A stretch of DNA of 64,000 bases from Sphaerisporangium corydalis (GTDB taxonomy: Bacteria; Actinomycetota; Actinomycetes; Streptosporangiales; Streptosporangiaceae). A program made the position numbers and the translations under genes. The notes under the pieces were generated by a model. It made no database searches, was not told where the DNA came from, and was given only the letters and a program-made list of their open reading frames with translations. The stretch spans positions 1-64,000 of the forward strand of contig NZ_JANZYP010000059.1 of NCBI RefSeq assembly GCF_025506355.1, read 5' to 3'. This document shows positions 1 to 64,000 of this stretch, piece after piece (position 1 is the stretch's first letter; every line of letters begins with the position of its first letter).

Positions 1-135
1 CAGTCCGAGACCGAACGCCGCCAAGCACTCCCCAGCTGGCTCCACACCTACAATCACCACCGCGGCCACACCGCACTCAACGGCCAACCACCCGCCAGCC
101 GCGTACCCAACCTCACAGGGCAGTACAGCTAGACA
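1..135 (+). mobile_element. 3' end of an IS481-family transposase and IS right end
   Basis: The frame open from base 1 to the TAG at 130-132 encodes 43 residues whose core, TYNHHRGHTALNGQPPASRV, is the characteristic C-terminus of IS481-type DDE transposases (rve integrase core). The 5' part lies outside the window. IS481-family elements end in ...ACA; here ACA occupies 133-135, directly after the stop, so the right inverted repeat would read TGTCTAGCTGTACTG on the other strand. The following bases (136 on) belong to an ABC ATPase remnant on the minus strand, so the element appears to have inserted into that gene. The family call is firm; the exact IS boundary is inferred. Confidence 0.75.
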
Positions 136-319
136 GCAGGACCGTCCGGCCGGACGCGGCGCGCTCGCGCAGGAAGGTCCTGATCCACCGGATCCCCTCC
201 GGGTCCAGGCCGTTGACTGGCTCGTCCAGGATCAGGATCTGCGGGTCGCCGAGCAACGCGACGGCCAGGCCGAGTCGGCGCCCCATGCCCATCGAATAGC
301 TGCCGACCCGCCGGCGGAC
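136..319 (-). pseudogene. ABC transporter ATP-binding protein, internal remnant
   Basis: Read on the minus strand this gives RVGSYSMGMGRRLGLAVALL, then GDPQILILDEPVNGLDPEGI and a short tail ending in GRTVLLSS. These are the signature motif region, Walker B and D-loop of a drug-export or bacitracin-type ABC ATPase. The Walker A half and the C-terminus are missing. The 3' side is cut by the IS481-like end near base 135; the 5' side is replaced near base 320 by a phosphatase fragment on the other strand. No function is expected. Confidence 0.75.
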
Positions 320-487
320 ATGACCCTGTTCGGCGAGCAACGCCTGAGCGCCCTGCTGGCCGGATGCCGGGACATCGACGCCTCCGCCATCGTCGAGCGC
401 CTCAGCCAGGCGGTCATGACCCACTGCGACCACGACCCGGCCGACGACATAGCCCTGCTAACCCTGCGCGTCCCACCCGCGCCCTGA
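320..487 (+). pseudogene. PP2C/SpoIIE-type phosphatase, C-terminal remnant
   Basis: The plus-strand frame from about base 320 to the TGA at 485-487 reads TLFGEQRLSALLAGC and finishes DDIALLTLRV, the standard last 50 residues of actinobacterial SpoIIE/PP2C phosphatases that dephosphorylate STAS anti-sigma antagonists. The catalytic N-terminal part is gone, replaced by the ABC remnant. A STAS protein and two GAF-ANTAR proteins lie 1.5-4 kb downstream, so the fragment may be what remains of their phosphatase partner; that link is inference. Confidence 0.7.
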
Positions 488-501
488 CCGTTTCCCTTTA
501 C

Positions 502-531
502 CCGTGCACGAATCGGGTGATTCGTGCACGG
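502..531. terminator. Perfect 13-bp inverted repeat after the phosphatase remnant
   Basis: Arms CCGTGCACGAATC and GATTCGTGCACGG are perfectly complementary around a 4-base GGGT loop. It starts 15 bases after the remnant's stop, so a terminator is the simplest reading. It lacks a T run, and such a symmetric element could also be an operator. Confidence 0.5.
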
Positions 532-539
532 TCATCGTG

Positions 540-640
540 TACGTGACCCTAAAGGCGGACAGCCCCAGGCGCGGCGTGTGTTGGAAGAGGGCTTTCCCGG
601 ACATCACGCGCTCGTACGCCTTCAGGGCGTCGGCCTGCCG
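540..640 (-). pseudogene. Possible C-terminal scrap of a zinc-type alcohol dehydrogenase
   Basis: The minus strand reads ADALKAYERVMSGKALFQ, resembling the closing segment of NADP-dependent medium-chain dehydrogenases (usually ...AYERMMSGKARFR...). Nothing else of such a gene is visible on either side. The rest of 488-837 shows no convincing coding sequence. Low confidence: the match is about 18 residues. Confidence 0.35.
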
Positions 641-837
641 GGGGCATGGCCGCCCGTCGGCCTGAGAGCTTGACCGTTCAGTGGCATGGCCGCCTTGCCC
701 GGGGGCATGGGGATGGACGAGGTTCACCTCCTGCCGGTTGCCGGAGGTAGCCCGTCGCTCCTGACCCCGGCGATGCCCGGCCCCCGCCACCGTGGGGACC
801 TGATCCCGTCACCGTGAGTCACCGGGCAGGAGGCCCC

Positions 838-1743
838 ATGGAGCTACGTCAGCTGCGCTACTTCGTCACTCTGGCCGAGGAGCTGCACTTCGGCCGAGCG
901 GCCGCCCGTGAGCACATCGTGCAGTCCGCGCTGAGCGCGCGTATCAAGCAACTGGAACGCGAATTGGGGGTGCGCCTGCTGGAGCGCAGCACCCACCACG
1001 TGTCCCTGACCGCGGCCGGCGCGGTCTTCCTGCCTGAGGCCCGCCAGATCCTGGACCGCGTGGAGCGGGCCCGCGCCGCAGCCCGTGGCATACCCGTCCG
1101 GCTGCGTGCCGGGATCCTCGACGCCAACCACGACTCCATGCCCCAGATCCTGCACCACCTCCAAGCCCGCCACCCCGATTTGGTCGTCGACCAGATCGAG
1201 GCGGGTGTACCCGAGCAGTACCGCCTCCTGGCCGGCGGCCGCCTGGACGTCGGCATTGGCGCCGCCACCCATGCGCCGCCCCAGATCGCCTCTCGCCTGG
1301 TGCGCCAGGACCCGGTGGGCCTCCTGTTGCCCGAAGGCCACCGACTGGCGGCCCGGCAAGCCGTGCCCGTGGCCCTGCTGGCCCGCGAACCCCTGCTGAT
1401 GGCCACCGCATCACAGGCACCGGAGTTCAACCAGGTCATTGCAGGCATGTGCCGGGACGCCGGCGTCATCCCCACTCTCTACGAGGGCACCGTGCAGAGC
1501 GTCCGCGGCGCGGCCGGGCTGGTCGCCCGGGGCCGCTGCCTGTACGCCGTCCCCATGTCCTGCGCGCTTGCACTACCGGCCACCACTTGGCGGCCCCTGG
1601 TCGAACCCGCTCACCTCTACCCCTGGTCGATCCTGTGGCGCGCCGACGACCAATCGCCCCATCTGAAGGCCGTCGTGGACTGTGCGCGCATCCTGGCCCG
1701 CGCGCTGGGCTGGCTGCGAACCGGCGACCGGGTGGCGGCGTGA
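838..1743 (+). CDS. LysR family transcriptional regulator
   Basis: A 301-residue LTTR of usual length. The winged helix-turn-helix covers about residues 1-60 (MELRQLRYFVTLAEELHFGR, then SALSARIKQLERELGVRLLE), and the rest is the periplasmic-binding-like effector domain (about 85-290). ATG 838 is preferred over an in-frame start at 814 because AGGAGG lies six bases upstream and the family normally begins M-E-L-R-Q-L. Neighbours are gene debris upstream and a STAS gene 260 bp downstream, so no divergent target gene is apparent and its regulon cannot be guessed. It may control a locus elsewhere or be an orphan carried by the island. Confidence 0.9.
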   Translation: MELRQLRYFVTLAEELHFGRAAAREHIVQSALSARIKQLERELGVRLLERSTHHVSLTAAGAVFLPEARQILDRVERARAAARGIPVRLRAGILDANHDSMPQILHHLQARHPDLVVDQIEAGVPEQYRLLAGGRLDVGIGAATHAPPQIASRLVRQDPVGLLLPEGHRLAARQAVPVALLAREPLLMATASQAPEFNQVIAGMCRDAGVIPTLYEGTVQSVRGAAGLVARGRCLYAVPMSCALALPATTWRPLVEPAHLYPWSILWRADDQSPHLKAVVDCARILARALGWLRTGDRVAA

Positions 1744-1815
1744 GCTCCCGCCTCCACCGCCTAACTCGGGTGCGCGCTTGGCTCTGACGCCGGCTGGACC
1801 TAGGCTGAGAGACGA

Positions 1816-1837
1816 GAAGAGGATCCTTCCCCTCTTC
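1816..1837 (+). terminator. Weak hairpin after the LysR gene
   Basis: GAAGAGG and CCTCTTC pair across an 8-base loop about 70 bases past the LysR stop. There is no T run. The rest of 1744-2005 shows no gene. Confidence 0.3.
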
Positions 1838-2005
1838 ATCCTTCGCACCATCTGGGGATTGCGCGTTTTGCGATCTTCGTGCCGTCTTGACCCCGCGGTG
1901 CCGAGGTTGATGTGAGCGTGTAGCCCTGCCGATAGAAGCGTCTGCGGACCTCTACCGGCGGGTCGGCCGCGCTCGCGTCGGATCTTCATGTGATGCCTGC
2001 TGAAA

Positions 2006-2449
2006 GTGGGCGACATGACCCCCCTTGTCATCCGTGCCGTTCACGATCGGGGCTGTAGCGTCCTGTCGGTGGCGGGCGAGCTTGACGCCTTGTCCCGCCC
2101 GCAACTGGAGCGTGCTTTAGACCGGTTGCGCGCCGAAGGGCACCAGCGCGTCATCCTGGACGTGGCCGAGTTGAGCTTCTGCGACAGCGCTGGACTGCGG
2201 CTGATGCTGCTCAACTCCCACCGCTGCTTCGAGGCTGGCGGCTGGTTCGGGCTGCGCGGCATTCACCGTCCCGTGTCTCGCCTGGTGGATCTGCTGGGGG
2301 TGCGCACACAGGTGGTCACCGACGCGCCGTTCACCTACGTCCTGGCCGCTGAACGCGAGCGCATCTCGCCCTGTTCCGCCGGGGAGCGGCCATCGGGCGT
2401 GGAGACCGAATCGGGCCATCCGGTCAGCCTGGGCCGGACCGGGCGGTAA
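2006..2449 (+). CDS. STAS-domain anti-sigma factor antagonist
   Basis: A 147-residue cytoplasmic protein with a STAS fold over residues 5-110. The phosphorylatable serine sits in LSFCDSAGLRLML, matching the D-S-A-G-L motif of SpoIIAA/RsbV-type antagonists, which bind an anti-sigma kinase when dephosphorylated. The start is GTG 2006 or ATG 2015 (MTPLVIRAV); neither has a strong ribosome site. The last 35 residues extend past the domain and look unstructured. It is followed by two GAF-ANTAR proteins, with a PP2C remnant upstream, so this was probably a small partner-switching signalling cluster. No anti-sigma kinase gene is visible. Confidence 0.88.
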   Translation: MGDMTPLVIRAVHDRGCSVLSVAGELDALSRPQLERALDRLRAEGHQRVILDVAELSFCDSAGLRLMLLNSHRCFEAGGWFGLRGIHRPVSRLVDLLGVRTQVVTDAPFTYVLAAERERISPCSAGERPSGVETESGHPVSLGRTGR

Positions 2450-2537
2450 GCCGGTGTGCTTGGATGAAGCTCAGCCTCATGCGGATCAGTCGGCACCTGC
2501 CCGGCGAGCGGCACTTGGGCTTAGACGGTGAGGGTTG

Positions 2538-3317
2538 ATGAGCACGCGGCGCCCGACCGCGGTGTGGGAATCGATCATTGCCGAGGCCCACGCTCAGCGC
2601 AGGCCGGTGAGCATCGAGACGGTGTGCCACACCTGCGCGTGGGCGCTGCGCGCCCACGGAGTCGCGGTCGCCCTGACCGGCACGCCCCTGGGCTATGAGC
2701 CATTGTGTGCCAGCGGCCCTGCCGCCTACCAGGTGATGGAGGCTCACGCCACCCTCGGCGAAGGCCCTGCCATCACCGCCCTGACCGATCAGCGGCCCAT
2801 CCTGGTGCCTGATCTGGCCGAGGCCGACGCACTGCGTCGCTGGCCGCTGCTCGCCCCCGCCGCTCTCGAAACCGGAGCCCAGGCCCTGTTCGCCCTGCCG
2901 ATGATGCTGGGGGCGATCTCGGTCGGCGTGCTGGAGATCAGCCGGGCGGACGCGGGCTGGCTGAGCCCCGAGGATCTGGCCGACGCGCTCACCTTCGCCG
3001 ACATCGCCCTGCTAGTGCATATCCAGCACAACGCAGACCAGGAGCCTGACGGCACGCCCGCCACCCATGGCAGCCGGATCGACGACACCGTCATCGACGG
3101 CGTCCCTGTCGACGGGCCGCATCGGGACTACGGCACCGTCGAACGCTGGGCTCAGGTCCACCAAGCCACCGGCATCATTGCCGTCCAGGCGGGCGTCGAC
3201 CTGCGCACCGCGTTCCTCCGGCTGCGCGCCCACGCCTTCGCCGTCGATCGCAGCCTGCGGCAGGTCGCCGCCGACGTCATTGCCCGGCGCCTGCGCTTCC
3301 CGGCGGAGCCCCGATGA
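2538..3317 (+). CDS. GAF and ANTAR domain protein
   Basis: A 259-residue soluble sensor. Residues about 15-165 form a GAF-type ligand or redox domain; about 205-255 form an ANTAR RNA-binding domain (HQATGIIAVQAGVDLRTAFL, then LRQVAADVIARRL). ANTAR proteins bind tandem hairpins in nascent RNA and act as antiterminators, so this likely couples a small-molecule or stress signal to transcript elongation. ATG 2538 is chosen over an overlapping TTG; GGTGAGGG lies just upstream. It is 88 bp after the STAS gene and 119 bp before a second GAF-ANTAR gene, in a probable signalling operon. The usual G-x-L-M/A-x-R core of ANTAR is partly altered here (GIIAVQAG). Confidence 0.85.
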   Translation: MSTRRPTAVWESIIAEAHAQRRPVSIETVCHTCAWALRAHGVAVALTGTPLGYEPLCASGPAAYQVMEAHATLGEGPAITALTDQRPILVPDLAEADALRRWPLLAPAALETGAQALFALPMMLGAISVGVLEISRADAGWLSPEDLADALTFADIALLVHIQHNADQEPDGTPATHGSRIDDTVIDGVPVDGPHRDYGTVERWAQVHQATGIIAVQAGVDLRTAFLRLRAHAFAVDRSLRQVAADVIARRLRFPAEPR

Positions 3318-3436
3318 GACACCGCACCGCTGGCCATTCCCGTCGCTATCTCCGCTACCCAGATCCCCGTCCTGGCCCTCGTTCCCGGGACGGTCTTGGG
3401 ACGGTATGTCATGCTTAATTACCCGAGGTGAGGCCG

Positions 3437-4189
3437 ATGCTCGACCGCAAGACCGTCCAGACCTTCGTCGAGCTCGCCGACACCCTGGTGGTCGGCTTCG
3501 ATGTCATCGACTTCCTGCAGATGCTCGCCGAGCGGTGCGTGGAGCTGCTGGATGTCGACGCCTCCGGCATTCTGCTGGCTGACGCGCGCGGTTCGCTGAC
3601 GCTGGTGGCCGCCTCCAGTGACCAGGTGCGGCTGCTGGAGCTGTTCCAGCTGCAGACCGAACAAGGCCCCTGTCTGGACTGCTTCCACACTGGGCAGATC
3701 GTCACCTGCGCCGACCTGATGGCCGAGCCGCAGCGGTGGCCGCGCTTCGCCGAGGCCGCCCGGCGCGATGGCTATGCCGCGGTCCAGGCTTTCCCGCTGC
3801 GGCTGCGCGACCAGACGCTGGGGGCGATGAACCTGTTCAGCCATACTCCAGGGGCGCCATCGGCCGACACCAGCGACGTCGCCCAGGCCCTGGCCGACGT
3901 GGCCACCATCGGCATCACCCACGAACGTACCCTGCGCCACCACGAGCTGGTCACCGAGCAGCTGCAGTATGCGCTCAACAACCGCGTCCTCATCGAGCAG
4001 GCCAAGGGCATGCTGTCCGAACGCGCCCAGATCAGCGTGGCCGAAGCTTTCATCCGCATGCGGGCCCATGCCCGCAACACCAACCAGCGGCTCGCAGTGG
4101 TGGCCGCCCACGTGATCGAGCAGGATCTGCTCCTGGTCGACCTGCTGCACGCCCAGAACCGCACGCGTGAGGACGAGCCCCGCACCTGA
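3437..4189 (+). CDS. GAF and ANTAR domain protein
   Basis: A 250-residue paralogue of the preceding gene. The GAF domain spans about residues 20-165 and includes EQGPCLDCFHTGQIVTCADL, with two cysteines in a CLDC pair that could serve redox sensing (inference). The ANTAR domain covers about 185-240 and is canonical: RVLIEQAKGMLSERAQIS, then FIRMRAHARN. ATG 3437 is preferred to GTG 3428 because GAGGTGAGG sits six bases ahead. Predicted role: RNA-binding antitermination governed by the GAF signal. No RNA target hairpins were identified. Confidence 0.9.
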   Translation: MLDRKTVQTFVELADTLVVGFDVIDFLQMLAERCVELLDVDASGILLADARGSLTLVAASSDQVRLLELFQLQTEQGPCLDCFHTGQIVTCADLMAEPQRWPRFAEAARRDGYAAVQAFPLRLRDQTLGAMNLFSHTPGAPSADTSDVAQALADVATIGITHERTLRHHELVTEQLQYALNNRVLIEQAKGMLSERAQISVAEAFIRMRAHARNTNQRLAVVAAHVIEQDLLLVDLLHAQNRTREDEPRT

Positions 4190-4517
4190 GCGCCCACAAC
4201 CTCCGCGACCCGGTTCTGGAACCCGATCTGTTGGTATCGGGCCTCCCGAAGGAGCAGCGGCCCGTCGAGAGGATCCGTCGACGCACACGGCACGCTGCCT
4301 CTGCTCTCCTGCGGGTCCAGCAACCGCCCCTCTTCATCGAGGGGCCGGATATAGGTCTTGACCAGGGCGCATTCTCTCCGTAGCGCCGGTGTGAAACCGG
4401 ATGGGCACGGGTCGTAGCGATCGCCGGTCTGTGACCGATAAGTTCATGGATCCTCCAGTTCCGTCGTGGCCTGTGCGGGTCATGGGTGTGGATGGTGGCG
4501 GTGGTGGGAGTTGCCAG
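4190..4517. other. Intergenic stretch with a possible minus-strand coding scrap
   Basis: No complete gene is seen. On the minus strand about 4190-4395 can be read continuously as protein-like sequence including LVKTYIRPLDEEGRLLDP and GPLLLREARYQQIGFQNRV, which looks compositionally like real coding but matches no family I recognise. It has no start and no clear end and runs antisense into the GAF-ANTAR stop. It may be another remnant typical of this island, or chance. Confidence 0.25.
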
Positions 4518-7500
4518 ATGAGCGGACCGGATGAGGGTGAGCCGTCCTTGCCGCCGGGTGACCGGTCCGGGGCGGCTACGGAGGTGCCGATCGCCGCTGC
4601 TCAGGACGGGGTGCGTCAGTGGATCCGCCATGCCGCCGCGGTGTCGGTGCGGGGCGCGGCCTGGGGGAGCCCGCGAGCGATGCTGGTGGGGTTGTGCGTC
4701 AGCGCGCTGGTCCCGATCGCGCTGGCCGAGCCGGGGCTGCCGGCGGTGGCGGCCGGGTTGACCGTGGTGGGTTCGGTGGGGGGCAATGTGCTGGCCGGCC
4801 TCATCAGCGAGTCCTTGGCCGCCGCCCGGGCCCGTATGCGCTTCCCTGCGGACCCGGGGTCGACCGATCCGGACGCCGAGCCTGGTCCCGATGCCGGGGC
4901 CGGGGGCGGAGGCGGGCGGGATGTGGGTGGCGCGGTTTTTGCCGAACGGGTGGGTGAGGAGATCGCCGCCCGGATTGAGAGGGTCTTGGCGGCCCAGGAT
5001 GAGCAGGCCGAGGTGCTGGCCGGCGTGCTGGTGTTGGTACTGGAGCGGATCGAGGCGACCGCTGTGGTGGTCGGTGAGATCGTGGCCGGCGGGCAGCAGC
5101 AGTTGTTGCGGGAGCTGATGGCCGCTTTCGCCGGCCTTGGGGGGCAGGTGGCCGGGGTCGGCCGGCTGCTGCGTGGCCTGGACGGATCGGTGCTGCAGGT
5201 TCAGCAGACCTTGTCGCGGCAGGACGCCGAGCACCGCTTCGACCGCTCCCAGCGGCAGTGGGTGATCGCGTTGCTGCTGGAGTTCCACGAGCAGCTGGCC
5301 GAGGTGGCCCTGCGGTTGCCCGGCGCTTGGACGCCGGTGGATCCCGGCACAGCGGATCCCGGGACGGCGGAGCCGGTGAGGCGGTCGGCGGCTTGGGCGG
5401 GGCGGTGCCCGTATCAGGGGCTGGCCCCGTTCGGGCGAGCTCAGGCGGCGGTGTTCTACGGCCGGGGCCAGGCCATCGCCCGGTTGCTGAGCATGGTGGC
5501 CGTCCCCGCCGCCGGCGGGCCGATCATCGTCACCGGGGCGTCGGGGGCCGGGAAGTCCTCGCTGCTGCAGGCCGGGCTGTTGCCCCAGTTGAGCGCGGCG
5601 GCCCCCGGCGCGCCGGGGGCGGCTTATGGCACGGCCGGTTGGCCGCAGATCTCCTTCACCCCGGGGGCGCGGCCGTTGCAGGAGCTGGCGGTGCAGTTGG
5701 CGGTGCGGTGCAACGCCGACCCTGACCAGGTGCTGGCCGAGTTGCGTGCCGATCCCGCTCAGGCGGTGGTGCGGCGGGCCCGGCAGGTCCTGGCAGCCGA
5801 ACGGATTCGCCGCGCCCCCGGCAAGGGGGCGCCGGGGAGAGCAGATCAAGGGCCGCTGCGGCTGGTCGTGGTCGTTGACCAGTTCGAGGAACTGTTCACC
5901 CTGGCCACCACGGATCACACGGGTGAGCGCACGGGCCGGCCCGCCGATCTGGGGGAGCGGGGGGACGGGGGAGAGGCTGAGGCGTTCGTCGCCGCGCTGG
6001 AGGCGCTCGCCGCCCACTCCGGCGCTGAGGCTCAGCTGTCGGCCGGGCCGGGTGGGGGTCTGGCGGAGCGGGGGTTCACCGGGCAGGTGCTGCGGTCCGC
6101 GGCGGTGGTCGTGGTGATCGCGGTCCGTGGTGACTTCATCGACCGGTGCGCCGCCTACCCGGTGTTGGCCCGCGCGCTGGAGGAGCGGGCGTTTGTGCTC
6201 GGTCCGATGAGTGAGCAGGAACTGCGCCGGGCGATCACCGGGCCGGCGGCGGCCGCCGGGCTGGCCGTAGAGGACGGTTTGGCCGAGCAGATCGTCAGTG
6301 ACCTGGCCGGTCATCTGCGCGCCGGAGGCGCCGGGCCGGGTGGGTCCGGAGGTCCTGCAGGGTCGGCGGCGGGGGCGTTGCCGCTGCTGTCGATGGCGGC
6401 GGCCCGCACCTGGGACGAGCGCGAAGGCGGCCGGCTCACCCACGCCGCCTACGATCGGGCGGGTGGGGTCGCCTCCGCGGTCACCGACACCGCCGAGGAG
6501 GCCTACACCCGGCTGGATGGCCGGCAGCGGCAGACCGCGCAGCGTGTCCTGCTGGCCTTGACGATCACCGGAGCCGACGGACAGGTCAGCCGCCGGCGTG
6601 TCCCGCTGACCGAACTGAACCAACTGACCGAACCGGCCGGGGTGGATCGATCCGCCTCCGGCGACCGCGACCACGCCGCCCAGGTGCACCGCGTGGTGGA
6701 GGCGTTCACTGGTGCCCGTCTCATGACCACCATGGCATCGGCCGGGTCGAGCGGCCGGTCCCCGGAGCCGGGATGGGGGTCGGGGTCGGCGACCGGATCG
6801 GCTGAGCCGGGCTCCCGCACAGGGTCCATTCCTGTGAGCCCGCCCATCGGGTCGCTGCCGCCAGGGGAAGGCTTCTCGGCGGCCGGGCCGCCCGCGACGG
6901 TCGAACTCGCCCATGATGTGCTGCTGGCCGCCTGGCCCCGGCTGCGGTCGTGGCTTGCCGCTGATGAGGCGGACCGGATCCTGCACGGCCGGATTGTCCA
7001 TGACGTGGCCGAATGGAGCCGGCGGGGCCGCAATGCCTCGTTCCTGTATCGGGGATCGCGCCTGGAAGACGCACAGAACGCGGCTGCACACTGGCGAGCC
7101 GATCCCGGCCGCCATCCGGGCTTGGGTCTGTCCGATGCCGCCGAGGCCTTCCTGGCCGCCGGTGCTCGCGCCGCCACCGGGACCCGGCGCCGCTGGCAGG
7201 CAGCCGCCAGCGTGCTGGCCGGGCTGCTGGTGGTCGCGGTCGTCACCGCGGTGATGGCGGTTCGTTTCGGCCGCGACGCCGACCAGCAGCGCGCGGGCGC
7301 GCTCAGCCGCAGCGCCCAGCTCGTGTCCCGGCAGGCAGCCGCCTACAGCCAAGACATTCCCGACGACCCCGCCACCTCGGCACGATTGGCCGCTGCCGCC
7401 TGGTCGATCTCCCGAACCGACGAAGCCGCCGCAAGCATGGCCTCCCTGCTCAGCCGACCCCAACGCGCCGTCCTGACCGGCCACACCGGCGCGGTCACGT

Positions 7501-8999
7501 CGGTGGCGTTCTCCCAAGACAGGACCCGCCTGGCCTCCGCCGGCGTCGACGAGACGGTGCGGATCTGGGATGCGGCCACGGGCAAGCAGATCGGCGCCCC
7601 ACTGACCGGCCACACCGGCGTGGTGTACTCGGTGGCGTTCTCCCCCGACGGGACCCGCTTGGCCAGCGGCAGCGACGACGGGACGGTGCGGATCTGGGAT
7701 CCGCGCACCGGCACCCCGGTCGGCAAACCTCTGACCGGCCACACCCACCGGGTGTTGTCGGTGGCGTTCTCCCCAGACGGCACCCGCTTGGCCAGCGGCA
7801 GCGACGACGGGACGGTGCGGATCTGGGATCCGCGCTCCGGCACCCTGGTCGGCAACCCCCTGACCGGCCACACCGAAGCGGTGCGGTCTGTGGCCTTCTC
7901 CCCGGCCGGGACCCGCCTGGCTTCGGCCGGCAACGACGGGACGGTGCGGATCTGGGATCCACGCTCCGGCACCCCGATCGGCAACCCCCTGACCGACCAC
8001 ACCGGCGCGGTGGTGTCGGTGGCGTTCTCCCCCGACGGCACCCGCCTGGCCAGCGGTAGCGGCGGCGACGGCAAGGGCGGCGACGGGACCGTGCGAATCT
8101 GGGATCCGCGCACCGGCACCCCGATCGGCAACCCCCTGACCGGCCACACCGACTGGGCGTTGTCGGTGGCGTTCTCCCCCGACGGGACCCGCCTGGCCTT
8201 CGCCGGCAACGACGGGACGGTGCGGATCTGGGATCCACGCTCCGGCACCCCGATCGGCAACTCCCTGACCGGCCACACCCTCGCGGTGTGGTCGGTGGCG
8301 TTCTCCCCCGACGGGACCCGTTTGGCCTCGGCCGGCGATGACGGGACGGTGCGGATCTGGGATCCGCGCTCCGGCACGCCGATCGGCAACCCCCTGACCG
8401 GCCACACCGACGGGGTGCGGTCGGTGGCGTTCTCCCCCGACGGGACCCGCCTGGCCAGCGGCAGTGTCGACAAGACGGTGCGGATCTGGGATCCCCGCAC
8501 CGGGACCCCGATCGGCAACCCCCTGACTGACACCGGCGCGGTGTGGTCGGTGGCGTTCTCCCCCGACGGGACCCGCCTGGCCAGCGGCAGCGACGGGACG
8601 GTGCGGATCTGGGATCCACGCTCCGGCACCCCGGTCGGCAACCCCCTGACCGGCCACACCCTCGCGGTGGTGTCGGTGGCGTTCTCCCCCGACGGGACCC
8701 GCCTGGCCTCCGCCAGCGATGACGGGACGGTGCGGATCTGGGATCCACGCTCCGGCACCCCGATCGGCAACCCCCTGACCGGCCACACCGGCGCGGTGAC
8801 GTCGGTGGCGTTCTCCCCCGACGGGACCCGCCTGGCCAGCGGCAGCGACGACGAGACGGTGCGGATCTGGGACGTCGCCCTTCCACGTGATCTTCTTGGC
8901 GCCGTGTGCGCCATCGCGGGCCGGGGATTAAGCCCGCAGGAATGGCGGCCGCGCATCCCGGATGCGCCCTACCGGCCCACCTGCCCGGCCTCCCGGTAG
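4518..8999 (+). CDS. STAND NTPase (nSTAND1-type) with transmembrane segments and eleven WD40 repeats
   Basis: About 1493 residues. An N-terminal segment with a long hydrophobic stretch (about 54-98) precedes the STAND ATPase: Walker A in VTGASGAGKSS near residue 340 and Walker B in VVVVDQFEELF near 450. A predicted single membrane helix (VLAGLLVVAVVTAVMAV) lies near 900. Eleven WD40 repeats of 43 residues fill about 985-1453, followed by the usual short tail (LSPQEW). ATG 4518 is preferred over an upstream ATG at 4401 because GGGAG precedes it. STAND proteins are ligand-triggered switches; in bacteria and fungi many act in self/non-self recognition or phage defence, so that is the plausible role. 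The repeats are nearly identical at DNA level, which is exceptional next to the diverged second STAND gene nearby. Confidence 0.9.
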   Translation: MSGPDEGEPSLPPGDRSGAATEVPIAAAQDGVRQWIRHAAAVSVRGAAWGSPRAMLVGLCVSALVPIALAEPGLPAVAAGLTVVGSVGGNVLAGLISESLAAARARMRFPADPGSTDPDAEPGPDAGAGGGGGRDVGGAVFAERVGEEIAARIERVLAAQDEQAEVLAGVLVLVLERIEATAVVVGEIVAGGQQQLLRELMAAFAGLGGQVAGVGRLLRGLDGSVLQVQQTLSRQDAEHRFDRSQRQWVIALLLEFHEQLAEVALRLPGAWTPVDPGTADPGTAEPVRRSAAWAGRCPYQGLAPFGRAQAAVFYGRGQAIARLLSMVAVPAAGGPIIVTGASGAGKSSLLQAGLLPQLSAAAPGAPGAAYGTAGWPQISFTPGARPLQELAVQLAVRCNADPDQVLAELRADPAQAVVRRARQVLAAERIRRAPGKGAPGRADQGPLRLVVVVDQFEELFTLATTDHTGERTGRPADLGERGDGGEAEAFVAALEALAAHSGAEAQLSAGPGGGLAERGFTGQVLRSAAVVVVIAVRGDFIDRCAAYPVLARALEERAFVLGPMSEQELRRAITGPAAAAGLAVEDGLAEQIVSDLAGHLRAGGAGPGGSGGPAGSAAGALPLLSMAAARTWDEREGGRLTHAAYDRAGGVASAVTDTAEEAYTRLDGRQRQTAQRVLLALTITGADGQVSRRRVPLTELNQLTEPAGVDRSASGDRDHAAQVHRVVEAFTGARLMTTMASAGSSGRSPEPGWGSGSATGSAEPGSRTGSIPVSPPIGSLPPGEGFSAAGPPATVELAHDVLLAAWPRLRSWLAADEADRILHGRIVHDVAEWSRRGRNASFLYRGSRLEDAQNAAAHWRADPGRHPGLGLSDAAEAFLAAGARAATGTRRRWQAAASVLAGLLVVAVVTAVMAVRFGRDADQQRAGALSRSAQLVSRQAAAYSQDIPDDPATSARLAAAAWSISRTDEAAASMASLLSRPQRAVLTGHTGAVTSVAFSQDRTRLASAGVDETVRIWDAATGKQIGAPLTGHTGVVYSVAFSPDGTRLASGSDDGTVRIWDPRTGTPVGKPLTGHTHRVLSVAFSPDGTRLASGSDDGTVRIWDPRSGTLVGNPLTGHTEAVRSVAFSPAGTRLASAGNDGTVRIWDPRSGTPIGNPLTDHTGAVVSVAFSPDGTRLASGSGGDGKGGDGTVRIWDPRTGTPIGNPLTGHTDWALSVAFSPDGTRLAFAGNDGTVRIWDPRSGTPIGNSLTGHTLAVWSVAFSPDGTRLASAGDDGTVRIWDPRSGTPIGNPLTGHTDGVRSVAFSPDGTRLASGSVDKTVRIWDPRTGTPIGNPLTDTGAVWSVAFSPDGTRLASGSDGTVRIWDPRSGTPVGNPLTGHTLAVVSVAFSPDGTRLASASDDGTVRIWDPRSGTPIGNPLTGHTGAVTSVAFSPDGTRLASGSDDETVRIWDVALPRDLLGAVCAIAGRGLSPQEWRPRIPDAPYRPTCPASR
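7473..8877 (+). repeat. Eleven tandem 129-bp WD40-coding repeats
   Basis: Each unit starts CTGACCGGCCACACC and encodes LTGHT-xxVx-SVAFSPDGTRLAS-xxxDGTVRIWDP. Unit 5 has an insertion of about six residues (GGDGKG) and unit 9 lacks two or three codons (LTDTGAVW, SGSDGT). Differences concentrate at the residues just after GHT and just after LAS, while the frame is nearly invariant. Confidence 0.95.
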
Positions 9000-9408
9000 C
9001 GGCAGGCCATCGCCAGCTCCGCGATCGTGCGACGGCGTTGTGACAGGCAATGTGAATTCCGTGTCCCAACAAGCCCGCGTGTCGTCATCTGCCGGCGTTC
9101 GGTCGCGGTGAGCGGCTGGTGTTCGCCGGCCAGGCGGCGGGCGGCGGGGCCGATCAGGAAGGCGAGGCCCAGGATGGAAACCGCAGCCAGGCGGTGCCAG
9201 CCAAAGTCCAGCGGGCCCTGTCCGCAACGTCCAGGCTCACCGCCGCCCAGACCGTAGCCGTTGTACGGCTGGCTGCTGGTGCTGGTGCTGGACAACGTCG
9301 TTGGCCCCGAAGACGTACGACCGTTGCTTGAGCGGATCTCGGCCGGGCAAGTGCTGGTGACGCCTGCGGGATGGGCCGCCTCGATCTCCTGACCGACCCG
9401 CAATGAGG
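9000..9408 (-). other. Unassigned region with a possible membrane-protein scrap
   Basis: On the minus strand, about 9250-9100 reads LAAVSILGLAFLIGPAARRL followed by charged residues, which resembles one transmembrane helix of a lost gene. No start, domain or usable ribosome site supports a full gene. It sits between the first STAND gene and an HTH-type remnant, both minus-strand scraps possibly from the same plasmid- or ICE-like element. Confidence 0.2.
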
Positions 9409-9729
9409 TCAGCGGGCGCCGGAGCGTAGCTCGGCGAACTCGGCGCGCGCCTGCTCCACCACCTCGGGATGGGCTTGGGTCTTGTCGTAGTCGGCGAGCG
9501 CCCGGTAGAGGCTGGCCAGCGACGGATTCCCACCCTTGCGCCTGCCGGTGGGGATGATCAGGTCCATGCGGATGTCCTGGACTCGCTCGCCGGCAGCACG
9601 GCGCCGCAGGACCGTGTGGAGCATGTCTTCGGTGACGACGACGGGCCTGCCTCCAGCCGATGCCGTGTGGGTCAAGGGCGGCGGTGGCCTGCTTGACAGG
9701 TATTCGGCCTGTCGGTAGGAGTGCTGCAA
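9409..9729 (-). CDS. Small helix-turn-helix protein, possibly a recombinase tail remnant
   Basis: A 106-residue frame. Residues about 30-100 (VTEDMLHTVLRRRAAGERVQ, then NPSLASLYRALADYDK) look like a helix-turn-helix of the kind at the end of resolvase/invertase proteins or in plasmid DNA-binding proteins. The first 25 residues are proline-rich and probably not native, so the ATG at 9729 may be fortuitous. Lying near other recombination traces, it is more likely a decayed fragment than an intact regulator. Confidence 0.45.
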   Translation of the reverse strand: MQHSYRQAEYLSSRPPPPLTHTASAGGRPVVVTEDMLHTVLRRRAAGERVQDIRMDLIIPTGRRKGGNPSLASLYRALADYDKTQAHPEVVEQARAEFAELRSGAR

Positions 9730-9764
9730 TGAGGTACATTCCGGGGCCGTCGTCCCAGGTCACG

Positions 9765-9810
9765 CAGGGTGCGTGTGTCGAGCGGCCCAGAGCGCGGTTT
9801 CGGCTAGGGA
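9765..9810. repeat. 46-bp direct repeat, left copy
   Basis: This segment (CAGGGTGCGTGTGTCGAGCG ... TTTCGGCTAGGGA) recurs at 14365-14409 in the same orientation with 42 of 46 positions alike. The two copies bracket the second STAND gene and the secreted Cys-rich gene. Confidence 0.85.
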
Positions 9811-9829
9811 CGGCCTCCGAGGAGGCCGT
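9810..9829 (-). terminator. Hairpin 3' of the second STAND gene
   Basis: ACGGCCTC and GAGGCCGT pair with a 4-base CGAG loop, 56 bases past the minus-strand stop at 9885. No T run follows, so termination is plausible but not certain. Confidence 0.45.
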
Positions 9830-9884
9830 TCCTACTCGACGGCCAGCTTCTTCAGGATCGCCTGGGAAGACCAGCCCTCGATGA

Positions 9885-12800
9885 TCAGCAGACCTTCAGA
9901 TAACCCTGCCTGGCAGGCAGATATCTGGGCCACTCGTCCTTGGTCAGCGAGCGCCCCGCGGCCGCGCAGACCGACGCGAACGGGTCGGCGACCGGCCGTA
10001 CGTCCCACAGCCTGATCCTGCCCATGGCGTCGCCGGTGGCCAGCGTGCTGCCGTCACGGCTGAATGTCACCCCTCTGACCGGCTCGGGGTGCACCAGGGG
10101 CGGCCCGATCTGGAGCTGGGTAGCGACGTCCCAGAGCCGGACCGTCCGATCCTCTCCCGACGTGGCGAGAACCTTGCCGTCCGGGCTGAAGGCGACGTCG
10201 TTGAGGTAGGGTGCCTGGTGACCCAGCAGGGTTCGGCCCATCTGCCGCCGGGCGGCCACGTCCCACAGCCGCGCCGTGCGATCGTCGGCGACCGTGGCGA
10301 GGATGGCGCCGTCCGGGCTGAAGGCCGCGCTCTTCCCCCAGTTGTGGTGCCCGCTGACGGGCGGCCCGAGCGGCCGGCGGGTGGCGGTCGACCAGAAAAG
10401 AATCATGTTGTCGGTCGCGATGGTGGCGAGCGTCTTCCCATCCGGGCTGTACGCCACGGCCTTCACCCACCCCTTGTGACCGGCGTACGGCGGGCCGGTC
10501 TCGTCAAGGGTTCGCGTGTCCCAGGTGTGAACGAGTCCGTCGAATCCGCCCGTCACCAGCTTCCGCCCGTCGGGGCTGAAGGCGACGGAGGCGATCACGG
10601 CCCCGTCCGCGGCCAGTGGCCCACCGATCTGCGCGCCGCTGGCGAGGTCCCACAGCCGGGCCTCTCCGTGTCCGTTGCCGGGGGCCCACCCGCTTTCCAG
10701 CGTCCATTGGCGTTGCCCCGAGCCGGCGGCCAGGAGCCGGCCGTCGTCGCTGATGTCCACACCGTTGATCTCCCAGGGCAGCTCGTACGGCGCCCGGATC
10801 GGCTTCCGGGTGGCCGCGTCCCACAGGCCGACCCTGCCGTCGTATCCGGCGCTGACCAGCGTGGCGCCGTCCGGCGTGAACGCCAGGTCGTTCACCGGCA
10901 CCTCACCGTCGCCGAAGGCGGTGCCGAGCTGCCGTCGCACGGAGATGTCCCAGATCCGGGTCACCTGGTCGGCGCCGGCCGTGGCCAGAGTCCGCCCGTC
11001 AGGGCCGAACGCCACGCCGAAGACCTGGTCGACGTGCCCGTTGAGGGGCTGGCCGACTTCGAAGCCCGTGCCGACGTCCCACAGGCGGGCCTGCTTGTCG
11101 AGGCTTCCGGTCGCCAGGAGGGTGCCGTCCGGGCTGAAGGCCACGGCGTTGACCTCTTGACTGTGCCCGCGGAGTCGCGCGACCTCGCCGCGGGTGCCGA
11201 CGTTCCACAGGCGGGCGGTGCCGTCGTGATGGGCGGTGGCCAGGAGCGTGCCGTCCGGGCTGAAGGCCACGGCCTTCACGTGGTCGTTGGACGCGATGGG
11301 AATGCGGGCGATGTCGTGGTGGGTGGCCGCGTCCCACAGGTGGACGCCGTCGGAGCCGCCCGCCGCCAGGACCTTGCCATCGCCGCTGAAGGCGACGGCG
11401 GAGAACACCTGGCCCTCGCTGACGAGCGAGGCGAGTTCGCGCCGGTCGGCGACCCCCCAAAGCCGGACCGCGCCGTCGTCGGCGGCCGTGGCCAGGGTCG
11501 CGCCGTCGGCGCTCAGCGCGACCGATTCGATCGTGGCCGATCGTACGCCGATCGGTGGGCCGAGCTCTCTGCCGTTCGCCACCTCCCACAACCGGGCGGT
11601 GCCGTCCTCGCTCCCGGTCGCCAGGGTCGTGCCGTTCCGGCTGAACACCACTGAGGTCACGCTCTTGCCGTGACCGGACAGGGCGCGGCCGCGCTGTTCG
11701 TAGGTGCCGGTGTCCCACAACCGGACCGTGCCGTCCTGGCTTGCCGTGGCCAGCGTCCGGCCGTCCGGGGAGTAGGCGACGGCGCGCACCCAGTACGTGT
11801 GCCCGACCAGGACGTGCCGCGCCGGGTCGGCGAGCGCGTTCAGCATGGCCTGCCTCGCCTCGTCGGTCGGCGCGATCCGCCAGGCGGTGGCGGCCAGACG
11901 CAGCGCGGTGGCCGGGTCGATCTCGGAGGCGTTCCTGCTCTGCCCCGCCACCTGCCCCGACAGGGCGATCGCCGCCTGCGTCCTGGCGTCGCCGAAGAGG
12001 ATGACCGCCGCGATCGCGGCGATCACCGAGATCACCAGCGATACGGTAAGAATCGTCGTGGTCGTGCGGCGCCGCCGGACGACCCGCGCCGCCGCCCGCT
12101 CCGCCGACGCGAGGAACTCGGCCGGCACGCCCCCGACCCGCTCCAACGCTAGGGCGTTTGCCAGGCGGGTACCCGAGTACAAATATGCGGGGTCCCGGCC
12201 GCTGCGCTCCCAGTCGAGGGCGTCGGACATGAGCCGCTGGCGGATCAGCAGGTCCGCGCGGTCCTCCTCCAGCCAGATGCGCAGCCGTGGCCAGCCCCGG
12301 ATGAGGGCCTCGTGAGTGATCTGCGCGTTCTGGTCGTCGACGGTCAGCAGCCTCGCCTGGACGAGATGGCTGAGCGCCCGCCGGGACGGTTCGCCTTCGG
12401 GCCCGCCGGGGATCGCCTCGGACACCGGCAGCCGCCGCGCGGTGTCCGGAGCGTCGGTGCCCAAATGGACCAGCCGCGTCAGCAGCCCGCGGGCGGCGCG
12501 CCGCGCGTCCAGGTCCAGCCCGTCGACCGCCGCGTCGGCGCTCTGCGCCAGCGATCGGGTGATGCCGCCGGTGGCCCGGTAGCCCGCGAAGGTCAGCGTG
12601 CCGTCCTGCCGGTGGTGCCACGTCTGGAGCAGCGCGTGCGACAGCAGCGGGAGCGCCCCGACCGCCTCGGCGTGGTCGCGGTCGCTGCGCAGGTCCTCCA
12701 GCAGCAGGTCGGCCAGCCCGTCCTGCAGGGTGAGCCCGGCGACTTTGGCCGGCCCTTCGATGACCTCCAGCAGGCGGCGCCGCTCCATCGGGACCACGAC

Positions 12801-13691
12801 CACCGGCCGTTCGAGCGCCGGCACCAGTTCGGGCCAGGCCGCGCACTGTCCGAAGAAGTCGGCGCGCACCCCGAGCACGACCGCCCGAGCGCCCCCGTCC
12901 TCCGCCAGCCCCGCCAGTACGTCGAGTAAGGCGCGCGGCGATCCGTCCCCCGCGCTGAAGACCTCCTCGAACTGGTCCACGACGACCACGCGCCCGCGCC
13001 ACGCGCGCCGGGCGGCCTCCGCGAGCGGCTCGGCGTCCGCCGCCCCCAGCAGACGTCGCAAAGTCGCGCCCGGTTCGGTGCCCGGCTCCATGATCACCAC
13101 CTCGCGGGTTCCGGTACGGGCGAGCGCCGGCACCAGCCCGGCTCGCAGCAGCGAGGACTTCCCCGCGCCCGAGGCCCCGGTGACCACGAGCAGTCCGCCG
13201 CCGCCGACCCGGTCGAGCAGGTTCCCGACGAGCTCCCCCCGCCCGAAGAAGTACCGAGCGTCCGCAGCGCCGTAGGGTTCCAGCCCCCGGTACGGCGGCA
13301 CCGCCTCCGCCCGTCCGGCCGTACGTCCGGAGCCGCGTCTCGAGACGCCTTTGGAGGCGGCGCGCGCCAGGTCCCTCTCCTCGCGCAGAGCCAGGTACGC
13401 CGCGTCCCAGGCTCCCAGGTCAACCAGACCGGGCGGCAGCGGGCGTCCGGACTGGGCCGCCACCCGCAGGCAGGTGTCGACGAAGACCTCGAAGTTGACC
13501 CGCTCCGGCACCGTGTCACTGGTGGGGTTGGTCATGTCGCCGACCGTGCTTCTGGCCAGCCGCGTCGGTTCCTCACCGGGCCGCCGCCGCGGCGTCTGCC
13601 CGCTGGCGATCATCAGCCCGCGCACCGAGAGCCCCGCGGCCTTCCTCAGGTCGAGCAGCCGACCGGCGAAGCGCGCTGTGGCGTTCTCCAC
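9885..13691 (-). CDS. HTH-STAND NTPase (nSTAND1-type) with about fourteen WD40 repeats
   Basis: About 1268 residues. The N-terminus (1-110) resembles an XRE-like helix-turn-helix domain (FAGRLLDLRKAAGLSVRGL). The STAND ATPase has Walker A GASGAGKSS at about 173-181 and Walker B VVVVDQFEEVF at about 236-246. One predicted membrane helix (TVSLVISVIAAIAAVILF) lies near 550-570. About fourteen WD40 blades follow, enough for two seven-bladed propellers, ending LTKDEWPRYLP. Unlike the first STAND gene its repeats are strongly diverged, as expected of an old propeller. GTG 13691 is preferred to the adjacent TTG 13694. It faces the first STAND gene and lies between two 46-bp direct repeats. Such proteins are NLR-like switches; a defence or signalling role is inferred from the family. 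Confidence 0.9.
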   Translation of the reverse strand: MENATARFAGRLLDLRKAAGLSVRGLMIASGQTPRRRPGEEPTRLARSTVGDMTNPTSDTVPERVNFEVFVDTCLRVAAQSGRPLPPGLVDLGAWDAAYLALREERDLARAASKGVSRRGSGRTAGRAEAVPPYRGLEPYGAADARYFFGRGELVGNLLDRVGGGGLLVVTGASGAGKSSLLRAGLVPALARTGTREVVIMEPGTEPGATLRRLLGAADAEPLAEAARRAWRGRVVVVDQFEEVFSAGDGSPRALLDVLAGLAEDGGARAVVLGVRADFFGQCAAWPELVPALERPVVVVPMERRRLLEVIEGPAKVAGLTLQDGLADLLLEDLRSDRDHAEAVGALPLLSHALLQTWHHRQDGTLTFAGYRATGGITRSLAQSADAAVDGLDLDARRAARGLLTRLVHLGTDAPDTARRLPVSEAIPGGPEGEPSRRALSHLVQARLLTVDDQNAQITHEALIRGWPRLRIWLEEDRADLLIRQRLMSDALDWERSGRDPAYLYSGTRLANALALERVGGVPAEFLASAERAAARVVRRRRTTTTILTVSLVISVIAAIAAVILFGDARTQAAIALSGQVAGQSRNASEIDPATALRLAATAWRIAPTDEARQAMLNALADPARHVLVGHTYWVRAVAYSPDGRTLATASQDGTVRLWDTGTYEQRGRALSGHGKSVTSVVFSRNGTTLATGSEDGTARLWEVANGRELGPPIGVRSATIESVALSADGATLATAADDGAVRLWGVADRRELASLVSEGQVFSAVAFSGDGKVLAAGGSDGVHLWDAATHHDIARIPIASNDHVKAVAFSPDGTLLATAHHDGTARLWNVGTRGEVARLRGHSQEVNAVAFSPDGTLLATGSLDKQARLWDVGTGFEVGQPLNGHVDQVFGVAFGPDGRTLATAGADQVTRIWDISVRRQLGTAFGDGEVPVNDLAFTPDGATLVSAGYDGRVGLWDAATRKPIRAPYELPWEINGVDISDDGRLLAAGSGQRQWTLESGWAPGNGHGEARLWDLASGAQIGGPLAADGAVIASVAFSPDGRKLVTGGFDGLVHTWDTRTLDETGPPYAGHKGWVKAVAYSPDGKTLATIATDNMILFWSTATRRPLGPPVSGHHNWGKSAAFSPDGAILATVADDRTARLWDVAARRQMGRTLLGHQAPYLNDVAFSPDGKVLATSGEDRTVRLWDVATQLQIGPPLVHPEPVRGVTFSRDGSTLATGDAMGRIRLWDVRPVADPFASVCAAAGRSLTKDEWPRYLPARQGYLKVC

Positions 13692-13917
13692 CAACGAGTC
13701 TCCGTTCAGCGCCGCTCATAGCAGGTGTCCGAAGCCGCCGGACACGGAACACCCTGCCAAGCGTAGGTCGTGAGCAGCCGATTGCGGAGGGTTTCCCCGC
13801 ATGTGTCCGAGCGGGGTCGCCGGACACCGAGCCGCACTGCGACCGTCGTGGTCACCGAGCTCCCCGAGCCCGGTTTCGCAGAGAGGTTCTCCCTCTCCAC
13901 CCTCGAAGGAGCCACCA

Positions 13918-14364
13918 GTGACCACGTCCCACCCGATCCGAGCCGTACGCCCTACGGCCCGCCTCCTGGCCGTCGTCTTCACCGTCGCCTGCCTGGCGGC
14001 CGCCCAGGCGGCCCCCGCCCACGCCGCTGCGGAAGCGGGCCAGTTCAAGGCCGGCCGCTACTTCAACAAGACCTGCGTCAGCAGGATCAACTGCACGTAT
14101 TACCTCCGCCCCGAAGCCACTCGCTCCGTCACCCGCTCCCTCGACGCACACGGCTGGTCGGCGGGCCTGGCCGCGGACCTGATCTGCTTCCGTCTCCCCT
14201 TCGTGTACGGCTTGGCCTGCGAGGCAGCCCTCGCCATCCCGTACCAGAGGGCGCTACCGCACCTGAAGGCGGCCTCCGACCAGGGCGGCTGCTTCACGAT
14301 CCACGCCAAACTCCCGATCGCCCGCTTCGGCAGCGTGACGACCGACGACCCCGCCTGCTCCTGA
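13918..14364 (+). CDS. Small secreted six-cysteine protein of unknown function
   Basis: 148 residues beginning at GTG 13918, which has GAAGGAG eight bases upstream. An upstream in-frame start at 13801 adds only low-complexity sequence and is rejected. Residues 1-36 form a Sec signal peptide (LLAVVFTVACLAAAQAAPAHA). The mature part has six cysteines, suggesting up to three disulfides outside the cell. No known domain is recognised. It is divergent from the second STAND gene (227 bp between starts) and ends exactly where the right copy of the 46-bp repeat begins, so the two genes may have moved together. Whether they act together is unknown. Confidence 0.7.
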   Translation: MTTSHPIRAVRPTARLLAVVFTVACLAAAQAAPAHAAAEAGQFKAGRYFNKTCVSRINCTYYLRPEATRSVTRSLDAHGWSAGLAADLICFRLPFVYGLACEAALAIPYQRALPHLKAASDQGGCFTIHAKLPIARFGSVTTDDPACS

Positions 14365-14409
14365 CAGGGTGCATGTGTCGAGCGGCCAGAGCGTGGTTTC
14401 GGCTGGGGA
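14365..14409. repeat. 45-bp direct repeat, right copy
   Basis: Near-copy of 9765-9810 (one deletion, three substitutions), beginning with the first base after the secreted protein's stop codon. It could be an attachment-site scar or part of a repeated element end. Confidence 0.85.
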
Positions 14410-14439
14410 CAGTAGCGATGCGACCATGGCCGGATCCGC

Positions 14440-14842
14440 GCCTGCGGGAATGGTCCGCGGACGGAGCCCCAGCCTTACGCCCGTATGGATCGATGGCTGG
14501 CCGGAGAATTCACCCCCCAGCGTCTTCGCTCCACCATCGAGGCGCTGGCATCGGTCGTGGATGATCGGGCCCGTGACTCCTCCATGGCCGAAGAGGCGAG
14601 TCGCAGGGTCGCTGACTGTGATCGAAAGATCGCACGGTACAAGGCGACCCTGGATGCCGGTGGGGAGCCCGCTGTGGTGTCGGGGTGGATCACGCAGACC
14701 CAGGGTGAGCGAGCGCAGGGCCATGGGCCTGCGTGCCACCTTCGACCCTGAAACCAAGAAGGTGCGGGCCGAGTTGAACCTCGATCCCGCACCGCCAGCG
14801 GCATCCCATTGGGATTTGGTTGGTGTCCGAGGGGGGACTTGA
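14440..14842 (+). pseudogene. Serine recombinase (integrase), C-terminal remnant with frameshift
   Basis: From 14485 the frame reads MDRWLAGEFTPQRLRSTIEA, then RRVADCDRKIARYKATLDAG and PAVVSGWI: the coiled-coil tail of large actinobacterial serine recombinases. Near 14700-14720 the match shifts frame and continues as LRATFDPETKKVRAELNLDP to VGVRGGT, whose TGA (14840-14842) lies inside the tRNA-Leu gene. The catalytic and zinc-ribbon parts are missing. Ending inside a tRNA 3' end is typical of an integrase beside its attachment site. It is a broken relic of the element that once integrated here. Confidence 0.75.
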
Positions 14843-14909
14843 ACCCCCATGCCCCGTAAAGGGCACTAGCACCTCAAGCTAGCGCGTCTGCCTATTCCGC
14901 CACCCGGAC
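14821..14909 (-). tRNA. tRNA-Leu(GAG)
   Basis: 89 nt with encoded CCA (14821-14823). The acceptor stem GTCCGGG pairs with CTCGGAC (one G-U). The anticodon stem CTAGC/GCTAG encloses loop TTGAGGT, anticodon GAG, reading CUC/CUU leucine codons. A long variable arm (TGCCCTTTACGGGGCA), as in class II tRNAs, and a normal T-arm (GGTTCAAGTCC) are present. Its 3' end overlaps the recombinase remnant. Confidence 0.97.
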
Positions 14910-15404
14910 AGTGGTGCCTGCACGTGAGAACGTCTCCCCGCGTCGGCTGCACTAGGTTAGCAAACTCCGGGCACTGCGTCATACCGGGATTCCGGCTGGG
15001 GTGCGGGAGTCCGGGGGGCGGGAGGGCGGTGGCCTCCGCTGTGGGTTCGCCTGTGGGTTCTGGTGGGGGTGGGTGGGTGCTGGTTCGGGGGTTGGGCGGG
15101 AGGATGGTAGGCGTTGGGTCATATCTACTGTCGGGTCATATCTACTGTCATATCCACGTGCGGGCGTTGGGTCGTACCCATGTGCGGGCGGTTGGGGCGT
15201 ATCTGAGGGCGGGTGTCGGGTACGCAGCGCAGGTTCGGCCCGGGTGCGGCGCAGGTTGTGCCCGGTGTAGCGCAAGTCGTGGCCGGCGCTGCGCAGGTTG
15301 TGCCTGGTGTAGCGCAAGTTGTGGCCGGTGTGGTGCAGGTTGTGGCCGGGTGCGGTTGGGCGACCGGTGTGGAGTGGTGGGACGTACTGAGTGAAGGAGC
15401 ACGT
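14910..15404. other. Long intergenic region with two repeat clusters
   Basis: No gene is convincing. At 15116-15149 a 17-bp unit (GGGTCATATCTACTGTC) occurs twice in tandem. At 15243-15347 five 21-bp units follow. GC-rich low-complexity sequence fills the rest. Any promoter for the M20 peptidase must lie here, but I cannot point to one. Confidence 0.6.
15243..15347 (+). repeat. Five tandem 21-bp repeats
   Basis: Units are variants of GGTGTAGCGCAAGTTGTGGCC. They are in frame with the downstream peptidase, with no stop between, and would read as heptapeptides such as GVAQVVA/GAAQVVP if translated. The peptidase's own start at 15405 has a good ribosome site, so they are probably untranslated. 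Confidence 0.85.
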
Positions 15405-16703
15405 ATGACCGCGTTCAACGGTGAGGACGAGGTCGTCGGGCTGTGCCGCGACCTGATCCGGATCGATTCGAGAAACGCAGGGGACAACGCGGGCCCGGGG
15501 GAACGGGTCGCGGCGGAGTACGTCGCGGGCAAGCTGGCCGAGGTGGGGCTGGAGCCGCGGATCCTGGAGAGCGACAGCAAGCGGGCCAACGTGATCGCCC
15601 GCATCGAGGGCGAGGATCCGAGCCGGGAGGCCCTGCTGCTTCACGGGCACCTCGACGTGGTCCCCTTCGACGCCGGTGACTGGACCCATCACCCGTTGAG
15701 CGGGGAGATCGCCGACGGGTGCGTCTGGGGTCGCGGGGCCGTGGACATGAAGAACATGGACGCCATGATCCTCGCGGTCGTGCGGCAGCGGCTGAGCGAG
15801 GGCCGCAGGCCGCCGAGGGACGTGGTGCTGGCGTTCACGGCGGACGAGGAGGCCGGCGGCCACTACGGTGCGCAGTGGCTGGCGACCGAGCACAAGGATC
15901 TCTTCGAGGGGTGCACCGAGGCGATCGGCGAGGTGGGCGGCTTCAGCGTCTCCGTCGGCGAGGCCAAGCGGCTCTATCTCATCGAGGCGGCGGAGAAGGG
16001 CATCGCCTGGATGAGGCTCACGGCCGCCGGGCGCGCGGGGCACGGCTCGATGCTGAACAGCGAGAACGCGGTCACCGAGCTGGCCGAGGCCGTCGCACGC
16101 ATCGGGCGGTACGAGTGGCCGGTGCGGCTGACGCCCACGGTGCGCGCCTTCTTCCAGGAGGCCTTCGAGATCGAGCTGGAGGCGGACGACGCCGAGGCCG
16201 CGGTCGCGAAGCTGGGCCCGCTGGCCCGCATGATCGGCGCCACGCTGCGGAACACGGCCAACCCGACCATGCTGGACGCCGGGTACAAGGCCAACGTGAT
16301 CCCGCAGACCGCCACCGCGCATGTGGACGGCCGCTTCCTGCCCGGGTACGAGGACGAGTTCTTCACCACCCTCGACGAGCTGCTCGGGCCCAATGTGACC
16401 AGGGAGTTCATCTACCACGACATCGCCGTCGAGACCGCGTTCGACGGCTCGCTCGTGCGTGCCATGGCCGAGGCGCTCAACGCTGAGGATCCCGGGGCGC
16501 GGGCCGTGCCGTACACGCTCTCCGGCGGCACCGACCTCAAGGCGTTCAGCCGTCTCGGCATCCGCGGGTTCGGGTTCGCGCCGCTGCGGCTGCCCGCCGA
16601 CCTGGATTTCTCCGGGATGTTCCACGGGATAGATGAGCGGGTTCCGGTGGATTCGCTGAAGTTCGGGGTGCGGGTACTTGACCGCTTCCTGGGCGCCTGC
16701 TGA
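15405..16703 (+). CDS. M20 family metallopeptidase
   Basis: 432 residues, the usual length for ArgE/DapE/CPG2-type zinc amidohydrolases, which remove acyl or amino-acid groups from small amides or peptides in the cytosol. Metal and catalytic residues are visible: H82 and D84 (LLHGHLDVVPF), D114 (GRGAVDMKNM) and the catalytic pair E148-E149 (TADEEAGG). The dimerisation insert lies around 200-330. ATG 15405 has GAAGGAG upstream and begins at the domain, so the longer open frame from 15213 is rejected. The substrate cannot be told from sequence. It is probably monocistronic; the next gene starts 121 bp on. Confidence 0.9.
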   Translation: MTAFNGEDEVVGLCRDLIRIDSRNAGDNAGPGERVAAEYVAGKLAEVGLEPRILESDSKRANVIARIEGEDPSREALLLHGHLDVVPFDAGDWTHHPLSGEIADGCVWGRGAVDMKNMDAMILAVVRQRLSEGRRPPRDVVLAFTADEEAGGHYGAQWLATEHKDLFEGCTEAIGEVGGFSVSVGEAKRLYLIEAAEKGIAWMRLTAAGRAGHGSMLNSENAVTELAEAVARIGRYEWPVRLTPTVRAFFQEAFEIELEADDAEAAVAKLGPLARMIGATLRNTANPTMLDAGYKANVIPQTATAHVDGRFLPGYEDEFFTTLDELLGPNVTREFIYHDIAVETAFDGSLVRAMAEALNAEDPGARAVPYTLSGGTDLKAFSRLGIRGFGFAPLRLPADLDFSGMFHGIDERVPVDSLKFGVRVLDRFLGAC

Positions 16704-16824
16704 CGTCTTCTTGAAAAAACCATTGCCATCACTCCCGGTGCTGCTACGGTAACTTTCCGTTGAGGAGTTGCGCCATGATCGGCCCAGCGTGAGCGGGGTC
16801 GATCGCGGAGTTCGGGGAGGTCAC

Positions 16825-17592
16825 GTGGCACGCACGCCGATGGGGCGGCGAAGGGCTGAGTCGCCCGTCGTCGCCGCGTGCGTGCCCGTGACCGCTTCGG
16901 ACGAGCCGACTCAGACGATCAGGGCGCGGGAGGGCCGGATGGCACGGTTCGTGGCCGGCCCCCGGTTCGGTCGTCTGCTGGCCATCGGTGGTCTCGTGGC
17001 CGTCGGCTGGCTCCTGGGCATCGTCTCGGCTCTCTTCGGCGCCGCCCCCGCGGCCGCCGATGCCCATGTCCGCACGGACCATGTGGCCACCGCCGAGACC
17101 GTTGCGGGAGCCGAAGCCGTCGGTCATACCAGTCAGATCCATCGAGCCAGTCCGGTCGGTCAGATTGACCGGATCGGCCGGGTCGGCCGGGTCGCGGATG
17201 TGGTCGATACCGAGGCCGCCCGGACAGGGGCGGGCCGGCATGCCACCTCCACGGCTCCTCACGTCGCTGCCGGGTCGGCCTTGGCCGGCGGTTTCCCCAC
17301 GGTGAGCGACAGTGCCCTGGCGGATGCCGGGGCGATGGCGGGGCGGACGGTCGACGGGCTCACCAGCCAGTCGAAGCCCGCCCTTCCTGAACCATCCACA
17401 GCCGACCACTCGGCCGGGGCCAATGGCTTCGTGCCCCGAGGTGGCGGCTCCGGCCCGTCCGGGCCGGGTCTCGGGGATGTCGCGAGGTCCGTTCCCGACC
17501 CGCGGCTCATGGTCGCGCCCGCTCTCCTGGCGCGCGTGCCTGCCCCCGTCGTCCGCACAGCCGCGGACGACCCCTCTTTCTCTCCCGACTGA
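16825..17592 (+). CDS. Hypothetical membrane-anchored or secreted protein
   Basis: 255 residues from GTG 16825, which follows GGGGAGG; ATG 16939 with GAGGG upstream is the alternative and would give a classical signal peptide. A hydrophobic segment (LLAIGGLVAVGWLLGIVSAL) ends in AAPAAADA, a good signal-peptidase site. The remainder is low-complexity, rich in Ala, Gly, Pro and Ser, with no domain I recognise. It precedes the chaplin-like surface protein by 236 bp on the same strand, so a cell-surface role is possible. Confidence 0.6.
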   Translation: MARTPMGRRRAESPVVAACVPVTASDEPTQTIRAREGRMARFVAGPRFGRLLAIGGLVAVGWLLGIVSALFGAAPAAADAHVRTDHVATAETVAGAEAVGHTSQIHRASPVGQIDRIGRVGRVADVVDTEAARTGAGRHATSTAPHVAAGSALAGGFPTVSDSALADAGAMAGRTVDGLTSQSKPALPEPSTADHSAGANGFVPRGGGSGPSGPGLGDVARSVPDPRLMVAPALLARVPAPVVRTAADDPSFSPD

Positions 17593-17828
17593 TCCCGCTC
17601 CCGTCCGGCCCTGACCTGTTCGAGCTGTCACGGCCGGTGCGGAGCGTGCCGTCGATCTCCTCGTCCCCGGAGTGACCGGTACGTACCCGCGGGTGACACG
17701 TCATTTCCTAGTCCCGCGATGACCTCGGGCTTTCCACTGTGCGGCTGTGCGGCCTCTCACGTGGCATCGCCCTGCGCTTTTCGCGGTCTGTCAGGAACTC
17801 CCCCCAAAGAACCAAGGAGCGATCTGTT

Positions 17829-20051
17829 ATGCGAACGTGGGCGAAGGGCTCCGCTCCCGCAGCTCTGCTTGCGGTGGCCGTCATGACTCTCGGTAGTGGT
17901 ACGGCGGTCGCCGACACCTCCGGCACCGGCTCGGTCGGTGGCGGAAACCAGGTCAACCTGCCCATCACCATCCCCGTCGACATCAGCGGCAACGCCGTCG
18001 GCGTGCTCGGCGGCTCGTCGGCCTCGTCCCAGGGCGGTTCCTCCGTCCAGGGCGGTCCGGGCGGCAACGGCATCCAGGGCAGCACCTCCGGACGTGGCAG
18101 CGTGCTGGGCGGCAACCAGGTGAACGCGCCGATCACCGCTCCTATCAACGCGTGCGGCAACGCCGTCTCCCTGGTCGGGCGGTCCGACGCGGGCTGCCAG
18201 GGCGGGGCGACGGTCAGAGGCGGCGGCGGAGGTGGCGCGGGCGGCAACCGGACCGACGGGCGGCACAGCGTCCTCGGCGGCAACCAGGTGGTCGCGCCGA
18301 TCACCGCCCCGGTCAACCTCTGTGGCAACGCCATCGCGGTCTTCGGCGAGTCGACCGCGGGGTGCAGGGGCGGCGCGTCCGTGCAGGGCGGCGGCGGGCG
18401 CGGCGCGGGCGGCAACCGTACGTCGGGGAACTCCTCCGTGCTGGGCGGCAACCAGGTGGTCGCGCCGATCACCGCGCCGATCAACATCTGCGGTAACTCC
18501 GTCGCGCTCATCGGCGGGGCGTTCTCCGGGTGCCGTGGCGGAGCCAGCGTCAGCGGTGGCGGTGGCAACGGTGGCGGTGGCGGGAACGGCGGTCCCGGTG
18601 GCGGCGGGGGCAACGGTGGCCCTGGCGGCAACGGTGGTCCTGGCGGGAATGGCGGTCCCGGCGGGAACGGTGGTCCCGGGGGCGGCGGGAACGGTCACCA
18701 GGGAGGTCATGGGGGTCAGGGCGGCCACGGCCACGGAGGCGACGGTGGCTATCGCGGCGACCGCGATCACGGTGGGCCTGGCGGCAGCCGTGACCATGGC
18801 GGCGACGGGGATCACGGCCGACCGGGCGCTCCCGGTGGACCGGGTACTCCGGGTGGACCGGGTACCCCTGGTGGCCCTGGTGGCCCCGGTGGGCCTGGTG
18901 GGCCTGGGGGTAACGGTGGGCCTGGGGGTAACGGCGATCACTCGTTCGGGGCGGGTGGGAACGACACCGACGGGCGGTTCAGCGTCCTCGGTGGCAACCA
19001 GATCGTGGCGCCGATCACGGCGCCGATCAACGTCTGCGGTAACTCCGTGGGCAACGGCGCGGCGGGCTGCGAGGGCGGCATCATCGCCCCGCCGGCCGGT
19101 CACGGCAGTGGCGCGGGTGGCAACCAGACGTCCGGGCGGTACAGCGTCCTGGGTGGTAACCAGATCGTGGCGCCGATCACGGCGCCGATCAACGTCTGCG
19201 GCAACGCCGTCGCCGTGATCGGCCAGGCCTTCGCGGGCTGCCGCGGCGGGGCCTCGGTCAAGGGCGGCGGAGCGGGTCGTGGCGCCGGGGGCAACCAGAC
19301 CGACGGGCGGTACAGCGTCCTGGGTGGTAACCAGATCGTGGCGCCGATCACGGCGCCGATCAACGTCTGCGGCAACGCCGTCGCCGTGCTGGGTGACGCC
19401 GCCGCGGGCTGCCTGGGCGGAGCGAGCGTGGGCGGCCCGGCCTGGCCCGGCGGCCAGGGCGGTCCGGGTGGCCAGGGTGGTCCCGGCGGCCCGGGTGGCC
19501 CTGGTGCTCCGGGTGCTCCGGGCGGGCCTGGTGGACCGGCTGGACCGGGTGGGCCTGGTGGACCGGCCGGCCCCGGTGGGGGGCAGTCCGGGTACGGGCA
19601 CCCGGAGCGCCGGGTCGCGGGCGGCAATATGGCGGCTCCCGGTCTGCTGGCGGACATGCCGCTCACTCCCGTGGGCCCGGCTCGGAAGGCGGGGGAAGTG
19701 ACCCACCAGTCGGGTCAGGCGCCGTCGGTCAGTGGCGTCCAGAAGCCGGCCGGCCTTCCTGACCTGCCCGCCGCGCCCAGCACCGCCGGGGGCGCGCAGC
19801 AGCCGGCTGCGGTCGGCAGCCCGCTCGGGCAGGTCGGGAAGATCGTCGCGGGCACCCCGGCCGGGGCGCTCGTGGGCGGTTCGGCGGGCGAACTGCCGGT
19901 CAGCCCGATGGGTCTGATGAGCGCCGAGCAGCCGCTGGGCGTCACGGGCATGAACTCCGGCTCGCTGGTGGCCCTGTTCCTCGGCGCCCTGTTCACCGCC
20001 TCGGCGACCGTGTTCGCCGGCACCCGCCGCCTCCGTCTCCGGCGGAGGTGA
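17829..20051 (+). CDS. Giant chaplin-like surface protein with collagen-like Gly-rich blocks
   Basis: 740 residues from ATG 17829 (AAGGAG upstream). A signal peptide (ALLAVAVMTLGSGTAVA) is followed by seven chaplin-type repeats, GGNQxxAPITAPINxCGN ... AGCxGG. The first lacks the two cysteines; repeats 5-7 are almost identical. A long GGxGGP/GPGGPGT block separates repeats 4 and 5, and a second follows repeat 7. The C-terminus has LGVTG, then a hydrophobic helix (LVALFLGALFTASATVF) and an Arg-rich tail (RRLRLRRR), i.e. a cell-wall sorting layout with a variant of the LAxTG motif. Chaplins are amphipathic proteins that coat aerial hyphae. Ordinary long chaplins carry two such domains, so seven plus collagen-like spacers is unusual. 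Confidence 0.85.
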   Translation: MRTWAKGSAPAALLAVAVMTLGSGTAVADTSGTGSVGGGNQVNLPITIPVDISGNAVGVLGGSSASSQGGSSVQGGPGGNGIQGSTSGRGSVLGGNQVNAPITAPINACGNAVSLVGRSDAGCQGGATVRGGGGGGAGGNRTDGRHSVLGGNQVVAPITAPVNLCGNAIAVFGESTAGCRGGASVQGGGGRGAGGNRTSGNSSVLGGNQVVAPITAPINICGNSVALIGGAFSGCRGGASVSGGGGNGGGGGNGGPGGGGGNGGPGGNGGPGGNGGPGGNGGPGGGGNGHQGGHGGQGGHGHGGDGGYRGDRDHGGPGGSRDHGGDGDHGRPGAPGGPGTPGGPGTPGGPGGPGGPGGPGGNGGPGGNGDHSFGAGGNDTDGRFSVLGGNQIVAPITAPINVCGNSVGNGAAGCEGGIIAPPAGHGSGAGGNQTSGRYSVLGGNQIVAPITAPINVCGNAVAVIGQAFAGCRGGASVKGGGAGRGAGGNQTDGRYSVLGGNQIVAPITAPINVCGNAVAVLGDAAAGCLGGASVGGPAWPGGQGGPGGQGGPGGPGGPGAPGAPGGPGGPAGPGGPGGPAGPGGGQSGYGHPERRVAGGNMAAPGLLADMPLTPVGPARKAGEVTHQSGQAPSVSGVQKPAGLPDLPAAPSTAGGAQQPAAVGSPLGQVGKIVAGTPAGALVGGSAGELPVSPMGLMSAEQPLGVTGMNSGSLVALFLGALFTASATVFAGTRRLRLRRR

Positions 20052-20265
20052 GCCGATCAGAGAGCGGCCACCCGCCGACCGGCCCGCCGTAGGGCGACCG
20101 GGTTCGCCGCCGCCTTCGTCTTCGGCGGAGGTGAGGCGACCAGAGAGCGGCCACCTGCGGACCGGCCCGCCGTAAGGCGAACCGTGTTCGCAGGCGCCCG
20201 CCGTCTCTGGCGGAGGTGAGGCGACCAGAGACCGGCCACCTGCGGACCGGCCCGCTGTAAGTGGC
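20041..20265. repeat. Three imperfect 83-86 bp tandem repeats over the chaplin gene end
   Basis: Copies begin at 20041, 20124 and about 20209 with GGCGGAGGTGAG and share CAGAGA-CGGCCACC and GACCGGCCCGC. The first includes the chaplin stop codon. The remaining bases to 20413 hold no gene that I can support. Confidence 0.85.
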
Positions 20266-20413
20266 GGGAGGGTCATGGGGGTGGGTGGTGAGGGGTTTCT
20301 GGGGGTGAAGGGGTTCTCCGTCTGTTGGGGGGCGGAGTCATAGACGCTTTGCCGTAGTGGGCACGGTGGCGGGGATGGCCCGCTGAGCTGGGCTCGTGCG
20401 GTGGAGCACAGAT

Positions 20414-20454
20414 GCTTTGCCCGTTCCGGGGGCGCGGCCCGGAGCGGGCAAAGC
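20414..20454 (-). terminator. Strong hairpin downstream of the DUF5703 gene
   Basis: Arms GCTTTGCCCGTTCCGGG and CCCGGAGCGGGCAAAGC match at 16 of 17 positions around a 7-base loop. It lies 34 bases beyond the minus-strand stop at 20489 and may also serve the plus-strand chaplin gene. Confidence 0.65.
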
Positions 20455-20488
20455 CATGTCCGGGGCGTTACAGTGGGGCCGACGGAGA

Positions 20489-20674
20489 TTACAGTGTGCT
20501 GGCCACTCGTAGGATCTTGCGGCGCAGCCGTACGTACCGACGGCCATCGGGATACAGCCGCAGGAGGTCAAGTTCCCAATGCCCGTATTCGGCATGTTCG
20601 GTAAGAACCCTGCGGGCGGTCTCCCGTGAGGTCCCCCGCGGGAGGTAGAGGTCTAAATAGGAGTACTCGAGCAC
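20489..20674 (-). CDS. DUF5703 family small protein
   Basis: 61 residues from GTG 20674 (LEYSYLDLYLPRGTSRETAR, then HAEYGHWELDLLRLYPDGRR and a basic LRRKI tail). It belongs to a small conserved actinobacterial family of unknown function (DUF5703), commonly found near topA, as here, in divergent orientation. An ATG at 20701 would add nine residues; the ribosome site does not decide between them. It is soluble and basic, with no signal peptide or cysteines. The strong hairpin at 20414 probably ends its transcript. Confidence 0.75.
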   Translation of the reverse strand: MLEYSYLDLYLPRGTSRETARRVLTEHAEYGHWELDLLRLYPDGRRYVRLRRKILRVASTL

Positions 20675-20917
20675 AGCGGTTAGTCTCCGAAGGGTGTGCA
20701 AGGGGACGCTGGCACTCTCTGGGCTCTATTCTGCGTCCTCGTGGGTATCGGGTCCAGGTAGGTGGAACACCGGTAAGTGACCGGGTAGTCCGACGGGGAG
20801 AAGATCCCGGCGACGGGTTACCTTCATGCCTGTGACGGGGTCACTCGGAGCGCCGCCCACGGCGTTCCGTGACTGACCGGCAGGGGAACGACAGCGAACA
20901 GCGAGGTAGGAAGCAGC

Positions 20918-23566
<2,649 letters not shown>

Positions 23567-23605
23567 GCCTCCCGCCGTACCCGGAGCGATGCCACCGGGT
23601 ACGGC

Positions 23606-23735
23606 GCGGAGCCGTCCGTCCGCCCGCATGACGGTCCGCCGTACCGCGGAGCCGTCCGTCTGCCCGCATGACAATCCGCGCCCTGCCGCGGAGCCGTCGG
23701 TCTGCCCGTATGACGGTCCGCCGTACCCGGAGTCG
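23606..23735. repeat. Three imperfect repeats between topA and efeB
   Basis: Variants of GCGGAGCCGTCCGTC-GCCCGCATGACGGTCCGCCGTACC recur about every 45-50 bases between two convergent genes. No hairpin with a T run is evident. Confidence 0.7.
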
Positions 23736-23765
23736 TGACATCGGGTACGGGGTGCCCCCGTCGGG

Positions 23766-25016
23766 TCAGGCGAAGAGGGTGCGGCCCCAGTAGTCGCCGG
23801 CGTCGCGGAGCCCCGGCGGGCAGGCGAACAGGCCGCTGGAGACGTGCTTGATGTACTCGTTCAGCGAGTCCGTGCGCCCCAGTTCCATCTGGATGGGGAC
23901 GAACTGCTTGCGCGGGTCCCGCTGGTAGGCGATGAAGAACAGCCCGGCGTCGAGCCGCCCGAGCCCGTCGGAGCCGTCCACGTAGTTGTAGCCGCGCCGC
24001 AGCAGGCGGGCCCCGCCGTGGCTGGACGGGTGCGCGAGCCGTACGTGGGCGTCGACCGCGATGGTCGGGGTGCCGTCGGCGCCCTTGGCGGCGAAGTCGG
24101 GCTCGTCGAACTCGTGCTTACCGCCGAGCGGCGCCCCCTCGCCCTTGTCGCGGCCGAAGATCTGCTGCTGCTCCGACAGCGAGGTCCTGTCCCAGGTCTC
24201 GATGTTCATCCGGATCTTGCGGGTGACCATGTAGCTGCCGCCGTCCATCCAGGCGGGCCCGTCCCCGGGTGCGGCCCAGAGCTGCTGCCTGAGCAGGGCG
24301 GCGTCTTCGAGCTTGAGGTTGTTGGTGCCGTCCTTGAAGCCCATCAGGTTGCGCGCGGTGGACTGGGCGCGCGAGGTGGACGAGGTGCGGCCGAAGCCGA
24401 GCTGGGACCAGCGGACCGACACCTTGCCGAACCCGATCCTCGCCAGGTTGCGGATCGCGTGCACGGCGATCTGCGGGTCGTGGGCGCAGGCCTGGACGCA
24501 GATGTCGCCGCCCGAGATGTCGGCCAGCAGGTCCTCGGCGGGGAACTTCGGCAGGTCGGCGAGGGCGGCGGGCCTCTTGGCGCCGAGCCCGAACCGGCCG
24601 TCGAACAGGGAGGGGCCGAACCCGATGGTGATGGTCAGCCCGGACGGGGGCAGGCCGAGCGCCTCGCCGGTGTCGTCGGGCGGCGCCTCGATCGCGCCGC
24701 CGACCGCGCCGAACGTCCCGGCGTCCTTGCCCTGGGTCATCCGCGCGGCGGCGACCGTCCACTCCTGGAGCATGTCGACCAGTTCGGCGCGCTTTTTGGT
24801 GGTGACGTCGAAGCTGACGAAGTGCAGGCGGTCCTGGGCCGGGGTGACGATCCCGGCCTGGTGCTCGCCGTAGAACGGCACCGGGTCGGAGGTGGAGGCC
24901 GCCGCGGCGGGCGGCGGCCCTTCGAGCAGGGCGTGCGTGGCGTAGGCGCCCGTCCCGACGGCGGCCACGCCGGCCGCGCCGAGCCCGAACAGCCTGCGGC
25001 GGTTGATCTTCGTCAC
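23766..25016 (-). CDS. efeB: Dyp-type peroxidase of the ferrous/haem iron uptake system (EfeB)
   Basis: 416 residues with a twin-arginine signal (NRRRLFGLGAAGVAAVG), so folded haem protein is exported by Tat. Dye-decolourising peroxidase features are visible: the GFKDGTNN motif (GxxDG distal aspartate) and a C-terminal histidine region (LAHPSSHGGARLLRRGYNYV) for haem. It is last of three genes efeU-efeO-efeB, 43 bp after efeO. In this system EfeB oxidises Fe(II), or may extract iron from haem, before transfer via EfeO and EfeU. It should follow the iron box upstream of efeU. Confidence 0.93.
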   Translation of the reverse strand: MTKINRRRLFGLGAAGVAAVGTGAYATHALLEGPPPAAAASTSDPVPFYGEHQAGIVTPAQDRLHFVSFDVTTKKRAELVDMLQEWTVAAARMTQGKDAGTFGAVGGAIEAPPDDTGEALGLPPSGLTITIGFGPSLFDGRFGLGAKRPAALADLPKFPAEDLLADISGGDICVQACAHDPQIAVHAIRNLARIGFGKVSVRWSQLGFGRTSSTSRAQSTARNLMGFKDGTNNLKLEDAALLRQQLWAAPGDGPAWMDGGSYMVTRKIRMNIETWDRTSLSEQQQIFGRDKGEGAPLGGKHEFDEPDFAAKGADGTPTIAVDAHVRLAHPSSHGGARLLRRGYNYVDGSDGLGRLDAGLFFIAYQRDPRKQFVPIQMELGRTDSLNEYIKHVSSGLFACPPGLRDAGDYWGRTLFA

Positions 25017-25059
25017 TTCGTCTCCTCGCCCGCGGGCGGGCCCACGAGGTGGGCCCGGA

Positions 25060-26208
25060 TCACTGGGCCACCACGGCCGCGACCTTGCTGATGGGCTCGG
25101 CCAGGGCGTTGATGGCGTCGGACAGCTCCTTCAGGTCGGCCTTGGAGAGCTCGTTGTGCAGCTTCCAGCCGTCGCCCGCGCGGTGCTTGCCCAGGGTCTC
25201 CGAGGCGGCGGCGAACTTCTCGTCGAGCGTCTTGGCCAGGTCGGGGGCGCGCTCGTCCAGGACGGGGCGCAGCGCGGAGACCGCGGCCTGCGAGCCTTCG
25301 AGGTTGGCGGCGAAGTCCCACAGGTCGGTGTGCGAGTAGCGGTCCTCCTCGCCGGTGATCTTGCCGGTGGCGACCTCGTCGAGGAGCTCCTTGGCGCCGT
25401 TGGCCAGCTTGAGGGGGGCGAGCTTCTCGGTGGTGGACTTGGCGACGATCTCCTTCACGTCGACCATCAGCTTGTCGGCGGTGGGGCCGTCCTTGCTGAT
25501 GTCCTTGGTGACCCACAGGTGCTTCTCGATCTTGTGGAAGCCGGTCCACTTCTCGCCCTTGGCCAGGTCGCCCTCGCGGGCGTCGATGGCGGGGTCGAGG
25601 TCGCCGAAGCTCTCCGCGACGGGCTCGATGCGCTCCCAGTAGGTGCGGGCGATCGGGAACAGCGCCTTGGCCTTATCAGCGTCACCGGCCTTCACGGCGT
25701 CGACGAACTCCTGCGTCTTGACGAGCAGCGCGTCGCTCTGGCTCTTCACGTACCGCTGGTAGTCGGCGGTCGCCTTGGCGAGCTTGACGTCGTCGGTGAG
25801 GGGGACGGCCGCGCCGCTCACCTTCAGCGGGTTGCGGATGCCCTTGCCGATCATGCCCGGCTTGCAGGCCGTCTGGTACGCCCCGGCGGGCAGCTCGATG
25901 ATGACCTGGCGGGTGAGCCCCGGGACGATGTTCTCCACCTCGCCCATCACGCGGTCGCCGTCGGCGTAGACGTAGAACTCGGTGACCTTGCTGCCGCTGT
26001 TGGTGACCTCGAACGTGGAGGTGCCGGCGGGCAGGTCGGCCGCGGAGACCTGGCAGTCGGTGTCGTTCGCGGCGACGGTGATCTTCCCGGGCTTGGCCGC
26101 GTCGGTGGCGGCCGGTCCGGCCGTGGCGCCTCCGCCGGTCGTCGACGAGCATGCGGTGAGGCCGGCCAGGGCCAGCGCGCCGGCGGTGAGGGCAAGAGGG
26201 GTACGCAT
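25060..26208 (-). CDS. efeO: Iron uptake lipoprotein EfeO (imelysin/M75 family)
   Basis: 382 residues. ATG 26208 is chosen because CTGGAG lies just upstream and a lipoprotein signal starts there (MRTPLALTAGALALAGLTAC, lipobox LTAC). An N-terminal cupredoxin-like domain (about 55-130, ending at LPAGAYQTAC) is followed by the imelysin-type domain (about 150-375) with a metal-binding HxxE-type motif (WTGFHKIEKHLW). It is anchored outside the membrane and thought to bind iron for delivery to EfeU. It is 47 bp after efeU, in the same operon. Confidence 0.93.
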   Translation of the reverse strand: MRTPLALTAGALALAGLTACSSTTGGGATAGPAATDAAKPGKITVAANDTDCQVSAADLPAGTSTFEVTNSGSKVTEFYVYADGDRVMGEVENIVPGLTRQVIIELPAGAYQTACKPGMIGKGIRNPLKVSGAAVPLTDDVKLAKATADYQRYVKSQSDALLVKTQEFVDAVKAGDADKAKALFPIARTYWERIEPVAESFGDLDPAIDAREGDLAKGEKWTGFHKIEKHLWVTKDISKDGPTADKLMVDVKEIVAKSTTEKLAPLKLANGAKELLDEVATGKITGEEDRYSHTDLWDFAANLEGSQAAVSALRPVLDERAPDLAKTLDEKFAAASETLGKHRAGDGWKLHNELSKADLKELSDAINALAEPISKVAAVVAQ

Positions 26209-26255
26209 GGTTCTCCAGTTCGGGACGATCACGGTGTGAGAGAGGTGCCGGGGGT

Positions 26256-27107
26256 TCATGGGGAGGTCGCCGCCGTGGCCGAGGTCGACGCGGGGGCGGC
26301 GCCGGGGCCCTTGGAGGACGGCAGGAGGAACAGCGTCAGCACCGGGACCAGGTAGGCCACCCAGGCGATGGTCTCCAGGATGCTGGGCTGCGGGGTGAAG
26401 TTGAGGATGCCGCTCAGCAGGGTGGTGTACCAGGCGTCCGGCGGCAGGACGCCGGTCAGGTCGAAGGCGGGGGCGGTCAGCACGTCGACGACGCCGGCCT
26501 CGATCAGGTCGTGCACCCCGTACTTGAAGATGCCCGCGGCGACCAGGATGAGCAGCAGGCCGGTCCAGGTGAAGAACTTGCCGAGGTTGATGCGCAGCGC
26601 GCTCGCGTACAGCGCCCAGCCGAGCGCGACCGCCGTGACCAGGCCGAGGCTGATGCCGATCAGCGGGGTGGCGCTGGTGGTGGCGCCCTGGGCGGCGGCG
26701 AAGAACAGCAGCGCGGTCTCCAGGCCCTCGCGCGCGACCGCGAGGAAGGCCATGACCACCACGGCCGTCGCGCCGAGGTTCAGCGCCTCGCTGAGCTTGG
26801 CCCGCAGGTCGCCGGACATCCGCCGGGCCGCCGTCCGCATCCAGAAGATCATGAAGGTGACGAAGACGGTGGCCGCGATGGACGCGATCGCGTCGAAGAA
26901 CTCGTGCTGGCGCGAGTCGAGGTGGGCGGCGGTGAAGGTCAGCAGCGCCCCGAACCCGACGGACAGGGCCACGGCCGCCACGACCCCGGCCCAGACGAGG
27001 GGCAAACGCTCGCGCCGATCACTCTTGACGAGGAACGCGACGAGGATGGACACGACAAGGGTCGCCTCGAGCCCTTCGCGCAGGCCGATGAGATAGCTGG
27101 CGAACAC
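26256..27107 (-). CDS. efeU: FTR1-family iron permease EfeU
   Basis: 283 residues with about seven transmembrane helices. The two REGLE iron-translocation motifs of the FTR1/OFeT family are present: residues 10-14 (GLREGLEA) and 126-130 (AREGLETA). The start is GTG 27107, preceded by GGGAGA. It is the first gene of efeUOB, with a good IdeR/DtxR-type box 18-36 bases upstream, so expression should rise under iron limitation. It moves Fe(III) produced by EfeB/EfeO into the cytosol. Confidence 0.94.
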   Translation of the reverse strand: MFASYLIGLREGLEATLVVSILVAFLVKSDRRERLPLVWAGVVAAVALSVGFGALLTFTAAHLDSRQHEFFDAIASIAATVFVTFMIFWMRTAARRMSGDLRAKLSEALNLGATAVVVMAFLAVAREGLETALLFFAAAQGATTSATPLIGISLGLVTAVALGWALYASALRINLGKFFTWTGLLLILVAAGIFKYGVHDLIEAGVVDVLTAPAFDLTGVLPPDAWYTTLLSGILNFTPQPSILETIAWVAYLVPVLTLFLLPSSKGPGAAPASTSATAATSP

Positions 27108-27124
27108 TGTGGTCTCCCTGCCGC

Positions 27125-27143
27125 TTGCGTTAGCCTTGCCTAA
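27125..27143 (-). promoter_or_regulatory. IdeR/DtxR-type iron box
   Basis: On the minus strand the 19-mer TTAGGCAAGGCTAACGCAA matches 15 of 19 positions of the actinobacterial iron-box consensus TTAGGTTAGGCTAACCTAA. It lies 18 bases ahead of the efeU start. An adjoining palindrome CCTAAATTAGG (27139-27149) may extend the site. Confidence 0.75.
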
Positions 27144-27338
27144 ATTAGGACAGGATTACCTTAGCGTTGGCAAGAGGGCGGCGTCCGACCGGGCGACCAG
27201 GTAGCATTTCGACCTTTCCCCGGATGTGGCCTGCCTGGGACGCCGACGACGTAATACGCTCGGCACAGGAGCAGGCGGGCATATCCATCCTGTTCTCGAT
27301 CGATCCCAGCCCAGCGAGCACCTGGATACGCTGACACC

Positions 27339-29399
27339 ATGACCACCTCCGGCCGGTCCTCCGCGCGTCGTAAACCCCCGCACGTGCTGGCGAACGCCCC
27401 CTTCCGCCGGCTCTGGACGGCGATGGCGGTCTGCAGCCTGGGCGACTGGCTGAACATCATCGCGATCACGGCCTTCGCGGCCCTGCTCACGCAGGACTCG
27501 GGCTACAAGGCGCAGAGCCTCGCCATCGGCGGCGTCTTCGTCGTGAAGATGCTGCCCGCGATCCTGCTCGGGCCGCTCGCCGGCGCGTTCGCCGACCGGT
27601 TCGACCGGCGGCTCACGATGTTCTTCTCCGACCTGCTGCGCTTCGCGTTCGTGCTGTCCATCCCGCTGGTCGGCAGCTACCAGTGGATCATCATCGCGAC
27701 GTTCCTCGTGGAGTGCGTCAACCTCTTCTGGGTGCCGGCCAAGGACGCGACCGTCCCGAACCTGGTCCCCAAGGAGCGGCTGGAGGAGGCCAACCAGCTC
27801 AACCTGCTGGTGACCTACGGCACGGCGCCGGTCGCCGCCGCGCTGTTCGCCGTGCTGTCGGTGATCATCGAGGTGCTGGACAGGGCGGTGCCCACCCTCG
27901 GGTGGGAGCCCGCGCACCTCGCCCTGATCATCAACGCCGCCGCCTACCTCGTCTCCGCGGCCCTGATCTTCACGCTCACCAGCATCCCCAAGGGCAACGC
28001 GGCGGCCGTGTCCACGCCGTCGATGCTCCGGCAGATCGTGGACGGCTGGCGCTTCGTCGGCGCCCACCGCATGGTCCGCGGCCTGGTCATCGGCATGCTC
28101 GGCGCGTTCGCGGCGGGCGGCGCGGTCATCGGCGTCGCCAAGGTGTACGTGGTGGCCCTCGGCGGCGGGGACGCCGCGTACGGCATGGTGTTCGCCGCGG
28201 TCTTCGCCGGCATGGCCCTCGGCATCTTCTTCGGCCCGAGGCTGCTGAGCGAGCTGTCGCGGCGCCGCCTCTTCGGGCTGGCGATCATCACGGCGGGCGT
28301 CGTGCTCGCCGCCACCGCGCTGATCCACAACCTGGTGATCGTGGTCATGCTGGTCGTCGTGCTCGGGGCCTGCGCGGGCATCGCGTGGATCATCGGGTAC
28401 ACACTCATCGGCCTGGAGGTCGAGGACGGGATGCGGGGGCGCACCTTCTCCTTCCTGCAGTCCCTCGCCCGCGTCACCCTCCTTCTGGTGGTCGCGCTCG
28501 CGCCCGCCCTGGCCGGCCTGTTCGGCGAGCACCGCTTCGAGTTCGGGGCCGGGCTGGCGTACCGGTTCGACGGGCCCAACCTGGTCATGCTGATCGGCGC
28601 GCTGGTGGCGGTCGTGGTCGGCATGCTCGCGCTGCGGCAGATGGACGACCGGCGCGAGGTCCCCATCGGGGCCGACCTGGTCGCCGCCCTGCGCGGCGAG
28701 CGGTTCGTCGCCGAGGTCGCCGAGCGCTCACACGGCATGTTCATCGCGTTCGAGGGCGGCGAGGGATCGGGCAAGACCACCCAGTCCCGGCTGGTCGCCA
28801 TCTGGCTGCGCGACCAGGGCTTCGACGTCGTGCAGACCCGCGAGCCCGGTTCGACCAAGGTCGGCATGCGGCTGCGGGCGATCCTGCTGGACTCCGCCCA
28901 CCAAGGGCTGTCCTCACGGGCCGAGACGCTGCTGTACGCGGCCGACCGCGCCGAGCACGTGGAGAAGGTCATCCGTCCCGCGCTGGACCGGGGGGCGATG
29001 GTGACCTGTGACCGTTATGTCGACTCCTCGCTGGCCTACCAGGGGGCCGGGCGGGAGCTCCTGCCGCAGGACGTCGCCAAGGTGAACTCCTGGGCCACGG
29101 GCGGGCTGGTGCCCGACCTCACGGTGCTGATCGACGTGCCGCCGGCGGTGGGGCTGGCCCGGCTGGGCTCGCCGGCCGACCGCATCGAGTCCGAGCCCCT
29201 GGAGTTCCACGAGCGGGTCCGCCGGGAGTTCCGGGCGCTGGCCGCCGCCGACCCCGACCGCTACCTAATCGTGGACGGGCTGCTGACGCAGGAGGAGATC
29301 TCCGGGCTGATCCAGGACCGGATCCGCGAGATCCTCCCCGACCCCGTCCCGCAGGAGACCGAGGCGATCACCGGCACGATGCCCGCCATCCGCGACTGA
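27339..29399 (+). CDS. tmk: Fused MFS transporter and thymidylate kinase
   Basis: 686 residues. Residues about 20-450 are a 12-helix major facilitator (RLWTAMAVCSLGDWLNIIAI; GAFADRFDRRLT loop). Residues 467-675 are a complete dTMP kinase: P-loop FEGGEGSGKTTQSR, the TREPGST motif, the DRYVDSSLAYQGAGRE motif and LIDVPP. The kinase makes dTDP for DNA synthesis and is essential; the transporter's substrate is unknown. The frame is continuous through the junction and no ribosome site precedes the internal ATG at 28737, so this is a true fusion, an arrangement also annotated in other Streptosporangiales. It is followed by holB, as expected for tmk. Confidence 0.9.
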   Translation: MTTSGRSSARRKPPHVLANAPFRRLWTAMAVCSLGDWLNIIAITAFAALLTQDSGYKAQSLAIGGVFVVKMLPAILLGPLAGAFADRFDRRLTMFFSDLLRFAFVLSIPLVGSYQWIIIATFLVECVNLFWVPAKDATVPNLVPKERLEEANQLNLLVTYGTAPVAAALFAVLSVIIEVLDRAVPTLGWEPAHLALIINAAAYLVSAALIFTLTSIPKGNAAAVSTPSMLRQIVDGWRFVGAHRMVRGLVIGMLGAFAAGGAVIGVAKVYVVALGGGDAAYGMVFAAVFAGMALGIFFGPRLLSELSRRRLFGLAIITAGVVLAATALIHNLVIVVMLVVVLGACAGIAWIIGYTLIGLEVEDGMRGRTFSFLQSLARVTLLLVVALAPALAGLFGEHRFEFGAGLAYRFDGPNLVMLIGALVAVVVGMLALRQMDDRREVPIGADLVAALRGERFVAEVAERSHGMFIAFEGGEGSGKTTQSRLVAIWLRDQGFDVVQTREPGSTKVGMRLRAILLDSAHQGLSSRAETLLYAADRAEHVEKVIRPALDRGAMVTCDRYVDSSLAYQGAGRELLPQDVAKVNSWATGGLVPDLTVLIDVPPAVGLARLGSPADRIESEPLEFHERVRREFRALAAADPDRYLIVDGLLTQEEISGLIQDRIREILPDPVPQETEAITGTMPAIRD

Positions 29400-29401
29400 C
29401 C

Positions 29402-29457
29402 GCCGGCGGGTCCGGCCTGGCACGCCTCACCGGCGGGTCCGGCCTGGCGCGCCTCAG
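29402..29457. repeat. 28-bp tandem duplication after the tmk fusion
   Basis: CCGGCGGGTCCGGCCTGGC-CGCCTCA occurs twice head to tail directly after the stop codon, differing at about three positions. Confidence 0.8.
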
Positions 29458-29517
29458 GCCGCCGGGCATGGTCGCGAGGCGGCCTGGGGCGCGGGGTGGT
29501 CGGCTAACCTGGCGTGC

Positions 29518-30699
29518 GTGACAGTCTTCGACGACCTGGTGGGCCAGGAGCAGGCGGCGGCCGTGCTCCAGCGCGCCGCGGCGGCCGGCGCCGAGGCGAT
29601 CGCCGGCGGGCGCGGCACGGGCATGACCCACGCCTGGCTGTTCACCGGCCCCCCGGGATCGGGGCGAACCGAAGCCGCCCAGGCCTTCGCCGCCGCCCTG
29701 CTCTGCCCCGACCAGGGCTGCGGCCACTGCGACATGTGCCATCAGGTGAGCGTCGGCTCCCATCCCGACGTCGAGACGGTACGGCCGCAGGGGTTGTCGT
29801 ACAGCGTCAAGCAGACCCGCGAGCTCGTGCTCAGGGCCTCGGGCGCCCCCACGCTCGGCCGGTGGCGGGTCATGCTGTTCGAGGACGCCGACCGTGCCAC
29901 GGAGGCCGCCGCGAACGCCCTGCTCAAGGCCATCGAAGAGCCGCCGCCGCGCACGGTCTGGCTCCTGTGCGCGCCCTCACCGGACGACATGGTGATCACG
30001 ATCCGGTCGCGGTGCAGGGTCGTCACCCTGCGCACGCCGTCCACCGCCGCCATCGCCCACATGCTGGTCACCCGCGACGACGTGCCGCCCAAGATGGCCG
30101 AGTTCGCCGCCCGGGCCACCCAAGGGCACGTCGGCCGGGCACGCCGGCTGGCGCTGGACGGCGAGGTGCGCCACCGCCGCGAGTCGGTCCTTTCGCTGCC
30201 GCGCTCGCTGACTGGCGTCGGAGAGTGTGTCGACGCGGCCGAACGCCTGGTCAAGACCTCGTCGGAGGACGCGGACGAGGCGACGACCCACCTCAACGAG
30301 GCCGAGACGACCGAGCTGCGCAAGATCTACGGCGAGGGGTCGACGGGCAAAGGACTGAACCGGGGGCTGGTCAGGGGCGGTGCGGGGGCGATGAAGGACC
30401 TGGAGGACAAGCAGAAGTCGCGCGCGACCCGCATCAAGCGCGACTCGCTCGACCAGGCGCTGCTCGACCTGGTCGCCTTCTACCGTGACGTGCTCGCGGT
30501 GCAGTTCGGGGCCGAGGTCGAGCTGTCCACCGAGGACCGGCGGGCCGACCTCGCGGCGCTGGCCCGGTCGAGCTCCCCGGAGGACACGTTGCGGCGGGTC
30601 GACGCGATCATGCTCTGCCGCGAGCGGCTGGCCGCCAATGTGAACCCGCAGATCGCCGTCGAGGCCATGACCGTCTCCCTCTGGCGCCCCCGCCTCTGA
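29518..30699 (+). CDS. holB: DNA polymerase III subunit delta'
   Basis: 393 residues, AAA+ clamp-loader subunit. N-terminal FTGPPGSGRTEAA is the P-loop with Arg in place of the catalytic Lys, consistent with delta' not hydrolysing ATP. The zinc module is CPDQGCGHCDMC. The SRC sensor appears as IRSRCRVVTL. GTG 29518 directly follows TAACCT at about -10 spacing with no ribosome site, suggesting leaderless translation (inference). It stands next to the dTMP kinase gene and ahead of a PSP1 protein, matching the tmk-holB-ricT order known in Bacillus. Confidence 0.93.
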   Translation: MTVFDDLVGQEQAAAVLQRAAAAGAEAIAGGRGTGMTHAWLFTGPPGSGRTEAAQAFAAALLCPDQGCGHCDMCHQVSVGSHPDVETVRPQGLSYSVKQTRELVLRASGAPTLGRWRVMLFEDADRATEAAANALLKAIEEPPPRTVWLLCAPSPDDMVITIRSRCRVVTLRTPSTAAIAHMLVTRDDVPPKMAEFAARATQGHVGRARRLALDGEVRHRRESVLSLPRSLTGVGECVDAAERLVKTSSEDADEATTHLNEAETTELRKIYGEGSTGKGLNRGLVRGGAGAMKDLEDKQKSRATRIKRDSLDQALLDLVAFYRDVLAVQFGAEVELSTEDRRADLAALARSSSPEDTLRRVDAIMLCRERLAANVNPQIAVEAMTVSLWRPRL

Positions 30700-30707
30700 C
30701 CCACCGC

Positions 30708-31250
30708 TCACCGCGCGTCTTCACCGGAGCCGGAGCCGGAGCCGGAGCCGGAGTCGGAGTCGGAGGTGGTGTCGGAGCCGATAACGGTGCCGGTGTCGGT
30801 AACGGTGCCGGTGTCGGCTTCGGCGAGGCGTTCCATGATCTCGCCCGCCATGTGCAGGATCCGCCGCTCCGCCGGTGACAGGTGCCGTTCCATCGCCCGG
30901 GCGAGCCACTCGTCGCGGCTCGCCATGTCCTGGACCAGGACGTCCCGTCCCTGCGGCGTGATGGTGATCAGGGACTGGCGGCCGTCGTGCGGGTCGCGGT
31001 CGCGGGAGACCATGCCCTCCCGCTGCAGCTCCGCGAGCACGCGGGTCATCGACTGCGCCTGCACGCGCTCCAGCTCGGCGATCGCCTTGGGCGTCATCCC
31101 GCCCCGGCGGTAGAGGTGGCCGAGCACGCTGAGCTTCGCGCCGCTCAGGCCGCCTTCCGGGCGCTCGGTGCGCAGGCGCCTCGCCAGCCGCATCGTGCCG
31201 CGGCGGACGGCGGACGTCTCCGCCCGCGCGTCCCGCTCTTCCATGTGCAT
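30708..31250 (-). CDS. MarR family transcriptional regulator with Ser-Gly tail
   Basis: 180 residues; ATG 31250 or 31244. The winged helix spans about 35-125 (LSVLGHLYRRGGMTPKAIAE; RDPHDGRQSLITITPQG wing). The last 35 residues (TGTV repeated, then SGSGSGSGSGE) are low complexity, encoded by a run of CCGGAG hexamers that may vary in length between strains. It diverges from a FUSC transporter with only 60 bp between starts, so it probably regulates itself and that transporter in response to an aromatic compound (inference from the family). The gene pair interrupts the expected holB-PSP1 neighbourhood. Confidence 0.88.
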   Translation of the reverse strand: MHMEERDARAETSAVRRGTMRLARRLRTERPEGGLSGAKLSVLGHLYRRGGMTPKAIAELERVQAQSMTRVLAELQREGMVSRDRDPHDGRQSLITITPQGRDVLVQDMASRDEWLARAMERHLSPAERRILHMAGEIMERLAEADTGTVTDTGTVIGSDTTSDSDSGSGSGSGSGEDAR

Positions 31251-31310
31251 ATAGTACGCCTTATCTTACTATCTACTCGTCCGATGCCCATGACTCATAC
31301 GTAGGTGCTG

Positions 31311-32813
31311 ATGACATCATCGGGATCCCTCCGCCTCCCCCTTCCCGACCGGACCGCCGTACGCGCCGGGCTCCGCTCGTTCGTCGCCGCCCTCGGGACG
31401 TTCGTCACGCTCGCGCTCCTCGTCCACCTCGCCCACGGATCGTCCGGCGCCATCGTCGTCGGCGTCATGGTCGCCCTCTCCGTCGACCGGGTGGGCAAGG
31501 GGCAGCGGCACCTCGCCCTGCTGGCCCGCCTGCCGGTCGTGACCGCGTGCGTGGCCGGGGTGGGCGCGGTCATGCACTGGCAACCGCTGCTCGGGAGCGC
31601 CCTTTTCGTGGCACTGGTCTTCCTCTCGATCCACCTCCGGCGGTACGGCCCGAGAGCGGCGGGGATCGGCCGGTTGATGACGCTGCCCCTGCTCGCGATG
31701 TTCATGTCGCCGGTCCCGGTCGGCTCCGGCCCGCTCGGCGCCATCGTCTGGGCGATCGCCGCCGGCGTGGTGGCCGTCCTGTGGAGCCTGGCGGCGTCCT
31801 TCATGATCGCGCGGTACGACCCGCCGCCGCCCGTGGCGGAACCCGGGGAATCCGGCACGCGGGGCGAGGTCCACACCCGGCTGGCCGCGCAGGCCGGTCT
31901 GGCGCTGGCCCTCGCCTTCGTCGCCGGCCGCCTGCTCTTCCCCGACCACTGGACCTGGACGGTGATCACCACGCTGGTGCTCACCGTCGGCGCCCGCTCG
32001 CGGGGGCACGTGCTGCACAAGGGCGTCCAGCGGTTCGCGGGCGCTCTGGCTGGCGCCCTCACGGCCACGCTGATCGCGGGCCCGATCGACGGCCACCCCG
32101 TGGTCTCGGTGATCGTGATCTTCGCCTATCTGCTGGTGGGGCTGATCCTCCGCCAGGTCGACTACGCGTACTGGTCCTTCTGCATGACCAGCGTGCTGGC
32201 CGTACTGTACGGCCTCTCCGGCCAGGCCGGCCCCGGGTTCCTCGGCGAGCGGATCGTGGAGATCGTGCTCGGCACGGTGTGCGCCATCCTGCCGGCCTTC
32301 GTGCTCCTGCCGATCCGCACCGAGGCCGTCGTACGCAAGAACCTCTCCCGCACCCTGGAGGCCCTCGGGGACCTGCTGAAGGGACCGGACGAGGACCGGC
32401 GGCGCGAGTTCGACCGTCGCGCCGAGGCGCTCCACGTCGCCGCCGAACCCCTGCTGGCACTCCGGCGGATCACCGGCATGGCCGACACCGTCCTGCGCCG
32501 CCCCCCGCGCGTCCCTGGCCTGGCGGAATGCGCGCGGAGCCTGATGTCGTGCGCGGAACCGCTCGCGGCGCTGACCGTCCCCGCCGACGACCCCGCCTCC
32601 GAGGACCACGGGCGCGCCCGCCAGACCGCCTCCGTGCACGGAGCCCTTCGCCGGAACATCGGGACGATCCGCCTGACCCTGGGCCGCCGTCCCGCGCCCG
32701 AATGGGTGCCCGTCGAGATCCCGCCGCTTTCCGACCCGCGCACACGCGCGCTGGCGGACATCGACGCGGCCCTGCGTTCCGTCCACGCGGGCGTCGCGAG
32801 CCACGCCGGGTAG
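31311..32813 (+). CDS. FUSC family membrane transporter (aromatic-acid exporter-like)
   Basis: 500 residues from ATG 31311 (TAGGTG upstream; a GTG at 31305 is less likely). Two blocks of about five or six membrane helices (25-170 and 190-345) flank a short soluble loop. The second block has the FUSC signature region (LVLTVGARSRGHVLHKGVQR) typical of fusaric-acid/aromatic-acid resistance proteins. A cytosolic helical tail runs from 350 to 500. Likely a proton-driven exporter of aromatic acids or drugs; the actual substrate is unknown. Divergent from the MarR gene, its probable regulator. Confidence 0.87.
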   Translation: MTSSGSLRLPLPDRTAVRAGLRSFVAALGTFVTLALLVHLAHGSSGAIVVGVMVALSVDRVGKGQRHLALLARLPVVTACVAGVGAVMHWQPLLGSALFVALVFLSIHLRRYGPRAAGIGRLMTLPLLAMFMSPVPVGSGPLGAIVWAIAAGVVAVLWSLAASFMIARYDPPPPVAEPGESGTRGEVHTRLAAQAGLALALAFVAGRLLFPDHWTWTVITTLVLTVGARSRGHVLHKGVQRFAGALAGALTATLIAGPIDGHPVVSVIVIFAYLLVGLILRQVDYAYWSFCMTSVLAVLYGLSGQAGPGFLGERIVEIVLGTVCAILPAFVLLPIRTEAVVRKNLSRTLEALGDLLKGPDEDRRREFDRRAEALHVAAEPLLALRRITGMADTVLRRPPRVPGLAECARSLMSCAEPLAALTVPADDPASEDHGRARQTASVHGALRRNIGTIRLTLGRRPAPEWVPVEIPPLSDPRTRALADIDAALRSVHAGVASHAG

Positions 32814-32927
32814 GTGTTGCGCCCGCGAACCCGCGTGCGCGTAATGTGGGCCCGAAGCGCGTGCCCGCGGAGCGTAAAGAACCGAGGGCGGGCGCGAGCC
32901 GTACCGGTGAGAAAGCGGAGGCCTTCC

Positions 32928-33770
32928 ATGGGAATGATCATGGCCGTGAGCTTTGCTCGCTACGGGAGGCTCTATTATCTCGACCCCGGCGGCCACACCC
33001 CCAAGGTCGGTGACAAGGTCCTGGTGCCGACCGACGCCGGGCCCGAGGTGGCCGAATGCGTGTGGGCGCCGCAGTGGGTCAGCGAGGACATCGACGGCCT
33101 GCCCGTCTGCGAGGGCGTCGCGGACGAGGAGCAACTGGGACGTGACGAGGGCAACCGCCGCCGCCGCGCCGAGGCCCGCAGCGTGTCCAAGCGCCTGATC
33201 AAGCGGCACGAGCTGCCCATGAAGATCGTCGGCATCGACTACCTCGACGCCGACAACGTCTACACCGTCTACTTCTCCGCCCCCCACCGCGTCGACTTCC
33301 GCGCGCTGGTCCGTGACCTCGCGCGCAACCTGCGGGCCCGGGTGGAGCTGCGGCAGATCGGGCCGCGTGACGAGGCGCGGCTGCAGGGCGGCATCGGCCC
33401 CTGCGGGCGCGACCTGTGCTGCGCGACGTTTCTCAAGGACTTCGAACCGGTGTCGGTCCGCATGGCCAAGGACCAGGACCTGCCGGTCAACCCGCTGCGC
33501 ATCGCCGGCGCCTGCGGGCGGCTGATGTGCTGCCTGAAGTACGAGCACCCGCTCTACCAGGAGTTCCGCGCGACGGCGCCGCGCGTCGGGCTCGCGGTGG
33601 ACACGCCCGAGGGGCCGGGCACCGTCGTCGGGCACAACGTGCCGTCCGATTCGGTCGTCGTGCGGCTGAACGACGGAGGACGCAGGTGCGCGTGCTCGAA
33701 GGCGAGCGTGTGCGCGCCGCGCAAGCAGCACGACGCGCACTACGGTGAGCAGGAGCCGTCCGAGGAGTGA
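32928..33770 (+). CDS. PSP1-domain protein (RicT/YaaT-like)
   Basis: 280 residues from ATG 32928, with GCGGAGG six bases upstream. The PSP1 domain covers about 70-200 and has the family's cysteine cluster: GIGPCGRDLCCATFL, then GACGRLMCCLKYEH, with two more cysteines near the end (CACSKASVC). In Bacillus, RicT binds Fe-S clusters through such cysteines and acts with RNase Y; here the biochemical role is inferred from family. The gene usually follows holB; here a MarR/FUSC pair lies between them. Confidence 0.88.
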   Translation: MGMIMAVSFARYGRLYYLDPGGHTPKVGDKVLVPTDAGPEVAECVWAPQWVSEDIDGLPVCEGVADEEQLGRDEGNRRRRAEARSVSKRLIKRHELPMKIVGIDYLDADNVYTVYFSAPHRVDFRALVRDLARNLRARVELRQIGPRDEARLQGGIGPCGRDLCCATFLKDFEPVSVRMAKDQDLPVNPLRIAGACGRLMCCLKYEHPLYQEFRATAPRVGLAVDTPEGPGTVVGHNVPSDSVVVRLNDGGRRCACSKASVCAPRKQHDAHYGEQEPSEE

Positions 33771-33855
33771 GACACCAGATGGGCGGGGTACAACCTAAGC
33801 GCCGCCTGGTTGATCAACCGGCCGGTGGTCTACACGGGGGACAGGTGGTCGGCGC

Positions 33856-35433
33856 ATGATGCGCTCCCAAGGCGCCGGCCGCACGGCTGCCGCTCTCATC
33901 GCGGTGATGCTGGCCGCCTCGGCGTGCTCGGCGAAGGGGGACGCGGACCCGGCGGACGGGGCGCCGCCCGCGACGCCCGCCGCCACCGGGTCCGGCGGCG
34001 CGGCCACCCAGGCGCCCTCCGCCGCGCTGGCGCCCTTCTACACGCAGAAGATCTCCTGGTCGCCCTGCAAGGACGGCTTCGAGTGCGGCCAGCTGAACGT
34101 CCCCCTCGACTACGCCGATCCCGGCGGCGACCGGATCCAGATCAGCGTGATCAGGCTCCCGGCCACGGGCGGCAAGCGCGTGGGATCGGTGCTGCTCAAC
34201 CCCGGCGGACCCGGCGGCTCCGGCATCGAGTACGCGCGGGCCGCCAAGACGGTGCTGAGCCCCGCCGTCCTGTCCCGGTTCGACACCGTGGGCTTCGACC
34301 CGCGCGGCGTCGGCGAGTCGGCGCCCGTGCGGTGCCTCACCGGTCCAGAACTGGACACCTTCATCGGCCTGGACGGAACGCCTGACGACTCCTCGGAGGT
34401 CGCCGCGCTGGCCAAGGGCGCCAAGGAGTTCGCGGAGGGGTGCGAGGCCAAGTCCGCCAAGCTCCTCCCGCACGTCGGCACGGCCGACGCCGCGCGCGAC
34501 ATGGACGTGCTGCGCGCGGCGCTCGGCGACCAGGGGCTGACCTACCTCGGCAAGTCCTACGGCACCTACCTGGGCGCCGTGTACGCGGAGCTGTTCCCGA
34601 GGAAGATCCGTGCCCTGGTGCTGGACGGCGCCATCGACCCCGCCCTGTCGCCGGTGCCCGACATCAACGCCGCCCAGGGGCGCGGCTTCGAGGTGGCGTT
34701 CCGCTCCTTCCTGGCCGACTGCTTCAAGGAGGCCTCGTGCCCGTTCCCGGTCAGGAACACCGACATGGCGCTGTCGCAGCTCGCCAACCTGCTGAAGGCC
34801 ACCGACCAGCACCCGCTGCGCAACGCCACCGGTGACGGCCGGAAGATCGACGAGTCGTGGACGACGCTCGGCGTCGTCACGGCGCTGTACGACAAGCGTT
34901 CATGGCCCGTGCTGCGCGCCGCGCTCGGCCAGGCGTTCCGGGGCGACGGCACCACGCTGCTGAAGCTCGCCGACATCCTCGTCGACCGCCACCAGGACGG
35001 CTCGTACTCCAACCAGACCGAGGCCAACATGGCCGTCAACTGCCTCGACCACCCCTACCCCCACAAGATCGCCGCGTACGAGCAGGCGGCGAAGGCGGCG
35101 CAGAAGGAGTCCCCGCACTTCGGGGCGTACGTGATGTGGGGGTCGCTGCCCTGCGACTACTGGCCGGTCAAGCCGACGGGCGGCGACAAGCCCCTGAAGG
35201 CCGCCGGCTCCCCGCCGATCCTGGTCGTCGGCACCCAGCGCGACCCCGCCACCCCGTACGAGTGGGCCAAGGCCCTGGCCTCGCAACTGTCCGCCGGAGT
35301 ACTGCTCAGCTACGACGGCGACGGCCACACCGCCTACCGCACCGGTTCCACCTGCGTGGACGAGGCCGTCGACCGCTATCTGATCTCTCTGAGACCCCCC
35401 GCGAACGACACCCTCTGCCCGAAGGTCACCTGA
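33856..35433 (+). CDS. Secreted alpha/beta-hydrolase, TAP-like tripeptidyl aminopeptidase
   Basis: 525 residues with a lipoprotein-type signal (LIAVMLAASAC lipobox), so probably tethered outside the membrane. The catalytic triad is visible: S234 in LGKSYGTYLG, Asp in VGTQRDPATPY and His in DGDGHTAYRTG. The oxyanion loop is LLNPGGPGGSG. The C-terminal TAP-like domain is complete with paired cysteines. Relatives cleave tripeptides from protein N-termini or act on esters; the substrate here is unknown. Two adjacent ATGs (33856, 33859) are equivalent. Upstream 33771-33855 has no clear promoter. Confidence 0.9.
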   Translation: MMRSQGAGRTAAALIAVMLAASACSAKGDADPADGAPPATPAATGSGGAATQAPSAALAPFYTQKISWSPCKDGFECGQLNVPLDYADPGGDRIQISVIRLPATGGKRVGSVLLNPGGPGGSGIEYARAAKTVLSPAVLSRFDTVGFDPRGVGESAPVRCLTGPELDTFIGLDGTPDDSSEVAALAKGAKEFAEGCEAKSAKLLPHVGTADAARDMDVLRAALGDQGLTYLGKSYGTYLGAVYAELFPRKIRALVLDGAIDPALSPVPDINAAQGRGFEVAFRSFLADCFKEASCPFPVRNTDMALSQLANLLKATDQHPLRNATGDGRKIDESWTTLGVVTALYDKRSWPVLRAALGQAFRGDGTTLLKLADILVDRHQDGSYSNQTEANMAVNCLDHPYPHKIAAYEQAAKAAQKESPHFGAYVMWGSLPCDYWPVKPTGGDKPLKAAGSPPILVVGTQRDPATPYEWAKALASQLSAGVLLSYDGDGHTAYRTGSTCVDEAVDRYLISLRPPANDTLCPKVT

Positions 35434-35469
35434 CCCCCCTGGTGACCTTTGTCGTCCGATGGGAACGGG

Positions 35470-36012
35470 TCAGGGGGTGTAGATCTCCCGGATTTTGATG
35501 ATCTTGCCCTTGACGATGGTGATGAGGGCGGGGTTGTGCTTCGCCTTGACGAAGCGGATGAGCGCCTTGTGCGAGCAGCGCTTGGTGCCGACGCCCTTGC
35601 GGTTCGCGGTCACATCGTCACCATTACAGTTGAGCGCGCTGTAGAAGGTGGCCTTCGAGGAGAGCCGGGAGCGGTACGCCGTGGAGTCGCCCTCCGGCGG
35701 GCCGACGAACCATCCTTCGGTGTTGCCGCTCTTGTCCTTCTTCCACCTGATCGGCTCGTACTCCGCCTCGCCTGCCCGGTAGTAGGTGACCCAGCCGCGC
35801 AGGATGCCGTCGTGCCGTGGGCTGATCCTCTTGGTGAAGTCGTGGTGCGGGTCGGACTGGAAGGACGTCCCGTACGTCGTGGGCGGCTTGAACTTCGGGG
35901 TGGTGGTGGCCGCGTCGGCGGCGGCGGTTCCCGCGAGGATCGTCGCGGCGAGGGTGGCGGTGACCGCCGTGGCGCGGAGGAAGGCCGCCGTGGGCTTCGT
36001 GAACGTTTTCAT
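35470..36012 (-). CDS. Hypothetical secreted basic protein
   Basis: 180 residues from ATG 36012, where a Sec signal begins (FLRATAVTATLAATILAGTA, cleavage after AADA). The open frame extends upstream but lacks a better start, and no clear ribosome site is seen. The mature part is rich in Lys/Arg with two cysteines (ALNCNGDD, TKRCSHKAL), suggesting one disulfide, and ends GKIIKIREIYTP. No domain is recognised. It converges with the TAP-like gene (36 bp between stops). Confidence 0.7.
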   Translation of the reverse strand: MKTFTKPTAAFLRATAVTATLAATILAGTAAADAATTTPKFKPPTTYGTSFQSDPHHDFTKRISPRHDGILRGWVTYYRAGEAEYEPIRWKKDKSGNTEGWFVGPPEGDSTAYRSRLSSKATFYSALNCNGDDVTANRKGVGTKRCSHKALIRFVKAKHNPALITIVKGKIIKIREIYTP

Positions 36013-36224
36013 GACAGATGAGAGTGCGCCGCCGGGCATTTGGTTGGGGCTTCCGACGCGATTGTTTCGCGGACCGCCTACGCACCGCTCGCGCACCGCT
36101 TCACGCACCATCCCGCGCGCGGCCCCAAGGACAGGCGGCCCGCCCCAGCGGACCCGGGGTGTGCGGGGAATGTTTCCGACAGTTCATCTTGACGATTTGA
36201 CGAACGTGGGCAAGGCTTCAGTCG

Positions 36225-36238
36225 AGAGAGCGCTCTCT
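36225..36238. promoter_or_regulatory. Palindromic operator candidate upstream of the glucanase gene
   Basis: AGAGAGCGCTCTCT is a perfect 14-bp palindrome about 100 bases before the GH64-like start. It resembles GAGCGCTC-centred LacI-family operators that control polysaccharide hydrolases in actinobacteria (e.g. CebR/CelR sites). Confidence 0.55.
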
Positions 36239-36335
36239 TGCGTGTTGCCGAACCACGCCGTACCGGGCACGGCCCTGCCTCAGGGGTCGGCGCGTCCGGT
36301 CGCGGCCGTGGCCTACCGCCACGTCAGGAGCTGTC

Positions 36336-37700
36336 ATGCCACTGATGTCCCCCCCATCCCGTGTCACGATCCGCCACACCCGACCGGCCTTCCTCGCGAC
36401 GGCGCTGGCCGTCTTCGTGGTCGTCATGCTGGCCGTGTACTCCGCCGCCGTCACCCCCGCGTACGCGGCCACCCTGCTGTCACAGGGCAAGCCGGCCACC
36501 GCCTCCTCGACCGAGAACGCGGGCACCCCCGCCTCCGCCGCCGTCGACGGCAACGCCGGCACCCGCTGGTCCAGCCAGTTCAGCGACCCGCAGTGGATCC
36601 AGGTCGACCTCGGCGCGAGCGCCTCCATCAGCCAGGTGGTGCTCACCTGGGAGGCGGCGTACGCCAGGTCCTTCCAGGTCCAGGTCTCCGCCAACGCGAC
36701 GAGCTGGACCAGCGTCTACTCCACCACCACCGGCACGGGCGGGACGCAGACCCTCAACGTCACCGGCACCGGCCGCTACGTGCGCGTGTACGGCACCGTA
36801 CGGGCCACCCCGTACGGTTACTCCCTGTGGGAGTTCGCCGTCTACGGCACCAGCACGGGTACGCCACCGACCGACCCGCCGGGGTCGTTCTGGGGTGACA
36901 CCGCCAGCATCCCCGCCGCCCAGAACGTCGTCATGGTCAAGATGCTCAACCGGACCAACGGCAAGTACCCCGACAGCCAGGTCTACTGGAGCTACAACGG
37001 GCAGGTCCACTCGATCGCCGAGCAGCCGTACTTCGACATGCCGGTGAACTCGGCCGGGCGGATGTACTTCTACCTCGGCTCGCCGAACAGCCAGTACTAC
37101 GACTTCATCGAGTTCACGGTCGGCGCGTCGGTGTTCAACGGGAACACCACACGGGTCGACGCGTTCGGCATCAAGCTGGCCATGCGGCTGCACGCCCACG
37201 ACGGGTACGACGTGTCGGTGGGCGAGGACCAGACCACCTTCGCGGAGGACCGCGCGGTGACGTTCCAGAAGTTCGTCAACGAGGTCCCGGCCGAGTTCAA
37301 GCCGCTCGCGCAGGTGCAGGCCCCGTACCGGATCATCGCACCGGGCAGCCACGCCGGGTTCCGCGCGGGCGGCGCGAACGCGAACTACTTCTCCGCCTAC
37401 GCCTCGTCGGTCGGCGTCTCCGCGGCGACCTCCGACATCTTCGGCTGCGCCGCCTCGCTGGCCAACAACCCGGGCATGTGCTCGGCCCTGAACCGGCATG
37501 TGGCGCACCTGCCGCAGTCGCAGTGGTCGACGCCCAGCCTGTACTACCAGGCCGCTCCGGCGAACTACTACTCCAAGTTCTGGCACGACCACGCGATCAA
37601 CCGCCTGTCGTACGGCTTCCCGTACGACGACTACGCGAGCCAGTCCTCCTTCATCTCCCACGGCAACCCGCAGTGGCTCCTGGTCGCCGTCGGCTGGTGA
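36336..37700 (+). CDS. Secreted discoidin (F5/8C) plus GH64-like beta-1,3-glucanase
   Basis: 454 residues. A signal peptide (about 1-44, ending TPAYA) leads to a discoidin/CBM32 domain (about 46-172: SQGKPATASSTENAGTPASA; WIQVDLG; RYVRVYG). A short Pro/Thr linker (TGTPPTDPPG) is followed by a glycoside hydrolase region (about 180-454: VDAFGIKLAMRLHAHDG) resembling GH64/thaumatin-like beta-1,3-glucanases. It probably binds and cleaves fungal or plant beta-1,3-glucan outside the cell. A palindromic operator lies upstream and a bidirectional terminator follows. Confidence 0.8.
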   Translation: MPLMSPPSRVTIRHTRPAFLATALAVFVVVMLAVYSAAVTPAYAATLLSQGKPATASSTENAGTPASAAVDGNAGTRWSSQFSDPQWIQVDLGASASISQVVLTWEAAYARSFQVQVSANATSWTSVYSTTTGTGGTQTLNVTGTGRYVRVYGTVRATPYGYSLWEFAVYGTSTGTPPTDPPGSFWGDTASIPAAQNVVMVKMLNRTNGKYPDSQVYWSYNGQVHSIAEQPYFDMPVNSAGRMYFYLGSPNSQYYDFIEFTVGASVFNGNTTRVDAFGIKLAMRLHAHDGYDVSVGEDQTTFAEDRAVTFQKFVNEVPAEFKPLAQVQAPYRIIAPGSHAGFRAGGANANYFSAYASSVGVSAATSDIFGCAASLANNPGMCSALNRHVAHLPQSQWSTPSLYYQAAPANYYSKFWHDHAINRLSYGFPYDDYASQSSFISHGNPQWLLVAVGW

Positions 37701-37723
37701 CCACGCGGCCCCTCGCATGAACC

Positions 37724-37755
37724 GAGGCCCTCCCGGAACGAACCGGGAGGGCCTC
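37724..37755. terminator. Bidirectional terminator between convergent genes
   Basis: Perfect 13-bp stem (GAGGCCCTCCCGG / CCGGGAGGGCCTC) with AACGAA loop, 23 bases after the glucanase stop and 24 bases beyond the SGNH gene's stop on the other strand. Confidence 0.85.
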
Positions 37756-37779
37756 AGAACGTCGGCGGGTGGCGCGGGG

Positions 37780-38634
37780 TCAGACGCCGGAGACGGCGGC
37801 CGTGACCACGGTGGCGAAGTTGCGCATGCCGCGGGCGTTCGGGTGGAAGGGGGCGGCGGGGGAGGCCGGGATGTAGGGCTCGATCCAGCGGGTGCCCGAG
37901 CCGGTGCACGGGTCGTGGCCGGTGCTCGGGGTCTGCAGGTCGATGAACCCGACCCCGGCGGACGCGGCCTGCTCGGCGAGCATGCGGTTGAAGTACTGCA
38001 GTGTCGCGCGGATGTAGTTGGCGTCGGACCTGATGATCGGGACGCGCGGCCAGCAGCCGTTCGGCGGCGCGTAGGTGGCGTAGCCGACCACGAAGATCCT
38101 GGCCTGCGGGGCGCGGGCGTGGATGTCGCCGGCCAGCGCGGTCAGCCGGGGACGCAGCGCGTCGGTGGCCACCCGCCAGCTGTCCTGGCCGTTGACGACG
38201 TAGTCGTCGTTGCACGCGTCGCCGACCGGCGGCGGCAGCAGGTTCAGGCAGTCCTCGATGAAGCCGGTGAGCCCGACATCGTTGGCGCCGATCTGCACGG
38301 TGACCAGGGTGGTGTCCTGGCTGAGCGCGTCGAGCTGCGGCGGCAGCGTGCCGAGGTCGGTGCGCTGCGGCTGGTACATGTCGGTGGTGTCGGCGCCTGA
38401 GCAGGTGACGTCGCGGAAGGTGGCGGCGCCGATGGCCTGGGCGGTCAGGTGGGCGTAGTTGTGGTCGGAGCGCCAGCAGCCGAGGTCGGGGAGCACCTGG
38501 TCGGGAACGAGCGGTCCCGAGGCGGCCGAGTCGCCGAGCGCCACGTACACCTCGCCCTGCGCGGCCTCGGCGCGGGGGACGATCGCGAACGCCAGGGCGG
38601 CCGCGGCGAGCACGGCGAACATCCGTCGGACCAT
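37780..38634 (-). CDS. Secreted SGNH-hydrolase/GDSL-type esterase
   Basis: 284 residues from ATG 38634 (AAGGAG upstream), with signal peptide MFAVLAAAALAFAIVPRAEA. Block I is VALGDSAASGP with the catalytic S36; block III is QIGANDVGLTG; the C-terminal block PFHPNARGM holds the His. Six or more cysteines suggest the three disulfides found in Streptomyces lipases of this family. It likely hydrolyses acyl or acetyl esters outside the cell, fitting the neighbouring polysaccharide-degrading enzymes. Monocistronic: a terminator lies beyond it, and the sugar ABC operon upstream runs the same way but has its own hairpin. Confidence 0.88.
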   Translation of the reverse strand: MVRRMFAVLAAAALAFAIVPRAEAAQGEVYVALGDSAASGPLVPDQVLPDLGCWRSDHNYAHLTAQAIGAATFRDVTCSGADTTDMYQPQRTDLGTLPPQLDALSQDTTLVTVQIGANDVGLTGFIEDCLNLLPPPVGDACNDDYVVNGQDSWRVATDALRPRLTALAGDIHARAPQARIFVVGYATYAPPNGCWPRVPIIRSDANYIRATLQYFNRMLAEQAASAGVGFIDLQTPSTGHDPCTGSGTRWIEPYIPASPAAPFHPNARGMRNFATVVTAAVSGV

Positions 38635-38849
38635 GGGGGACTCCTTCGGCGAGGGGAGAGGGAGGCGGGAATCCACCGGGGCACGGGTCACCGGCCCGGA
38701 CATGGGGCAGCGGGGGCATGGGTCCGGGTCAGGGGGCCAGGGTCACCGGTCGTTGGCCGAAACGGGTGCGTCGGCAGACACACGATGTGCCACGACGGGC
38801 GTTCTGGGAACTGGACAGGAGGGTGAATCCTCACTGTCAAAGACGCGAC

Positions 38850-38880
38850 GTCTCACAAACCCCACGAAGGCTTGTGAGAC
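38850..38880. promoter_or_regulatory. 9-bp inverted repeat with 13-base spacer
   Basis: GTCTCACAA and TTGTGAGAC are perfectly complementary. It lies about 215 bases upstream of the SGNH start and could be an operator or a hairpin; function unknown. Confidence 0.4.
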
Positions 38881-38907
38881 TCGCGACGCTCCGAAACACC
38901 TGACCGG

Positions 38908-38936
38908 CCGCCCACACCCTCGGCGGGCGTGGGCGG
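38908..38936 (-). terminator. Hairpin after the sugar ABC operon
   Basis: CCGCCCAC pairs with GTGGGCGG across a 13-base loop, about 30 bases past the last permease stop on the minus strand. Confidence 0.55.
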
Positions 38937-38942
38937 TCCGGG

Positions 38943-38986
38943 TTACCTGGTGAAGCCGGCGGTGTTACTTGGTGAAGCCGGCGGTC
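38943..38986 (-). repeat. 22-bp tandem duplication spanning the permease stop codon
   Basis: TTACCTGGTGAAGCCGGCGG and TTACTTGGTGAAGCCGGCGG lie head to tail. Each includes the last codons TAGFT(K/R) and a TAA; the first stop reached is at 38965. Confidence 0.8.
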
Positions 38987-39888
38987 AGGCCGCTGAGCAA
39001 CTGGCGGCGGCCGATCACGTACAGGAACAGGATGGGGAGCGTGGTCAGCACGACGGAGGCGAGCACGGCGGGCACGTTCACGCTGTACTGCCCCTGGAAG
39101 GTCCACAGCGCGAGCGGCAGCGTCCGCTTGTCGGCGCTCTGGGTGAGGATCAGCGGCAGCAGGAACCCGTTCCAGATCGTCAGCGCGTTGTAGATCGTCA
39201 CCGTCACCACGGCCGGCCGGGTGAGCGGGTAGGCCAGGCGCCAGAGCGTCATCCACTCGCTCGCGCCGTCCATCCGCATCGACTCGAACAGCTCCTTGGG
39301 CACGTCACGGATGAAGTTGCTGAGGATCAGCACCGACAGCGGGACGGCGAAGGCGATCGACGGGAGGATCAGCCCCGTCAGCGAGTCGTAGAGGCGCAGC
39401 CTGATGATGATCAGGTAGACGGGGATGATGGTCGCCTGTAGCGGGATGGCCAGCCCCATGAGGAACAGCGCGTTCACCCCGCGCAGGAAGCGGAAGGAGC
39501 CGCCCCGGACGATCGCGTACGCGGCCATGAACGAGACCGCGACCGCGGGGACGACCGCGCCGACGGTCACGATGAGGCTGTTGAGGAAGTACAGCGGGAA
39601 GTCGGACTCGATGACCATCTTGTAGTTGGCCAGGGTCGGCTCGGGGGGCGGCGCGAGCGGGTTGGTGGCGTAGTAGCTGCTCTGCGCCTTGAAGCTGGTG
39701 ATGACGATCCAGTAGATCGGCACGATCACGATCGCCAGCCACAGCCAGCTCGTGATGCCGCCCAGCCAGTTGGGCCGCTCGGCGCCCGGGCGCGACCGGC
39801 GCCGGTCACCCGGACGCGACCGGCGCCGGCCCGGCTCCTGCTCGGCCGCCACGGTACGGCCGGGCCCCGTCGTGTGGGTCAAGCCCAT
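38965..39888 (-). CDS. Carbohydrate ABC transporter permease (MalG type)
   Basis: 307 residues. A charged N-terminus with an RRRSRPGD repeat precedes six membrane helices. The EAA loop that contacts the ATPase is ELFESMRMDGASEWMTLWRL. It belongs to the CUT1 class of sugar importers with the preceding permease and binding protein; only two bases separate it from the upstream stop. No ATPase gene is in the operon, as is common in actinobacteria where one shared MsiK-type ATPase serves many systems. Confidence 0.92.
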   Translation of the reverse strand: MGLTHTTGPGRTVAAEQEPGRRRSRPGDRRRSRPGAERPNWLGGITSWLWLAIVIVPIYWIVITSFKAQSSYYATNPLAPPPEPTLANYKMVIESDFPLYFLNSLIVTVGAVVPAVAVSFMAAYAIVRGGSFRFLRGVNALFLMGLAIPLQATIIPVYLIIIRLRLYDSLTGLILPSIAFAVPLSVLILSNFIRDVPKELFESMRMDGASEWMTLWRLAYPLTRPAVVTVTIYNALTIWNGFLLPLILTQSADKRTLPLALWTFQGQYSVNVPAVLASVVLTTLPILFLYVIGRRQLLSGLTAGFTK

Positions 39889-39890
39889 GG

Positions 39891-40811
39891 TCAGGCCCCT
39901 TCCATCTGGCTCGCGTTGGCGTCACGGCCGCCGAGCCGGCGCAGGAGCAACGCCAGGACGAGGCCCACGAGGACCAGGATGACCGCGATGACACTGGCCG
40001 GCCCCATGAGGCCGGCCTGGAACCCGCGCTTCCACATGTCCAGGGCGAGCACCCGGGTGGCGTCGCCGGGACCGCCCACGGTCAGTACGAAGATCAGGTC
40101 GAAGAAGGTCAGGGAGCCGACGACCATGAGGGTGGAGGACGTGATGATCGTGTACTTGAGCTGCGGCAGCGTGATGCTGAAGAACTTGCGCACGCGGCCC
40201 GCGCCGTCCATCTCGGCGGCCTCGTACAGGGAGCGCGGGATCTGCCGTACGCCGCCCTGGTAGATCAGCGAATGGAACGGGATGAACTGCCACGAGACCA
40301 CGAAGATCACGACGCTGAAGGCGAGGACGGGTTCGCCGAGCCAGTCCTGCGTGAGCAGATCGATGCCCAGCCCCGCGCCGAGCCCGAAGTTCGGGTCGAG
40401 CAGCGCCTTGTAGGCGATGGCGATGGCCGCCGAGCTGAGCAGCAGCGGGACGAAGTACAGCACCGCCAGCAGCGTGCGGTAACGCTGGTGCCCGGCCAGG
40501 AACACCCCGATCAGGATGCTGGCCGGGGTCTGCACCGCCCAGGAGACGGCCATCACCAGGAACGTCACCAGCACCGCGTGCACGAGGCCGGGGTCGGCGA
40601 GCACGGCCCGCCAGCTCGTGAGCCCGGACATGTGGATCTCGCCGAGCCCGTCCCAGGACGTGAAGCTGAGGAACAGGACCCCGACCAGCGGGATCACCCC
40701 GAAGGCGACGAAGATCGCCAAGGCCGGCACGGCCAGCCACGGGAGGACGCCGCTTCGGGCCCCTCCCGTGGCGGCCGGCGGCGTCCCTCTCCGAGCAGGG
40801 GTGGTGAACAC
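39891..40811 (-). CDS. Carbohydrate ABC transporter permease (MalF type)
   Basis: 306 residues from GTG 40811, two bases after the binding-protein stop, indicating translational coupling. Six membrane helices; the EAA loop is SLYEAAEMDGAGRVRKFFSI. The C-terminal VLVGLVLALLLRRL is the last helix. The GTG start is chosen because the frame otherwise runs, without sense, antiparallel through the binding-protein gene. Partner of the MalG-type permease in a CUT1 sugar uptake system. Confidence 0.92.
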   Translation of the reverse strand: MFTTPARRGTPPAATGGARSGVLPWLAVPALAIFVAFGVIPLVGVLFLSFTSWDGLGEIHMSGLTSWRAVLADPGLVHAVLVTFLVMAVSWAVQTPASILIGVFLAGHQRYRTLLAVLYFVPLLLSSAAIAIAYKALLDPNFGLGAGLGIDLLTQDWLGEPVLAFSVVIFVVSWQFIPFHSLIYQGGVRQIPRSLYEAAEMDGAGRVRKFFSITLPQLKYTIITSSTLMVVGSLTFFDLIFVLTVGGPGDATRVLALDMWKRGFQAGLMGPASVIAVILVLVGLVLALLLRRLGGRDANASQMEGA

Positions 40812-40813
40812 GC

Positions 40814-42181
40814 TCAACTGCCGATGACCGCGTTCATGTTGGACACGAACTGCTGCGGCGTGATCGACAGCTGGAACAGCTTGGCGATGTTGTCCAGCAG
40901 GACCTCGGCCGCGGTGGGGCTGAGCGCCTGGTCCCAGGACTGGGCGAACGACTTGGCGTTGCTGGCGATGCCGTACACGAACTTCAGGAAGTCCGCGTCC
41001 TTGGAGGTGGCGAACCCGGCGTCGGCGCCCTTGACGATCGGCACCGCGCCCGTGCCGGCCCACTCCTTGGCGTCCTCGGCGTTGAGCACGGCGGTCGCGA
41101 AGAACTTCTTGGCGATCTCCTTCTGCTCGGGGGTCGCCTTGGAGGAGATCGACAGGTACTGGCCGGGGTTGCCGACGGTGTTGCTGGGGTCGCCCTTGCC
41201 GCCCTCGACCGGCGGGAAGTTCATGTACCCGAGGTGGCCGCCGGAGACGAAGTCGCCGCCGTCGGTCGACATGCTGCCGTACGTCCAGCCGCCGTGCAGC
41301 ATCATCGCGGCCTTGCCCGTGTACAGCAGGGCCTGGTCGGCGTTGGAGTCGGCGGTGATCGAGGAGAAGCCCTTGATGAAGCCCTTCGCCTTGACGAGGT
41401 CCTGCAGCTTGGTCAGCGCGTCCAGGGCGGCCGGGTTGGACCAGGCGTCCTTCTTGCCGTCGAACACGGCCTGGAACACCTCGGGGCCGCCGATGCGGTC
41501 GAAGAGGAACTCCAGCCACATCATGTTCGTCCAGCGGGACTGGCCGCCGAGGGAGAACGGGGCGATGCCGGCGGCGTTGAACTTGGGGACCAGGGCCATG
41601 ATGTCGCCCCACGACTGCGGCGGCTGCACCCCGACCTTCTCGAAGACCGTCTTGTTGTAGTACAGGACGATCGGCTGCACGGTCTCGCACGGCATCGCGT
41701 AGATCTTGCCGTCGATCGTGGCCGCTCCGAAGGAGGAGGGGAACAGCCGGTCCTTCACGGCCGCGTTCTGCTCGAACCACGAGGTGAGGTCGTCGACCTG
41801 GCCGGCCTGCACGTACGTGCGCAGAGTGCCGCCGCCCCAGCCCCAGATGATGGTGGGCGCCTGGCCCGCGCCGATCGCCGTCTTGATCTTCGTCTTGTAG
41901 GCGTCGTTCTGTACGGTCGTGCCGGTGATCTGACCGTTGGGGTTGGCCTTGTTGAAACGCTCCACGGCCCGGGTGCGCACGCCCTCCTGCGGCTGGACCG
42001 ACAGGTACCAGTAGGTGGCCTTGGCCCCGCTGCCTCCGCCGCCGGTCGTGGCCGCCGCGCTGCTCGCGGCTCCGCCTACCGGGGCGGGTCCGGAGGTGCC
42101 GCATGCCGCGAGCGCGGCACCCAGGGGGATGCCCATGGAGAGGGTGAGGAAGGTGCGGCGAGATGGTGTCGTTGACTCCAC
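40814..42181 (-). CDS. Extracellular sugar-binding lipoprotein of the ABC system
   Basis: 455 residues from GTG 42181, preceded by CGGAGATC. It has a Tat-like RR (SRRTFLTLSMGIPLG) and a lipobox AALAAC, so it is a lipid-anchored solute-binding protein, family 1 type. The mature body has the usual two-lobe pattern (FNKANPNGQITGT; PIVLYYNKTVFEKVG; LHGGWTYGSM). The ligand is unknown, but the divergent GH3 glycosidase and LacI regulator point to plant-derived oligosaccharides. First gene of the three-gene operon. Confidence 0.93.
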   Translation of the reverse strand: MESTTPSRRTFLTLSMGIPLGAALAACGTSGPAPVGGAASSAAATTGGGGSGAKATYWYLSVQPQEGVRTRAVERFNKANPNGQITGTTVQNDAYKTKIKTAIGAGQAPTIIWGWGGGTLRTYVQAGQVDDLTSWFEQNAAVKDRLFPSSFGAATIDGKIYAMPCETVQPIVLYYNKTVFEKVGVQPPQSWGDIMALVPKFNAAGIAPFSLGGQSRWTNMMWLEFLFDRIGGPEVFQAVFDGKKDAWSNPAALDALTKLQDLVKAKGFIKGFSSITADSNADQALLYTGKAAMMLHGGWTYGSMSTDGGDFVSGGHLGYMNFPPVEGGKGDPSNTVGNPGQYLSISSKATPEQKEIAKKFFATAVLNAEDAKEWAGTGAVPIVKGADAGFATSKDADFLKFVYGIASNAKSFAQSWDQALSPTAAEVLLDNIAKLFQLSITPQQFVSNMNAVIGS

Positions 42182-42536
42182 GCTGATCTCCGTATGTCGA
42201 ATGCCGGGGCTGGGCGCGGCTCCATGTGAAACATCAGTGGCGGTGGCCGCCGGTCGGGTCGGCACCTCCGCTGCCAGGCATCCGCTCCCTTTGAGCCCAG
42301 CATGTCGAAACATTTCCGAAACAGGCCGCGTGGCACGTCAATTTAGATTTCCAGTACTTGCCTGTCAAGGGGTGCCCTCTTGGTGACGCCAAGTTGGCAT
42401 GCAAGCGATTTGAGGTACTCTCAACTGGGATTTTCCTGGTCACCTCGGGTGTGCCAGGATGACGAGCAGAGCTGCCGCAACGCTCCGAAAGGTTTCGGAC
42501 ATTTGCGGAACGGATTTTTTCTTGAGGAGAAGCCAG
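42182..42536. promoter_or_regulatory. Divergent control region of the sugar ABC operon and the GH3 gene
   Basis: 355 bases separating two oppositely transcribed units. Two related operator-like elements occur: an imperfect palindrome TCGAAACATTTCCGA at 42305-42319 and a better one at 42484-42499. Promoter hexamers could not be assigned with confidence. Confidence 0.55.
42484..42499. promoter_or_regulatory. LacI-type operator candidate upstream of GH3
   Basis: TCCGAAA and TTTCGGA form perfect 7-bp arms around GG, ending 38 bases before the GH3 start. The LacI regulator encoded two genes along is the natural candidate to bind it. Confidence 0.55.
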
Positions 42537-44990
42537 ATGACGGCGCTTGATGGGGCCTCCGCGGCGGGCCGGATCCTCCGTACGTGGCAGGACCCGGCCC
42601 TCCCCGTGGCCGACCGGGTCGAGGCCCTCCTTGAGGCCATGACCCTGGAGGAGAAGGTCGGCCAGCTCGGCAGCCGCTGGCTCGGCAACGACATGGGGGC
42701 CGAGGAGGGCGCGGAGACCGAGGAGGCCGAAGGCACCGCGAACGTGGCCCCGATGCAGGACGTCTTCGCGGCCTCGGGCCGGGTGCCCTTCGAGGAGGCG
42801 ATTCGCCACGGCCTCGGCCACCTCACGCGGGTGTTCGGCAGCGTTCCGCTGACCGCGGCGGAGGGCGCCGCGGAGGTGGTACGGCTCCAGTCCGAGGTGG
42901 TGAAGCACTCCCGGCTCGGCATCCCGGCGCTGGTCCACGAAGAGTGCCTGACCGGGTTCACCACCTACGGCGCGACCGTCTACCCGGCGGCCATCGCCTG
43001 GGGCGCGACGTTCGACCCGGACCTGGTCGAGCGGATGGCCGCCGCCATCGGGCGCGACATGCGCGCCGTGGGCGTCCACCAGGGCCTGTCGCCGGTGCTG
43101 GACGTCGTGCGCGACTACCGCTGGGGCCGGGTCGAGGAGACCATGGGCGAGGACCCGTACCTCGTCGCGATGCTCGGCGCGGCCTACGTGCGCGGCCTGG
43201 AGGGCGCCGGCGTCATCGCCACGCTCAAGCACTTCGCCGGCTACTCCGCCTCACGGGCGGCACGCAACCACGGCCCGGTGCCGATGGGCCGGCGCGAGCT
43301 CATGGACATGATCCTTCCGACCTTCGAGACCGCCATCGTCGAGGGCGGCGCGCGTTCGGTCATGAACTCCTACGCCGACGTGGACGGCGTCCCCGCCGGG
43401 GCCGACGCGTGGCTGCTGACCGACCTGCTGCGCGACGAGTGGGGGTTCACCGGCACGGTGGTGTCGGACTACTGGGCGATCCCGTTCCTCGCGACGACCC
43501 ACCAGATCGCCGCGGACGCCTACGAGGCCGGGGTGCAGGCCCTCACCGCGGGCATCGACGTCGAACTGCCCGACACGCTCGGCTTCGGCCAGCACCTCAC
43601 CGAGCGCGTACGCCGGGGCGAGCTGGCGGAGTCCCTGATCGACCGGGCCGCCCGGCGCCTGCTCACCCAGAAGGTGCAACTCGGGTTGCTGGACGCGGAC
43701 TGGACCCCGGAGGCTTCGGTGGCCGGGGCGCGTGCTGTCGACTTCGACTCGCCGGCCAACCGGGAACTCGCCCGGGAACTGGCCGAACGCTCGATCGTGC
43801 TCCTCGACGCGGGCACCGCGCTGCCCCTGCTCGGCGAGGGGCGCACGGAGCCGCGCCGGGTGGCCGTGGTCGGCCCCTGCGCCGACGACCCGCGCACGTT
43901 CATGGGCTGCTACGCCTTCCCCAACCACGTGCTGCCCCGCCATCCCGAACTCGGGCTCGGCGTGGCCGCGCCCAGCCTGCTCGACGCGCTGCGTGACGAA
44001 CTGCCCGGCGCCGAACTGGTCCACCAGCCCGGCTGCGACGTGCGGAGCACCGACCGCTCCGGTTTCGCCGCCGCGGTCCAGGCGGCACGCGAGGCCGACG
44101 TGTGCGTGGCCGTCGTCGGCGACCGGGCCGGGATGTTCGGGCTGGGCACCTCAGGAGAGGGCTGCGACGCCGACGACCTGCGGCTGCCCGGCGTACAGGA
44201 GGACCTCCTGGCCGAGCTGACCGCCACCGGCACACCGGTCGTGGTCGTCGTCGTCTCCGGCCGCCCCTACGCGCTGGGCACCGTGTCCGAGACGGCCGCC
44301 GCGCTCGTCCAGGCGTTCATGCCCGGCGAAGAGGGCGGGGCCGCCATCGCCGGCGTCCTGTCCGGCCGGGTGCAGCCCAGCGGGAAGCTGCCGGTGCAGA
44401 TCCCGCGCGGCCATGGCGGGCAGCCGGGCACCTACCTGCAGCCGCCGCTCGGCGCCAACAGCCACGGCATCAGCAATCTCGACCCGACCCCGCTGTTCCC
44501 CTTCGGGCACGGCACCTCCTACACCACCTTCGCCATCTCCGACCTGCGGATCAGCGACGCCGAGGTACCCACCGACGGCGAGTTCACCGTGTCGGTGCGC
44601 GTACGCAACACCGGCGGCCGGGCGGGCGAGGAGGTCGTCCAGCTCTTCCTGCACGACGTGGTCGCCCAGGTCACCCGGCCGGTGCTGCAGCTCACCGGCT
44701 TCACCCGGGTCCGGCTGGAACCCGGCGCGAGCGCCCTCGCGACCTTCACGGTGCCCGCCGACCGCACCGCGTTCACCGGGCGCGACCTGAGACGCGTCGT
44801 CGAACCCGGGGACATCGAGGTGTTCGTGGGCGCATCGGCGGCCGACCTGCCCTGCCAGGGCCGGATACGATTGACCGGCACACCGCGCCACGTCGGCCCG
44901 GGGCGACGGCTGGTCACCCGCGTCCACGTGCAGACGACGCCGGACTCTTCCGCCGTACAGCAGGGAGAAACAGATGCCGGCCAGTCCTAA
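42537..44990 (+). CDS. Glycoside hydrolase family 3 (beta-glucosidase/beta-xylosidase)
   Basis: 817 residues from ATG 42537 (GAGGAGA upstream). The N-terminal TIM barrel (about 20-360) has the nucleophile Asp near residue 311 in GTVVSDYWAI, and the substrate-binding LKHF (GVIATLKHFAGYSASR). The alpha/beta sandwich domain follows (VGDRAGMFGLGTSGEGCDAD), then a fibronectin-III-like C-terminal domain from about 660. No signal peptide, so it acts in the cytosol on imported oligosaccharides. It overlaps the LacI start by 17 bases and diverges from the sugar ABC operon: a self-contained uptake, hydrolysis and control unit. Confidence 0.92.
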   Translation: MTALDGASAAGRILRTWQDPALPVADRVEALLEAMTLEEKVGQLGSRWLGNDMGAEEGAETEEAEGTANVAPMQDVFAASGRVPFEEAIRHGLGHLTRVFGSVPLTAAEGAAEVVRLQSEVVKHSRLGIPALVHEECLTGFTTYGATVYPAAIAWGATFDPDLVERMAAAIGRDMRAVGVHQGLSPVLDVVRDYRWGRVEETMGEDPYLVAMLGAAYVRGLEGAGVIATLKHFAGYSASRAARNHGPVPMGRRELMDMILPTFETAIVEGGARSVMNSYADVDGVPAGADAWLLTDLLRDEWGFTGTVVSDYWAIPFLATTHQIAADAYEAGVQALTAGIDVELPDTLGFGQHLTERVRRGELAESLIDRAARRLLTQKVQLGLLDADWTPEASVAGARAVDFDSPANRELARELAERSIVLLDAGTALPLLGEGRTEPRRVAVVGPCADDPRTFMGCYAFPNHVLPRHPELGLGVAAPSLLDALRDELPGAELVHQPGCDVRSTDRSGFAAAVQAAREADVCVAVVGDRAGMFGLGTSGEGCDADDLRLPGVQEDLLAELTATGTPVVVVVVSGRPYALGTVSETAAALVQAFMPGEEGGAAIAGVLSGRVQPSGKLPVQIPRGHGGQPGTYLQPPLGANSHGISNLDPTPLFPFGHGTSYTTFAISDLRISDAEVPTDGEFTVSVRVRNTGGRAGEEVVQLFLHDVVAQVTRPVLQLTGFTRVRLEPGASALATFTVPADRTAFTGRDLRRVVEPGDIEVFVGASAADLPCQGRIRLTGTPRHVGPGRRLVTRVHVQTTPDSSAVQQGETDAGQS

Positions 44991-45153
44991 CCGGGCCACG
45001 CCGGACCCCTCCGCCGGAACAGACACCGCCGGTCCTGAACGGGCCAGGCCGGTCTCCTCCGTCACACAGCGGGGAGGAACAGACGCAGACAGTCCTGGAC
45101 GAGCCACACCCAACCCTTCCGCTGGAACAGACACCGCCGGTCCCAGACGGGCC
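44938..45153 (+). repeat. 108-bp tandem duplication across the GH3/LacI junction
   Basis: Alternating 60- and 48-bp sub-units occur in the order 60-48-60-48, each ending in GGGCC or GAGCC. It is best read as one 108-bp unit duplicated and since diverged. The first copy holds the GH3 stop and the LacI start; the equivalent of that ATG in the second copy is ACG. Confidence 0.8.
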
Positions 45154-46155
45154 ACGCTGGCCACGGTCGCGGCTTCCGCGGGCGTCTCTGTCGCGACCGT
45201 GTCGAAGGTGCTCAACGGCCGGGGCGACGTCTCGCCGGTGACCCGCTCCCTCGTCGAGTCGTTGCTGGAGCACCACGACTACGTCGCGCCGCCGCAGCGC
45301 CGCAGGGGCGGCGACACGGCCGTGCCGGACACCATCGAGGTGGAGCTCGACGCCGACCTCAACGCGTACTCGACCGAGATCGTCCAGGGCGCCGTCCGGG
45401 CCGGCGCCGAGGCCGACGCGGCGATCGTTGTGAGCATCCGGAGCAACGCCGACCGCGGCGGACCCTGGGCGCGCGGCCTGGTCGCCGCCGGGCGCCGGGC
45501 CGTGATCGCCATCACCAGCGAGCTGACCGCCGCGCAACTCACCGCCCTGTCCCGGGTACGGCTGCCGCTGGTCGTGATCGACCCGCTGAACCTGCCACAG
45601 ACCAGAGGCGTCACCAGCGTCGGCTCGACGAACTTCGCCGGAGGCCTGGCCGCCACGCAACACCTGCTCACGCTCGGCCACCGCCGCATCGCCTACCTCG
45701 GCGGCCCGGCCACCGCCGCCTGCAACCAGGCCCGCCTGCACGGCTACCGCGCCGCCATGGAGGCCGCGGGCGCCCCGGTCCCCCCGGCCTACGTACGCTC
45801 AGGGCACTTCCACTACCAGGAGGGCGTAAGGGGCGGCACGGCCCTGTTCGACCTCCCTGACGCCCCCACGGCTATCTTCACCGGCTGCGACGACATCGCG
45901 CTCGGCGTGCTGGAGGCGGCCAGGGCGCGCGGTCTGCGCGTGCCCGAGGACCTCAGCATCGTCGGCTTCGACGACACCCAGGTCGCCCGCATGTCCTCAC
46001 CCCCACTGACCACCGTCCGCCAGCCCCTACGCGAGATGGGCGGCGTAGCCGTCCGCACGGCCCTGCGCCTGGCAGCGGGCGAACGAATCGACTCCCACCA
46101 CGTAGAACTAGCCACCGAACTAATCCTCCGCGCCTCCACCGCCCCCAAACCCTAA
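44974..46155 (+). CDS. LacI family transcriptional regulator
   Basis: 393 residues. The helix-turn-helix and hinge begin only at about residue 59 (RATLATVAASAGVSVATVSK), because a 55-60 residue extension made of two similar peptide blocks (RATPDPSAGTDTAGP, RATPNPSAGTDTAGP) precedes it. The ligand-binding domain (about 125-390) is complete: TGCDDIALGVLEAARARGLR, then SIVGFDDTQVA. ATG 44974 has GGGAGA upstream and overlaps the GH3 stop. It most likely represses the GH3 gene and the sugar ABC operon until a sugar binds. Confidence 0.92.
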   Translation: MPASPNRATPDPSAGTDTAGPERARPVSSVTQRGGTDADSPGRATPNPSAGTDTAGPRRATLATVAASAGVSVATVSKVLNGRGDVSPVTRSLVESLLEHHDYVAPPQRRRGGDTAVPDTIEVELDADLNAYSTEIVQGAVRAGAEADAAIVVSIRSNADRGGPWARGLVAAGRRAVIAITSELTAAQLTALSRVRLPLVVIDPLNLPQTRGVTSVGSTNFAGGLAATQHLLTLGHRRIAYLGGPATAACNQARLHGYRAAMEAAGAPVPPAYVRSGHFHYQEGVRGGTALFDLPDAPTAIFTGCDDIALGVLEAARARGLRVPEDLSIVGFDDTQVARMSSPPLTTVRQPLREMGGVAVRTALRLAAGERIDSHHVELATELILRASTAPKP

Positions 46156-46160
46156 CTCGC

Positions 46161-46254
46161 TCCTCGCCTCCAGCTCGGGCAGTGTCATCAGCGGGGCTCC
46201 TATTAAGGCGTCGGTCCTCGCCTTCGGCTCGGGCAGTATCTCTAGCGGGGCTCC
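46161..46254. repeat. Two 40-bp direct repeats after the LacI gene
   Basis: TCCTCGCCT-C-GCTCGGGCAGT...AGCGGGGCTCC occurs at 46161-46200 and 46215-46254. No gene is present in 46156-46370. Confidence 0.75.
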
Positions 46255-46370
46255 GCCCCTGATCGAAGGGCTCCGCCCCTCGAGCTCCCCGACTGCACCC
46301 ATCGCACCGGTCAAGCCAGGCGCGGTGTCGGGAAGCGCGAGGTGACGTCTACGCCGGTCGGCGCGCATGA

Positions 46371-46402
46371 AAAAGGCCCTTCCGGAGTACCGGGAGGGCC
46401 TT
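46371..46402 (-). terminator. Rho-independent terminator of tRNA-Thr
   Basis: AAGGCCCTTCCGG pairs with CCGGGAGGGCCTT (12 of 13) around AGTA; the A run at 46369-46374 gives a U tail on the minus-strand transcript. Confidence 0.85.
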
Positions 46403-46407
46403 CGGCC

Positions 46408-46484
46408 TGGAGCCGCCTAAGGGAATCGAACCCTTGACCCCTTCATTACGAGTGAAGTGCTCTGGCCGACTGAGCTAAGGCGGC
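46408..46484 (-). tRNA. tRNA-Thr(CGT)
   Basis: 77 nt with encoded CCA. Acceptor GCCGCCT/AGGCGGC, D-arm TAGCTCAGTCGGCCAGAGCA, anticodon stem CTTCA/TGAAG with loop CTCGTAA (anticodon CGT, codon ACG), T-arm GGGTTCGATTCCC, discriminator T. A terminator follows directly. Confidence 0.97.
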
Positions 46485-46748
46485 ATGGTCGAGGGATCCC
46501 CACGACCGCCTATAGGGTACCAGCCCCTGGCGCCTTGCGGGTCATGGTGGTGGTCGGGGTGATCGTCTGGTGGGGGATCCGGCTTGGGGGCGGCGGTTGT
46601 TCGGGTACGTGCCGGCCTTGGGGGCCGAAGTCGCCGACGAGGAGGTCGGAGGTCTTACCGTGTCGGTCCTAGCAATAGTCACGTTGTCGTGAAAAAAACA
46701 CTTATGGGTGGGGGCCCGGGATGACACGGACAACGGGGAAGGATCGGC

Positions 46749-48134
46749 ATGGCGGTGAATCTTGCCAATGGTGAGGCGCTCGCGTGGGACTCGGGGAGTC
46801 TGGACGCCGACACCAAGGCGATGCTCGACAACCTGCAGCCCAACATTCTGCAGGGGCACGTCCGGGAGCACATGGCGGTGCTGTTCGTCCACTTCGGGGA
46901 CGGGCCGGAGGGCAGGAGGTTCCTTCGGAGCCTCGTCCCGCTGATGAAGTCGGCGCGCGAGCACCTGGAGGAGGTGCGCGCGTTCAACAAGGCCAAGACG
47001 CCCGGCAAGCCGTACGTCGGGGTCGGGATCAGCAAGGTCGGGTACCTCAAGCTCGGTCACGCCACGACCGCGTTCACCGACAACGCGTTCAAGTCGGGGC
47101 TCAAGCGCCGCAAGGACACTCTGAGCGACCCGCCGGTGAGCGGCTGGGAGAAGGCGTACCAGGGGGAGATCCACGCGGTCGTGCTCATCGGCGACGCCAC
47201 CGAGGAGCCGGTCGCCGCCACCCGTGAACGGGTGCTGGCCCTGCTGCCGGAAAGCGCGGACGTACTCGGGGAGGAGAAGGCGAACGGGCTGCGCAACGCC
47301 CAGGGGCGCGGCATCGAGCACTTCGGCTACATCGACGGCCGCAGCCAGCCGCTGTTCCTGGCCGACCAGGTGGCCGAGGAGAGCGGCACGAACTGGACGC
47401 CGTTCTTCCCGCTGAGCCACGTCCTGGTGTCCGACCCGCTGGCGCCCGCGCCGGCCCGGCACTTCGGCAGTTATCTCGTGTTCCGCAAGCTGGAGCAGAA
47501 CGTCCGCGCGTTCCGGCAGGCCGAGGAGCACCTGGCCGACAATCTCGGGCTCAAGGGGGCCGACCGGCCGCTGGCGGGCGCGATGCTGGTCGGCAGGTTC
47601 CGCAACGGCACGCCGCTGCGGCTGCACGGCCGGCCGAGTTCGGACGGCCACCCGGTGCAGAACGACTTCAGCTACCGCGACGACCCCGGCTCAAAGTGCC
47701 CGGTCAGCGCGCACATCCGCAAGGTCAACCCTCGCGACACGCGGGACGGCGGGCTTGAGCGGGTGCTCGGCGTGATGATGGCCAGGCGCGGCCAGACCTA
47801 TGGCACACGCACCGACGTGCCGTGGGACGACGCGCCTCCGGAGACGCGGCCGACGGGCGGGGTGGGCCTGCTGTTCATGGCCTTCAACTCCAGCCTGCAG
47901 GGGCAGTTCGAGTTCACCCAGCAGTCGTGGGCCGACAACTCCGGCTTCCCGGCGGAGGGCGCCGGGCTCGATCCGGTGATCGGCCAGGGCAGGCGGGACA
48001 CCAAGGTGACCTTCCCGAAGGCATGGGGCAGCGACAGGACCTCACCTCTTCAGGCCGAGGTGCCGCAGACCGTCACGATGAAGGGCGGCGAGTACTTCTT
48101 CGCGCCGTCCCTGGCCTTCCTCAGGAGCCTCTGA
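46749..48134 (+). CDS. DyP-type haem peroxidase, cytosolic
   Basis: 461 residues from ATG 46749, with GGGGAAGG upstream. The family signature GYIDG (EHFGYIDGRSQP) supplies the distal Asp, and CPVSAHIRKVNPR the proximal haem His. Length and insertions fit the longer C/D-type dye-decolourising peroxidases rather than EfeB. No Tat or Sec signal, so it stays inside or is packaged in an encapsulin (no encapsulin gene is seen here). It oxidises aromatic substrates with H2O2; the physiological substrate is unknown. Confidence 0.88.
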   Translation: MAVNLANGEALAWDSGSLDADTKAMLDNLQPNILQGHVREHMAVLFVHFGDGPEGRRFLRSLVPLMKSAREHLEEVRAFNKAKTPGKPYVGVGISKVGYLKLGHATTAFTDNAFKSGLKRRKDTLSDPPVSGWEKAYQGEIHAVVLIGDATEEPVAATRERVLALLPESADVLGEEKANGLRNAQGRGIEHFGYIDGRSQPLFLADQVAEESGTNWTPFFPLSHVLVSDPLAPAPARHFGSYLVFRKLEQNVRAFRQAEEHLADNLGLKGADRPLAGAMLVGRFRNGTPLRLHGRPSSDGHPVQNDFSYRDDPGSKCPVSAHIRKVNPRDTRDGGLERVLGVMMARRGQTYGTRTDVPWDDAPPETRPTGGVGLLFMAFNSSLQGQFEFTQQSWADNSGFPAEGAGLDPVIGQGRRDTKVTFPKAWGSDRTSPLQAEVPQTVTMKGGEYFFAPSLAFLRSL

Positions 48135-48232
48135 GCCGAGGGGGCGCGGCGCGCGCATGGGCGCCGCGCCCCCTTCGGCCGGGCGGGTGCGAGACTCTGG
48201 TCACGCGGGACGACCGGAGGAAGGGATCGCCG

Positions 48233-48706
48233 ATGGCCGAGGAGCCGCTGGGTGAGGTGCGCCTCAGGGACGTCGAGGACGGCGACATCGGGGTCTTCTT
48301 CGAGCAGCAACTCGAGCCCGAGGCGACCCGGATGGCGGCGTTCCCCCCCAAGGACCGGGCGTCGTTCGCCGCGCACTGGGTGAACATCCGGGCCGATCGT
48401 ACGGTCGTCACCCAGACGGTCCTGGTCGATGACCAGGTGGCCGGCAACGTCGTGAGCTGGCGGCGGTCGGACACCCGGCTCATCGGATACTGGATCGGCC
48501 GCCGCCATTGGGGACGGGGTGTCGCGACCCGGGCGCTGACCCTCTTCGTCGGCCGGGTGCGGGAGCGCCCTCTGTACGCGGACGTCGCCGAGCACAATGT
48601 CGGGTCGATTCGGGTGCTGGAGAAATGCGGGTTCCGCCGGGTGACCGACGAGAGTCGCCTTGCTGAGGACGGTATCGCGGAGGTGGTCCTCGTTCTTGAG
48701 GCATGA
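48233..48706 (+). CDS. GNAT family N-acetyltransferase
   Basis: 157 residues from ATG 48233, preceded by GGAGGAAGGG. The acetyl-CoA-binding motif A is GYWIGRRHWGRGVATRALTL (R/Q-x-x-G-x-G/A type), and motif B includes EHNVGSIRVLEKCGFRRV, as in RimJ/RimL-like enzymes. It transfers an acetyl group to an amine; the acceptor is unknown. It starts 98 bp after the DyP gene and ends 43 bp before the convergent ArsR gene. Confidence 0.88.
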   Translation: MAEEPLGEVRLRDVEDGDIGVFFEQQLEPEATRMAAFPPKDRASFAAHWVNIRADRTVVTQTVLVDDQVAGNVVSWRRSDTRLIGYWIGRRHWGRGVATRALTLFVGRVRERPLYADVAEHNVGSIRVLEKCGFRRVTDESRLAEDGIAEVVLVLEA

Positions 48707-48749
48707 GACCTGGGCCCCGGCAGCTCCCCGTCCGAGGTCTTCTGGCCTG

Positions 48750-49466
48750 TCAGGGGGTGGTGAAGGCGGGGAGAAGGGTGGGGAGTTCGGCCGCGCCCTT
48801 GGGGGTGACGGTCAGTTCGCGGGTGCCCTCATGCGCTCTGACCAGGTCGCGGGCGAGGAGGGCGTCGAGGACGGCCTTGCCCAGCGCGCCGCCGAGGTGC
48901 GGTACGCGGTGGGTGCGGTCGAGGCATGCCGTGGCGAGTTTGCGCCGCCGCGCGTCCACCGTGGTCAGGTCGACGCCGAGCTCGGCGAACGCCGCCGGGT
49001 CGCCGCCCAGCGCGAGGGAGCCGTCGCGGCCGTCGGGGGGACGCAGGGCGCCACGTTCGACGAGCGTGCCGAGGACGGCCACGCCCAGCCGGCCCGCCGC
49101 GTGGTCGTAGCAGGTGTGGGCCACGTCGTCGGGCGTCGAGGGCCGGCCGGGGCGTACGGCCAGGTCGGCGTGCGCGTAGTGGGCCAGCGCGCTGAGCACC
49201 TCGCCCAGGCCTGGGGAGGCCACCCGGTAGACCGCGTGCCGGCCGGTGTGCTCGACGGTCACCAGCCCGGCGGTGCGTAGACGGGCGAGGTGGTTGCCCA
49301 GGCGGGGGGCCGAGACGCCGAGCGCGTCGGCGAGCTGGGTGAGCGTGTGGGGGCCCTCGGCGGAGAGGAGCTGGAGGGCGGTGAGGCGTACCGGGTCGGC
49401 CAGTTCCCGGGTCAGCGAGATGACCGAGGCGAGGACCGGTTCGTCCGCGTCCACCCATCCCCTCAT
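48750..49466 (-). CDS. ArsR-type winged-helix regulator
   Basis: 238 residues. The N-terminal 95 residues are an ArsR winged helix (LADPVRLTALQLLSAEGPHT; LGVSAPRLGNHLARLRTAGL; GRHAVYRVA wing). A second helical region (about 105-235: HTCYDHAAGRLGVAVLGTLV) is typical of the longer ArsR proteins in actinobacteria that pair with MFS exporters. No metal-binding ELCVCDL motif, so an organic ligand is more likely. Divergent from an MFS transporter, with an inverted repeat between them. Confidence 0.88.
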   Translation of the reverse strand: MRGWVDADEPVLASVISLTRELADPVRLTALQLLSAEGPHTLTQLADALGVSAPRLGNHLARLRTAGLVTVEHTGRHAVYRVASPGLGEVLSALAHYAHADLAVRPGRPSTPDDVAHTCYDHAAGRLGVAVLGTLVERGALRPPDGRDGSLALGGDPAAFAELGVDLTTVDARRRKLATACLDRTHRVPHLGGALGKAVLDALLARDLVRAHEGTRELTVTPKGAAELPTLLPAFTTP

Positions 49467-49584
49467 GCGTCCACCTTTTTCGTCATTTGTCCATCCAGCT
49501 CAGTTGCGGCCCCGTCCCCGCACGCGATGCCGCTTCGATCGTGCGACCCCGCGCCAATCGTGACCTCTGGTCCGATCCTATCAA

Positions 49585-49604
49585 CATTCATGATGTCCTG
49601 AATG
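49585..49604. promoter_or_regulatory. Operator candidate between ArsR and MFS genes
   Basis: CATTCA and TGAATG form a 6-bp inverted repeat with an 8-base spacer, about 50-70 bases ahead of the MFS start: a form and position usual for ArsR sites. Confidence 0.4.
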
Positions 49605-49654
49605 ATGGTTGTCGCGATGAAGGCACTAGCGCTACATTCACCTTTAAGGGAGTC

Positions 49655-50914
49655 GTGAAAGGTGGTGGGTCGGTGGTCGCGGTGGTGGGGCGGCGGAGCG
49701 GGCGGGAGGTGGTGGGGCTTGGGCGTCTGCTGTGGGGGCGAGGGATCACGGCCCTGGGGGACGGGATGTGGTTCACCATCTGGGCGCTGTACTTCACCCG
49801 CGTCCTGCACCTGTCGCCCGCCACGGTCGGCGCCGGCATGGCGGTGGCCGGCGGTGCCGGCCTCGTGACGGCGATCCCGCTGGGGGCGCTGAGCGACCGG
49901 CTCGACGCGCGCGCCGTGCTGGTCGGGCTCACCGTCGTCCGCGGAGTGGCCATGGCCTGCTACGTCCTCGTACGGGAGCCATGGATGTTCTTCCTGGTCA
50001 CCGCCGCCTTCGTGGCCCCCGCGAACGGGTCCACGGCGATCCGGACGGCGCTGGTCGCGGGTCTGGTCGACGGTACGGACGCCCGGGTGAAGGCGCTCGC
50101 CCGCCAGCGGGTCGCGCAGCACGTCGGTTACGCCCTGGGGGCGGGCTTGGGCGCCATCGTGTTGACGGCCGGCACCGACTCCGCGTACATGCTCGCCATC
50201 GCCGGTAACGCGCTCACGTTCGCCGTACTGGCCGTGCTGACCGCGACGGTGCCGGGCGGTCCTGGTTCCGGTGTTTCGCGGGGAGATGGGAGGTCCGGGG
50301 TCCGGGTCGTGCTGCGTGACCGGCCCTATCTGGCGGTCGTCGGCGCCACGTCGGTGCTCTCGTTGTGCTGGGCCATGCTCTCGGCCGGGCTGCCGCTGTG
50401 GATCGCCGGTTCGACCCGGCTGCCGTTGTCGCTGAGCGGGGTGGTCGTGGTCATCAGTTCGGTCGGCATCGCCGCGTTGCAGGTGCCGGTCACGAACCTG
50501 ACGCGAGGCACGACGCGGGCGGCACGGGTCACCGTCTGGGCGGGCGTGTGCCTGGCGGTGTCGTGCGTCCTGCTCGCGACGACGGCCGGCGGGTCGGGTA
50601 CGGCGGCGACGGTGGTCGTCCTGCTCGCGGCGCTCTTCCACGTCGCCGGTGAGCTGGGGTACGTGGGCGGGAGCTGGGGGTTGTCGATCGAGCTGATGCG
50701 TGAGGACGCGCGGGGCGCGTACCAGGGGGCGTCCGAGGCGGCGACCGCGACCGTGCAGATGTTCGCTCCGGCCGTCTTCACGCTGGTGCTCACGTGGTTC
50801 GCGGCGACGGGGTGGTTGCTGGTCGCGGGTGTCTTTCTCGCGTGCTCGCTGCCGGTGCCGGCGCTCGCGCGCTGGGCTGGGCGTACGCGTACGGCGGCTG
50901 TCGGCGGACGGTGA
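49655..50914 (+). CDS. MFS transporter
   Basis: About 419 residues if translation starts at GTG 49655 (AAGGGA upstream); the frame is open to 49487 but those residues are not membrane-like. Twelve predicted helices; the cytoplasmic loop 2-3 motif is GALSDRLDARAVLVG. Resembles drug-efflux MFS proteins of the DHA1 type. Probably controlled by the divergent ArsR regulator. Substrate unknown. Confidence 0.87.
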   Translation: MKGGGSVVAVVGRRSGREVVGLGRLLWGRGITALGDGMWFTIWALYFTRVLHLSPATVGAGMAVAGGAGLVTAIPLGALSDRLDARAVLVGLTVVRGVAMACYVLVREPWMFFLVTAAFVAPANGSTAIRTALVAGLVDGTDARVKALARQRVAQHVGYALGAGLGAIVLTAGTDSAYMLAIAGNALTFAVLAVLTATVPGGPGSGVSRGDGRSGVRVVLRDRPYLAVVGATSVLSLCWAMLSAGLPLWIAGSTRLPLSLSGVVVVISSVGIAALQVPVTNLTRGTTRAARVTVWAGVCLAVSCVLLATTAGGSGTAATVVVLLAALFHVAGELGYVGGSWGLSIELMREDARGAYQGASEAATATVQMFAPAVFTLVLTWFAATGWLLVAGVFLACSLPVPALARWAGRTRTAAVGGR

Positions 50915-50962
50915 CAGCTGGAGCGGCGGCCGTGGGGGCGGCGTCTCCGCGACGCGCCGGGG

Positions 50963-51490
50963 TCAGAGGGGCCAGCCGCGCCACTGCCGGAGCGTGGGGC
51001 TGATGGCCTTCTCCTCGAAGTCGAGGTGTTCCAGCAGGTGGGCGCCGAGGTCGGTGAGGGCGGTCGACAGCCTTTTCCGGGTCTCGTCGGTGTCACCCTC
51101 GCTGTCGCCGGAGAGGAGGTCGGCGAGCGACTCCACCTGGTCGAGCAGGTCGGACACCTTGCGGTGGTCGGCCTCCAGCCGGTCGACGGTCGGGCCGAGC
51201 TTCGGGTCGGATCTGCGCAGTGCCGGGAACAGCGCGATGTCCTCGATGCCGTGGTGGGCGTGGACGACCTGGCAGTAGCGCAGGCAGTTGACCCTGAGCT
51301 GCCAGAGCGGGCTCCGGGTCCGCAGCGAACGCACGGCCGCGCCGACGTCCCCTGCGGGGGCGCCGGCGCTGATCTGCCCGGCCAGCTCCTGGCAGATCCG
51401 CAGATCGTGGCGGAGCATGCCGTGGACCCATTTGAGCTCCTCCACCAGATGCCGGCCGGGAGCGTCGTCCACTTGCCCAATGTCCGTCAT
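50963..51490 (-). CDS. Hemerythrin-like HHE domain protein
   Basis: 175 residues from ATG 51490; the longer open frame upstream is not supported. A four-helix bundle with di-iron ligands: ELKWVHGMLRHDL, HAHHGIEDIALFPAL (the H-H-x-x-E motif), EADHRKVSDLL and LLEHLDFEEKAI. Such proteins bind O2, NO or iron or sense redox change. Soluble. It converges with the MFS gene (48 bp between stops). The upstream region to 51823 carries repeats but no gene. Confidence 0.87.
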   Translation of the reverse strand: MTDIGQVDDAPGRHLVEELKWVHGMLRHDLRICQELAGQISAGAPAGDVGAAVRSLRTRSPLWQLRVNCLRYCQVVHAHHGIEDIALFPALRRSDPKLGPTVDRLEADHRKVSDLLDQVESLADLLSGDSEGDTDETRKRLSTALTDLGAHLLEHLDFEEKAISPTLRQWRGWPL

Positions 51491-51823
51491 GTCGCACAGG
51501 CTAACATATCGTGGAATCTCATCAACTATTGTTAACTCTCCACGATATTGAGGGCCCGGCCCAACGACCACCCACCCGCCGTACAGGGCGCCGATTTCGC
51601 CGTACCCCCGCCTCGCCGCCTCGGCGCCCATGAGTGGGGGCACGGTGGGGCGGGAGGGTGCTCGCCGTATTAGGCGCCGACTTCGCCGACCCCCATCCCG
51701 CCGCCTCGGCGCCTATCAGTGGGACCGGGGCGGAGGCGAGGGAGATGGGGGCGGGGGGATCGGTGGGTTGATGGAGGTGGGGACGAGGTGGCTGGACCAG
51801 CGCTTGAGCGGGCGTGGCCCGAG
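51491..51823. other. Intergenic region with a pair of about 55-bp direct repeats
   Basis: Copies at 51584-51638 and 51670-51724 share GGCGCCGA-TTCGCCG and CGCCGCCTCGGCGCC. No gene is seen. Promoter of the hemerythrin gene presumably near 51500-51560, where AT-richer sequence (TAACATATCG, TATTGTTAAC) occurs. Confidence 0.65.
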
Positions 51824-53044
51824 TTAGGGGCGGGAGGTCAGGAGGGATTCGGTTTTTTCGGGGTCGGAGAGGATGGACCAGGCGTAGATGGGGTCGGCGA
51901 ACATGTTGACGAAGTGGTCGGCGAGGTACTGGTCGGTGGCGGCACCGATGAGCAGTCTGAGGACGTGCTCGGGTGGTGGCTGGAGGAAGGCGTTGGCCCA
52001 TTCGGTGACCGGGCCGGCCATCTTCCACATCTCCTCCGCCACCGACATGGCGAACGTCTCGTCGTACGGGCCGCCCTGGGCGATGGCCTCGGCGGCCACC
52101 CAGGCGCAGTGTGAGCCGAGGTTGGCGCCCTGCCCGGTGACCGGGTCGTTGGTGATCCACGCGTCGCCGACGGCGAGGGCGATACGGCCGGTGGAGAGCT
52201 TGGCGACCGGGGTGCGCACGACGGGTGTGACCGCGCCCTGGAGCAGGTCGTCCGGGCCGAGCGGGGCGAACGAGCCGGGGTCGACGCGTTCGGCGATGCG
52301 CGGCGCGTGCTCGGTGAGCGTGTCCAGCAGCGTGCGGACGAAACCGCGCGGGTCGTCCCGGTAGGACAGCCGGGTCACGGGTTCGAGCGGTCCGCCGGGA
52401 ACGGCCTCGACCATCATCCCGGCGGCCAGGCCCTCGCGCGTCCACATGGGCATCTGGAAGATCTCGCCGCACCCGGGCGACACGTTGTAGCTGAAGCCCG
52501 CCAGGGTCACGCCCGTGTACAGCCCGGCCAGGAGCGAACGCTGCGGCGCGACGTGGGGGGACCGGGTCTCGTCGCGGGGGAACAGCTCGGCCACCGATCG
52601 CCGGCCGGCCGCCACCACGATCAGCTCGTGGGCGGCCGACCACTTCTCGACCTCGGCGGCTCCGGGCGAGGGCTCGGTCACCACGAGCCGGCCGCCACGC
52701 GAGGTGTAGTCGTCCAGGAGGGCGGGCAGCAGCAGGCGGAAGTCGACCGCGTGGAACGGCTCGTCGAGCACGCCACGGAACTCCAGCGGCGGCGCCCCCT
52801 TGAGGGAGATCTTCGCGGTCGTCGCGAAGCTGCCCTCGACGGCGAAATGCTCGCAGCCCATGGTCCGTTCGCGTTCACGCGTGCGCCACATCCGGGCGAC
52901 GGTGTTGGGCAGACGCCCGCCTCGCATCTGGTCGGCGGTCTTCTCGGTGTACAGGGTCACGTCCACGCCCAGCTGCCGCAGCCGCAACGCGAGTGTCAGG
53001 CCGGAGATCCCCGTGCCCACGACACCGATTCCACTGGAGGTCAT
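51824..53044 (-). CDS. Styrene/indole monooxygenase-like flavoprotein
   Basis: 406 residues from ATG 53044 (AAGGAG upstream). N-terminal Rossmann GVVGTGISGLTLALRLRQLG binds FAD; the middle and C-terminal parts (GVTLAGFSYNVSPGCGEIFQ; AVGDAWITNDPVTGQGANLG with the GD motif) match the StyA family, which epoxidises styrene or indole using FADH2 from a separate reductase. No StyB-like reductase gene is adjacent. Divergent from a DsbA-like gene. Whether the substrate is an aromatic in this organism is unknown. Confidence 0.82.
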   Translation of the reverse strand: MTSSGIGVVGTGISGLTLALRLRQLGVDVTLYTEKTADQMRGGRLPNTVARMWRTRERERTMGCEHFAVEGSFATTAKISLKGAPPLEFRGVLDEPFHAVDFRLLLPALLDDYTSRGGRLVVTEPSPGAAEVEKWSAAHELIVVAAGRRSVAELFPRDETRSPHVAPQRSLLAGLYTGVTLAGFSYNVSPGCGEIFQMPMWTREGLAAGMMVEAVPGGPLEPVTRLSYRDDPRGFVRTLLDTLTEHAPRIAERVDPGSFAPLGPDDLLQGAVTPVVRTPVAKLSTGRIALAVGDAWITNDPVTGQGANLGSHCAWVAAEAIAQGGPYDETFAMSVAEEMWKMAGPVTEWANAFLQPPPEHVLRLLIGAATDQYLADHFVNMFADPIYAWSILSDPEKTESLLTSRP

Positions 53045-53228
53045 CGGTTGCTCCTTTCTCACCGCCCATTGACCTGCACCCTGTTTGTTCCGGAATCAAT
53101 GACGGATTGGCGTGGACTTGGCACGTATGTCCGTCCTGGTCACCGGCGATACGGTCGTGCGCGTCACCGTCCCCCGGCATTCCGTATCGGCCTGTTCAGG
53201 ATGCACGGCGCGGGGGGAGAAGGAGCGT

Positions 53229-53810
53229 ATGAGCATGCGATCAGGTCACGTGGCGCCGCCGGTCCACATACCGGCGGGGGTGACGGGCACCGAGGGCGGC
53301 ATCGCGGTGGGGGCCGGGCCGGTCGTCGTGGACGTCTACCTGGACTTCCTGTGCCCGTTCTGCAAGCAGTTCGAGCTGACCGCGGGGCCCAAGCTGGACG
53401 AGCTCGTGCGGAGCAGGCGGATCGCCCGGTTGTACCACCCGATGAACATCCTGGACGAAGCGTCCACCAACCGGTACTCCTCACGGGCGGCGTCGGCCTC
53501 GGGGTGCGCGGCCGACCAGGGCAGGTTCGTGGAGTACGCCTACATGCTGTTCGTGAACCAGCCGCCGGAGGGCGGGCCGGGGCTCAGCGACGACGAGCTG
53601 ATCGGGCTCGGCACCTCGCTCGGGGTGGAGGACCAGGACTTCGAGGACTCGGTGCGCAGGCACGTGTACGTCGACTGGGCGGCGTACGTGACGGCGAAGG
53701 CCGCGCTGCGCGGGGTGAACGCCACCCCGACGGTGTTCGTCCAGGGCAAGGCCGTGCCCGCGAACATCCAGATCATCACCGCCGCCGTGGACGCCGCCAC
53801 GAACGCCTGA
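53229..53810 (+). CDS. DsbA-family thioredoxin-like protein
   Basis: 193 residues from ATG 53229 (GAAGGAG upstream). A thioredoxin fold with active site C42-P-F-C45 (YLDFLCPFCKQFEL), an inserted helical domain (about 85-165) and the cis-Pro region NATPTVFVQGK. This is the actinobacterial DsbA/FrnE-like type that oxidises or reduces thiols. No signal peptide is evident in this form, so it may act in the cytosol. It diverges from the flavin monooxygenase gene and lies 46 bp from the convergent LLM gene. Confidence 0.86.
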   Translation: MSMRSGHVAPPVHIPAGVTGTEGGIAVGAGPVVVDVYLDFLCPFCKQFELTAGPKLDELVRSRRIARLYHPMNILDEASTNRYSSRAASASGCAADQGRFVEYAYMLFVNQPPEGGPGLSDDELIGLGTSLGVEDQDFEDSVRRHVYVDWAAYVTAKAALRGVNATPTVFVQGKAVPANIQIITAAVDAATNA

Positions 53811-53856
53811 ACCCCGCCCGCCGTGCGCCACCCTCTGGCCCGCCCGCCGCCACCGG

Positions 53857-54771
53857 TCAGGGGTTCAGGAGGGCGTTCACTTCGGCCACCCGCTCGTAGT
53901 GGTGGCGCCAGTCCGGCAGGTCGGTCATCAGGACCGCCCGCTCGGCGCCCGCCCGCGCGTACTCCGCCAGGCGCTCCGCCGCCTCATGCCGGTCCCCGGC
54001 CAGCGGGATCTCCAGGGCCTGCTCCAGCGGCACGCCGTACCCCCGCGACAGCGCCTCGGCGACGGCCGCCCGGCCGCCCCGGCCGCCCCCGAGCGCCGCG
54101 GGGATCCCGACGGTGACGGTGGGCCGCGCCCGGCCGCGTTCGGCGGCCAGTCGGCGCAGGCGGGCCACTCCGGCGGCCAGCGCCTCGGGGGTGATGACCG
54201 AGGGGAACCAGCCGTCGCCGTACGCCGCCGCGCGCCGGAGCGCGGCGGGCCCGTTGCCGCCGATCAGGATGGGCGGGACGGCGGCGGCGGGCGCCAGCGT
54301 GATCTTCGGAGCCCCGGGTTCGTGCGGCAGCACGGTGGGCTCGCCCGCCAGCAGGCCGGGGAGCGCGCCGAGCGCCGCGTCGGTGCGCGGCCCGCGTTCG
54401 GCGAACGGCACGCCCGCCGCCTCCCACCCGGCGGTGCCGTGCGGTACGCCTCCGGTGCCGACGCCGAGCAGGACGCGCCCGCCGGAGACGTGCTGCAACG
54501 TGCCGAGCTGCTTGGCCGCCCAGGCGAGGGGGCGCATGGCGAGCACCATCACACCGAAGCCGAGCCGTACGCGGCGGGTGGCGCCGGCCGCCGCGGCGAG
54601 GGCGATGGTGCTGTCGAGGATGGGCGCGGCCGGGATGAGGTGGTCGGCGGCCCACACCGATTCGAGGCCGAGCTCCTCGGCGAGTACGGCGTGCTCGCGG
54701 ACGTCGCCGAGCAGGGTGCGGTCCGGGCCTCGGCCGGTCGTGGGCAGCCCGACTCCGATATCGAGGGACAT
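53857..54771 (-). CDS. LLM-class F420-dependent oxidoreductase
   Basis: 304 residues from ATG 54771 (AAGGAG upstream). A luciferase-like TIM barrel: ELGLESVWAADHLIPA, VLLGVGTGGVPHGTAGWEAA and ILIGGNGPAALRRAAAYGDG are family landmarks of F420-dependent enzymes of Mycobacterium/Streptomyces type. It would transfer hydride between F420H2 and an unknown organic substrate. Second gene of a two-gene operon, 19 bp after the quinone oxidoreductase, under probable TetR control. Confidence 0.9.
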   Translation of the reverse strand: MSLDIGVGLPTTGRGPDRTLLGDVREHAVLAEELGLESVWAADHLIPAAPILDSTIALAAAAGATRRVRLGFGVMVLAMRPLAWAAKQLGTLQHVSGGRVLLGVGTGGVPHGTAGWEAAGVPFAERGPRTDAALGALPGLLAGEPTVLPHEPGAPKITLAPAAAVPPILIGGNGPAALRRAAAYGDGWFPSVITPEALAAGVARLRRLAAERGRARPTVTVGIPAALGGGRGGRAAVAEALSRGYGVPLEQALEIPLAGDRHEAAERLAEYARAGAERAVLMTDLPDWRHHYERVAEVNALLNP

Positions 54772-54790
54772 CTCAGCTCCTTGGGGGTGG

Positions 54791-55759
54791 TCAGGGGATG
54801 AGGAGGGTCTTGCCGAGGGTGGTGCGGGACTGGATGGCGGCGTGCGCGGCGGCGGCCCGTTCCAGCGGGAAGGTCTGGCCGACGACCGGGCGGAGGCGGC
54901 CGGCGGCGGCCTCGGCGAGCGCGGCCTCGGCCATCGCCCTGATGTCGGCGGGCGACCGCAGGATCCGCGCCCCGGTGACGAGGTCGACGCCACGTCCGGA
55001 CGCCTCGGCCTCCGTGACGCGTGTCATCGTCCCGCCGGCGGCGCCGAACATCACAAACCTCCCCCGAGGGGCGACGAGCTCGAACGCCGCGCGGCCGATG
55101 GCGCCGCCGACCCCGTCGAGAGCCACGTCGACCCCGGCGTCGCCGACGGCCTCGCGGACCCGGTCGTCCCAGCCGTCCTCGGTGTAGCGGACGGTCGCCT
55201 TCGCGCCCAGGTCGGCGGCCAGGCCGAGCTTGCGCCGCGATCCGGCCACCGCGACCACCTGGGCGCCCGCGTTCACCGCGAGCTGGACGAGCAGGCTCCC
55301 GACCCCGCCCCCCGCGGCCTCCACCAGCACCCACTCGCCGGGGCGGGGGGCCGCGGCCCGGATGACGCCCATCGCGGTCCGCCCGTCGGCGAGCAGCGCG
55401 ACGGCGTCGGCGAGGTCCAGTCCTGGCGGTACGGCGATCAGGCCGCCGGCGTCCGCCGCCACCCGTTCGGCGTACCCGCCCGACCCTTTCAGGGAGGTCA
55501 CGACCGTCCGGCCGACGAGCGCGGGGTCGGCTCCCGGGCCGGTCTCGATGACCGTGCCGCCCACGCCGTTCCCGGGGATGATTGGCAGCGTGGGCAGCGG
55601 TACCGGCGCGGAACCCGATCTGACCTGCGTCTCTATGAAGGGGACGCCGATCGCGGCCACCTCGATGACGACCTGTCCTTGGCCTGGTCGCGGTTCCGGC
55701 GCCTCCCCGGGGACGAGCACCTCCGGTCCGCCGAACTCTCGTAGCCATATCGCGCGCAT
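54791..55759 (-). CDS. Zinc-less quinone oxidoreductase (medium-chain dehydrogenase)
   Basis: 322 residues from ATG 55759. GroES-like N-terminal domain (MRAIWLREFGGPEVL; GNGVGGTVIETG) and Rossmann domain with the NADPH motif EAAGGGVGSLLVQLA. The structural-zinc cysteines are missing, as in QOR/zeta-crystallin enzymes that reduce quinones or enals with NADPH. First gene of the operon with the LLM enzyme, and divergent from TetR over a double operator starting 28 bases upstream. Confidence 0.91.
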   Translation of the reverse strand: MRAIWLREFGGPEVLVPGEAPEPRPGQGQVVIEVAAIGVPFIETQVRSGSAPVPLPTLPIIPGNGVGGTVIETGPGADPALVGRTVVTSLKGSGGYAERVAADAGGLIAVPPGLDLADAVALLADGRTAMGVIRAAAPRPGEWVLVEAAGGGVGSLLVQLAVNAGAQVVAVAGSRRKLGLAADLGAKATVRYTEDGWDDRVREAVGDAGVDVALDGVGGAIGRAAFELVAPRGRFVMFGAAGGTMTRVTEAEASGRGVDLVTGARILRSPADIRAMAEAALAEAAAGRLRPVVGQTFPLERAAAAHAAIQSRTTLGKTLLIP

Positions 55760-55786
55760 GTCCGCTCCTCTCGCGGAGACCTCATC

Positions 55787-55836
55787 TATCGGAATGAATC
55801 ACTCCGATAAAGATAGCGGAATGATTCGCTCCGATA
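55787..55836. promoter_or_regulatory. Two tandem TetR operators
   Basis: Two 23-bp near-palindromes (55787-55809 and 55814-55836) share TATCGGA/TAGCGGA left arms and TCCGATA right arms with ATGAATCAC/ATGATTCGC centres, offset by 27 bp. They fill the space between the divergent starts. Confidence 0.8.
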
Positions 55837-55852
55837 GCAATAGACTCCGGTC

Positions 55853-56545
55853 GTGGACCCGACGACAGGTCGCCCGGCGGCGGGCGGAACCGTGCCTGAC
55901 ATGGCGCGACGCGAAAGCAGGCGGGGACGTCAGGCCGAGGCCGAGCGCAACGACCGCCTCGTGCTGGAGGCCGCGCGCACGGTCTTCGCCGAGCAGGGCG
56001 CCGGGGCGCCGATGTCCGCCCTCGCGGACCTGGCCGGGGTCGGCATCGCCACGTTCTACCGCCGGTACGGCAGCAAGGAGGAGCTGCTGCAACGGCTGTG
56101 CCTGCTGTCGATGGAGGAGTCGATCGCGTCCGCGCGGGAGGCGATCGCCGCCGAGGGCGACGGGTGGTCGGCGGTCGCGGGCTTCGTCCGGCGCTGCGTG
56201 GACGCCAGGGTGGGGTCGCTCGGCTCGGCCGCCGGCACGATCGCCGTCACCGCCGAGATGACGGCGGCGAGCGAGCTGGGGCGCCGGCTGATGGAGGAAC
56301 TGGTGGGGCGGGCCCGGGCCGACGGCACCGTGCGCACTGACCTGACCGCTCTGGACGTCTCCTACCTGATCGAGCAGTTCAGCCGCAGCCCGCGCGGCAC
56401 CGAGGAGCGGGCCAACGTCAGCGGGCGGCTGCTGGCCCTCGCGCTGGACGGCCTGCGGAGCGGCGCCCGGCGGGAGGACCTGCCGGGCACGCCTCCGGAC
56501 TGGGAGACCTACAGCGGCAGGTGGTACCACGCGGACATCGACTGA
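55853..56545 (+). CDS. TetR family transcriptional regulator
   Basis: 230 residues if GTG 55853 is used; ATG 55901 (MARRESRRGRQ) is the main alternative. TAGACT at 55841-55846 lies at -10 distance from the GTG, so a leaderless transcript starting at 55853 is possible. The helix-turn-helix is at about 38-85 (LEAARTVFAEQGAGAPMSAL; LAGVGIATFYRRYGSKEELL). The C-terminal domain binds an unknown ligand. It probably represses itself and the divergent QOR-LLM operon through the two operators. Confidence 0.9.
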   Translation: MDPTTGRPAAGGTVPDMARRESRRGRQAEAERNDRLVLEAARTVFAEQGAGAPMSALADLAGVGIATFYRRYGSKEELLQRLCLLSMEESIASAREAIAAEGDGWSAVAGFVRRCVDARVGSLGSAAGTIAVTAEMTAASELGRRLMEELVGRARADGTVRTDLTALDVSYLIEQFSRSPRGTEERANVSGRLLALALDGLRSGARREDLPGTPPDWETYSGRWYHADID

Positions 56546-56584
56546 ACGGCGGCAGGTGGTGACTCCGGGAGGGAACGAACGGCG

Positions 56585-56612
56585 AAGGCCACCTCCGGGG
56601 GGAAGTGGCCTT
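56585..56612. terminator. Bidirectional hairpin between TetR and M23 genes
   Basis: AAGGCCAC pairs with GTGGCCTT across a 12-base loop, 40 bases after the TetR stop and 14 bases beyond the M23 stop on the other strand. Confidence 0.65.
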
Positions 56613-56625
56613 GCCGGGCGGTGGG

Positions 56626-57522
56626 TCAGCCGCAGTGTTCGAAGGGGCTGTCGTAGGTGGACGAGCCGGCCTTCCCACCCCATTTCACGCAGGTGTTGCC
56701 GGCGGCGGCCCGCACCGGGCCCGCGTAGTAGGCGAAGCTGCCCGAGTCGGTGACCCGGCTCTTGCCCTGCACCTCCAGGTACGCGGAGGTGGCCGTCGCC
56801 GTGCCGACCGACGCGCTCTTGACGGTGGCCACGCAGTTGTTGGCGTTGCCGGTGTTGTACAGCAGGTAGACGCGGCCCGCCGAGCCCAGCGCGGCGGAGT
56901 CGATGACGCTGTAGCCGCTGCCGCAGATCTCCTCGGGAGAGTAGGGGTTGTTGCTGCCGGAGCAGTTGTTCGAGGTGACCGTCTGGACCGGGTACCCGAA
57001 CGTCACCCCGTTGAAGACGGCCCTTTGGATGTTGGCCGGGTAGGAGGTGTCGGTCGTGCGCACCTCGTAGTGCAGGTGCGGCGAGATGTTGTTGCCCGGC
57101 TTGCTGGTGTTGCCCACTTCGCCGATCTTCTGGCCCTGCGCGACCTGGGCCCCGGCGCTCACCGACCGCACCCGCAGGTGCGCGTAGTACGAGGACCAGC
57201 CGCCGCCGTGGTCGATCTTGACCAGGTTGCCGAAGCCGTTGGTCGACCCCTGGTTGGCCGAGATGACGACGGTGCCGGCCGCCGAGGCGGCCACGGTGTC
57301 CCCGAGGTCGGCGTCGGCCGTGCTCCCCCGGTTGAAGTCGATCTCGTAGGACTGGTGGGCGCTGCTGGCGCTGGAGTTCCCGGTCCAGCTCTGGCCGCAG
57401 GGGAAGGGGAGCTGGAAGTTCGGCCGGGGTCCGGCCGCGCCGGCGCTCGGTGCCAGCGCGACGCCGCCCGCGAGGCTGAGCAGCAGGGCGGTGCCCGCTG
57501 TGAGCAACCTGTTGAGCTTCAT
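56626..57522 (-). CDS. Secreted M23 (LytM-type) metallopeptidase
   Basis: 298 residues from ATG 57522, with signal peptide LLTAGTALLLSLAGGVALAP (cleavage after AGA). The peptidase domain covers about 40-160. Metal ligands are H56 and D62 (HQSYEIDFN) and H151 in SPHLHYEV, with H115 (YYAHLRV) and H149 as further active-site histidines. The C-terminal 130 residues, with four cysteines, are of unknown function and may bind cell wall. It cleaves peptidoglycan cross-links. Terminator shared with TetR; 230 bp of non-coding sequence separates it from the divergent SARP gene. Confidence 0.9.
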   Translation of the reverse strand: MKLNRLLTAGTALLLSLAGGVALAPSAGAAGPRPNFQLPFPCGQSWTGNSSASSAHQSYEIDFNRGSTADADLGDTVAASAAGTVVISANQGSTNGFGNLVKIDHGGGWSSYYAHLRVRSVSAGAQVAQGQKIGEVGNTSKPGNNISPHLHYEVRTTDTSYPANIQRAVFNGVTFGYPVQTVTSNNCSGSNNPYSPEEICGSGYSVIDSAALGSAGRVYLLYNTGNANNCVATVKSASVGTATATSAYLEVQGKSRVTDSGSFAYYAGPVRAAAGNTCVKWGGKAGSSTYDSPFEHCG

Positions 57523-57751
57523 GCGGATCCTTTCTCGCGGCTCCGGCGGGTCCGGCGCTGGGTGCCGACGCGCTCCGACCGGACGCGGGTTCTGGAGGGA
57601 CCGCCGGAAAGCGGCTCCGGAGGCCCTACTTGGCGTTCAGCGTCCGGATAAGCCATATAAAAAACGTCCAAAACAGATACAAATGAGGTCCTAGCTTCAA
57701 GCGACCCAACCCGGCTAAACGGGCGAAAAGTCTCTAAAGGAGCAAACGGGC

Positions 57752-60625
57752 ATGATTGCTGATCAGCCCACTTTCACCGTGCTCGGCCCGCTGGACGTAC
57801 GGGCCGCGAGATCCCCCCGCCTCGGGGGCACCAAGCCCCGGATGCTGCTGGCCACCCTGCTGCTGCACGCCAACCGCGTGGTCGGCACCGGCTTCCTGGT
57901 CGAGGTGCTGTGGCCCGGGCCCCGGCCGCGTTCCGCCGTCGAGAACGTCCGGACCTACGTCAGCTCCCTGCGCGCCGGTCTCGCCGAGGCCGGCGTGCGC
58001 GCGCCCATCCGGGCCCGGCAGTCCGGATACATGATCGAGGTGGCCCCCGGGGAGCTGGACCTGCTCGGCTTCGAGGAGCTGACGGCCGGTGCCCGGCTCT
58101 CGCGCGCCGAGGGCCGTACCGCGGAAGCGGTCGACCGGCTCTGCCGTGCGCTCGCCCTGTGGCGGGGCGCCCCCCTGGCCGATCTTCCCGGCAGCCCGCT
58201 CTGGGACGGCCGGCTCGGGCCCCTCGCGGACGCCCGGCTCGCGGCGGCGGAGGAGCTGCTGGCCCTGCGGGTGGCACTCGGGCAGCACGCCAGCGCGATC
58301 AGCGAGCTGCGCGGGCTGCTCGTGGAGCACCCCTTCAGGGAAGGGCTGTGGCGGCAGCTCATGCTCGCCCTGCACGGCAGCGGGCGGCAGGCCGAGGCGC
58401 TGCGCGCGTACACGACGATCAGGGACCGGCTGGTGGCCGAGCTCGGGATCGAGCCCGGCGCCGAGCTGCGCGAGGCCCACGCGACCGTGCTCGCCGGCGC
58501 CCCGCCGCCAGGCGCCAGGTCCGCGCGGCCCACGCCGTACCAGCTCCCGCCGGACGTCCCGGACTTCACCGGCCGGGCGGGGGACGTCGCGGCGGTCATC
58601 GAGACGCTGGCGCCCCGGGCCGCCGCCGGGCCGCCGTCGATCACCCTGGTGGTCGGGCCGCCGGGCGTGGGCAAGTCCGCGCTGGCCGTGCACTGCGCGC
58701 ACGCCGTACGGGACGCCTGCCCCGACGGGCAGCTCTACCTCGACCTGGGCGGCACCTCCCTGACGCCCCCCGGCCCCGGCGAGCTGCTCGCGGAGGCGCT
58801 GCGCGCGCTGGGCGTGGCCGAGGGCGCGCTGCCCGACGGCGTCCAGGAGCGTTCGGCCCTGTACCGCTCGCTGCTCGCTGGCCGGGCCGTGCTCGTCGTG
58901 CTCGACGACGCCGCAGGCGCCGCCCAGGTGCGCCCGCTGCTGCCGGGCAGCGGCGGTTCGGTGCTGGTGACCAGCCGCCGCCGGATCACCGAGCTGCCCG
59001 GCACCCGCCAGGTCGAGCTGGACGTGCTGGCGCAGGAGGAGGCCGAGGAGCTGCTCCGCAGGATCGTCGGCGGCGAGCGGCTGAACCGGGAGCGGGACGC
59101 GGCGGCGGCCATCGTCCGGTCCTGCGGGCGGCTGCCGCTCGCCGTGCGGATCGCCGGCGCCCGCCTGGTCGCGCGGCCGGCGTGGTCGCTGCGCGTGCTG
59201 GAGCGCCGCCTGGACGACGAGGCGTTCCGGCTGGGCGAGCTCCGCGCCGGGGACCTCGGGGTGCGGGCGAGCGTGGACCGCAGCTACCGGCTGCTCCCCG
59301 ACGCCGCCGCCCGCGCGCTCAGGACGCTCGGCCTGCTCGGGCCGCAGACCCTCCCCGGCTGGGTGGTCGACGCCGTGCTTGACCGCCACCGGTCGGACGA
59401 GGTGGTGGACCACCTGGTGGACGCGAGCCTGCTCCGCACGGTGGGCGGCGACCCGCTCGGCGGGCCCCGCTACCGCCTGCACGACCTGATCCGCTGCGAC
59501 GCCAGGGAGCGGGCGCGCGCCGACCCCGAGGGGCACGCTTTGGGACGGGTGGTGGGCGCGTGGCTGGCCATCGCCGAACGGGCCACCGCACGCCTGCCGA
59601 CCACCGTCTTCGGCCTGATGTCGCCGACGGCCGAACGCTGGGAGCCCGCCGAGTCGACCGTCGGGCAGATGGCGGTCAACCCGCTCGCGTGGTTCGACAC
59701 CGAACGCGAGGCGCTGCTCGGGACGGTACGGCTGGCCGCCGACGCCGGGATGGCCGACTCGGCGTGGGGGCTGGCCGCGACCCTGGTGCCGTACTTCGAC
59801 CTGCGGGGACACTACGACGCCTGGCGGAGCACCCACCAGATCGCGCTGGACGCCGTGCGGGCGAAGGGGGATCCGCGCGGCGAGGCGGCGCTGCTGCGCG
59901 GCCTCGCCCAGGTGTACCTGTACCAGGACGCCTACCCCGAGGCCGCGGACATGTTCCGGCGGTCTCTCATGATCTTCCGTGAGGTGGGGGACCGCAGGGG
60001 CGAGGCGATCGCGATCTGCGGGCTCGGCGCGGTGGACCAGGTCCGTGGCGAGAGCCTGAGCGCGCTGCGGCGCTTCCGGCAGGCGCTCGGGATGTTCCTC
60101 GGCATGGGGGACCCGGCGGGCGAGGCCTACGCGCGGCAGGCGATCGGCAAGGTCTGCCTGGAGTCGGGCGATCTGGCGGCCGCGGCTGGCTGGCTGGACG
60201 AGGCGCTCCGGCTGGCGCGGTCCCTCGGCGACCGGCACAGGGAGGGGTGCGTCTTCAACCATTTCGGGCGGCTGCACGACCTCGCGGCCGACTTCGACCG
60301 GGCGATGCACTTCCAGGACCAGGCGCTGGACATCTTCGAGAGCCTCGGCGACTGCCACTGCGCGGCGTACGCCATGCAGAGCCTCGGCCGGCGCAGGGCG
60401 GTGCGCGGCGACCGGGCGCACGCCTCCGCGCAGCTCGAACGGTCGCGCACGATCTTCCAGCGGCTGGGGGACCGCAGCGGCGAGGCGAGCGCGACCCGGA
60501 TGCTCGGCGAGCTGCACCGGGCGGCGGGCCGGGCGGACCTGGCCCGCGACTACCTCCGGCAGGCGTCCACGTTGCAGCGGGCGCTGAGTTCGGGCGCGCA
60601 CACCCCCGGGGAGTACGGGACGTGA
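57752..60625 (+). CDS. SARP/AfsR-type regulator with NB-ARC and TPR domains
   Basis: 957 residues from ATG 57752 (AAAGGAG nine bases upstream). An OmpR-like DNA-binding domain (about 5-95) and BTAD (about 100-245: FEELTAGARLSRAEGR; LRAYTTIRDRLVAELGIEPG) form the SARP module. An NB-ARC ATPase follows (P-loop VVGPPGVGKSALAVH at about 301-309; VLVVLDDAAGAAQVRPLLPG). Tetratricopeptide repeats fill about 690-950 (GEAIAICGLGAVDQVRGESL and similar). It is the AfsR layout; such proteins activate antibiotic or developmental genes. No biosynthetic cluster lies nearby, so a pleiotropic role is likelier. It is followed 85 bp on by a STAS gene. Confidence 0.92.
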   Translation: MIADQPTFTVLGPLDVRAARSPRLGGTKPRMLLATLLLHANRVVGTGFLVEVLWPGPRPRSAVENVRTYVSSLRAGLAEAGVRAPIRARQSGYMIEVAPGELDLLGFEELTAGARLSRAEGRTAEAVDRLCRALALWRGAPLADLPGSPLWDGRLGPLADARLAAAEELLALRVALGQHASAISELRGLLVEHPFREGLWRQLMLALHGSGRQAEALRAYTTIRDRLVAELGIEPGAELREAHATVLAGAPPPGARSARPTPYQLPPDVPDFTGRAGDVAAVIETLAPRAAAGPPSITLVVGPPGVGKSALAVHCAHAVRDACPDGQLYLDLGGTSLTPPGPGELLAEALRALGVAEGALPDGVQERSALYRSLLAGRAVLVVLDDAAGAAQVRPLLPGSGGSVLVTSRRRITELPGTRQVELDVLAQEEAEELLRRIVGGERLNRERDAAAAIVRSCGRLPLAVRIAGARLVARPAWSLRVLERRLDDEAFRLGELRAGDLGVRASVDRSYRLLPDAAARALRTLGLLGPQTLPGWVVDAVLDRHRSDEVVDHLVDASLLRTVGGDPLGGPRYRLHDLIRCDARERARADPEGHALGRVVGAWLAIAERATARLPTTVFGLMSPTAERWEPAESTVGQMAVNPLAWFDTEREALLGTVRLAADAGMADSAWGLAATLVPYFDLRGHYDAWRSTHQIALDAVRAKGDPRGEAALLRGLAQVYLYQDAYPEAADMFRRSLMIFREVGDRRGEAIAICGLGAVDQVRGESLSALRRFRQALGMFLGMGDPAGEAYARQAIGKVCLESGDLAAAAGWLDEALRLARSLGDRHREGCVFNHFGRLHDLAADFDRAMHFQDQALDIFESLGDCHCAAYAMQSLGRRRAVRGDRAHASAQLERSRTIFQRLGDRSGEASATRMLGELHRAAGRADLARDYLRQASTLQRALSSGAHTPGEYGT

Positions 60626-60710
60626 GTCCGCGAGTGGCCGTGTGCGACAGGTGGGGCATAGCCTGCACAGAGCAAGCAAACGGTTTGACCGTTAGAAGGG
60701 GTGCATACCC

Positions 60711-61082
60711 ATGTCAGCGTCTCAACACGGTCATAACTTCGATATCCGTGTTGAACGCCTCGATGGGTGCACCGTCCTGACCCTCGTCGGTGAAATGGAC
60801 TTTCACGGCACGCCCGCCTTCTACGCCCAGATCGACGGGCTGTGGACCCCCGGCGGCGCCCCGCGGCTGATCCTCGAACTCGCCGAGCTGATCTTCTGCG
60901 ACTCCGCCGGACTCGGGGCGCTGGTCTACGTCTTCAACCAGGTCACCTCCGCCGGAGGCCGGCTCATCCTGGTCGCCGTGCCCGACCACCTGCGGAGACG
61001 GCTGCGGATCAGCGGCCTGGACAACCACTTCGAGTTCGGCGAGTCGGTCGAGCAGGCGGTCCTGGCCCTCGGCGCGGCCTGA
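60711..61082 (+). CDS. STAS-domain anti-sigma factor antagonist
   Basis: 123 residues from ATG 60711 (GAAGGGG upstream). A single STAS domain with the phosphorylatable serine in LIFCDSAGLGALVY. Part of a partner-switching pathway, but no cognate anti-sigma kinase or sigma factor gene is adjacent. It is distinct from the STAS protein at 2006 apart from the shared motif. It may be co-transcribed with the SARP gene upstream. Confidence 0.9.
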   Translation: MSASQHGHNFDIRVERLDGCTVLTLVGEMDFHGTPAFYAQIDGLWTPGGAPRLILELAELIFCDSAGLGALVYVFNQVTSAGGRLILVAVPDHLRRRLRISGLDNHFEFGESVEQAVLALGAA

Positions 61083-61139
61083 GGGCCCACACGGCCCAGG
61101 CGCTCGTTCCGCGAGCCGCCGGTGCCGCGTTCCGGTCGT

Positions 61140-61652
61140 TCAGGCGGCGCCGATGGAGACGCCGACCCCGCCTCGGGTGCCCGCGCCGTACCGCTCCTTC
61201 TCGCGGGCGATGTCGAGCGGCTTGATGCCGCTGCGCCCGGCGAGCGTCTCCTCGGTGAGGAGCGCGGCCGGTACGAGCCAGGACACCTCGAACTCGATGC
61301 CGTCGGGGTCCTTGGCGTACAGCGCCTTGGTCGTCGAGTGGTCGGAGGCGCCGACCAGGGCGCCGAGCTTCGTGAGCCTCGCGGAGATCTCGTCCAGGTC
61401 GTCGAGCGTCTCCACCTCCCAGGCGAGGTGGTAGAGGCCGACGGTGACGCGGCCCGCCTGGGAGTCGGCGGCCCCCGTGCCGATCTCGAACAGGCCGAGG
61501 TCGTGGTCGTTGTTCGACGCCGCCGCCTGCAGGAAAGCCGCGCCGGGGAAGCCCATGACGACGCGGAAGCCGAGCGCCTCCTGGTAGAACGCGACGCTGC
61601 GCTCGACGTCGCGGACGTACAGGACGGCGTGGTTGAGACGGTGTACAGGCAT
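61140..61652 (-). CDS. VOC (glyoxalase/dioxygenase-like) family protein
   Basis: 170 residues from ATG 61652. One VOC module pair (RLNHAVLYVRDVERSVAFYQ; GLYHLAWEVETLDDLDEISA; ALYAKDPDGIEFEVSW) with candidate metal ligands H8, H75-region and E near the DPDGIEFE motif. Such folds serve in extradiol dioxygenases, glyoxalases or resistance proteins, so the reaction cannot be fixed. It converges with the STAS gene (57 bp between stops). Upstream bases 61653-61729 show no clear control element. Confidence 0.85.
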   Translation of the reverse strand: MPVHRLNHAVLYVRDVERSVAFYQEALGFRVVMGFPGAAFLQAAASNNDHDLGLFEIGTGAADSQAGRVTVGLYHLAWEVETLDDLDEISARLTKLGALVGASDHSTTKALYAKDPDGIEFEVSWLVPAALLTEETLAGRSGIKPLDIAREKERYGAGTRGGVGVSIGAA

Positions 61653-61729
61653 GGATGCCCTCCATTAACTTGAACGCTCAACTAAACTCTACCTCGCCGC
61701 GCGGCACGACTCCACCGGTGCTCGTGAGG

Positions 61730-61828
61730 GATCCGTCACCAATGGGCGGAAGGCCTCACGAAGGATCCACCGATGGCGGGAGGGCCTCACGAGGGGGCGG
61801 TCACCGATGGGCGGGAGGGCCTACGAGG
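61730..61828. repeat. Three imperfect tandem repeats of about 31-34 bp
   Basis: Variants of TCACCGATGGGCGGGAGGGCCT-ACGAGG recur three times; the last overlaps the final codons and stop of the ROK gene. Confidence 0.8.
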
Positions 61829-62993
61829 GGTCGGTCACTTCGAGGAGGAACGCGCCCGGGTCGGCGATGATGCGCTGGATCACCTGCCCCGCGGCCCCCA
61901 GCGTCGCGCCGTCGGCGCCGACCCGTGAGACCACCAGGGCGGGCACGCGGGCGCGCATCTGGCCGAGGCGCTCGCGCATCGCCTTCTCGACCGGTCCCGA
62001 GACCCACGGGAACAGTGGCGCGAAGATCCCGCCCAGCACGATCGTGTCGGGGTCCAGCAGGTTCACGGCGGTGGTGAGCGCGACACCGAGCGCGGACCCG
62101 GCCCGCTCGCAGGCCGCCGTCGCCGCCGGCTCGCCGGCCCGCAGGCGGGCCACCAGCTCGGCGATCTCCCCGCCCGCCGGCAGCAGGGCGTCCTGCCCCG
62201 CGTACCGCTCCAGGCAGCCGGTGCCGCCGCACCGGCACGCGGGCCCGTCGGGGGCGACGACGACGTGCCCGAGCTCGCCCGCGAACCCGTGGGCGCCCCG
62301 GAACAGCGCCCCGTCGACCACCAGGCCGGCGCCGATGCCGATCTCGCCCGAGACGTGCAGGAAGTCGCCGAGCGAGGCGCCCGACCCGAACCACAGCTCG
62401 CCCAGCGCCGCGAGGTTGGCCTCGTTGTCCACCAGCAGGGGCAGCGGGAGGGAGAGAGACTCGGTCACCGAGACGTCGCGCCAGCCGAGGTTGGGCGCGC
62501 GGTGGACCGAGCCGGTGGAGCGGTCGACGGGTCCCGGCAGCGCGACGATGGCGCCCGCGACCGACAGCCCCAGCCCGGCCGCGTCGGCGAGCATGGCGGT
62601 CGCCAGCTCCCCCAGGCGGGTGATCACGTCGGCGGGGGAGGCCGCGCGGTTGTCCACAGCCTGTGTACGGAGCAGGCGCACCGTGCGGCTGAGGTCGACG
62701 ACGCAGGCGGCCAGGTAGTCGACGTTGATCTCCAGGCCGAGCGCGGCGACCCGGTGGCCGCTGAGCCGGACGGCCACGCCGGGACGGCCGCGCTCGCCGT
62801 CGCGCACCGTGCCGGACTCCACCGCCATTCCGGCCTCGATGAGGTCCCCGACCAGCTTCGACACGGTGGTCTTGGTCAGGCCGGTGGTCTCGGCGAGCGC
62901 GGCGCGGGTGAGCGGGCCGTGCCGGTCCAGCTCGCCGAGGACGACCGCGAGATTGCCCGCGCGCATCGAATCGTGCCGTACGGCCTGTGCCAT
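61821..62993 (-). CDS. ROK family transcriptional regulator (XylR-like)
   Basis: 390 residues from ATG 62993, preceded by CCGGAGAAA; the open frame further upstream crosses the control region and is rejected. A winged HTH (about 10-75: [20 protein letters not shown]) precedes the ROK sugar-binding domain (about 85-385), with [15 protein letters not shown] and the zinc motif [15 protein letters not shown] repressors respond to xylose or glucose derivatives. It diverges from xylA across an inverted repeat, so it is very likely the xylose-responsive regulator of xylA. Confidence 0.92.
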
Positions 62994-63086
62994 CAGGGGA
63001 TTTCTCCGGATTCGATCACAGCCCCCAACCCCTTCCCGTGAACTCGCGGCCGTGTCCCCCTTGACCTGCCGCGAGTCCCGGCCGAT

Positions 63087-63111
63087 ATTTAGTCCACAAC
63101 ATAGACTAAAT
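63087..63111. promoter_or_regulatory. ROK/XylR operator between the regulator and xylA
   Basis: Perfect 8-bp arms ATTTAGTC and GACTAAAT around a 9-base spacer, ending 15 bases before the xylA start. This is the usual shape of XylR-type sites (TTAGTC...GACTAA). Confidence 0.75.
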
Positions 63112-63126
63112 CGGGAGATACCAGCA

Positions 63127-64000
63127 GTGGACGCGTACGCACCCAAGAAGGAAGACAAGTTCACGTTCGGCCTGTGGACGGTCGGCTGGCAGGCGCGTGA
63201 CCCGTTCGGCGACGCCAGCCGTGCCCCGCTCGACCCGGCGGTGGCGGTGCATCGTCTCGCCGAACTCGGAGCCTATGGCGTGACATTTCATGACGACGAC
63301 CTCCTCGCCACCGAGCCCGACCGCGACAAGGCCATCCAGAACTTCAAGCAGGCCTTGAGCGAAACCGGTCTCAAGGTTCCCATGGCGACGACCAACCTGT
63401 TCACCCACCCGGTGTTCAAGGACGGCGCGTTCACGAGCAACGACCGCGACGTCCGCCGGTACGCGCTCCGCAAGGTCATCCGCAACATCGACCTCGCCGC
63501 CGAGCTGGGCGCGACCACGTACGTCTGCTGGGGCGGGCGCGAGGGCGCCGAGTCCGACGGCGCCAAGGACGTCAGGGCCGCCCTCGACCGCTACAAGGAG
63601 GGCCTCGACCTCCTCTGCGGCTACGTGATCGACAAGGGGTACGACCTGCGGTTCGCCCTGGAGCCCAAGCCGAACGAGCCGCGCGGCGACATCCTGCTCC
63701 CCACGATCGGCCACGCGCTCGCGCTGATCAACGAGCTGGAGCACCCGGAGATGGTCGGGGTCAACCCCGAAGTGGGCCACGAGCAGATGGCCGGGCTGAA
63801 CTTCGTGCACGGCATCGCCCAGGCGCTGTGGCACGGCAAGCTGTTCCACATCGACCTCAACGGCCAGCACGGCCCGAAGTACGACCAGGACCTCGTCTTC
63901 GGCCACGGCGACCTCAAGAGCGCGTTCTTCCTGGTCGACCTGCTGGAGACCGGCGGCTACGAGGGCCCGCGCCACTTCGACTACAAGCCGCTGCGCACCG
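63127..64000 (+). CDS. xylA: Xylose isomerase, 3' end beyond the window
   Basis: The first 291 residues, open through the window's end, of a protein normally about 390 long. GTG 63127 follows GGGAGA at nine bases and begins at the family's usual point ([20 protein letters not shown]). Catalytic and metal residues are visible: H55 (TFHDDDL), E179 and K181 (ALEPKPNEP), E215 and H218 (NPEVGHEQM), D243 (HIDLNGQHG), D253 and D255 (YDQDL). It converts D-xylose to D-xylulose in the cytosol. Under likely control of the divergent ROK repressor. A xylulokinase gene may follow outside the window. Confidence 0.97.

Follow-up and report, generated by a model that had tools for sequence, protein, structure and literature searches.

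The gene described here, from the soil actinobacterium Sphaerisporangium corydalis, encodes an nSTAND1 NTPase followed by eleven similar WD40 units, in which concerted evolution was found together with amino-acid change concentrated at the codons reported to be positively selected in fungal NWD genes, and the order of its variable residues was not significantly preserved in relatives at distances over which other gene pairs mostly preserve theirs. We put at about one in two the probability that the product is a membrane-anchored STAND receptor, with its array homogenised, its loop residues diversified by selection and a ligand switching an N-terminal effect.

Gene architecture and neighbourhood

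The gene is located in the window, i.e. the whole stretch of 64,000 nt that was analysed (positions 1 to 64,000 of NZ_JANZYP010000059.1, here contig C118), which belongs to a draft assembly of 9.48 Mb in 162 contigs. Comparison with Pfam identified an nSTAND1 domain (PF20703; 332.5 bits against a curated cut-off of 27.1, profile positions 1-378 of 379) and WD40 (PF00400; 450.1 bits, in 11 stretches of the protein). The motif GASGAGKSS within the former is the P-loop or Walker A motif. In total, six full-length nSTAND1 domains were identified in the genome, and a paralogue of similar plan lies immediately downstream in convergent orientation (Table 1).

Table 1. Features of the repeat gene and of its convergent neighbour, in window coordinates
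Feature	Position	Strand	Basis
Whole gene, 1532 aa: N-terminal helical module, nSTAND1, predicted membrane segment, eleven WD40 units, tail	4401..8999	+	ATG-started open frame; PF20703, PF00400
N-terminal module, aa 1-336, helical, hydrophobic stretch at about aa 91-146; candidate effector/adaptor	4401..5408	+	18-sequence alignment; AF2
nSTAND1 NTPase domain, aa 337-879	5409..7037	+	PF20703
P-loop (Walker A), GASGAGKSS	5535..5561	+	translation
RRR basic cluster, N-terminal side of membrane segment	7185..7193	+	translation; charge
Predicted membrane segment ASVLAGLLVVAVVTAVMAV, between NTPase and repeats	7206..7262	+	Kyte-Doolittle
WD40 unit 1	7473..7601	+	
WD40 unit 2	7602..7730	+	
WD40 unit 3	7731..7859	+	
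WD40 unit 4	7860..7988	+	
WD40 unit 5, six-residue insertion in b-c loop	7989..8135	+	
WD40 unit 6	8136..8264	+	
WD40 unit 7	8265..8393	+	
WD40 unit 8	8394..8522	+	
WD40 unit 9, two residues short	8523..8645	+	
WD40 unit 10	8646..8774	+	
WD40 unit 11, running into tail, conserved part to 8873	8775..8891	+	
C-terminal tail, two cysteines (codons 8907-8909, 8982-8984)	8874..8996	+	translation; alignment
Convergent paralogue: nSTAND1, predicted membrane segment, 14 diverged WD40 units, two-cysteine tail	9885..13694	-	

The N-terminal module, which may be an effector or an adaptor, was shown to be conserved in an alignment of 18 sequences, and residues 1-344 of the protein had no Pfam match at E<=1. 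Its AF2 model is all-helical and of low confidence (pLDDT 61.7, pTM 0.32), too low for a structure search. Relatives of the module are patchily distributed, being found in 49 of 341 genomes and 17 of 68 genera of the family, and the same module is also joined to other sensors, as in L125 (5814-9413), with NACHT/nSTAND1-like and HEAT matches, and L123 (5493-8897), with a weak AAA_16 match.

Neighbouring ORFs (n=25, within the first 48 kb of the window) that gave a family match were ordinary chromosomal genes, i.e. LysR, STAS, GAF/ANTAR, DyP peroxidase, imelysin, topoisomerase I, chaplin, M20 peptidase, thymidylate kinase-MFS, hydrolase, transporter, GH3 and LacI. No flanking ORF was common to more than 3 of 16 loci in broad searches (bit score >70), and PADLOC, applied to the two STAND genes, reported only HEAT-ARM_XIII, with its best stretch inside the WD40 array. 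The role against phages or competitors that had been proposed from the sequence alone is thus not supported, given these neighbours, the missing shared partner and propellers that are predicted to lie outside the membrane (see below).

Repeats of another kind were also observed in the window. The chaplin match corresponds to a 770-aa ORF (17739-20051, + strand) in which the chaplin family (ChpA-C, PF03777) was matched seven times; the matches lie in tandem units of 168/171 bp and are spaced by Gly/Pro-rich 9-27-bp repeat arrays, which makes the ORF an unusually long, repeat-built chaplin. Further tandem repeats are located beside or between genes at 20024-20261 (83-bp, 2.8 copies) and 44939-45154 (108-bp, 2 copies).

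Concerted evolution of eleven WD40 units

The eleven WD40 repeats reported in the sequence-only reading were recovered in one open frame (7473-8891) with the last conserved residue ending at 8873, as were the length changes in units 5 and 9: eight of the eleven units are exactly 129 bp long, six additional codons bring unit 5 to 147 bp, and two missing codons reduce unit 9 to 123 bp. The array is by far the strongest tandem array of the window, with TRF scores of 1800 and 1873 against 556 for the next best. Across the 33 codons common to all eleven units, pairwise identity averages 0.874 for DNA (0.788-0.939) and 0.826 for protein (0.727-0.968), so that the earlier wording, 'almost identical', was somewhat strong; over 43 columns of ten units, mean protein identity is 0.803 and the minimum 0.628. 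The mean of 0.826 places the array among the Highly-Repetitive WD40 proteins, for which the lower limit of internal identity is 0.7 at the protein level (PMC5587647).

Non-synonymous variation was found in 13 of the 33 columns (3, 6-9, 15-17, 22-25 and 27), chiefly at 6, 7, 9 and 22-27, and synonymous variation in 18. In addition to the two short patches described earlier, the linker, columns 34-43, represents a milder third variable stretch (pN 0.146, pS 0.188; units 1-10). Each of the eleven units has its own combination of residues at the variable positions. A three-unit higher-order repeat, suggested by a 405-bp TRF period, was considered and rejected, as identity by unit distance ranges from 0.863 to 0.904 with no clear peak at three (0.887).

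Concerted evolution, as had been proposed, is supported by a mean pS of 0.13 between units within the array, compared with 0.20-0.51 against units of nine other genes. The four-gamete test was failed by 15 of 36 pairs of two-state sites, indicating that parts of units recombined or changed repeatedly. Since none of the 31-mers of the array occurs elsewhere in the window and no close copy exists elsewhere in the genome, where the best other WD40 match is 66 % identical, homogenisation is taken to be intragenic. Exchange with the array of the convergent neighbour was ruled out by a pS of 0.51 between the two arrays, along with the absence of shared 31-mers, and the other WD40 genes of the genome offered nothing close enough for exchange. 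A search for plasmid copies of the non-repeat part of the gene returned only short pieces covering at most 5 % of the query.

Amino-acid change at the fungal codons

The fungal numbering was transferred to the unit columns by matching its two conserved codons, with V at position 8 and D at position 26, and by the fungal WD40 consensus. In fungal NWD genes, codons 7, 9, 25 and 27 of the WD40 unit are reported to be positively selected, as pairs around the conserved codons 8 and 26 (PMC1805685), and these four were picked as test codons from that source beforehand, blind to the variability of the present array. They exhibited a pN of 0.443 and a pS of 0.161, compared with 0.075 and 0.143, respectively, for the remaining codons, and random sets of four columns matched this pN in 0.14 % of draws (permutation P=0.0014). 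A seven-position set used in later papers gave a pN of 0.379 and a pS of 0.127 (P=0.0002). When neutral evolution was simulated with third positions biased in composition as they are in the gene itself, the ratio was ~1.2-1.3; none of 150 runs attained 0.443 at a pS near 0.11-0.16, and 2 % did so at approximately doubled divergence.

This pattern is not restricted to the window gene. In all 17 genes compared (relatives and paralogues, the convergent neighbour among them; 9 of the 11 window units and 5 of the 9 units of L122 being used), pN at codons 7, 9, 25 and 27 was above that of random column sets (P<0.0001 to 0.021); the pN/pS ratio at these codons was, however, less than 1 in L128 (0.79) and L133 (0.75), two of the relatives. 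Judged by the strands of the AF2 model, columns 6-7 lie ahead of strand a and columns 25-28 between strands b and c, which places them in the d-a and b-c loops and hence on a single propeller face, this face being assigned from strand order rather than from coordinates. The fungal codons are located on the propeller likewise (PMC1805685).

The array thus displays the fungal HNWD pattern of amino-acid change at codons 7, 9, 25 and 27 together with concerted evolution, and its substitutions do not show the even, silent spread along the unit that would have spoken against the sequence-only reading. The diversifying selection on a binding face suggested in that reading was upheld only in part: change is concentrated at the codons that form the binding face in fungi, but variation from blade to blade proves nothing by itself, as the following comparison of orthologues illustrates.

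Locked and apparently re-written arrays in relatives

The three Mycobacterium orthologues L019, L020 and L028 (upstream identity 89-95 %) are identical at columns 6, 7, 9, 25 and 27 in all 14 units, although each unit differs by 1-19 nucleotides. High pN between blades can therefore coexist with full conservation between species, and blade-to-blade variation in one gene alone is not evidence of continued change; the informative test is between orthologues, a correction to the reasoning of the sequence-only reading. The Mycobacterium genes are what would be expected of a fixed receptor or scaffold, whose array was recently amplified and whose blades are fitted to one constant ligand, with no diversifying selection, and hotspot diversity has also been taken as adaptation to partners (PMC5587647). 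For the window gene we consider such a history rather unlikely, as its group shares neither residues nor their order, even at 71-76 % upstream identity.

Comparison of the window gene with L120 (71 % upstream identity) and L122 (72 %), using all 11 window units against 14 or 9 units and with two duplicates removed from 48 rows, revealed no significant conservation of the order of variable residues (z=1.2 and 1.1, respectively). Conversely, control pairs were shown to preserve it (z=5.9-9.7 overall), including L013/L031 (73 %; z=6.6), L033/L031 (74 %; z=5.9) and L152/L153 (67 %; z=6.9), the last being a pair from the N-module family of the window gene that also keeps the variable residues. The survey was extended to 71 pairs, not independent of each other, whose upstream identity was 60 % or higher and whose members had a minimum of 8 units and 100 upstream residues, conservation being taken as P<0.05. 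Among the 29 pairs at 71-95 % upstream identity, order was conserved in none of the five within the window's group (window gene, L120, L122, L010, L012, L130 and L151; 71-76 %) and in 23 of the 24 others. Below 70 %, 4 of 42 pairs conserved it, inside and outside this group, so that the window comparison, made at 71-72 %, approaches the limit of what this control can show.

The orthologue comparison points to re-writing in the group of the window gene without proving it. A single number and order of repeats shared by the relatives, which would have contradicted the earlier claim of rapid re-shuffling, was not observed: counts differ, and order is not conserved against L120 and L122. Locked arrays of this general kind were found in Mycobacterium and in Rhodococcus/Kibdelosporangium.

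Number of units and reliability of the assembly

The commonest unit count among relatives is 14 (2×7), which is what two seven-bladed propellers would need, and it was observed in the close relatives L120, L128, L130, L133, L011 and L010. Other counts are 9 (L122), 4 (L121) and 2 (L131), and the array of L014 is split 6+3+5 over frames. For the tally, four duplicate loci (L009, L071, L011 and L017) were excluded, as was any array in which fewer than three units could be used, and two pieces of the split L014 array as well as the contig-cut L135 were taken as arrays. Fourteen units were counted in only 3 of 17 arrays with a mutual DNA identity of at least 80 %, compared with 21 of 30 at 70-80 %. 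Each of the two identity bands below 70 % comprised 35 arrays, of which 18 and 17, respectively, had 14 units, but the profile misses more units there. Homogeneous arrays thus often depart from 14, meaning either that they are in flux or that drafts are misassembled.

These counts lend some weight to the view, doubtful in our judgement, that the window array is decaying or misassembled, i.e. that recombination removed three units from a former array of 14, or that units were merged in the draft. Consistent with this, the coding sequences of L014, L121, L124, L127, L131 and L132 are broken by frames or stops, representing gene decay or draft errors, and AF2 did not yield a regular seven-blade unit from the eleven blades. 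The latter model (pLDDT 83.7, pTM 0.77) deviates by an rmsd of 6-8 Å from single seven- or eight-bladed propellers when the whole array is spanned; it is therefore not a normal propeller, and no blade count was drawn from it. Illumina assemblies of comparable fungal arrays are unreliable (PMC12222747), and the window count of 11, which comes from one 162-contig draft, may be wrong, so that the continued gain and loss of copies considered probable in the sequence-only reading is no more than a possibility. The count falls short of proven because the merging of an exact duplicate would be invisible in the assembly.

Several observations nonetheless argue against decay or misassembly. The frame is open across all 1532 aa, the longest exact repeat within the array is 61 bp, and no stray fragments of the array were found on other contigs of the genome. 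The same assembly preserved, on contig C42 (4073 bp), a 435-bp WD40 stretch (L135, 1890-2324) of exactly periodic 126-bp units with identical DNA. Two complete Streptomyces plasmids, NZ_CP109321.1 (L140) and NZ_CP054922.1 (L141), carry 12 and 13 units, respectively, in two apparently related genes (upstream identity 65 %), which shows that finished sequences, too, can depart from 14. Eleven highly conserved repeats, the number also seen in the window, are common in active fungal alleles and represent the most frequent number in functional het-d/het-e alleles (PMC12222747). As a separate observation, the two plasmid loci are NB-ARC/WD40 genes beside ParA/ParB genes, with array DNA identities of 0.88 and 0.75.

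Membrane topology

The hydrophobic segment between the NTPase and the repeats has a mean Kyte-Doolittle hydropathy of 2.62 over 19 residues, with net charges of +4 on its N flank and +1 on its C flank. Using hydropathy and charge only (hydropathy of 1.6 or higher, N flank of +3 or higher and exceeding the C flank in positive charge), such a segment was identified in 41 of 46 distinct proteins, including all 29 from actinobacteria, the two of the window among them. Exactly two tail cysteines are present in 28 of these 29 proteins (the exception, L127, is cut), both being invariant in all ten aligned relatives and perhaps forming a disulphide, and the array is without cysteine in 24 of 29. With the NTPase taken as cytoplasmic and a positive-inside segment preceding the array, the membrane segment and the two-cysteine tail suggest that the propellers are located outside the membrane.

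Alternatively, the protein may be a cytoplasmic sensor resembling WRAP or fungal NWD proteins, its segment being buried or inserting on activation and its propellers detecting invader or self proteins inside the cell. This general plan is common to WRAP (PMC9218822) and NWD (PMC1805685), and the same codons vary; however, the presence of the segment with its basic N flank in all 29 actinobacterial proteins, as well as a conserved cysteine pair in a C-terminal half that is otherwise mostly free of cysteine, renders a cytoplasmic location improbable in our view.

Comparison with known systems

The window gene belongs to a kind already described, namely highly repetitive WD40 proteins with hotspot diversity (PMC5587647, PMC9218822). 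The former source defines these proteins, half of which are bacterial, and reports internal identity above 0.7 with hotspot diversity, as seen here; it infers recent duplication and gave no match for 'concerted', whereas in the present analysis unit order and identity were compared between relatives with controls. According to PMC9218822, such propellers are prevalent in Actinobacteria, with rapid turnover, disrupted forms and a possible immune role; other highly repetitive β-propellers have also been described (PMC6805158).

Among fungi, the NWD/HNWD genes (het-d, het-e and het-r of Podospora anserina) similarly combine a STAND-type NTPase with alike WD40 units under concerted evolution and amino-acid change at the same codons 7, 9, 25 and 27 (PMC1805685 and PMC2873952; for the evolutionary pattern see also PMC4986451). 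The window gene differs from HNWD genes in being bacterial, in lacking HET, in carrying nSTAND1 rather than NACHT and in having a membrane segment ahead of the array; neither HET nor NACHT was found ahead of the array among the best 25 of 56 Pfam families listed, the NTPase match being nSTAND1. HET-E has three cryptic extra blades (PMC12222747), and none were seen in the window gene.

The best match by sequence among solved structures is 2ymu (E=6.6e-169), the Nostoc protein. WRAP of Nostoc punctiforme resembles the window protein in its STAND ATPase and C-terminal array of alike WD40 blades, but has 14 blades without synonymous mutations (PMC9218822), whereas the eleven window units exhibit silent as well as concentrated non-silent change and accordingly do not represent the WRAP type of 14 near-identical blades. 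PkwA of Thermomonospora curvata (solved chain 5yzv, E=5.6e-71) is likewise an actinobacterial protein with a WD40 domain, although it carries a kinase instead of an NTPase and a single propeller. Related conflict systems are covered in PMC7159879, PMC8195603 and PMC10907252, the latter two of which include nSTAND1, and no comparable case was found in their available portions. For the window's group, no precedent of the orthologue control or of the outside topology was found in the open-licence literature.

Proposed mechanism and implications

In the membrane-anchored receptor proposed here, the NTPase would be cytoplasmic, the hydrophobic segment would provide a single membrane crossing, leaving the propellers exposed outside together with the two-cysteine tail. 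Intragenic recombination would homogenise the units, keeping the framework and silent sites alike, and selection would diversify residues 6, 7, 9, 25 and 27 in the d-a and b-c loops of one face. Binding of a ligand to this variable face would then cause ATP-dependent oligomerisation and action via the helical N-terminal module. Surface, phage, competitor and self molecules would all be compatible as ligand. A broader proposal, which we regard as distinctly speculative, is that filamentous actinobacteria display WD40 double propellers outside the membrane, with target-facing residues re-written at the four fungal codons by recombination within the gene and by diversifying selection, as a convergent system that discriminates self or neighbour from stranger and is wired to an inner STAND switch.

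The separation of locked from apparently re-written arrays distinguishes blade residues that are fitted to a constant ligand from those that are still changing, a distinction that variation in one gene cannot draw, and the orthologue control makes the fungal-like pattern testable in bacteria. If the propellers are located outside, these proteins would qualify as candidates for a bacterial equivalent of surface recognition receptors.
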